Origin: Bacteroidia bacterium
GTDB lineage: Bacteria; Bacteroidota; Bacteroidia; CAILMK01; JBBDIG01
NCBI GenBank assembly: GCA_040880525.1
Contig: JBBDIG010000029.1
Span: forward strand, 1-32,046
Direction: 5' to 3'
DNA length: 32,046 nt
The position numbers and the translations under genes are program-made. Below are positions 1-32,046 of this stretch, piece by piece (positions within the stretch are counted from its first letter, which is position 1; each line of letters starts with the position of its first letter). The notes beneath the pieces are model-generated. The model made no database searches and was not told the origin of the DNA. It was given only the letters and a program-made list of their open reading frames with translations.

Positions 1-1
1 A

Positions 2-250
2 ACCTATTCCAGGACTAACACTTCACCTGTAAACTTTTTTCAGGACGAGACAGGGGTTTGTAAATCACGCGGGTTTATTTGTGTGATCTGTCTTGATTCA
101 AGAATTTGTAGCTTCGTCTCGTCAATAATCGGTGGGGATACTAACGAAAAGGCATTATCGAATGTGCTTGATGCACAAATGCTATCGCTAGGTTTGATTG
201 CTTTCAAATTCTTTAATGAAGGTCTGACAGGATGGATGAAAAGACGGTGA
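2..250 (+). CDS. Partial ORF at left edge, unknown function
   Basis: A reading frame is open from the window edge to a TGA at 248-250, giving 82 codons without a stop. It overlaps the next gene by 19 bases, an arrangement typical of translationally coupled neighbours. The C-terminal part is mixed polar and hydrophobic, ending in G-W-M-K-R-R. I recognise no family. The 5' end lies outside the window, so neither start nor full length can be judged. An 82-codon open frame could arise by chance, so this is a moderate call resting on length plus overlap. Confidence 0.45.
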   Translation, partial: TYSRTNTSPVNFFQDETGVCKSRGFICVICLDSRICSFVSSIIGGDTNEKALSNVLDAQMLSLGLIAFKFFNEGLTGWMKRR

Positions 251-810
251 ATATTAAACGGTACGAGCTATGGATAGGCATTGTAACTCTAATCGGTATA
301 CTCATACTTTCAGGAACTTCGTTAGTCAAGCAATACCTGGACTCCAAACAAACACCACAAATCGTTATTAAGGATGCTCAAGACATTAGAAACCTAATTA
401 AGATGCCTTTAGAAGGTAAATATAGCATCAAAATGGATTATAGCAGTTTTCATAGCGATAGCAGGGAATGGAGAGGAACTGGTATGGCATATATTATATG
501 GAATTCTGATAATAATAAATATGAAATGTTGCTTGGAGGTATGGTTTTCCTATTAAGTCATGACAATCCTGACCATAAACCTCATGTTACATATCTTGTT
601 AAAGCCCAGATATTTACTGATGACAATGGCAAACCGTCAACTGCCAAGATTCCATTTAAGTATATTACAGCCATGGGTGTTGAAGGATTTCAGTCCAGGT
701 CGGATCATCATTTTGTTTTAGGACAAATAGATTATTTTAACTTGACTGAGATTATACTTTACTACGAGAGCAATAATACTAAAGGGAAACTGACATTAAT
801 AAAGGAATAA
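232..810 (+). CDS. Membrane-anchored hypothetical protein, 192 aa
   Basis: The protein has a short cytoplasmic N-terminus, one hydrophobic segment at about residues 13-33 and a soluble remainder, so it is probably a single-pass protein with the C-terminal domain outside the cytoplasm or a signal-anchor protein. No catalytic motif or known family is recognisable. The ATG at 232 lies inside the 3' end of the upstream partial ORF, which suggests translational coupling. Downstream, REP-like repeats begin within about 13 bases of the stop. Function unknown. Confidence 0.75.
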   Translation: MDEKTVNIKRYELWIGIVTLIGILILSGTSLVKQYLDSKQTPQIVIKDAQDIRNLIKMPLEGKYSIKMDYSSFHSDSREWRGTGMAYIIWNSDNNKYEMLLGGMVFLLSHDNPDHKPHVTYLVKAQIFTDDNGKPSTAKIPFKYITAMGVEGFQSRSDHHFVLGQIDYFNLTEIILYYESNNTKGKLTLIKE

Positions 811-822
811 CAATCCCTATCA

Positions 823-876
823 CCAGTCGCTTGGCTCCGCCAAGTGACGACTACGTTCTATAGCCTTTGGCTGTAG
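823..876. repeat. L-type REP-like element, copy 1
   Basis: The core CAGTCGCTTGGCTCC is followed by GCCAAGTGACG, forming an imperfect hairpin (CTTGGC/GCCAAG). A second small hairpin ends in GGCTGTAG. The same element recurs at 949-1002, 3934-3987 and 13832-13880, with decayed forms at 27829-27870 and 28207-28250. Here it is followed at 901-930 by a stretch matching the sequence around the RAYT stop codon (CAATACCTTCAG.GGGCTTTCC), so this is probably the relic of an older RAYT insertion whose gene was deleted. Confidence 0.7.
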
Positions 877-948
877 TTTTAGTAGTCAGGTTCTTATGAA
901 TTCAATACCTTCAGCGGGCTTTCCAGACATGTGTAACCACCCCCGTCC

Positions 949-1002
949 CAGTCGCTTGGCTCCAGCCAAGTGACGGCTACGTTTTGCAGCCTATGGCTGT
1001 AG
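949..1002. repeat. L-type REP-like element next to RAYT 3' end
   Basis: Same two-hairpin structure as at 823-876. It lies about 40 bases past the stop codon of the minus-strand RAYT gene and so forms one end of the RAYT unit. GTAG closes the second hairpin; tetranucleotides of this kind flank REP hairpins recognised by RAYT proteins in other bacteria. Confidence 0.7.
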
Positions 1003-1041
1003 TTATGATTCATTATCTGCCTCCTTAAGCATCCAATACCT

Positions 1042-1584
1042 TCAGTGGGCTTTCCGGGCAAGCGCTGCTGTAGTACCGTACCAATGTTCTGGCAGAGTCA
1101 CATATCCTGCTTTTACCGGGTTCAAATGAATATATTCTATTTTTTGGTCAATGATCCCGGGTTGGTTTAGCTCTTTGGGATGATTGGTAGGTTGCCAAAA
1201 GGCATAATCTTGTCCTTGGCGGTACTTGCCATAATATCTGAACAACCGCATCATCCAATTTCTTCGGCTCTCCGAAGGTTCAACCTGCACGGCCTTCATA
1301 ATTTTCCGTGCTGTAAAGCTCTTGAAGTCTCTGATGACGGAATTTAATCGGGCATCATCGTGTCTGGCAATCAGGTGCAAATGGCTGGGCATAATTAGAT
1401 ATGCAAATAATTCCAGGCCTTTCTTCTCGCAACAGAATTTCAAGCTATCAATAACTATATCGCTATAGCAATGGCGGGTAAATATATCCACCCATCCAGC
1501 TATAGAAATTGTCAGGAAGTAGGGATAATCGGTGTTGGTCTTTCTAAATTCGGACATGACAATGGATTTATGGGGTTGAGGCAA
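1042..1584 (-). CDS. REP-associated tyrosine transposase (RAYT, Y1/HUH family)
   Basis: A 180-aa protein of the IS200-like Y1 transposase superfamily, TnpA-REP/RAYT branch. It shows the HUH metal-binding motif His-Leu-His at residues 68-70 (context MPSHLHLIAR) and the RAYT hallmark IEYIHLNPVKAGYV at 149-162, in which Tyr151 is the likely nucleophile. Members nick single-stranded DNA at REP hairpins. The length is normal for the family and both motifs are intact, so the gene looks functional. REP-like sequences of two types flank it: L-type past its stop, R-type just before its start. An identical copy lies at 4027-4569, and a decayed relative at about 27905-28062. Confidence 0.93.
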   Translation of the reverse strand: MPQPHKSIVMSEFRKTNTDYPYFLTISIAGWVDIFTRHCYSDIVIDSLKFCCEKKGLELFAYLIMPSHLHLIARHDDARLNSVIRDFKSFTARKIMKAVQVEPSESRRNWMMRLFRYYGKYRQGQDYAFWQPTNHPKELNQPGIIDQKIEYIHLNPVKAGYVTLPEHWYGTTAALARKAH

Positions 1585-1646
1585 TAAACTTCGGCAAAAT
1601 GCCTCGAAACATAGTCGTCACCCGGCATAGCCGGGCGACTGAGGGG
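1585..1646. repeat. R-type REP-like element upstream of RAYT
   Basis: Two hairpins: CTTCGGCAAAATGCC with a following CGAA, then GTCGTCACCCGGC-ATA-GCCGGGCGAC. The same pair occurs at 4570-4631, and diverged versions at 10377-10440 and 13890-13950. Together with the L-type element it brackets the RAYT gene, as REP pairs bracket RAYTs in other genomes. Confidence 0.7.
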
Positions 1647-1739
1647 GGAGGTGGGTGCTTGTTGAATTTTGAATTGAGAATTAGGAGCTATTGTTTAAAA
1701 AAATGTAAGTTGCAGTCCAAACTCTAATTAATTATAGCA

Positions 1740-2486
1740 ATGAACTTACGTTTAGAAAAAGTAGCTTTCTTTTTAGCTTTCATCATGGTTACATCAAGCT
1801 GTGGAAAGGAGGAACCTGGAACGGACACCAAATCCATAACTGCCGATTTTACCATCACAAACAATAATTGTGAAGCGCCATGCGATGTGGTTTTCAACAA
1901 TTCTTCTTCTAACGCAACATCTTATCACTGGGACTTTGGGGATGGTGACACATCTACAGAAACAAGTCCCTCGCACACTTACCTGTCAGATGGCGATTAC
2001 GAGGTAACCCTCACTGCCAATTCCGCAGGAGAAAGCAAAACTATCTCTAAAACTGCCACTATTGCCTTATACCCTGGCTTTATGAGCTATAAGATTGACG
2101 GGCAACTTTTTGTAGCCGATAAATTGAGTGCCGTTCGTATCACTTCAGATACTCGCCCTTATTTCCAATTAAGAGGTATTACTGGGAATAATTCCTACCC
2201 ACAGTTATTTTTTCATTATGACGAAAACAATGGGGGCTTTAAAATCGGACAGGCTCTGAAGTTTGATCAATCCAGTCGTTCAATACGCACAGTTGAATTC
2301 ATGGATGCATCGAATAAAATATACTTATCTTCCACTGATGCTAAAGGGGTTGACGTATTATTCAGTAAACTTACCTTTGAGAAAGGTGGCGAGGTAGAAG
2401 CAACCTTTTCCGGCAGAATATCAAGCTATTTAGGCGAGGAATTAGAAATTACAGAAGGCAAATTGAAAATGAAATTCTCAAATTAA
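1740..2486 (+). CDS. PKD-domain lipoprotein, copy 1
   Basis: A 248-aa protein with an N-terminal lipoprotein signal: a hydrophobic segment, then T-S-S-Cys with the lipidated cysteine at residue 21. A PKD domain follows at about residues 35-108, with the typical WDFGDGDTS and HTY...G.Y.V.L strands. The C-terminal ~130 residues are a beta-rich region I do not recognise. It is probably a surface or periplasmic anchored binding protein. The gene is part of the duplicated block with the RAYT and diverges from it, with the R-type repeat between them. The copy at 4725-5471 encodes an identical protein, implying recent duplication or gene conversion. Confidence 0.88.
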   Translation: MNLRLEKVAFFLAFIMVTSSCGKEEPGTDTKSITADFTITNNNCEAPCDVVFNNSSSNATSYHWDFGDGDTSTETSPSHTYLSDGDYEVTLTANSAGESKTISKTATIALYPGFMSYKIDGQLFVADKLSAVRITSDTRPYFQLRGITGNNSYPQLFFHYDENNGGFKIGQALKFDQSSRSIRTVEFMDASNKIYLSSTDAKGVDVLFSKLTFEKGGEVEATFSGRISSYLGEELEITEGKLKMKFSN

Positions 2487-2526
2487 ATTCTACCCAGCCG
2501 TTATGCTCTGCTGACCCGGCTCCGCT

Positions 2527-2558
2527 GGCGCGCGTTTAACGAGAGCGTAACGCGCGCC
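2527..2558. repeat. GC-rich hairpin at end of duplicated block
   Basis: A perfect 10-bp inverted repeat, GGCGCGCGTT at 2527-2536 and AACGCGCGCC at 2549-2558, with a 12-base loop. It sits 40 bases after the lipoprotein stop codon. There is no T-run, so it is more likely a REP-type hairpin than an intrinsic terminator. The partner hairpin at 5512-5543 has one changed base. Confidence 0.7.
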
Positions 2559-2566
2559 CTTCCCAG

Positions 2567-2804
2567 TTCCTCAATTGCATTGATGACATCATCATGTTCA
2601 CCCCGCTGCGGCAGGAGATCGTAAGTCTGAAAGTCCCACCAACGTGCAGGACATGATGGGCAAGAACGGGATAGACTTGGAGATCACGCCCGAAGCCATT
2701 GACGCCCTCGCCAGCTTCGGCTACGAACCGGAATTCGGTGCGCGCCCCCTCAAGCGCCTCATGCAGCGCGAGATTCTCAGCGACCTCTCCAAGCGCATCC
2801 TCCC
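2567..2804 (+). pseudogene. clpB: clpB 3' fragment A
   Basis: The stretch translates in pieces to ClpB C-terminal sequence: IDDIIMFTPL, then GIDLEITPEAIDALASFGYE, FGARPLKRLMQREIL and DLSKRIL, the D2 small domain of the Hsp100 disaggregase. An internal deletion and frame disruption around 2610-2650 separate the first piece from the rest. The ATPase domains are missing, so it cannot encode a working chaperone. It begins directly after the REP-like hairpin and ends near ACTTGGCTCCAGC, which resembles the L-type REP core. Related fragments lie at 10449-10630 and 14107-14218. Confidence 0.88.
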
Positions 2805-2875
2805 ATCAGTAACTTGGCTCCAGCACAAAATGACTTGTTTTTTTGAATACATAGTGAAAAACTTTAAAATTGAGA

Positions 2876-2883
2876 TAAATTTG
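2876..2883 (+). promoter_or_regulatory. Possible -7 box (TAAATTTG)
   Basis: Matches the Bacteroidota consensus TAnnTTTG. It lies 27 bases before the ATG at 2911, giving a leader of about 20 nt. No convincing -33 TTTG is at the right spacing, so this is tentative. Confidence 0.35.
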
Positions 2884-2910
2884 AACTCTTCACCATTTAA
2901 ACTTAAAACC

Positions 2911-3831
2911 ATGAAGTATAAGAACTTTAAAATCTTACTGTTAGCAATGTCTATGACTGCTTTAGTAAATGCCCAGACCTATCATTTTTCGGTTGGTAAC
3001 GGCTCTTATACAGAGTTGTCATCTCCATCATTGCTCTCGAACAATATGCCTTGGAAGGATGGTTACTGGACATTGAATCTTCCTTTTAAGGTTAAGTTTT
3101 TCGAGAAGGAATATACTCAGGTGGGTGTCGCAGATGGATATGTAGGCTTCGAGACCGATGGGGTAATTCGCGTATTCGACAACGATTTGATAGATGCAGG
3201 ATATGGGAGTGGTTCCAGCCAATCTCCCGTTTCCTATCAAGTATTTGGCTCCGCTCCAAATCGTATCATAAAAATTCAATGGAAAAACGTCCACTTTGAT
3301 GCAGATCCCGGGAATTCGGATTTCGCAAATTTTCAACTATGGTTTTATGAAGGTGGAAAAATTGAGATGCATTATGGGGCCAGTTCTGTAAACAATAGTC
3401 AGTCCTATGATACTCACCAGGGAGCCTTGGTCCTTATTTACCGGTATTCTCCATCCAAGTTCGTTGGACTTGAGAATGATCCTGCTAATCCTTCAATTGA
3501 AACCAATATTGCCGGTCATTTTAGTCTCACCGGCCATCCGGCTAACGGAACCGTGTACGAGTTTAATTATGGATTTGGAGTAGGTATAGTTAAAACTACA
3601 GCATCTCAAACGAGAGTTTATCCAGTTCCTATGAATGAAACTTTGCACGTTGAGTTGCCTTTTGAAGGTTTAAAACAAGTACAGATATTAGATGTAACTG
3701 GCAAAATTGTGAGTGAAACCCCAACTTACGCGCAATGGTTAATGTTGCCAGTTAATCATCTAAACGAAGGTGCTTATATTCTTAAAATATCTACTGTAGA
3801 TGAGGAAGCTATATTTAAACTCGTCAAATAG
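2911..3831 (+). CDS. T9SS-sorted secreted protein, 306 aa
   Basis: I start the gene at the ATG at 2911 because a classic signal peptide follows at once (MKYKNFKILLLAMSMTAL, then VNAQ). The same frame is open back to 2644, but that part encodes the clpB fragment. The mature part is a beta-rich domain with a G-F-E-T-D-G segment and an aromatic-rich strand pattern that I cannot assign. The last ~75 residues are a type A T9SS sorting domain: VYPVPMNETLHVE, a V-Q-I-L-D-V-T-G-K strand, then LNEGAYILKI. The protein is therefore predicted to cross the outer membrane and be attached to the surface or released. It sits alone between the two duplicated blocks. Confidence 0.85.
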   Translation: MKYKNFKILLLAMSMTALVNAQTYHFSVGNGSYTELSSPSLLSNNMPWKDGYWTLNLPFKVKFFEKEYTQVGVADGYVGFETDGVIRVFDNDLIDAGYGSGSSQSPVSYQVFGSAPNRIIKIQWKNVHFDADPGNSDFANFQLWFYEGGKIEMHYGASSVNNSQSYDTHQGALVLIYRYSPSKFVGLENDPANPSIETNIAGHFSLTGHPANGTVYEFNYGFGVGIVKTTASQTRVYPVPMNETLHVELPFEGLKQVQILDVTGKIVSETPTYAQWLMLPVNHLNEGAYILKISTVDEEAIFKLVK

Positions 3832-4026
3832 GTCATCCACGCGCTAAGGAATAGCTGGTTTTAGGCTTCTGCTGGCAGTGGGAAAGGGCCTTGGTATGAT
3901 CATATTCCAAAGTCCTCCTCAATGACCTACCACCAGTCGCTTGGCTCCTGCCAAGTGACGGCTACGTTTTGCAGCCTATGGCTGTAGTTATGATTCATTA
4001 CCTGCCTCCTTAAGCATCCAATACCT

Positions 4027-4569
4027 TCAGTGGGCTTTCCGGGCAAGCGCTGCTGTAGTACCGTACCAATGTTCTGGCAGAGTCACATATCCTGCTTTTA
4101 CCGGGTTCAAATGAATATATTCTATTTTTTGGTCAATGATCCCGGGTTGGTTTAGCTCTTTGGGATGATTGGTAGGTTGCCAAAAGGCATAATCTTGTCC
4201 TTGGCGGTACTTGCCATAATATCTGAACAACCGCATCATCCAATTTCTTCGGCTCTCCGAAGGTTCAACCTGCACGGCCTTCATAATTTTCCGTGCTGTA
4301 AAGCTCTTGAAGTCTCTGATGACGGAATTTAATCGGGCATCATCGTGTCTGGCAATCAGGTGCAAATGGCTGGGCATAATTAGATATGCAAATAATTCCA
4401 GGCCTTTCTTCTCGCAACAGAATTTCAAGCTATCAATAACTATATCGCTATAGCAATGGCGGGTAAATATATCCACCCATCCAGCTATAGAAATTGTCAG
4501 GAAGTAGGGATAATCGGTGTTGGTCTTTCTAAATTCGGACATGACAATGGATTTATGGGGTTGAGGCAA
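4027..4569 (-). CDS. REP-associated tyrosine transposase (RAYT), copy 2
   Basis: Its 180-aa product is identical to that of 1042-1584, including His68/His70 of the HUH motif and Tyr151 in the YIHLNPVKAGYV segment. RAYT genes are normally single-copy and rarely duplicate, so two intact identical copies 3 kb apart are noteworthy. The flanking L- and R-type REP elements are also preserved. Confidence 0.93.
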   Translation of the reverse strand: MPQPHKSIVMSEFRKTNTDYPYFLTISIAGWVDIFTRHCYSDIVIDSLKFCCEKKGLELFAYLIMPSHLHLIARHDDARLNSVIRDFKSFTARKIMKAVQVEPSESRRNWMMRLFRYYGKYRQGQDYAFWQPTNHPKELNQPGIIDQKIEYIHLNPVKAGYVTLPEHWYGTTAALARKAH

Positions 4570-4724
4570 TAAACTTCGGCAAAATGCCTCGAAACATAGT
4601 CGTCACCCGGCATAGCCGGGCGACTGAGGGGGGAGGTGGGTGCTTGTTGAATTTTGAATTGAGAATTAGGAGCTATTGTTTAAAAAAATGTAAGTTGCAG
4701 TCCAAACTCTAATTAATTATAGCA

Positions 4725-5471
4725 ATGAACTTACGTTTAGAAAAAGTAGCTTTCTTTTTAGCTTTCATCATGGTTACATCAAGCTGTGGAAAGGAGGAAC
4801 CTGGAACGGACACCAAATCCATAACTGCCGATTTTACCATCACAAACAATAATTGTGAAGCGCCATGCGATGTGGTTTTCAACAATTCTTCTTCTAACGC
4901 AACATCTTATCACTGGGACTTTGGGGATGGTGACACATCTACAGAAACAAGTCCCTCGCACACTTACCTGTCAGATGGCGATTACGAGGTAACCCTCACT
5001 GCCAATTCCGCAGGAGAAAGCAAAACTATCTCTAAAACTGCCACTATTGCCTTATACCCTGGCTTTATGAGCTATAAGATTGACGGGCAACTTTTTGTAG
5101 CCGATAAATTGAGTGCCGTTCGTATCACTTCAGATACTCGCCCTTATTTCCAATTAAGAGGTATTACTGGGAATAATTCCTACCCACAGTTATTTTTTCA
5201 TTATGACGAAAACAATGGGGGCTTTAAAATCGGACAGGCTCTGAAGTTTGATCAATCCAGTCGTTCAATACGCACAGTTGAATTCATGGATGCATCGAAT
5301 AAAATATACTTATCTTCCACTGATGCTAAAGGGGTTGACGTATTATTCAGTAAACTTACCTTTGAGAAAGGTGGCGAGGTAGAAGCAACCTTTTCCGGCA
5401 GAATATCAAGCTATTTAGGCGAGGAATTAGAAATTACAGAAGGCAAATTGAAAATGAAATTCTCAAATTAA
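4725..5471 (+). CDS. PKD-domain lipoprotein, copy 2
   Basis: Identical in protein sequence to the 1740-2486 product: lipobox cysteine at residue 21, one PKD domain at about 35-108 and an unrecognised beta-rich C-terminus. It is the passenger gene of the second duplicated block. The upstream sequence, including the AT-rich GAATTTTGAATTGAGAATT motif at 4649-4667, is also identical, so both copies should be expressed alike. Confidence 0.88.
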   Translation: MNLRLEKVAFFLAFIMVTSSCGKEEPGTDTKSITADFTITNNNCEAPCDVVFNNSSSNATSYHWDFGDGDTSTETSPSHTYLSDGDYEVTLTANSAGESKTISKTATIALYPGFMSYKIDGQLFVADKLSAVRITSDTRPYFQLRGITGNNSYPQLFFHYDENNGGFKIGQALKFDQSSRSIRTVEFMDASNKIYLSSTDAKGVDVLFSKLTFEKGGEVEATFSGRISSYLGEELEITEGKLKMKFSN

Positions 5472-5511
5472 ATTCTACCCAGCCGTTATGCTCTGCTGAC
5501 CCGGCTCCGCT

Positions 5512-5543
5512 GGCGCGCGTTTAGCGATAGCGTAACGCGTGCC
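5512..5543. repeat. GC-rich hairpin, copy 2
   Basis: GGCGCGCGTT (5512-5521) pairs with AACGCGTGCC (5534-5543) with one change relative to the perfect stem at 2527-2558; a G-U pair would keep it folded in RNA. It marks the end of the second duplicated block. Confidence 0.65.
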
Positions 5544-5638
5544 TTTCTCAGATGACTACCCACCAAACCTCATCCTCCTGTCATGTTGGTTCGGCTAATA
5601 TGTGTAACTGAGGAGACAACATTTTCTATAACGTATTG

Positions 5639-5662
5639 TAATTTTGACTGTACATAAATTTG
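5639..5662 (+). promoter_or_regulatory. Possible promoter of phd-like gene
   Basis: Two overlapping candidates match TAnnTTTG: TAATTTTG at 5639-5646 and TAAATTTG at 5655-5662. The first would give a leader of about 14 nt. The second, with TTG at 5636-5638 as a weak -33 box, would give an almost leaderless mRNA starting at the ATG at 5667. Toxin-antitoxin promoters of this type are commonly autorepressed by the antitoxin, but no clear palindrome is seen. Confidence 0.4.
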
Positions 5663-5666
5663 AGAA

Positions 5667-5924
5667 ATGATTACTACCACAATTTCGGAATTCAGAAAGG
5701 ACATCAAGCGTTACCTCAACAGGGTCACGCAGAATTTTGAGACGCTGATCATTAATCGTGGTAAGGATGCCGGGGTCGTCATAATTTCCCTTGAAGAATA
5801 CAACTCCCTTCAAGCCACGCAACACGAACTTTCATCCGAGGCCAACGCCAAGAGAGTGGATTCGGCTATCGCCAAGTTTAAGGAGGGCAAGGCCTTCTCC
5901 ATAGAATTGCTAATTTTGAATTGA
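5667..5924 (+). CDS. Phd/YefM-family antitoxin, orphan
   Basis: An 85-aa protein with the Phd/YefM N-terminal fold: start MITTTISEFRKDIKRYLNRV, then a strand-rich segment with GVVIISLEEYNSL and a helical tail with ANAKR and KFKEGKAF. Family members bind a RelE-, Doc- or PIN-type toxin through the C-terminal tail and repress their own promoter through the N-terminal domain. No toxin gene follows: the stop is followed by an AT-rich repeat and a terminator. The last four or five residues (LLILN) come from that AT-rich repeat, so the original C-terminus and toxin gene were probably lost at a junction near 5909. Confidence 0.85.
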   Translation: MITTTISEFRKDIKRYLNRVTQNFETLIINRGKDAGVVIISLEEYNSLQATQHELSSEANAKRVDSAIAKFKEGKAFSIELLILN

Positions 5925-5943
5925 GAATTTTGAATTTTGAATT
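5912..5943. repeat. AT-rich GAATTTTGAATT-type repeat
   Basis: AATTTTGAATTGAGAATT followed by further TTTTGAATT units. The first 18 bases match 1665-1682 and 4650-4667 in the duplicated blocks. It covers the end of the Phd-like gene and abuts the terminator stem. Role unknown. Confidence 0.6.
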
Positions 5944-5983
5944 AAAAAAAGCGGTGCTGCTGGGGGTGGGGTCGCTTTTTTTT
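5944..5983 (+). terminator. Intrinsic terminator
   Basis: AAAAAAAGCG (5944-5953) pairs with CGCTTTTTTT (5973-5982), with a 19-base G-rich loop and a T-run at the 3' side. It would end transcription of the Phd-like gene and insulates the large PKD gene starting at 6116. Confidence 0.7.
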
Positions 5984-6115
5984 GAGATTTATGATTCTAT
6001 GATTTATGATTTTGTATTTTTGGCTCGGAGATATGCAGTGATATTTTCTGTTTATTGATCATAAAGAAAGACTATTTTAGATTAACAGCGTATTTTATAC
6101 CTTAAGAAACAACTC

Positions 6116-9100
6116 ATGAATTTGATCAAACTTTTCCTGTTCGCCTTTGCGATGCTGATCTTCTGTCCACAGCAGACTTCAGCTTCACACATAATGGGCA
6201 GCGATATTGGCTGGAAGTGTCTTGGCAACGACAGCTTCCTCATTACAATTACCATCTATCGTGATTGCAACGGTGTGACAACTTCAGCGAATGCCATAGG
6301 GATAAGCGGTATTGGATGTAGCTTTAGCCAATCCATCTCTACCACACTAAGTTCTCCGATAGACATAACGCCAATATGCAAGGGAAACTGTACCCGGTGC
6401 ATTGGTGGGAGTTCGAGTTGTAGTTTTCCTTATGGAATTCAGAAACAATATCTCACTGGTATTGTGGACTTAAGCAGCGTAAACTGTTGCGATTTTCGAC
6501 TGAGTCTTCAAGCCTGTTGCCGAAACTCTAATATTACTACCGGAGCAGACGACCAGAACTATTACACAGAGGCTTTTTTTAGCAAATGCGACACCCCATG
6601 TAACAACTCTCCCAGATTTATGGAAGAGCCAGTAAGAATTCTTTGTGTCAACCAGTGCTTCATAGGGAATCTGGGTGCAGTAGATGGTGATGGAGATTCG
6701 TTGGTTTATTCGCTTACCCCACCTTTGCAAAGCAGTGGAACGAATACTAGTTGGAACAGTCCGTATACGTATTTTAGACCTCTCTATTTTGACCAGTTTC
6801 CTAACGCAAATACCGCTTTCAACTATCCCCAATGCAGGGGATTTCATGTGGACAGCTTTACTGGCGAATTCAGGTTTAAGCCACGACAGGCCCAAATTAG
6901 CATTTTTGCTATGAAAGTGGAAGAATACAGGAATGGGAATAAAATAGGAGAGCTAAGGCGAGACATGCAAACAATCATTATGAATTGCCCTAGTGTAAAT
7001 GGTGATGTTCAACTTAGCGGAATAGACAGTACGCAAAGTTATCTTGCCGAAGCATGTGCAGGTGAGAGTTTGTGTTTTGAAGTGGAATCCTACGATTCTG
7101 ATTTAACAGATTCGGTGAAATTAAGCTTCGACAGCTTGTATATTTCCGGAGCTACGTTCGTTACTTCTACCAATAAGCGTTATCAATCCGGTATTTTTTG
7201 CTGGACGCCTCAAATATCTGATACTGGCAGAACCCATTATTTTACGGTCACCGCAGCAGATAATGATTGCCCGTTTCCATATTCTATCACCAAGAGGTAT
7301 GGCGTATATGTTTTTCCTGATTCCATCTCCGGAGCTGCAGGAAAGAATCTGACGCTTTGTGAGAATGACAGCGCTATACAATTGCTTGCAAAACTTACAG
7401 GCGGTACCTGGACAGGGCCGGGTGTGCAGGATTCTATATTCCATCCCGGTGTTGCGGGTGCGGGAGCACATACACTGCTATATAGTTTTCAGCGAGCCAC
7501 CTGCAACTACGAAGATTCCATTGAGGTAACGGTTCTTCCAAACCCGATTGCAGGATTCACGGCCACCCCTGCTTACGGGCCGGTTCCACTAACCGTGGCC
7601 TTTACCGATACTTCTAAGGGTACAATCGCGCTGTGGAAATGGGATTTTGGCGACATGGATTTAGACTCCGTACAGCATCCAACCCATGATTATTTGTCTC
7701 CTGACACATTCGATGTTGGCTTAATTGTAACCGATTCAAATGGCTGTAGTGATTCCGTGCTTCTGAAAGATAGCATCATAACCATCGCTGCGGGCATTAA
7801 CTTTACTGTTTGCCAGAACGATGAGGTGCGTGTGTTGAAGGGTTCCCATGATGTCGGAAACTGGTCGGGAGCAGGCGTGGCCGATTCCCTTTTTGATCCT
7901 TCCATTGCAGGCACAGGAAAGCACTGGCTTCTTTACACTGTTATGATAAACGGGGTGTCTGTAAGCGATTCATTGGAGGCCACCGTGCTGCCAAGTCCTG
8001 TTGCAAAATTTTCGGCATCTCCTGAGAGCGGACCCATACCCCTCAACGTTCAGTTCTCCGATTCGTCTGCCGGAAATATTGTGCAATGGCAGTGGGATTT
8101 AGGTGATAATGCCTTTGACTCAGTTCAGCATCCAACCTACAATTACCAGTCTATTGACACTTTCGATATTGGGTTAATTGTAACCGATTCAAATGGCTGT
8201 CGTGATTCTGTGCTTCTGAAAGATAGCATCATAACCATCGCTGCGGGCATTAACTTTACTGTTTGCCTGAACGATGGGATACAGGTGTTGAAGGGTTCCC
8301 ATAATGTCGGAAACTGGTCGGGAGCAGGCGTGGCCGATTCTCTTTTTGATCCTTCCAATGCAGGCACAGGAACGCACTGGCTTATTTACACTGTTATGAT
8401 AAACGGAGTATCGGTAAGCGATTCGCTGGAGGCCACCGTGCTGCCAATTCCTGACGCACAATTTTCGGCCTTTCCGGAGAGTGGTCCCGTACCGCTCAAC
8501 GTTCAGTTCTCCGATTCGTCATTGGGAAATATTATTCGATGGAAGTGGGATTTTGGTGACTCAGGAAGGGATACTTTACAGCATCCATCAAATTTTTATA
8601 CTACCGTTGACACTTTCGATGTGCAGCTCGTGGTAATAGATTCCGTGGGTTGTTCAGATACGCTGTTGCGCAAGGATTACATAAATATAAGCGAGGCCCT
8701 CTATGCCGGGCCGGACTTTGATCTTTGCAGTAATCTGAACCCTAAGCTGCTATCAGGGTATCCCACAGGAGGAGCCTGGACCGGGCCTGGCGTGACAGAT
8801 TCACTGTTCGATCCAGCTTTAGCGGGAACAGGATCGCATTTACTCATTTATACTGTCATCATAAATGGTGTATCCTTCAGCGATTCTTTAGCGGCTACAG
8901 TGAATCCGGTTCCTGTTGCAGGATTCACAGCTATGCCATTAAACAGCCCGTTGCCCGTAACGGTGCAGTTCAATGATACCTCATCAGGCATGATTGCTAA
9001 ATGGCAATGGGATTTTGGAGACTTCTCCGCTGACAGCATAGTTTCTCCGGCACACTCATATTCACTACCCGACTCCTTTGACGTCAGCTTAGTTGTCACT

Positions 9101-10342
9101 GATTCTTTGGGTTGCCGCGATACAGTTGTTAAAAAGGAGTACATCGTGGTGGTAGATTCAGTAGATGCCGGAGCTGATATTACCGCTTGTAAGAATGCCG
9201 GAACCTTGAATCTGGTCGGGGCGCCCGCTGGAGGCACCTGGTCCGGAACGGGTGTGACCGGTTCGCTATTCGATCCTATGGTAGCAGGTATCGGTAGCCA
9301 TACTTTGACTTATACGTTCCAGATTAGAGGTTCGGCATTTAGTGATTCATTGCGTGCCGATGTTCTTGCCCCGCCTCAGGCAAACTTCTCAGCAATACCG
9401 TTCCTTGGTTTTGCTCCTCTGTCCGTTAACTTCACAGACTCCTCTACTGGTAAAATTGCACGCTGGGAGTGGAATTTCGGTGATTTTTCATTTGATAGTA
9501 TTCAGCACCCCAAACACCTTTATTTGTCACCGGATTCCTTTGACATAAGTCTCATCGTAGAGGATTCGATGGGTTGCCGGGACACATCCACACGCCCGGA
9601 TTATGTCTGGGTGGTAGACTCTGCTTATGTCGGCACCAAAATTCATGCATGTAATAATGATTTACCCGCACTGCTGCCAACCCATCCGCAGGGAGGACAA
9701 TGGTCAGGTCCGGGGGTGCAGAACGATGTTTTTTATCCTGGTGTGGCAGGAGTTGGAGCTCATTGGCTGGTTTATACCATCAACTATTCGGGTGATAATA
9801 GTAGTGATTCGGTTGAGGTTATCATCACATCCGCTCCGCAAGCAGGCTTCCAAGCTTCTCCACTCACGGGTGCATTGCCGCTAACGGTGAATTTCAGCGA
9901 TACTTCTGTTGGTAACATTGCGAAATGGCATTGGAATTTTGGCGATACTTCCACCTCCAATAATCAGCACCCGGCTCATGATTATCACAATGTCGGAACC
10001 TACACGGTCAGCCTTTTTGTTGAAGATTCACTAGGTTGCAGGGATACAAGCCAAGTCTCCAACATGATAAATGTGTTGGTCGGCATCCAAGAAGATAACA
10101 AAACCAGCCTCTTCCTCGTCTATCCAAATCCAGTGAAGAACGAACTGGTGGTGCGCACAGCCTCCGTTTGCCGCGATTGCCGTATTCAACTCATCAGCAG
10201 CGAAGGCCGGGTAGTGTGGGATGAAATGTTTAACCAGCAGGAGCTACGCATGCACCGAGGTGAGCTGTCTGCCGGGACTTATGTGCTGCGGTTTGTAGGA
10301 ACAAAAGGGAATGTAGCGGTGAGGAAAGTTGTGTTGGAGTAA
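6116..10342 (+). CDS. Giant PKD-repeat T9SS surface protein, 1408 aa
   Basis: A signal peptide (about residues 1-23, ending near TSASHIMG) leads into a cysteine-rich N-terminal domain (24-293) of the kind that starts many Bacteroidota PKD and gliding-associated proteins: SHIMGSDIGWKC, then IYRDCNG and QACCRN. Then come alternating modules: a short domain with GGTWTGPGVQDS..F.P..AG.G.H, and a PKD domain with WDFGD and a V.L.V.DS.GC strand. PKD domains start near residues 478, 629, 780, 935, 1088 and 1242, six in all. Residues ~1333-1408 are a type A sorting domain (VYPNPVKNELVV ... LSAGTYVLRF ... VVLE). It is probably a surface adhesin or fibre. Modules 2 and 3 are near-identical in DNA. No partner gene is adjacent. 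Confidence 0.9.
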   Translation: MNLIKLFLFAFAMLIFCPQQTSASHIMGSDIGWKCLGNDSFLITITIYRDCNGVTTSANAIGISGIGCSFSQSISTTLSSPIDITPICKGNCTRCIGGSSSCSFPYGIQKQYLTGIVDLSSVNCCDFRLSLQACCRNSNITTGADDQNYYTEAFFSKCDTPCNNSPRFMEEPVRILCVNQCFIGNLGAVDGDGDSLVYSLTPPLQSSGTNTSWNSPYTYFRPLYFDQFPNANTAFNYPQCRGFHVDSFTGEFRFKPRQAQISIFAMKVEEYRNGNKIGELRRDMQTIIMNCPSVNGDVQLSGIDSTQSYLAEACAGESLCFEVESYDSDLTDSVKLSFDSLYISGATFVTSTNKRYQSGIFCWTPQISDTGRTHYFTVTAADNDCPFPYSITKRYGVYVFPDSISGAAGKNLTLCENDSAIQLLAKLTGGTWTGPGVQDSIFHPGVAGAGAHTLLYSFQRATCNYEDSIEVTVLPNPIAGFTATPAYGPVPLTVAFTDTSKGTIALWKWDFGDMDLDSVQHPTHDYLSPDTFDVGLIVTDSNGCSDSVLLKDSIITIAAGINFTVCQNDEVRVLKGSHDVGNWSGAGVADSLFDPSIAGTGKHWLLYTVMINGVSVSDSLEATVLPSPVAKFSASPESGPIPLNVQFSDSSAGNIVQWQWDLGDNAFDSVQHPTYNYQSIDTFDIGLIVTDSNGCRDSVLLKDSIITIAAGINFTVCLNDGIQVLKGSHNVGNWSGAGVADSLFDPSNAGTGTHWLIYTVMINGVSVSDSLEATVLPIPDAQFSAFPESGPVPLNVQFSDSSLGNIIRWKWDFGDSGRDTLQHPSNFYTTVDTFDVQLVVIDSVGCSDTLLRKDYINISEALYAGPDFDLCSNLNPKLLSGYPTGGAWTGPGVTDSLFDPALAGTGSHLLIYTVIINGVSFSDSLAATVNPVPVAGFTAMPLNSPLPVTVQFNDTSSGMIAKWQWDFGDFSADSIVSPAHSYSLPDSFDVSLVVTDSLGCRDTVVKKEYIVVVDSVDAGADITACKNAGTLNLVGAPAGGTWSGTGVTGSLFDPMVAGIGSHTLTYTFQIRGSAFSDSLRADVLAPPQANFSAIPFLGFAPLSVNFTDSSTGKIARWEWNFGDFSFDSIQHPKHLYLSPDSFDISLIVEDSMGCRDTSTRPDYVWVVDSAYVGTKIHACNNDLPALLPTHPQGGQWSGPGVQNDVFYPGVAGVGAHWLVYTINYSGDNSSDSVEVIITSAPQAGFQASPLTGALPLTVNFSDTSVGNIAKWHWNFGDTSTSNNQHPAHDYHNVGTYTVSLFVEDSLGCRDTSQVSNMINVLVGIQEDNKTSLFLVYPNPVKNELVVRTASVCRDCRIQLISSEGRVVWDEMFNQQELRMHRGELSAGTYVLRFVGTKGNVAVRKVVLE
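7721..8626 (+). repeat. Near-identical tandem 453-bp PKD modules
   Basis: Unit 7721-8173 and unit 8174-8626 align with a constant 453-base (151-codon) offset. The stretch TTAATTGTAACCGATTCAAA and the ~75 bases after it are almost unchanged; the rest carries scattered substitutions. The other modules of the gene are far more diverged, so this pair is the newest duplication or was homogenised by gene conversion. Confidence 0.75.
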
Positions 10343-10376
10343 AATAAGTTCATCCGCAGCCCGGACTTTCCAAATT

Positions 10377-10440
10377 ATAAACTTCGGCAAAATGTCGCGA
10401 AAGATAGCCGTCACTCGGCACAGTCGGACGACTGAGGGAA
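10377..10440. repeat. R-type REP-like element, diverged
   Basis: ACTTCGGCAAAATGTCGCGA followed by GCCGTCACTCGGCACAGTCGGACGAC matches the R-type element beside the RAYT genes, with several substitutions. No RAYT gene accompanies it. It directly precedes clpB fragment B. Confidence 0.65.
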
Positions 10441-10448
10441 GACACGCT

Positions 10449-10630
10449 CGAAGCCGTTGACGCCCTGGCCAGCCTCGGCTACGAACCGGAATTCGGAGCG
10501 CCCCCCTGAAACGCCTCATGCAGCGCGAAATCCTCAACGACCTCTCCAAGCGCATTCTCTCCGACAACATCAGCCCCGAAGGTAGATCATCGTGGACTAC
10601 ATGGGCGGGAACATCGTGCTTCGGCAACCG
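10449..10630 (+). pseudogene. clpB: clpB 3' fragment B
   Basis: It translates to EAVDALASLGYEPEFGA, then (after a 2-base loss in GCGCGCCCC that brings TGA into frame) RPLKRLMQREILNDLSKRIL, SDNISPEG, and after another small indel IIVDYMGGNIVLRQP. This reaches what looks like the extreme C-terminus of ClpB. It covers the same region as fragment A but differs in sequence, and follows an R-type REP. From 10631 to 10732 I see nothing recognisable. Confidence 0.87.
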
Positions 10631-10732
10631 GATACTTCGTAATGTTGATGTTAGTTTTTGAGTGTTGAGTAGAGAGCGGAGATGCGGGAGTCGTGCAGCT
10701 TTTTTTGATGTCTTTTCTGATTTGGAAAGTTG

Positions 10733-10740
10733 TATTTTTG
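10733..10740 (+). promoter_or_regulatory. Possible -7 box of the caspase operon
   Basis: TATTTTTG fits TAnnTTTG, with a weak TTTTC at 10713-10717 in the -33 position. It would leave a leader of about 120 nt before the ATG at 10866. It is the only match I noticed in the 220 bases upstream of the operon. Confidence 0.3.
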
Positions 10741-10865
10741 TTCGAGGATGAGCGGTAGTGATTTGTGAAAAGGCACAAGCGAATGCCCACACTGAAAGCA
10801 AAAAGAGAGTCTAAAAATTCGATAGTACTAAAAACTAAGTATTCACCGCTAAATTTTCCTTGGCT

Positions 10866-11669
10866 ATGTCAAATCTTACCAGTGAATCTACTCAAGCCAA
10901 AAATGGCTTTGTGGGATCGAATGAGCTGCTCAAGCTTGTAATACAAAAGCTTTCCAGCCAAATACTTCTTTACGGCCTTGGTATGGCCATCCTTCTTATT
11001 GTGGCAGTGATGGTTGTTGGTAAGGAGTATTTAGCCGTTATCGGTAGCATGTTTTTCGTTTTCCTCGTTACCATAATTGGTTATTTATTTTTCGAGGGTA
11101 AGAAGCGCATAGAACAAGCTGATCCAAAAACACTGAATCAACTGGTAACTGCTCAAATGAGCACCATCAAACACAGTGAAGGGGCGAATGGAATGAAACT
11201 CTGGACAACTCGAAAAATACCTTCCATAAGCACCCGCGATATTTCCACAAGGGCAAAAGATGCATCATTCAAGGTAGGAGACAAGATCATAATCCATTTT
11301 CAGCCTGACAGGGATGGCTACCTTACCTTACTAAACATTGGGACCAGTGGAGATATGACTACCCTTTTCCCTAATTCCCTTCAACGAAGCAACATGGTGT
11401 TGGCTAATAGGGAATATACCATTCCTCGGCCTGAGGATGATTTCGAATATATATTACAGGGACCAAGTGGAAAAGAGAAACTTAAGGCCATATTGACTAA
11501 CGAGAACATCGAACTGATGGAGGATAAGCTGGATGACCAAGGAAATTTATTTAAAACGGTTAATGCTGGCCTGGCTGCCCGAAATATCGGGATAATCAAG
11601 AAAAAGGTTTCAGACCTACCTTCGGAAGCCTGGACTGAAACGTCATGTGAATTTGAGGTTGCAGAATAA
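10866..11669 (+). CDS. Two-TM protein with DUF4384-like domain, 267 aa
   Basis: I prefer ATG at 10866 over the in-frame TTG at 10860. Two hydrophobic helices at about residues 33-51 and 57-75 form a membrane hairpin. A soluble C-terminal region (about 125-220) follows with KVGDKIIIHFQPDRDGYLTL, then NIGTSGDMTTLFPN, a break, and ANREYTIP, which looks like DUF4384. DUF4384 domains often occur in the same proteins as caspase-like peptidases, which fits the caspase gene three positions downstream. First gene of a tight four-gene operon (25-base gap to the next). A plausible role is a membrane-bound sensing or substrate module for the peptidase; this is inference. Confidence 0.75.
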   Translation: MSNLTSESTQAKNGFVGSNELLKLVIQKLSSQILLYGLGMAILLIVAVMVVGKEYLAVIGSMFFVFLVTIIGYLFFEGKKRIEQADPKTLNQLVTAQMSTIKHSEGANGMKLWTTRKIPSISTRDISTRAKDASFKVGDKIIIHFQPDRDGYLTLLNIGTSGDMTTLFPNSLQRSNMVLANREYTIPRPEDDFEYILQGPSGKEKLKAILTNENIELMEDKLDDQGNLFKTVNAGLAARNIGIIKKKVSDLPSEAWTETSCEFEVAE

Positions 11670-11694
11670 CACAACTCCTAAATAATTATCAATC

Positions 11695-12048
11695 ATGAAA
11701 ACCTGTTCATCTTGCGGCCATGTCAATCCAGATGAGGCCAAATTCTGCGGCAAATGTGGTAATACACTCTCTGAGCCAAAAACCCAAGTACCCCCTCAAA
11801 CCCATTCCGGGGCTCGAGCCTATTCTTCACCCACTAATGCTTCTAACCCGGAACCAGTTTCGGACGAACTTAAATGGGGTATCATCATAGCAACGATTCC
11901 CTTTTTCCCCTTGGGCATAATCATGGGTATTATTTACATGAATGATCAAAACCCTCAAAAAAAGGCAGTTGGTAAAACTTGGCTTTGGGTGGGTCTTGGT
12001 AGTGTTGTATTGGCTTGTTATTCCTTAGGCCAAATTAACAGCTGGTAG
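11695..12048 (+). CDS. Zinc-ribbon membrane protein, 117 aa
   Basis: A double-CxxC zinc ribbon at the N-terminus (CSSCGHVNPDEAKFCGKC; Cys4, Cys7, Cys18, Cys21) is followed by a Pro/Ser/Thr-rich linker and two hydrophobic segments at about residues 61-81 and 97-114. The ribbon probably faces the cytoplasm. The caspase-like protein downstream ends in a similar ribbon (CTNCGARLSTGLSFCTNC). The stop codon TAG directly abuts the GTG start of the next gene, so the two are surely co-translated. Specific function unknown. Confidence 0.82.
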   Translation: MKTCSSCGHVNPDEAKFCGKCGNTLSEPKTQVPPQTHSGARAYSSPTNASNPEPVSDELKWGIIIATIPFFPLGIIMGIIYMNDQNPQKKAVGKTWLWVGLGSVVLACYSLGQINSW

Positions 12049-12630
12049 GTGCAAGTACTCCAGTATATATTCCGGCTCTTTTGCCATCAGTTGCCCTCAA
12101 GAATGCCCGTATATGCCGGTGAGTCGTTTCCCGTGTGTTTCAGGTGTGGAGGTATTTACCTCGGAATTATATGCGGTTATCTGTTTTGGAAATTAACCAA
12201 GTCTTCAATGCCCGGATTGAAATCATTGTGGATAGTTGGACTTACCATTCCTTTGACCATTGACGGTACTGCTAATTATTTGGAGGTGTGGGATTCTCAT
12301 GGTTGGCTCCGGGCCTTGACGGGACTTCTGATGGGTGTCTCATTGCCCCAGTTTCTTGCGCTATTGAAAGCCAACGATTCCAAACCCATAACTTATTGGA
12401 AAATGTCACTGGCAGTATTGATGTCCCTGAGTATGGGACTAATGTTTATCTACTTGCTGGTAGCCCCTCCGAACGCCACTATTTTCAATTTACTTGCTTT
12501 CATTGTTGCCATGGCTTTATTCAGCTTTCTGACAGATTTGATTGTGCAATGTCCCTTTTTTAAAATTAAATCCCCCGTGAAACTCCCAGTAAAAATTTTA
12601 AAATATGGAAGATTCTCAACCCGTAATTGA
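12049..12630 (+). CDS. DUF2085-family membrane protein, 193 aa
   Basis: The N-terminus carries the DUF2085 signature: FCHQLPSR, then FPVCFRCGGIYLGIICG, followed by several hydrophobic helices (about residues 35-50, 60-80, 90-105, 117-140 and 145-165). The GTG at 12049 is supported because the Cys-His-Gln motif lies before the first internal ATG. Its biochemical role is unknown; the conserved Cys/His/Arg residues suggest metal or redox chemistry at the membrane face. It starts with no gap after the zinc-ribbon gene and overlaps the caspase gene by 26 bases, the tightest coupling in the window. Confidence 0.8.
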   Translation: MQVLQYIFRLFCHQLPSRMPVYAGESFPVCFRCGGIYLGIICGYLFWKLTKSSMPGLKSLWIVGLTIPLTIDGTANYLEVWDSHGWLRALTGLLMGVSLPQFLALLKANDSKPITYWKMSLAVLMSLSMGLMFIYLLVAPPNATIFNLLAFIVAMALFSFLTDLIVQCPFFKIKSPVKLPVKILKYGRFSTRN

Positions 12631-13813
12631 TTCATCATCATCCTATGCCTTAATTATTGGCATTGGAAGTTATGCAGATTCAACGCTAAACTTGAAATGC
12701 ACAAAAGCGGATGCGATGGCCTTTTATAATCTATTGTTGAATAATGCACATGCAGGCTTCAAACCGGAAAACGTGAAGCTTTTGCTTGACCAGGATGCTA
12801 CACTTCTAAATTTAAAAAAAGCGGTGAGCGGCTGGCTGTTTCAAAATGCCAGCACTGAGTCTACGGTTGTGGTTTATTTTGCAGGACATGGCGGACAAGA
12901 ACCGGATAAGGTAGGCAGTGAAAAGGATGGATTGGCCAAATATCTCTTGCCCTATGACTGCGATAAAACCGACTTGTTTTCATCGGCACTTTCAAATATA
13001 GAGTTCGATAGGTTACTAAAAACCATCAAGGCCAGGCGCCTTGTATTTTTTATGGATGCTTGCCACTCCGGAGGATTGTCCCGCTCAGGGTCACGTTCGA
13101 TCGGTATAGTGGAGGACGTCACCAAAAAACTCGCGGAAGGAGAAGGACGTTTGGTTATTGCTTCTGCCAAACCGAATCAACTTTCGTGGGAGGATGAGAA
13201 AATCGGCCATGGAATCTTTACCTATCATTTACTGGAAGCATTGGAAGGTAAGGCTGATACTGATGGCGATGGATATGTATCTATTATAGAAGTGTATAAA
13301 TATCTTGAACAGAAAGTTCCTCTCAGTGTGCGCCAGCGAGCTGATAGTCTCCAGGAGCCTCAATTGTGGGGAGATCTGACTAAAGACATTTTTCTAACCG
13401 CCAATGCGGATTTGGTGAAACAAAAGAAAGCAGAAATTCTTCATGAGATAGAAGAAAGGCGAAAAGCAAATCGTGAAAAACAAAAGCAGTTATTTGAATT
13501 ATTTGAAACTGGAAAAATGGGAAGCGATATTTACAGCGAATCGCTCAACCTGCTTTCAAAGGATGCAGAATCATATAATGGCCAGGAGAAAAGACTCATT
13601 TCCTTGTTGCAGGCGGTTTTGAAAGATGCAATTTCCGTTGAAACATATATGGATATGCGTGAGACAATTATGAGCATTCCGGAAACTGTTAAGGAACGCG
13701 GAGTTCATCAGCAAACCCAACCATCATTTTCCACCGTCTTCTGCACTAATTGTGGCGCCCGGCTTTCGACAGGTCTTTCCTTCTGTACGAATTGTGGTAA
13801 GCGAACGGGATAA
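12605..13813 (+). CDS. Caspase-like (C14) peptidase with EF-hand-like loop and C-terminal zinc ribbon
   Basis: A 402-aa protein. Residues ~12-265 form a caspase-like domain: ALIIGIGSY strand, catalytic His95 in VVYFAGHGG and catalytic Cys153 in FFMDACHSGG, both intact. Residues 218-229 (DTDGDGYVSIIE) match a canonical EF-hand calcium loop, seen in many bacterial C14 proteins. A charged, probably coiled-coil region spans about 270-345, and the tail is a double-CxxC zinc ribbon (Cys380, 383, 394, 397). No signal peptide is seen, so it is predicted to be cytoplasmic. It ends a four-gene operon with three membrane proteins. Bacterial caspases act in regulated proteolysis, often in defence-linked cell death; the trigger and substrate here are unknown. 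Confidence 0.92.
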   Translation: MEDSQPVIDSSSSYALIIGIGSYADSTLNLKCTKADAMAFYNLLLNNAHAGFKPENVKLLLDQDATLLNLKKAVSGWLFQNASTESTVVVYFAGHGGQEPDKVGSEKDGLAKYLLPYDCDKTDLFSSALSNIEFDRLLKTIKARRLVFFMDACHSGGLSRSGSRSIGIVEDVTKKLAEGEGRLVIASAKPNQLSWEDEKIGHGIFTYHLLEALEGKADTDGDGYVSIIEVYKYLEQKVPLSVRQRADSLQEPQLWGDLTKDIFLTANADLVKQKKAEILHEIEERRKANREKQKQLFELFETGKMGSDIYSESLNLLSKDAESYNGQEKRLISLLQAVLKDAISVETYMDMRETIMSIPETVKERGVHQQTQPSFSTVFCTNCGARLSTGLSFCTNCGKRTG

Positions 13814-13831
13814 AATCCGAATCTATCCCTG

Positions 13832-13950
13832 CCAGTCGCTTGGCTCCCGCCAGGTGGCGACTATGTTTAGCCTCTGGCTATAAATGTATAGACTGTGGCA
13901 AAATGCCGCATAACGTAGCTATTACTCGGCACAACCGAGCGACCTGGGTG
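13832..13950. mobile_element. RAYT-less REP pair (MITE/BIME-like)
   Basis: An L-type REP (CAGTCGCTTGGCTCCCGCCA ... GCCTCTGGCTATAAA) is joined directly to an R-type REP (GACTGTGGCAAAATGCCGCA, then ATTACTCGGC-ACAA-CCGAGCGAC). At 948-1646 and 3933-4631 the same two ends flank the RAYT gene. Here about 580 internal bases are missing, leaving a ~119-base element with two structured ends, as expected for a non-autonomous derivative. Confidence 0.7.
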
Positions 13951-13960
13951 AAAATCTACA

Positions 13961-13990
13961 TTTAATCAGAAACGAAATACTTTACCTTTG
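13961..13990 (+). promoter_or_regulatory. Possible promoter, TTTA-N18-TACCTTTG
   Basis: TACCTTTG at 13983-13990 fits TAnnTTTG, with TTTA at 13961-13964 as -33 box. It points at a short reading frame starting at ATG 14015 that now ends after 15 codons, so it may be the relic promoter of a lost gene. Confidence 0.4.
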
Positions 13991-14014
13991 GCGTTAGTAA
14001 CGAAATAGCTTGGT

Positions 14015-14062
14015 ATGATAATCTCCTTTGAAATTAAGAAATATAAACGGGATGCAGCCTGA
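14015..14062 (+). pseudogene. 15-codon remnant, possibly start of a HigB toxin
   Basis: ATG followed by IISFEIKKYKRDAA then TGA. MI.SF is a common opening of HigB-family toxins, and a promoter-like box lies just upstream. A HigB-like C-terminus (EVKIIDYH) lies 1.15 kb downstream before higA. That the two pieces come from one gene is speculation; the piece is too short for a firm assignment. Confidence 0.25.
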
Positions 14063-14106
14063 AGCGGCCCTCAGTCTTCTGTCATAACACCATGTCATTT
14101 CAGAAG

Positions 14107-14218
14107 CAAGAACGGCATTGACCGGGAAATCACTCCCGAAGGGCCAGCCTCGGTTACGAACCCCAATTCGGTGTGTGCTCACTAAAACGCCTCATGCAGC
14201 GTGAAATCCTCCACGACC
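14107..14218 (+). pseudogene. clpB: clpB 3' fragment C, most decayed
   Basis: Nucleotides match fragments A and B: AAGAACGGCATTGACC, then ATCACTCCCGAAG, a 14-base deletion, GCCAGCCTCGGTTACGAAC, and AAACGCCTCATGCAGCG. Translation is broken by the deletion and by substitutions. It covers only the middle of the segment seen in A and B. Same orientation as the other two. Confidence 0.82.
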
Positions 14219-14413
14219 AATTCAGGCCCATCCTTCCGGCAACTATACCGATCAGGCTCCCGTATGGGTGACGAATACCTTAATCGGATTTTGGTCTCAG
14301 TTGGCTCAGTACTTTCCAGGCTGTGATCTTTGGAATTTATAGTAACGTGCAATAGCCAACAACCTACCGTGAAACCATCCGTAACTCTGATTGATCGAGC
14401 AACCGGGAAGGGC
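14219..14413. other. Intergenic stretch without recognised content
   Basis: No convincing gene, repeat or structured RNA seen on either strand between clpB fragment C and the toxin-antitoxin promoter. The open frame on the minus strand here has no coding character that I recognise. Confidence 0.5.
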
Positions 14414-14444
14414 TTGTTTCTTGATAAGGAAACTTCTAACTTTG
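14414..14444 (+). promoter_or_regulatory. Promoter of the RelE/Xre toxin-antitoxin pair
   Basis: TTG at 14414-14416, a 20-base spacer and TAACTTTG at 14437-14444 match the Bacteroidota -33/-7 pattern well. Transcription would begin near 14451, about 15 nt before the ATG at 14466. Confidence 0.55.
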
Positions 14445-14501
14445 TAATTAATAAACACCATTGCAATGGCCTGAAGGTTTAATATAGAATTTTCGCAAGA
14501 A

Positions 14502-14804
14502 GTGTTGGACTTTCTGGATCAACTGGAGGAAAAGGCACGAGATAAGATTTTATTCAATGTTGATAAGGTCAAGATTGAGAATGACCCGAAGCGCTTTAAA
14601 AGGTTGAATAAAGATATTGGGGAATTCAGAACTCTTTATGCCAAGAAACAATATCGGCTCTTTGCCTTTTGGGACAAGTCCGACAACCAAGTTACCATAG
14701 TGGTGGCTACACATGGGATTATTAAGAAAACCCAAAAGACACCCAGGAAAGAAATAGACAAGGCCCTTCTAATGATGAAGGAATACTTTAATGCTAAAAA
14801 GTAG
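14502..14804 (+). CDS. RelE/HigB-like toxin, N-terminus uncertain
   Basis: About 100 aa from the GTG at 14502. RelE/ParE-superfamily features: a first helix with FLDQLEEKARDKIL, then strands EFRTLYAKKQYRLFAFWD and QVTIVVATHGIIKKTQKTP, with a charged C-terminal helix. Proteins of this group usually cleave mRNA at the ribosome. The frame is open further upstream and encodes F-N-I-E-F-S-Q-E, which resembles the normal first beta strand, so GTG 14502 probably gives a shortened protein. The in-frame ATG at 14466 is well placed relative to the promoter but is followed by GCC TGA. Either a rare start (ATA 14484) is used or the toxin is inactivated. It is followed after 5 bases by its antitoxin. Confidence 0.8.
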   Translation: MLDFLDQLEEKARDKILFNVDKVKIENDPKRFKRLNKDIGEFRTLYAKKQYRLFAFWDKSDNQVTIVVATHGIIKKTQKTPRKEIDKALLMMKEYFNAKK

Positions 14805-14809
14805 GAATT

Positions 14810-15121
14810 ATGAAAACATTCAGCTTTGAGGAAGTGAAAGACCGTTACCTCGGCAAAAGAGGAACTGAAAAACGGGAAAAATACGAATATGAAGTAAGGC
14901 TTGACCTAATTGGCGAGGCGATTAAAAAAGCCCGGAAAGAACGGAATTTGACGCAGGAGCAATTAGGTGAACTTGTCGGAGTCAAGAAAGCACAAATTTC
15001 AAAAATCGAAAATAACCTGACGGACGCCCGGTTCGAAACTATTCTAAAAGTGTTCCGAGCCTTGAATGCCAAAATCAGCTTTAATGTGGAGTTGCTGAAT
15101 GATAAGCTAAGCTTGACGTAA
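14810..15121 (+). CDS. Xre-family antitoxin of the RelE-like toxin
   Basis: A 103-aa protein with a helix-turn-helix at about residues 30-85 (IKKARKERNLTQEQLGELV, then KKAQISKIENN) and an N-terminal charged extension. It starts 5 bases after the toxin stop; this toxin-first order is typical of HigBA-type modules. The protein should neutralise the toxin and repress the promoter at 14414-14444. The gene looks intact even though the toxin's start is doubtful. Confidence 0.87.
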   Translation: MKTFSFEEVKDRYLGKRGTEKREKYEYEVRLDLIGEAIKKARKERNLTQEQLGELVGVKKAQISKIENNLTDARFETILKVFRALNAKISFNVELLNDKLSLT

Positions 15122-15179
15122 TATTCGCCAGGCTCTTGGCTTCTTCCAAAGAACCCCGCTTGCCGCAGAACCCTTTAGT

Positions 15180-15242
15180 ATGATTTTGTTGCCTGTAAGC
15201 TTGAGAGAAATGGCAGAAGTAAAGATTATTGATTATCACTAA
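15180..15242 (+). pseudogene. 3' remnant of a HigB toxin gene
   Basis: The last codons before a TAA at 15240-15242 read AEVKIIDYH, closely resembling the conserved C-terminus of HigB toxins (..VEIVDYH). The TAA lies one base before the higA ATG at 15244, the usual higB-higA spacing. Upstream of about 15200 no HigB sequence can be followed and no start is available, so only the toxin's tail remains. Short match, but both position and motif fit. Confidence 0.5.
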
Positions 15243-15243
15243 T

Positions 15244-15582
15244 ATGGAACAATTACCAAATATACATCCGGGAGAAGTATTGAAGGAAGAATTCCTTATC
15301 CCTCTTGGTATTTCAGCTTATCGGCTTTGCAAGGATATCGAGATTCCGCAAACAAGATTGAGTGAGATTCTTAAAGGACGCAGAAGAATTACTGCTGACA
15401 CCGCGTTGCGCTTAAGCCGCTATTTCGGAACCAGCGCCAAGTTTTGGCTGGGATTGCAGAATGATTATGATATTGAAGAAGAGGAAAGAGAGAAGAAAAC
15501 TGCATTTGCGAGGATAAAGACCCTTAAACCATTTCCTTATTCCAATGCTTTAACGGAAGGGGAATTGAAGGGAAGGTTTTGA
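15244..15582 (+). CDS. higA: HigA-family antitoxin, apparently orphaned
   Basis: A 112-aa protein from ATG 15244; an in-frame TTG at 15229 would overlap the toxin remnant. It shows HigA features: NIHPGEVLKEEFL..LGIS at the N-terminus, a helix-turn-helix (YRLCKDIEIPQTRLSEILKG) and LSRYFGTSAKFWLGLQNDYD. HigA binds HigB and represses the operon. Only the last codons of a HigB gene remain upstream, so the antitoxin may persist as a stand-alone regulator or as immunity against related toxins. It converges with the minus-strand gene ending at 15593. Confidence 0.9.
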   Translation: MEQLPNIHPGEVLKEEFLIPLGISAYRLCKDIEIPQTRLSEILKGRRRITADTALRLSRYFGTSAKFWLGLQNDYDIEEEEREKKTAFARIKTLKPFPYSNALTEGELKGRF

Positions 15583-15592
15583 TTTAGAAATT

Positions 15593-16069
15593 TTAGAATG
15601 ATCTCACAGCTCTAACAAGAACTTCATCGTTAAAGGATCTCCAGATGGTTCTTCCTTGATGAAAATCCATAACAGATACGTAGTTGTAAATATTTATGTT
15701 ACTTGAGCAATAAGCATAAAACCAATAATTTGCATTTTTTTCTATAGGTAAAAAGGCAATTAATTGATGATTACCCTCACTTAAGGCTTTGTTGACATTA
15801 AACCTATGTGTCCAAAGCAGCACCAATTCATCAATAGAAGGCAGATACCAGTTACTGTCCAAATTGTTCTGGATCCAGTTTTTAACCGGGCTGTTAGTGA
15901 TCAAGCCCGTATTGAACTTCCCATCCCAACTTCGGGTGCTATCAGAGATGAATGGATTTATTCCCATTATGGCCCTTCCTTCTATTTTAGACACAATTAA
16001 ACCGTGCTGCTTGCCATCTTTGCCATGATAAACATGGAATACAATCCCTCCAAGCGTATCCTGCCCCAA
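15593..16069 (-). CDS. DUF1566/Lcl-like protein, probably 5'-truncated
   Basis: The protein has GGIVFHVYHG near its start, an NWYLPSIDELVLLW segment in the middle and ends VRAVRSF. These fit the Lcl C-terminal/DUF1566 type of secreted beta-rich domain common in Bacteroidota. The frame is open upstream to 16159 but contains no ATG and no signal peptide; the only start (TTG 16069) falls directly at the domain edge. The gene has therefore probably lost its 5' end, where the promoter region of the divergent giant gene now lies. Function unknown. Confidence 0.6.
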   Translation of the reverse strand: MGQDTLGGIVFHVYHGKDGKQHGLIVSKIEGRAIMGINPFISDSTRSWDGKFNTGLITNSPVKNWIQNNLDSNWYLPSIDELVLLWTHRFNVNKALSEGNHQLIAFLPIEKNANYWFYAYCSSNINIYNYVSVMDFHQGRTIWRSFNDEVLVRAVRSF

Positions 16070-16188
16070 ATAAAATTTATTCTGTGGAAAGTAAATGTGG
16101 TATTTTGCAGTACTAATTGGGCTCAGGAAAATATTTTCTTCCCCGGATTGAACCTCATTTTATGTTCTTTATATTGAGCATGGCCAAT

Positions 16189-16196
16189 TATCTTTG
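16189..16196 (+). promoter_or_regulatory. -7 box (TATCTTTG) of the giant beta-helix gene
   Basis: An exact TAnnTTTG match 20 bases before the ATG at 16216, giving a leader of about 13 nt. The -33 region is weak. This supports ATG 16216 over upstream TTG/ATG starts, since the signal peptide also begins there. Confidence 0.5.
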
Positions 16197-16215
16197 TAAA
16201 CTAACGAAATCAAAA

Positions 16216-19200
16216 ATGAGAACATTCTTTCTGTTAACCCTGATTTTTTTAATCTGCCATGCAAAAATCCAATCCCAGTGCATGTCTGGGGCATACACCA
16301 TTGGCAGGTATGCGGCTGACTATGAAAACGTGGGAACTGCGGTAGCCGACTTGAAATCCAATGGAGTATGCGGTCCTGTGGTATTTCATGTGGAAGATGG
16401 CGTCTATAATGGCAGCATCACTATCCCGGCAATAAATGGTGCATCGAATACCAACACGATCACGATTGAAGGCGCCAATGGCAACAATAGCTTTGTAACT
16501 ATTAGTACTACATCTTCGGCCACCGATACTTTCAGTTATATATGGAAGTTGGATGGTGCCAGTCATTTCATTCTCAAACACCTCACTTTTGCCCGTAATG
16601 GCAGTGAAAGGTACTGCACCAATGTTATTTTGACCAATGGGGCATCCAATAATCAATTCTTAAATAACCGTTTTTTGGGATCAATGCATTCTAAAGTGAT
16701 TGGCAACAGCCCATTGTTGCTTGCTTTGGGAGGGTCTAATAATTTCAATATACTCCAGGGAAATGATTTTGAAAATCTTGGTGAGGGAGTAAGAATAGAG
16801 GGCTCCAACCTATCTTATGATACTGCCAATGTAATTTCTGGAAATTCCTTCTACTGCGAAAGAACTTCACCCGTTTACATGATTTACCAGCACCAGTTGG
16901 TTATAGAAGGTAATTTTTTCGATTATAAGAATCCACTCTCTGGCTATAGCACCTTAAAAATTCTATATACTGATGGAAGCCTTATTATAAAGGACAACGA
17001 TGCATCAGGCGGTGGAGAAGGTTTAATAATTATGGATCATTTGGGTGATTCCGCCAGCCCTTCATTAATTGCCAATAACGCTATAGTTGGCAACTATATA
17101 ACCTTTAGGGTTGAGCGGTGCCATTATATTGATATTGTAAACAATACTATTAAAGGCAATAGTAAATCCCTGTACCTGCGGACGTCCGGACACATCAATA
17201 TTTTCAATAATAATTTGATGGCTAACTATAATGACGCTTATGAAGTCTGGAATGATGTAACTGACCTTCAATCTGACCATAATAATATTTATGCCGGTGG
17301 CCGCCTGCTATATTATCATTATTTAAGTAAAAATTCTATTGCCGAAATACTGGCGCTCGGAATTGACAGCCACTCCGTTTCGGTGGCCCCACAGTTTGTA
17401 AATCCTGATAACCTGAGACCCCTGAGTGATGTAGACTTGAACGGGGCAGGAACACCGTGGCCGGGCATTTCGAGTGATCTCGATGGAAATGTCCGTAATT
17501 CATTGCATCCGGATATTGGTGCTTTTGAGTTTGACCTTCCTGATGAGAATATCACCATCACAGGCTACAATTACGAAAGTTCCCACCACCGTTGCGAAGG
17601 CTTTTCAGATATAAAGATCAACGTCAGGAATTTCGGGGGCGAAACCATTACTACATTTAAAGTGCAGTGGGAGGTTAATGGTGTCCGCCAGCCCGACTAT
17701 AGCTGGAACGGCACCTTAAATTCCGGTGATACCGCCCAGGATATTTTAATAGGAAGCCATTACTTTGACAGTGACACGGCATACGACCTTCTTATATGGA
17801 CGTCCGACCCAAACCAGAAACAGGATGCCGTAACAAAAGGGGATACCCTCTGGATTCCGAATGTCAGGACGAGGATGAGTGGAAACTACACCATTGGGGG
17901 TCATCAGCCTCATTATACCTCTTTCACAGCGGCTGTGAATGACCTTGACGAACGAGGAATATGTGGGCCAGTTACCTTTGAGGTGCGCACCGGGTTTTAC
18001 GAGGACGACTTTACAATCCCCAAAATAGATGGGGCTACGGACACGAGCTGGATAACTTTCAGGGGTGAATCAGAAGATTCAACCGGGGCAGTTCTTTTTT
18101 ATTCCGGAAATGAGGCCTCGGACGGTGGTGAATACCTGCATTTTGAAAAGCTAACCTTTACCGGGGAACTTCGGTATGCCAGCGGTAACAACCAGATATT
18201 GTTGCCGCTCAAATTTGTTAAAAATGTCACAATAAATAACTGTGCATTTATCGGGGACCTGGACGGAATCGCACTTAGTTTAATCGGTAGCCACCAAATA
18301 AAGGTAAAGGATTCTTATTTTTATGGTTGTAACGATGGGATAACGGGAAACGTTGATGCGTTTACAATAGATGGTTGCATTTTCGATAACCAACAGCGAC
18401 AATGCCTCGCATTAAGTACAGCCAATAGCGGCATGGTTACCAATAACCATTTTCGGCCTTTTAGAAATGTTAGTTTTAATAATAAGGCCGTGCAGATAAA
18501 TGGGAATAAAAACCTGGTGGAAAATAACCAGATGGTTTTTAATGGAATATACGGTTTCCACCTGGCGGGTTCCAGACCGGTTTTTAGAAATAATATCGTG
18601 ACCGCCATGAATACCGGCCAGACATATTGCTACGGAGGTGGATCAAACTCGGCAAGGATATATAACAATACCATGATATCCTACGGCAATTCAGTCATTT
18701 ATAAGCATATTGGAGAATATAATGTGAACAATATTTATGTGAACCTGGGAGGTGGGAAAATTTCTGATGAAGCACTTTATTACTTCTATACTAAGCAATC
18801 GGACTACAATGTGTACTATACCACAGGCAGCCAACTTTTTCACACGGTTGATTCCTTGCAAGGCCACATAAACGCCAGTCAGCTTGACTCTCACTCGATC
18901 CACTATATGCCCGCTTTTATTGGCAATACCGGTTTAATTGATTACGATTCATCACTGGCGAAAGCAGGGGATACCATCAATTTTTACGCTGACATTTTTG
19001 GTGCAGAGCGGGATTCTTCCCAACCTGATATCGGGGCGCATCAATTTTCTGCGGACGGTAACTGGGATGCAGGCATTGTGTGGGTAAACAAACCCCATAA
19101 CGATTGTCATGGCTACCCGGCTATCAAAGTTAAGATCAGGAATTTTGGTATGGATACCCTGAAGTTTGTGAGGGTTTCAGGAAAGGTGAATACTTTAAAC

Positions 19201-22200
19201 CTGCCGGCAAAGACCTACAAGTTGAATTTGCCACCGGGCGATACCACGGGAGAGCTTTTTCTTGCAGAATATTCATTTAGCTACGACACATTATATACGC
19301 TTAAGCTGTGGAGCGACTTTGCCTCAGATGCGAACCGCAACAACGACACACTTACTACGCTTCCATTTTATAACCGCATGGCGGGGAGCTATACCATTGG
19401 CGGAAAAGATTTTGACTTCCGAGACCTGGTGGAAGCCGCCCACACACTGGAAAGTCTCGGTATATGCGATTCGGTGATCTTTAATATGCGTAACGGTACC
19501 TATGAGCAAAACCTGACCATAAACCGCACACCGGGCGCAGGACCCGCTAAACGGGTCATATTCCAGTCGGAGATGAAAGACAGCTCCCTGGTAAACATTA
19601 TTTTTTCAAATCGCAACCAGACCACGTTGGTATTGAATAATGTTCACTATCTCGAATTTCATCATCTCGGAATATTGAATAATTATTATGGAAATAATCA
19701 GGCTTTAAAATTTAACGGGCATTCTAATCATTTTGCAATATATGGATGCTTGGTGGAGGGTGAAATTGAGGTTGCCAGCAATTCAACATTGAGCCACAGC
19801 ATATTTACAAACAGCAGGTTTTTTAAAGGAGAAATGATGCTTAATGGAATTGATACCAGCGTGTGGTCAGAAAATAACATCATCCGGCATAATACTTTTG
19901 AGGACGTGTTAATTTCAATGGATTATCAAAGGGCATTGGTTTTTACAGATAACACCTTGTCTTCCATTGAAATGTCAAGTTTAGGTGATAGTGTATTTAT
20001 TGAAAGAAATAAAATTCATGGCGGATATCTAAACAACCGGGGATTTATAGGTTACCTACAGTTGGACGGGTCCGTTGCCACGCCCCAATACCCCGTGATC
20101 ATAACCAACAATTTTATTGGTGGTGCTGATGGAGGTTTGCTAAGATTAGATCGTTCCGATCATGTCAAGATTTACCATAATACCATTTTTAATGGTGACG
20201 TCTATCTGAGAGGAACCGGTATTGACTTTCAAAACAATATCGTGGATGCAGGGAACGCGTCAAGGACTCTTTTGGAGACAAGGGCACCTATCACTATTTT
20301 TTCTGATTTTAATATCTATTATTCCAGCGATACTTTAAATTTTAAATCAACTGGATCTTTCTCTGGTTCTAAATCCCTGACCACATGGCGATCCATTACC
20401 GGATTAGATGCAAACTCCCGGTTTATTAAATCGAATGTGGTGGCTTCGCATCCCAAGGCTATAAATTCCAATGATTTACACATTATCCCCAACAGCCTGG
20501 TTCGGTTAACTGTCAACAATTCAATTTCATCAGTAGCTACTGACATTGATGGCAATGCTCGCCCTTTATCCTCTCCACATGCCGGTGCCCATGAGTACCA
20601 TCCTCAACATAACAATGCCGAGGCAGTATCCGTGGATAGCCCTGGAGTGGCTTGCAGCGGTACGCACGATATATGGGTGACGATCGCCAATCACGGCCTG
20701 GATACATTAAAGCAATTGCGCATACAATATGAGGTCAATGACAGTCTGCAGGTTCCCTTTAATTGGCAAGGCGCCCTGGCATCTTCAGACAGCCAGCAAG
20801 TGAAAATAGGTTCTGTGGCCATGCGTACCCTGGAGTCCATTTCCGTCAGGGCATGGAGCGAACTGCCCAATAATGCCGTGGACAGCTTTGCAATCTATGA
20901 TACCACTAAAAAGGTAGTAGTGCCAACTGCTATATCCGGCACCTACACCGTAGGACATGGAGGTGATTTTAATAATCTGATAGCGGCATGTGAGGTCTTG
21001 AATTACCGCGGTATTTGTGGCCCTGTGGTTTTAAACGTGCTGCCCGGGAGGTATTATGGCGGGGTTGCTTTGGTGAATGTAAGAGGGACATCACCACAGA
21101 ATACGATCACCATTCAGTCCATTGACCATGATTCTACTTCGGTAACTTTGGAATATGCCCCAAGCCATTGGCTCAGCAGTGAGAACCATATTTTGAAGAT
21201 CAGCGGTACCAATTATGTGCGTGTTAAGCATCTCACCTTTGACCCGATTTCTGATCGCTATGCGCAAGTACTGGTGCTTGAGAATTCAGGGCATGATTTA
21301 GTATTTCAAGGAAATATTTTTCACGGGAGGGAGGTAGCTGGTAGTCATGATAAAACGGTGACTCAGGAACCATCTAATCAATATTATTTTAGTAATGTAA
21401 AATTTCTAGGTAATATGTTTTTAGGAAGTCCTGATCCTTTCAAGGATTTTACCTGCGATAACGCTACGTTTTCCTTTAACAAGTTTGTAAATAGCAAAGC
21501 AAATATCTCCTTTCGCGGCAACAATTTTCAATTTATAAGCAACACGCTGGCTTCTGGAATTTACCTGTCTCTTTCAGACTCTTTTTTAATTAAAGGAAAT
21601 TTTATGAAGGGAATTTCATCCCATAGTCCGCCTTTAGTAATTTATAGGAGCAGCAATGGGATAATAACCAACAACTTTTTAAATTTTGAACTTGCGCAAA
21701 TATATGCGAGTACCATTCGGGTGGCATGGAGCAATAATATAGAAATAATCTACAATACAATCAGTGGCACCTCATATGACAGCCAGTCTGCTACGCTATT
21801 CATTGACACCCTGTGTTCCAATATCAGTTTTTATAATAACCAAATCACAGAAGAAGGATCAGGATATGTATTGATGGATGCTAAAGTACGCGCGACTGGC
21901 GATTACAATAATCTATATTCGAGGGGTGGAAAATATGCCTATGTAGGCGGGCAGGAAGCAAACTCATTGGCAGAATTACAGTCCTTTAGAGGTACCAACC
22001 TGAACAGCTTGTCAGAAGATCCACGATATCTTTCGGACAGTGTGATGATCCCGCTTAATGCCATTTTACAAGATAAGGGTACTCCATCAAGCACCGTTAT
22101 GGATGATTACTTCGGAAACGTAAGGAGCACCTCAACCCCCGATATTGGGGCGTACGAGTATGATCTTGAACAGGCCGATGGAGGCGTAACAGGCCTTTAT

Positions 22201-22491
22201 AGCCAGCATAAGACACCATGCCAGGGCGTCAATACTATATATGCACGAATTCGCAATTATGGGGTGGACACCCTCAAGTCACTTGTAATTAATTGGCAAG
22301 CAAATGATACCGCGCAGACTTCGGTTGTATGGACTGGAGCCTTGGCCCCTGGTTTATACAAAGATTCGATCGTGGTTGGATTTGCCCACGCCACAGAGGG
22401 CCTGGGCATTGAGGTGATGGCCTGGACTTCTGCGCCCAACGCCCAACGGTCAAGCCAATGGTTCGCATTCAGCGGACACCACTGCCTATAG
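16216..22491 (+). CDS. Giant beta-helix/CARDB surface protein, N-terminal part (frameshifted)
   Basis: The start at 16216 gives a signal peptide (MRTFFLLTLIFLICHAKIQS). Four modules follow, each a right-handed beta-helix (pectin-lyase-like) domain opening with G.YTIGG....L...GICGPV.F.V..G.Y (residues ~22, 555, 1055 and 1573), then a CARDB-like domain with C.G...I...I.N.G.DTL and W.G.L..GD (about 448, 953, 1462 and 1985). Such proteins are typically exported adhesins or polysaccharide-binding proteins. The frame ends in the fourth CARDB-like domain after a 7-bp tandem duplication at 22435-22448. Without it, the frame runs straight into 22508-25309, restoring about 3028 aa with a T9SS signal. 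As it stands the product lacks a sorting domain. Confidence 0.85.
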   Translation: MRTFFLLTLIFLICHAKIQSQCMSGAYTIGRYAADYENVGTAVADLKSNGVCGPVVFHVEDGVYNGSITIPAINGASNTNTITIEGANGNNSFVTISTTSSATDTFSYIWKLDGASHFILKHLTFARNGSERYCTNVILTNGASNNQFLNNRFLGSMHSKVIGNSPLLLALGGSNNFNILQGNDFENLGEGVRIEGSNLSYDTANVISGNSFYCERTSPVYMIYQHQLVIEGNFFDYKNPLSGYSTLKILYTDGSLIIKDNDASGGGEGLIIMDHLGDSASPSLIANNAIVGNYITFRVERCHYIDIVNNTIKGNSKSLYLRTSGHINIFNNNLMANYNDAYEVWNDVTDLQSDHNNIYAGGRLLYYHYLSKNSIAEILALGIDSHSVSVAPQFVNPDNLRPLSDVDLNGAGTPWPGISSDLDGNVRNSLHPDIGAFEFDLPDENITITGYNYESSHHRCEGFSDIKINVRNFGGETITTFKVQWEVNGVRQPDYSWNGTLNSGDTAQDILIGSHYFDSDTAYDLLIWTSDPNQKQDAVTKGDTLWIPNVRTRMSGNYTIGGHQPHYTSFTAAVNDLDERGICGPVTFEVRTGFYEDDFTIPKIDGATDTSWITFRGESEDSTGAVLFYSGNEASDGGEYLHFEKLTFTGELRYASGNNQILLPLKFVKNVTINNCAFIGDLDGIALSLIGSHQIKVKDSYFYGCNDGITGNVDAFTIDGCIFDNQQRQCLALSTANSGMVTNNHFRPFRNVSFNNKAVQINGNKNLVENNQMVFNGIYGFHLAGSRPVFRNNIVTAMNTGQTYCYGGGSNSARIYNNTMISYGNSVIYKHIGEYNVNNIYVNLGGGKISDEALYYFYTKQSDYNVYYTTGSQLFHTVDSLQGHINASQLDSHSIHYMPAFIGNTGLIDYDSSLAKAGDTINFYADIFGAERDSSQPDIGAHQFSADGNWDAGIVWVNKPHNDCHGYPAIKVKIRNFGMDTLKFVRVSGKVNTLNLPAKTYKLNLPPGDTTGELFLAEYSFSYDTLYTLKLWSDFASDANRNNDTLTTLPFYNRMAGSYTIGGKDFDFRDLVEAAHTLESLGICDSVIFNMRNGTYEQNLTINRTPGAGPAKRVIFQSEMKDSSLVNIIFSNRNQTTLVLNNVHYLEFHHLGILNNYYGNNQALKFNGHSNHFAIYGCLVEGEIEVASNSTLSHSIFTNSRFFKGEMMLNGIDTSVWSENNIIRHNTFEDVLISMDYQRALVFTDNTLSSIEMSSLGDSVFIERNKIHGGYLNNRGFIGYLQLDGSVATPQYPVIITNNFIGGADGGLLRLDRSDHVKIYHNTIFNGDVYLRGTGIDFQNNIVDAGNASRTLLETRAPITIFSDFNIYYSSDTLNFKSTGSFSGSKSLTTWRSITGLDANSRFIKSNVVASHPKAINSNDLHIIPNSLVRLTVNNSISSVATDIDGNARPLSSPHAGAHEYHPQHNNAEAVSVDSPGVACSGTHDIWVTIANHGLDTLKQLRIQYEVNDSLQVPFNWQGALASSDSQQVKIGSVAMRTLESISVRAWSELPNNAVDSFAIYDTTKKVVVPTAISGTYTVGHGGDFNNLIAACEVLNYRGICGPVVLNVLPGRYYGGVALVNVRGTSPQNTITIQSIDHDSTSVTLEYAPSHWLSSENHILKISGTNYVRVKHLTFDPISDRYAQVLVLENSGHDLVFQGNIFHGREVAGSHDKTVTQEPSNQYYFSNVKFLGNMFLGSPDPFKDFTCDNATFSFNKFVNSKANISFRGNNFQFISNTLASGIYLSLSDSFLIKGNFMKGISSHSPPLVIYRSSNGIITNNFLNFELAQIYASTIRVAWSNNIEIIYNTISGTSYDSQSATLFIDTLCSNISFYNNQITEEGSGYVLMDAKVRATGDYNNLYSRGGKYAYVGGQEANSLAELQSFRGTNLNSLSEDPRYLSDSVMIPLNAILQDKGTPSSTVMDDYFGNVRSTSTPDIGAYEYDLEQADGGVTGLYSQHKTPCQGVNTIYARIRNYGVDTLKSLVINWQANDTAQTSVVWTGALAPGLYKDSIVVGFAHATEGLGIEVMAWTSAPNAQRSSQWFAFSGHHCL
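22435..22448 (+). repeat. 7-bp tandem duplication causing a frameshift
   Basis: CCCAACG occurs twice in a row. Removing one copy joins S-A-P-N to G-Q-A-N-G-S-H-S-A-D-T-T-A-Y, giving an uninterrupted reading frame across the module boundary exactly where other modules have a D-T-rich linker before the next G-T-Y-T-I-G-G. Confidence 0.9.
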
Positions 22492-22507
22492 CTTTGCAAG
22501 TACCGCA

Positions 22508-25309
22508 TTGGCAGGAACCTACACCATTGGAGGAGCCTCTCCTGACTTTGCTGATATTCAGGCAGCCGTGGATGCACTGCATTCTTACGGGATATGCAGT
22601 GATGTAACTTTTAAAATTAGGGATGGCATTTACAATGAACAGGTGGAGCTGAACGAATTTGTTGATTCCGGCCAAAGCATGTCAGTAAATTTTGAAGCCG
22701 AAACTCCCTCCACCAAAGGCGTAAAATGGGAATACCAAAATAGCAGCGAGGATTCAGATTTTGTCCTGATGCTGAAAGGTACCAATAACGTACGGTTCAG
22801 GCATATTACATTTAACAGTGCACGGGGAGATTATACCGGCTTGGTACTTGGCGATGGCCACTTGAATAATATCTCTTTTGAACACTGTATATTCCAAGTT
22901 GACACTGTTATATCTTCCTCGTCCTCCGATCATTATTCGATTTATCTGAAAGGAGACTTAAATGGAATATCGTTTAAAAATAATGTGATTAATGGAAATT
23001 ATTACGGACTGTCTATTTTACCAAATTATGGCAATTATGTAAGCCTTGAGGATAACCGGTTCAGCGGTCAACAGCAAATGGCCATTAGCGTAGCGAGGAC
23101 TGGCAATCTTTTGGTCAGCGGAAATTATATGGCTAATGCAGGATGGGGCATGTCGCTTTCGCAATTACTGGATTCGGTTGTAGTAAAGAATAATCAGGTA
23201 TATGTGAACGGGAACATAGGAATCTTCCTGCGGCAATTGAAGAAGAATAGCCTGACCATGTTCAATAATTTTATTGTTATAGATGGATATTTTGCTGTAG
23301 CCAGGGGTTTATTCATTCAAGATTCATGGGGGCTTAACATTTATCACAACAGCATTGTGATGGGGATGACAGGAAGCGGTGCCAGCAGCGCTGTGGAGCT
23401 TGACAATGTGCGGGAACTAAATTTCCTGAACAACATTGTGTCGGGCAAAGAAGGCGCTTATGTGTATGTTATTGAAAATAATTGTCAGGACTTGTTTTTT
23501 GACCATAACGCGCTTTATTCCAAAAACAACTATGTGAACCTTAAAGGGGTCAAGATTTTTTCCAATTTCAATGAATGGCAAGGTTATCAGATCGGTTCAC
23601 AGCAGCAGGATATGAACTCCGTGGATGTATTGCCCGATTTTGTTTCCATAACCGATCTTCATTTGATAAACGACAGCGGAGTGGGGGGTATGGGCATACC
23701 TGTTGGCATAGTTGCCAATGATATTGACGGGGAAAGCAGGGATATTTTGATGCCGGACATAGGCGCTGATGAAGTTAATGATAAAAGCCAGGTGGATGCG
23801 GGTATTTATAAGGTGGAAATTCAGGGGAATAAATATTGTGAAGGAAACAGGACACTAACCGCAGTAATTAAAAACTACGGTATAGATACGCTGACTACTT
23901 TGACGATTGAATGGAAAGTGAATCAGGTAAACCAAACAACAGCGCAATGGAATGGTAAATTGTCCCCGAATGATACGGCTTCGATCTTTCTTGACACTTT
24001 AAATATTGCGCAAGACAGCGGGTATGATTTCTCAGTCTGGACTACGATGCCGAATGGAGTGGCGGACAGCGTGGCATCCAATGATTCATTCCATATTTCT
24101 TTTCACACGGATCGTGGCGTTAGCCTGCCAGACAGCGCCTTTGTCTGCATGCCCGATAGCTTAATGCTGACTGCCGAAATATTCAAGTCAGTCTTGTGGA
24201 ACACTTCCGAGACCACAGTAAGCATTTTTGTTAAAGATTCCGGAACCTACTCCGTGGAGGTGGAGACGGTGAATGGATGCAAGTACAGTGATAGCACAAA
24301 GGTCATTGTTGATGAAGATTGTGTGTGGCCGGGAGACGCAAACGCAGATGGAATTGTAAACAACCTGGACATCCTCGCCATCGGTGTGAAGCACGGAAAA
24401 ACGGGCCCTGCCAGATTGTACGATTCAGGTTACTGGGCGCCCCACCACGTGCTGACCTGGAAAGATACCCTGGCTAATGGCGTGGACATAAAGCACACGG
24501 ATTGTGATGGGGATGGCATCATCAACTATCTTGATACCAATATTGTGTCAAGAAATTATTCATATACGCACAACAAGGCTGGTGGTACGGTTTCAGGTGT
24601 CAGTGGTGATCCTGTACTTGCGGTATCTTTTACCAAATCCAATTATAATCCTGGTGATGAAGTTGTTGTGAATGTTAGCTTCGGGGATGACCAAATCAAC
24701 GCGCAGGATATTTATGGACTAGCTTTTTCGCTTAATCGGCCGGATGATCTTATTGAGCCGGGGAGCATAAGCTGGGATTATAGTGGCAGTTGGCTAAGTG
24801 GTGCAGGACCAGCACTTTTAGTTTTTAATAAATGGACAGGCCAGGGGTACCGAATAGAGAGTGCCATTTCAAGGGTAAATCAAACCAACAAGAGCGGTTC
24901 CGGTACTATTGCTACGCTGCGGTTTCATTTAAAGAGTTCTGTATCTGTTGATAAAATGGTAATAAAATTTGAGAACGTTCATATTATTGATAATAATGAA
25001 ATTCCGGTACCATTTATTACCAAGAGTGATTCTGTGATCTTTAAAACAGGCGTAACAGGAAATGATTTACGTCCAGCCGTTCTTGTTTATCCCAATCCTG
25101 CCAATGATCTGATTTATATAGATTATGGAACTTTGGTAGTCAGCTCAATGATATTGACGGATTTGAATGGAAAGATTATTCGTCAAATTGAAAAACCTGA
25201 AGGCCCGAAACATACATTGAACGTGGAAGGACTGCCTCAGGGCATTTACTTATTGCAAATAAAATCTCAGGAAAGTATCATTGTTAATCGAATAGGAATT
25301 GGATTTTAA
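22508..25309 (+). CDS. Giant beta-helix/CARDB surface protein, C-terminal part with T9SS domain
   Basis: Continuation of the gene above, out of frame with it. It has no signal peptide, and TTG 22508 is merely the first start-like codon, so it is unlikely to be made or exported alone. It contains the fifth beta-helix domain (opening AGTYTIGGASPDFADIQAAV), the fifth CARDB-like domain, an Ig-like segment (GTYSVEVETVNGC) and a dockerin-like pair of calcium loops (GDANADGIVNNLDILAIG and DCDGDGIINYLDTNIV). A cohesin-like beta domain (about 24600-25050) and a type A sorting domain (VYPNPANDLIYIDYG ... LPQGIYLLQI) follow. The dockerin plus cohesin-like pair is a common terminal arrangement in Bacteroidota secreted proteins and does not imply a cellulosome. 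Confidence 0.85.
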   Translation: MAGTYTIGGASPDFADIQAAVDALHSYGICSDVTFKIRDGIYNEQVELNEFVDSGQSMSVNFEAETPSTKGVKWEYQNSSEDSDFVLMLKGTNNVRFRHITFNSARGDYTGLVLGDGHLNNISFEHCIFQVDTVISSSSSDHYSIYLKGDLNGISFKNNVINGNYYGLSILPNYGNYVSLEDNRFSGQQQMAISVARTGNLLVSGNYMANAGWGMSLSQLLDSVVVKNNQVYVNGNIGIFLRQLKKNSLTMFNNFIVIDGYFAVARGLFIQDSWGLNIYHNSIVMGMTGSGASSAVELDNVRELNFLNNIVSGKEGAYVYVIENNCQDLFFDHNALYSKNNYVNLKGVKIFSNFNEWQGYQIGSQQQDMNSVDVLPDFVSITDLHLINDSGVGGMGIPVGIVANDIDGESRDILMPDIGADEVNDKSQVDAGIYKVEIQGNKYCEGNRTLTAVIKNYGIDTLTTLTIEWKVNQVNQTTAQWNGKLSPNDTASIFLDTLNIAQDSGYDFSVWTTMPNGVADSVASNDSFHISFHTDRGVSLPDSAFVCMPDSLMLTAEIFKSVLWNTSETTVSIFVKDSGTYSVEVETVNGCKYSDSTKVIVDEDCVWPGDANADGIVNNLDILAIGVKHGKTGPARLYDSGYWAPHHVLTWKDTLANGVDIKHTDCDGDGIINYLDTNIVSRNYSYTHNKAGGTVSGVSGDPVLAVSFTKSNYNPGDEVVVNVSFGDDQINAQDIYGLAFSLNRPDDLIEPGSISWDYSGSWLSGAGPALLVFNKWTGQGYRIESAISRVNQTNKSGSGTIATLRFHLKSSVSVDKMVIKFENVHIIDNNEIPVPFITKSDSVIFKTGVTGNDLRPAVLVYPNPANDLIYIDYGTLVVSSMILTDLNGKIIRQIEKPEGPKHTLNVEGLPQGIYLLQIKSQESIIVNRIGIGF

Positions 25310-25373
25310 TTTATCATTGGTCCGCAATTACTGGCGGATGAGAAGAAAATAGTCCAATCCCTCTGTATTACGC

Positions 25374-26027
25374 TCAATACAACACATCATGCTCGCGCAG
25401 GAATGAGACCGTGGCGTCTTCTCCTTCTTTCAGTTGGTTCTGCTGGTAAGATTGGAATTGCTCTGCCGTCATTATAATTTGCATTTCCGTGCGCATCGTC
25501 TCTTTCGATTCTTTAATATCCTTGCCAAATTCCTGCTTGTCCTTAGTATCCCTGTACTGTTCCCGAAGCTCATGCACTCGGTCATAATTTTTCAGCGAGG
25601 CCTCCACCAGCTTTTTCTCCTGCTTGTCATCCAGCTTTATTTCATCACCTACAGCAGCCCAATAGTTCTGAAGTTTTGCCTCCAGGAAAGCGCGTTTCTT
25701 TTCCGCCATCAGGTCGTGGTATTTTCTCATTTGCTTAAAACTCAGCAAATCGGCAAACTTGGCCTCAAGGTTCTGCATGTACCACCGCTTTTTTTCCCGG
25801 TCGCTCCAGTCCCAATCCTGGAGGTTGGCAACGGCTGCGTAGTTCTGCTTCAGAATGTATCTCACCTGTTCCTGCTGCTCTTCTGATAGGTCCAGTTGGC
25901 GCGTCAGCGTATCGAGTTCCTGTTCTATGAATTTATCGGTGGATACGCTCCGATCATTCACTTGGGCCACAACGAATTCCGGTAGAAAAATAGCTATAAT
26001 TGCGAGGAGTGAAAATAACTTCTTCAT
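25374..26027 (-). CDS. Spy/LTXXQ-like periplasmic helical protein
   Basis: About 217 aa from the ATG at 26027, which starts a signal peptide (MKKLFSLLAIIAIFLPEFVV, AQ cleavage); an upstream in-frame ATG at 26054 would add nine residues. The mature protein is highly charged and helical with two related segments: LDLSEEQQEQVRYIL and IKLDDKQEKKLVEASL. This L..EQ..... pattern resembles the Spy/CpxP LTXXQ family of periplasmic chaperones and stress proteins. Family assignment is tentative because the exact LTXXQ motif is absent. It converges with the giant beta-helix gene. Confidence 0.75.
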   Translation of the reverse strand: MKKLFSLLAIIAIFLPEFVVAQVNDRSVSTDKFIEQELDTLTRQLDLSEEQQEQVRYILKQNYAAVANLQDWDWSDREKKRWYMQNLEAKFADLLSFKQMRKYHDLMAEKKRAFLEAKLQNYWAAVGDEIKLDDKQEKKLVEASLKNYDRVHELREQYRDTKDKQEFGKDIKESKETMRTEMQIIMTAEQFQSYQQNQLKEGEDATVSFLREHDVLY

Positions 26028-26255
26028 TTGTCTGGTCATTTGGTTCATATTCAAAACACCACGCCCGCCAAATTGCTCAAAGTATTTGGAATTTATGGGG
26101 ATAGGCGTGAATAAAACGGATGAGACTGATTTGCACTAATTTCTTCAACTCTTTTAAATATCGTTACCGGTAGTTGTTGCCTAATAATAGGTATTCGTAC
26201 TGAAAAAATGAACGGTACGGAGGATCTGTTTGGTTCCTGATGTATTTATTGTACT

Positions 26256-27559
26256 CTAGTTTACCCCGCCATTGGTGGTTTTTAAAACCCTCCCGGAATT
26301 TCTGGTGGCCCATCCTGTATTCCGGTTAATAAAAAAGATGCTTCTGATGTGACTGGTGCTTGTTCCTGATACAGAACTGGGCGCACTCCAGCTATTTCCA
26401 CCATTTGTGGTTCGCAAAATGGTCCCGGAATTTCCACAGACCCATCCATAAAGTGAATCAATAAAAAAAACATCCTGAAGATGGTTTGAAGTTAGTGCTG
26501 GTGATAATACTTCCCAGCCTGCCGCTTCTGGCTGGATATCGAACATTGCGGCCAATCCTTCGGTGGAGAGAATTAGCTGGGCGGAAGAATGGGCTGCATT
26601 TGGAACAACGACAATATTTTGTGTCGAATTGATGTCAAAAGAGTAATTAGAATTATAATACTGCTTAAGGTGGTTAAAATAAATAATACCTCTTTCAAGG
26701 CGGTGATTACCCTGTGCCATCGCTGCACATGTGGTTTCAAGCTGTGAATGATTAGGGTCATTGTCCATTGCGCCCAGCAGGTAAACTACATCCCGTTCCT
26801 TAAACTGGCCGCGTATGGTAGAATCAGCTACTGAGCTCAAATAAGGGCAGGCAGTAGAATTATGCAATCCATACCTCCATGAATTATATCCACTACAACC
26901 ACTTGAAGGTACCTGAAATTGATTTAAGCTAGTCGACACCCTTCTTTTATTGTCCATATATAAGTAGGATGATGGGTTTGCAACAATATACTTTACCGGA
27001 ACTGAAATAAGGTTTTCTGCTCGATTTACAGCCGCATAACGGTTCACATATTGTCCTCCTGAAGAATGGCCGGCCACAATGATCTGGCATAGGTTAGGGT
27101 TCTTATTCACCAACCGGAGAATGACACTGTCCATGACTGCAAAGGAGCTGAGCGGGTTCGAATTCAAAGAATTGAAACCTCTGATCATTCCGTTCGGAGA
27201 TCCCCGCCAGCGAAGATAATTGCTGTTCAAACTATGAGCAGTTACATCATCATCATCGAGAAATTGAGGGGCAACTACTATGGCCTGGTTCTTTAAGTTT
27301 CCCAGTTCGGCTGCCTGTAGCATGGTTTCAAGGTAGAGGTCGGTATTTTTGCCTATACCGTGGATGTGCAACAAAGCTATTTTGTATTCAGCATTGACCG
27401 AATCCGGATGGCTGTTTGAAAAATAAGTGAATTTTAATTTTGTCCGTTGACGGTGAATTCAGCCTCTTTGTCCGAAATTGTATCCACAGGTGCAGCCATT
27501 GCAACGGTGCTAAGAAACAAGAAAGCAGAGGATAACCAGATAGTAAGAGAGGATTTCAT
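26256..27559 (-). pseudogene. Secreted alpha/beta hydrolase with BNR/YCF48-like repeats, inactivated
   Basis: From ATG 27559 a signal peptide (MKSSLTIWLSSAFLFLSTVA) leads into F-T-V-N-G-Q, where a 4-A run (27438-27441) is followed by TAA. Adding one A continues as LKFTYFSNSHPDSVNAEYKI and into the hydrolase domain LLHIHGIGKN. The domain has the nucleophile elbow IVAGHSSGG. Two BNR/YCF48-like repeats follow (IDSLYGWVCGNSGTILRTTN). The current stop (TAG 26256-26258) stands where repeats have Trp (N-G-G-V-N-*), and repeat-like sequence STINTSGTKQILRTVHFF continues past it to 26181. The gene thus has a frameshift and a nonsense codon and has probably lost a C-terminal sorting domain. The longest intact frame is 26256-27374. 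Confidence 0.8.
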
Positions 27560-27599
27560 TAATTGATTAATTTACAGAAATTTAAGGAGGGCATCAGGA

Positions 27600-27607
27600 C
27601 AAATGTA
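27600..27607 (-). promoter_or_regulatory. Possible -7 box of the hydrolase pseudogene
   Basis: On the minus strand TACATTTG matches TAnnTTTG, about 40 bases before the ATG at 27559. The -33 region is weak. Confidence 0.4.
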
Positions 27608-27828
27608 GTCAAAGCCGGTTCCTAAAACTAATTGTCCTCTTTGTTGTAGCAGGCAGATGGGGAGTTTAAAGTCTATAAATCAGTTCTGAGTGTTCTCTCT
27701 AAGTTCTCCGTTCCTCCTCCTTCTATTTTTTTATTGACGTTGACTTTTTAATTATTTTTAAGTAAATAATAATATTGACATTTAGAATAAAGGCGGATAA
27801 AAATTAAAATAATTTCCGCCCAACCGTT
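27608..27828. other. AT-rich intergenic stretch, nothing recognised
   Basis: No reading frame, repeat or RNA structure that I can support. It becomes very AT-rich at 27725-27810, just before the decayed REP/RAYT unit. Confidence 0.5.
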
Positions 27829-27870
27829 CGACTCCGATAAGAGGCTACGTTTGAAAGCCTTTGGATTTAG
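27829..27870. repeat. Decayed L-type REP-like element
   Basis: CCCAACCGTTCGACTCC ... GAGGCTACGTTTGAAAGCC ... GGATTTAG follows the order of the L-type element (GTCGCTTGGCTCC ... GGCTACGTTTTGCAGCC ... GGCTGTAG) with many changes. It lies beyond the 3' end of the RAYT remnant, as in the intact copies. Confidence 0.5.
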
Positions 27871-27904
27871 TTTGAATAATCTGATTCCAAAGCATTCAAT
27901 ACCT

Positions 27905-28062
27905 TCAATGGGCTTTCCTGGATCGCACTTATAATAGTACCGGTATTCCGGCAGGCTTACATAACCCGCTTTCCCGGGTTCAGTTGAATGTAATCTTTCT
28001 TCTGATCAACAATTCCGGGGGCCTCAGCTCTTTCTGGTCCAGGAAACTTTATCCGCAAATAG
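27905..28062 (-). pseudogene. RAYT transposase remnant (C-terminal part)
   Basis: On the minus strand GIVDQKKDYIQLNPGK matches the RAYT hallmark GIIDQKIEYIHLNPVKAGYV. After a 1-base frame change GYVSLPEYRYYY follows, matching GYVTLPEHWYG. The downstream noncoding sequence (GAAAGCCCATTGAAGGTATT) also matches the intact units. The HUH half of the gene is not detectable. Confidence 0.8.
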
Positions 28063-28100
28063 CATAGAATTGTCCTGTCATACCCGCGAAGAGCAGGAGA

Positions 28101-28134
28101 TTCCGGACATTTCGTGAAAAACGAAATGCCGGAA
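28101..28134. repeat. Hairpin repeat inside the RAYT relic
   Basis: TTCCGGACATTTCGT and ACGAAATGCCGGAA pair over 14 bases with one bulge around a GAAAA loop. The sequence (GTCATTCCGGCATTTCGT type) differs from the other REP families here and seems to have been inserted into, or recombined with, the relic. Confidence 0.65.
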
Positions 28135-28206
28135 TGACAATGAATTGGAAGAAAACTTAGCCGAAGCTTTTCTTCTTCCGTCAGCAAACCGCACAGGCAC
28201 TTTGAT

Positions 28207-28250
28207 CCAACCAAGTGAGGGCTATTTTCTAAAGCCTTTAGCTGTTGTAG
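28207..28250. repeat. Second decayed L-type REP-like element
   Basis: CCAACCAAGTGAGGGCTATT, then TAAAGCCTTTAGCTGTTGTAG, aligns with the second half of the L-type REP (GCCAAGTGACGGCTACG ... CAGCCTATGGCTGTAG). Confidence 0.5.
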
Positions 28251-28277
28251 CATGTGATGAATCGCAGGTATTCTCCT

Positions 28278-29833
28278 TTAATGCTTTATCCATCTTTTGG
28301 TCAGTACCTCCTTTTCGGTGAATATCCGAATAAAATATAGACCGGGAGAAAGTGCTGAGACATTCAATTCAGCATGATTGACCTGTAGATTGGCCGACAC
28401 TGACATTTCGCGGCCAGATAAATCCAGGACCCTGATTTCTTTGATGGGAGCGGACGAGGTGATCCCCAGGGTTATTTGGGCAGGATTCGGGAAGAGTACC
28501 AAACGGCCTTGCGCAGGCTGACGGGGTAGGCCTGTTGGGAAATTCTGCGTATAGTATTCCGCCACCGCCTGAATATCGTCTTCCATCCTGCTGAAAGCGC
28601 CCAGTTGGCCGCTGCCGGTATTGGGGTGGAAAATGGAAGCTACCGTCAGTTGCAGTTCATCGCCCGGTGCAAAGCGCACAGGCCCTACCGAGCCAATTCC
28701 CCTGCGGTCACCTGGCTGATGGTTTTCGCTTTCTTCCGACCATTCGGATGAATTGCCCGGGTCACCGGGATAGGCATGGGTTGCCGGGGTAGTGCCTTTG
28801 TAGCCGTCTCCGCCCCGGGTAAGCGCTGAGCCATCTTTCCATCTTCCCCTGAGGTAGTGGTAATACTCAATTGGACTTTCGGGATTTCCCTGACTGGTAA
28901 AATCATTGTTATAATACATAAAATGCGACAAGTCCTGCCCAATAAAGGCAATGCTTTGCACAGGGGGTTGAGCGCCATATCCTTGAGAGCCGTCATCAAA
29001 AGAGTCACCATTATAACCGAAAAAGGCATTCAGGTCTGGGTTGGAACCGATAAAATCATCGAAGCCAAATCCAATATCAAAGTCCGCGAACATCCCGTAA
29101 TAGAGCGAATCGTAGGTATGCTGGCTGCGGTTTATAATCCGGAATTCCAGATAAACAGTATTGTCCAATGGATTTCCATCAGCGGTGTCCAGCACAAAAG
29201 CAGTGGCATGGACTTCAATTCCCAAAGGTTCTCCACCGGTTTCCGTATGCGCTGCAAATTGGTCGTTCATCACCCAATAAAGCGTCTGGCTTCCGCGCAC
29301 CTCCGGGTAGTCACCATGCTGTGGTTCGTACAAACCATTTTTATCTGCGTCTACAAAAGGTGCCATGCGTTTGGAGTGGCGGGTATTTGATGAATTTCCG
29401 GGCCAGTTGGCAATGCCGCTCGTAATGGGACCGCCTGCCTTAAATGCCTCCACCTCAGCCCTGCTAATGGCCCAAATGGAGTCCCAGGCTTGTACGGCAG
29501 GGCCGGTTGTGGTGCCGGTGGTGGTATCGAGCGGGCCAGGGTAAAAATCGTAGCCACCCTGCCTGTAAGTCATTGCCGCCAGGTGGAGGTTTCTGCCCGC
29601 ATCCAGGCCACCAATCCATAGCGCTGCCCCAAATAGCGTGTGCTTGCCGCTTCCTCCCGGTACTTCAAAGCCAGGGGTGAAATCGAGGTTATAGAACATA
29701 TCGCCACCATTGTGAATAACGGCACGCACATTATTGGATTCCAGTTTGCGGAGGCAGTTGGTATTTGTGCTTTTCCTGAATGGACGAAGAAAGCTGCCAG
29801 TACAATAAGTGGTAAAACGTATAGTATTTTCAT
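28278..29833 (-). CDS. T9SS-sorted secreted protein, frameshift after the signal peptide
   Basis: ATG 29833 starts a signal peptide (MKILYVLPLIVLAAFFVHSG, then KAQ), but the long frame encoding the rest lies in another frame. Adding one A to the AAA run at 29764-29766 gives K-A-Q-N-T-N-C-L-R-K-L-E-S-N-N-V-R-A and restores a ~519-aa protein, so this start is preferred over the ATG at 29876, whose N-terminus lacks a signal. The mature part is a large beta-rich domain with HNGGDMFYNLDF, WIGGLDAG and a D-A-D-K-N-G-L-Y calcium-type loop, which recurs in Bacteroidota T9SS proteins of unknown function. The C-terminus is a type A sorting domain (LFPNPAQITLGI ... LSPGLYFIRIF). Sequence error or real mutation cannot be told apart here. 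Confidence 0.82.
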
Positions 29834-29941
29834 TGGTAAATATTAATTGGTTTATTACAAAACAACGCTTTCTCATTCTTCCTGGTTTGCGTCAGTTTAT
29901 AAGTGGCAATATTCGCGGCATAAATGAAAGAAAATGCCGAC

Positions 29942-31324
29942 CTATTCCAAAACTAATTTATCAATTTTAACTATTCCGGAATTATTTTGTAGTATTAAAA
30001 AATACATACCAGATTTGAAAGTGGATAGGTTGAGACTTGTGGAATTACTAAACTCTTCTTTATATAAAACCCTGCCTGTAGCATCAAGAAGTTGTAGACT
30101 TAAGGATTGTGGTGTACCGGTCTTTATATTCACAATCCCAGTAGTAGGATTTGGATAAACCGAAGTTTTAACTAATTGATTTTCCTTTATCCCCATGGGT
30201 AACTTAGTGATACCTGAATCTTTCCCATTGATAACCCAACCAATTATGTCTGTATACCTGCCGATTGTGGAAATATTATAAATTAGATATCCTCTATAAA
30301 AATAGTTGCACTCAGGGGTGTAAAATCCAAATCCTTCACGTACATCATGCTGATCATATATTTGACAATCCAATATATAGATGGTACTTTCCAGACATTT
30401 CATTGAAGCCCCATTCTTTTGCCAGACCCTATTTTCTAATAATGATGGACTACCTGACGGAAAAGTAATGTACCCATAAGCCAGAACATGGGAAAGGTTC
30501 TGTAGAGGCGCATAGTAGGTAGTATCTCCCTGGCTTTCCTTCAGCGTTACATCCTCCGTTCTCCAATATTTATAATAAATCGAATCGGGCGTAATCAGTA
30601 GCTCAGTAATAGAATCCTTATAGACAAGATCCGGATACTTTTGATAGCCGAAATTATTCGAGTAGATACCGCCCATTTCATAGAAAAAGACATCTCCTTC
30701 AGAGAACTGAAAGTATTCCTGAAACTCCAGGTCCCGGAATCCCAGTTGGACATTATCATCTTCATAGCCGATGAGTTTTCCTGGTGGCATCATTTGAACC
30801 AATGGTGTTTGTAGGAAAGGCATTAGTTCCAGACAACCAAAATGTTTGCTCAATCGGAATGTATCGGTTGACTTGGTTCCTTTATTCGTAATCGTAAAAT
30901 ATTTTATCGAATCCAACTGACCTAAAATTACTTCTTCGGTCAGCTCAATCACTTTAAATGAGTAGTTGTCGTCCTCCCAAGTCTCATTCTTACCTGAAAA
31001 AGGAAGGAATTTGGTTTTGGATATCCCGGCAAAAACTGTATCTCCCAAAACAGAATATTCGGCTACGATAGGCCGATTCATGGCGCCTAAAGGAATTGTA
31101 TCAAGATCAATGATACAGGTGTCGGAAAAAACCAGCGTGTTGGAATAAAAGTAAAAGATTGTATCACCGCTCATTTTGGAGGAGTCCAAATAAACCTTTT
31201 GATATTGGTTGCCGGAAGAAAAGTGCATGACAGCACCCAGGGGAAATGGCGACCAATCCTGGCAAATAACGGCTGAGGAAAAAAGGCTTAGAAAACCGAC
31301 AACTTTAAGGATTTTCATTTTCAT
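29942..31324 (-). CDS. T9SS-sorted secreted protein, 460 aa
   Basis: A signal peptide (MKMKILKVVGFLSLFSSAV, then ICQ) precedes a ~355-residue region without recognised domains, followed by a clear type A sorting domain (VYPNPTTGIVNIKTGTPQ ... FKSGMYFLILQ ... KLVLE). ATGs at 31324 and 31318 are both possible starts. The mature part has short repeated strand patterns (GDTIFYFYSN, SPDSIYYKYW-like) suggesting a beta-rich fold. Its own -7 box lies upstream at 31359-31366, so it is probably transcribed independently. Confidence 0.85.
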   Translation of the reverse strand: MKMKILKVVGFLSLFSSAVICQDWSPFPLGAVMHFSSGNQYQKVYLDSSKMSGDTIFYFYSNTLVFSDTCIIDLDTIPLGAMNRPIVAEYSVLGDTVFAGISKTKFLPFSGKNETWEDDNYSFKVIELTEEVILGQLDSIKYFTITNKGTKSTDTFRLSKHFGCLELMPFLQTPLVQMMPPGKLIGYEDDNVQLGFRDLEFQEYFQFSEGDVFFYEMGGIYSNNFGYQKYPDLVYKDSITELLITPDSIYYKYWRTEDVTLKESQGDTTYYAPLQNLSHVLAYGYITFPSGSPSLLENRVWQKNGASMKCLESTIYILDCQIYDQHDVREGFGFYTPECNYFYRGYLIYNISTIGRYTDIIGWVINGKDSGITKLPMGIKENQLVKTSVYPNPTTGIVNIKTGTPQSLSLQLLDATGRVLYKEEFSNSTSLNLSTFKSGMYFLILQNNSGIVKIDKLVLE

Positions 31325-31358
31325 TGGGTTTATGGTTCTTTCATACAGGCCCGAAAGT

Positions 31359-31366
31359 CAAAGATA
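31359..31366 (-). promoter_or_regulatory. -7 box (TATCTTTG) of the 460-aa T9SS gene
   Basis: Minus-strand TATCTTTG is an exact TAnnTTTG match 35 bases before the ATG at 31324. TTTA about 18 bases further upstream could serve as -33. Predicted leader about 28 nt. Confidence 0.5.
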
Positions 31367-31460
31367 CAAGAAATTTTTCCATGCTAAAGAGCAGCAGTTG
31401 TGTGCTTTACGAATCGCTCAGTACGTGACCCGCCTGGCCTGCCCTGAAGAATTTAAGGAT

Positions 31461-31513
31461 ACAGTGGTGTGAGAGGCTCTCCTCTGTCAGCTACCGCTGG
31501 CGGGCTACCCAAT
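31461..31513 (+). other. Possible group II intron 3'-end relic
   Basis: ACAGTGGTGTGAGAGGCTCT, a stem around CTGTCAGCTACCGCTGGCGG, then GCTACCCAATT resembles the last domain of bacterial group II introns (..GGTGTGAGAGG..CTACTCGAT). No domain V or intron-encoded protein is seen next to it, so this rests on one short motif. Confidence 0.2.
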
Positions 31514-31528
31514 TATAGCCAGTGCTTC

Positions 31529-31987
31529 TTATTTTTCAATTCTCACTAAATCAATACTTTCAGAATTGGAAGTGCATTTTATTCGGAATGAGCTTCCATT
31601 CATTTGGTTGACATAATTCAGGTTTCGTTTGTTACCTGATACTTTAAATTCAATAACATGAATCTCCATTTTTCCGTTCTTCCATTGAACTGGTCTGACA
31701 GCCAACAATGTTATTGAAGTGTCACCTTTTACTTTTTTAATGATATCATCTCTTGTCAGTATCTCAATCTTTTGTCCATCAATCTCAGTCGGGAAGTTGT
31801 CTGTAGCGATCCAATCTTTTTCAATATAGTAGGTGTCAGGAATCTTAATGAGGTCTGGCCTTTCTTGATTGAATTCTATTAGGTACTGAAGATGTCCTGA
31901 CAAAGCCCGAAGATAAATATTGGTACTGTCGGTCTGAGATTGAGCATTTAAAGTCCATGTCAGAATAAATGCTGTTATGATTGTCAA
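31529..31987 (-). CDS. Small exported hypothetical protein, 152 aa
   Basis: The N-terminus (TIITAFILTWTLNAQSQ) looks like a signal peptide cut after N-A-Q. The mature part has no motif that I recognise. The start is doubtful: TTG 31987 is used here, four codons after an in-frame TAA. The codons before it read D-K-T-L, as if an original M-K-T-L start had been changed, so the ATG may be lost. No sorting domain is present; a periplasmic location is most likely. The sequence between this gene and the right edge shows nothing further. Confidence 0.6.
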   Translation of the reverse strand: MTIITAFILTWTLNAQSQTDSTNIYLRALSGHLQYLIEFNQERPDLIKIPDTYYIEKDWIATDNFPTEIDGQKIEILTRDDIIKKVKGDTSITLLAVRPVQWKNGKMEIHVIEFKVSGNKRNLNYVNQMNGSSFRIKCTSNSESIDLVRIEK

Positions 31988-32046
31988 AGTTTTGTCTTAG
32001 ACCCCTATTTCTTGGAGAGATTTTTCAAAAGAGTTTAGGTCTATTT

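Follow-up and report, generated by a model that had tools for sequence, protein, structure and literature searches.

The closest described relatives of the locus presented here are orthocaspases and metacaspases associated with DUF4384, a domain that is found fused in 23 cyanobacterial orthocaspases (PMC8283722). The locus is a set of four genes at positions 10866-13813 of a 32,046-nt stretch of DNA from a Bacteroidia bacterium, the whole of which we call the window, and it has in common with these proteins the C14 fold, the His-Cys dyad and the DUF4384 partner. It differs from them in that the DUF4384 protein has two transmembrane (TM) segments, the caspase is short and has a C-terminal zinc ribbon, and genes for a zinc-ribbon protein and a DUF2085 protein lie between DUF4384 and the caspase. 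These two intervening genes resemble pairs of DUF2085 and a small two-TM protein, as in Epilithonimonas (locus L177), Lysinibacillus (L142) and Ruminococcus torques (L188), where a zinc-ribbon membrane gene lies beside DUF2085 as it does in the window; unlike the window, those loci have no caspase or DUF4384 nearby. In the two-gene EACC1-caspase system (PMC7159879, section 33), a 5' membrane gene is accompanied by a caspase with a variable C-terminal domain, also as in the window, but the window has four genes including DUF2085, and its caspase is below the cut-off of the NCBIfam model NF047832 (91 vs 140 bits). No EACC1 family appears among the matches of gene 1 to Pfam and NCBIfam, libraries in which the presence of an EACC1 model is not established. 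The Microcystis orthocaspase MaOC1 cleaves the antitoxin of a neighbouring toxin-antitoxin pair (PMC7935541), and the MaOC1 module is like the window in having a caspase homologue near a toxin-antitoxin pair of the RelE/ParE-superfamily type and direct repeats. The window differs from it by its membrane genes, its zinc ribbon and a HigBA-like pair set off by a decayed repeat, and antitoxin cleavage here is hypothetical. What is new here is the joining of two already recurrent pairs, each of which is known elsewhere.

Layout and domains of the four genes

ORF calling and a sequence check identify four intact ORFs, all on the + strand. Gene 1 (10866-11669, ATG start, 267 aa) has a pair of hydrophobic segments close to its N-terminus, and DUF4384 occupies residues 135-213 (PF14326, 83.7 bits vs a curated Pfam cut-off of 27). 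Gene 2 (11695-12048, ATG start, 117 aa) combines a zinc ribbon at residues 4-24, of the form CxxC...CxxC (Zn_Ribbon_1, 31.5 vs 25 bits), with two hydrophobic segments. Gene 3 (12049-12630, GTG start, 193 aa) is a DUF2085 membrane protein (PF09858, 79.7 vs 25 bits), and its GTG comes immediately after the TAG of gene 2. Gene 4 (12605-13813, ATG start, 402 aa) overlaps gene 3 by 26 nt and consists of a C14 domain at residues 14-262 (Peptidase_C14, PF00656, 87.6 vs 21.4 bits), a helical segment, and a zinc ribbon at residues 379-400. The ORF coordinates and Pfam scores agree with an earlier sequence-only reading of the window, which had described a tightly coupled four-gene operon with these domains. 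A single C14 protein and a single DUF2085 protein are encoded in the source genome, for which the search of the phylum gives one DUF4384 match. The GC content of the operon (0.426) is the same as that of the window (0.432), so the composition gives no sign of transfer.

Gene 4 is a soluble caspase-fold (C14) protein with an intact dyad and a predicted peptidase. Its His95 and Cys153, which the sequence-only reading had also called intact, align with the dyad of solved metacaspases and are conserved among the aligned relatives, except for two rows that are gapped there. The C-terminal zinc ribbon, also proposed before, is borderline when the whole protein is scored (24.9 vs 25 bits) and above the cut-off in a C-terminal fragment (26.7 bits). 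The EF-hand-like loop fares less well: at 14.1 vs 25 bits in Pfam it is below the cut-off, and it is only a weak resemblance, a DxDGDG-like loop rather than a demonstrated calcium site. SHOCT-like repeats were considered for the helical segment, and Pfam on fragments finds none. A zinc ribbon occurs in none of 62 other caspase ORFs, the single match being the window protein itself. A search of GTDB species and viral contigs for close relatives of the gene 4 caspase yields no confirmed ones; for viral contigs the scans, with the caspase as with DUF2085, are sensitive to close relatives only. A tree of caspase domains gives gene 4 a long branch and places it, with modest support (92/80), close to caspases linked to DUF4384; this is too weak for dating the pairing of caspase and DUF4384. 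The single-sequence structure model of gene 4 has a pLDDT of 41, too poor for use.

Two pairs that recur elsewhere

The locus brings together two pairs: in one, a caspase-fold peptidase goes with DUF4384; in the other, DUF2085, a membrane protein, goes with a small two-TM partner carrying a zinc ribbon. For the first pair, a sample of 296 genomes of the phylum includes DUF4384 in 39 genomes and a caspase in at least 107. At 26 or more of the 50 places where DUF4384 occurs, a caspase is no more than 5 kb away; with the window excluded, the same is true in at least 20 of the 28 genomes that have both. These counts of the link are lower bounds, the caspase matches having missed two genomes (G485 and G424) that both have adjacent caspase-like ORFs. 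Some of the loci are fusions and others are separate adjacent genes. The partnership of DUF4384 with caspases, which the sequence-only reading named as a fusion, holds both for the published fusions and for neighbouring genes in the phylum. That reading had also singled out the separate DUF4384 gene as a "dissociated version", a description that loses its force because DUF4384 is often a separate gene adjoining the caspase and such an arrangement is ordinary. Sets of a caspase, DUF4384 and a large four-TM protein recur in other families of the phylum (L065-L072); among the members scanned, L065 has a WD40-caspase, and a CHASE2-cyclase is present at both L065 and L072. The gene 1 protein itself has only weak relatives elsewhere and a match in 2 of the 395 genomes of the window's class.

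The second pair has a different distribution. DUF2085 is present in 136 of the 296 phylum genomes, nearly all outside the window's class; within that class it is found in 2 of 395 genomes, and all 11 other genomes of the window's order lack it. Four of its residues, Cys12, His13, Cys30 and Cys33 (CH ... CxRC), are invariant in 60 sequences, and gene 3 has the same motif. In an AlphaFold2 model of gene 3, most of residues 1-100 have a pLDDT of about 90. A fold search with this model finds no convincing relative (the best Foldseek E is about 1), and VIA Z values of at most 7.1 fall in the range seen for common helical arrangements. DUF2085 has no confirmed relatives in viral contigs and no match in plasmids. 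Ten DUF2085 proteins proved too divergent for their alignment to serve in scanning, and four closer proteins were used instead; with DUF2085 as query, the scan of GTDB species provides 80 loci from many phyla.

A homologous small two-TM protein adjoins DUF2085 in about 30 of 71 GTDB loci (L123-L125, L142, L146, L148 and others), and three members scanned have no Pfam match above cut-off. Some members of this family have an N-terminal zinc ribbon, as in the Epilithonimonas and Lysinibacillus examples. In Epilithonimonas, the stop of the zinc-ribbon gene falls exactly at the DUF2085 start, so that both order and abutment are as in the window. Of the 271 ORFs no more than two genes from DUF2085, 11 are zinc-ribbon ORFs, against 0 of the 573 farther away; the 11 are spread over six loci. 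Between the tail of gene 2 and the two-TM family there is an alignment in outline only, which is not significant (E about 0.01 when four sequences were searched, hhalign probability 2%); this tail is nevertheless the best match to that family among the four operon proteins. As a separate observation, the Ruminococcus torques locus (4413-8046) has one DUF2085 gene amid four zinc-ribbon genes with differing bodies.

We find the two pairs joined at the window only. Among the matches listed and with the window excluded, DUF2085 is within 5 kb of a caspase in none of the 35 genomes with both (the nearest case is 13.5 kb away); for DUF4384 the count is 0 of 27 genomes, with 83 kb as the shortest distance. 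Among the 80 DUF2085 loci that come from GTDB species, not one shows a match to a caspase or to DUF4384 within about 6 kb. The comparison set contains no other genomes of the window's genus or family, and represents its order by 11 others. Since there are no such neighbours elsewhere and no zinc ribbon on the other caspases, the four-gene set is unique to the window locus in everything searched, a sample without genomes of the same genus or family. The sequence-only reading had proposed that the four genes form one system, to be recognised by their co-occurrence in relatives. That co-occurrence check, run here on genomes from outside the window's genus and family, came out against the proposal: DUF2085 and the zinc-ribbon gene have another recurrent neighbourhood, and among the matches listed DUF2085 is never within 5 kb of a caspase or DUF4384 in relatives.

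Flanking repeats and neighbouring genes

The operon is flanked on both sides by decayed direct repeats, each with a 62-nt element and then a clpB fragment in identical order. The upstream repeat (10377-10680, + strand) has the 62-nt hairpin-type element at 10377-10438, followed by a clpB 3'-end fragment and its downstream stretch at about 10444-10680; this fragment is 85% identical over 248 nt to the intact clpB copy on another contig of the source genome (G000:C38:105402-108014). The downstream repeat (13888-14243, + strand) has a copy of the 62-nt element at 13888-13949 (69%) and a clpB 3'-end fragment at about 14106-14243. A third decayed clpB 3'-end fragment is at 2613-2803 of the window. 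The hairpin-like 62-nt repeat is dispersed and intergenic, with copies in the window at 1584, 4569, 10377 and 13888 and others on contigs C33 and C55 of the same genome (G000). The window also includes a 1.6-kb duplication with a PKD-domain gene (948-2566 and 3933-5551, 99.6% identity).

Past the downstream repeat is a HigBA-like toxin-antitoxin pair (14502-15121, + strand), in which Pfam identifies a Gp49 family protein (14502-14804) and an HTH_3 protein (14810-15121). This pair is probably separate from the caspase operon. A second HTH antitoxin-like gene follows it (14502-15582 for the three genes). The other window proteins with family matches have mostly PKD, beta-helix and Por_Secre_tail domains, and the neighbours are mainly secreted surface proteins of the T9SS type. 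The proteins scanned include no known defence gene; PADLOC reports only generic caspase and HTH/toxin models in the window, and on eight neighbours it adds nothing. Of the "repeat- and toxin-rich" neighbourhood that the sequence-only reading had taken to fit a defence role, the repeats are borne out, the toxins come down to one HigBA-like pair amid mainly T9SS-type surface proteins, and the neighbours scanned bring no known defence gene to the proposed role.

A possible joint function and its alternatives

We give about an even chance to the explanation that we prefer, in which a composite, membrane-associated caspase module joins the two pairs at this locus. The C-terminal zinc ribbon or the helical segment of the soluble caspase would recruit it to the inner membrane, and may contact the zinc-ribbon two-TM protein and DUF2085. 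In DUF2085, the Cys/His site possibly senses metal, redox or membrane state, and the membrane-bound DUF4384 protein could gate the peptidase or bind its substrates. Once active, the peptidase would cleave cellular proteins, after a basic residue if it behaves like other orthocaspases. In favour of a composite module, the domain matches and the aligned dyad are sound, each of the two pairs recurs elsewhere, zinc ribbons or CxxC sites are common to both members of the DUF2085 pair and to the caspase, and genes 2-4 are coupled or overlapping. Against it, our samples contain no second locus at which the pairs are joined, the similarity of the gene 2 tail is not significant, and the zinc-ribbon enrichment comes from six loci. 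The stronger version, in which four components make up a membrane caspase complex and DUF2085 with the paired zinc ribbons serves as its docking and sensing platform, we regard as unlikely; such a role would be the first assigned to DUF2085.

The genes may instead be together by chance, a possible though doubtful account in which the DUF2085/zinc-ribbon pair was inserted between DUF4384 and the caspase in a repeat-rich region of this lineage's genome, and the two pairs share transcription and not function. The occurrence of the combination at the window locus only agrees with this, as do the decayed repeats with clpB 3' fragments on either side, which point to past rearrangement; within the class, both DUF2085 and the gene 1 protein are so rare that a recent arrival is plausible. 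The abutment of genes 2 and 3, the overlap of gene 3 with the caspase and the four intact ORFs fit a joint function better, and so does a zinc ribbon on this caspase that the 62 others lack.

An anti-phage or abortive-infection module, with the caspase as killing effector and the membrane proteins as sensors in the manner of EACC1-type two-gene systems, seems to us quite improbable. In predicted conflict systems, caspases serve as effectors or activators; the EACC1 arrangement (PMC7159879), in which a 5' membrane gene precedes a caspase gene whose C-terminal domains vary, is similar; and gene 4 matches a PADLOC caspase model and, below cut-off, the NCBIfam EACC1-associated caspase. However, no EACC1 match is reported for gene 1, the EACC1 system is a two-gene system without DUF2085, the surrounding genes are T9SS-type surface proteins with no known defence genes among those scanned, and scans of viral contigs, which reach close relatives only, leave both the caspase and DUF2085 unmatched. 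Most improbable is that gene 4 controls the adjoining HigBA-like pair by cleaving its antitoxin, as MaOC1 does. A Gp49/HTH_3 pair does lie 3' of the caspase past a decayed direct repeat, but it is about 690 nt downstream beyond that repeat and therefore probably not co-transcribed with the caspase; such pairs are common, so that the neighbourhood may be chance, and genes 1-3 would be left unexplained.

The idea of a membrane-associated caspase, already put forward by the sequence-only reading, is supported by our analysis. As a composite module, the locus looks like a membrane-docked protein-cutting switch, with docking presumably via the shared zinc ribbons. Although many bacteria and archaea have DUF2085, a single paper in the literature searched mentions it, and its recurrent company of small membrane and zinc-ribbon proteins, here with a caspase in addition, provides a testable context for it. 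Should the composite act as a single unit, it would illustrate how separate adaptor proteins can tie a bacterial caspase to the membrane.
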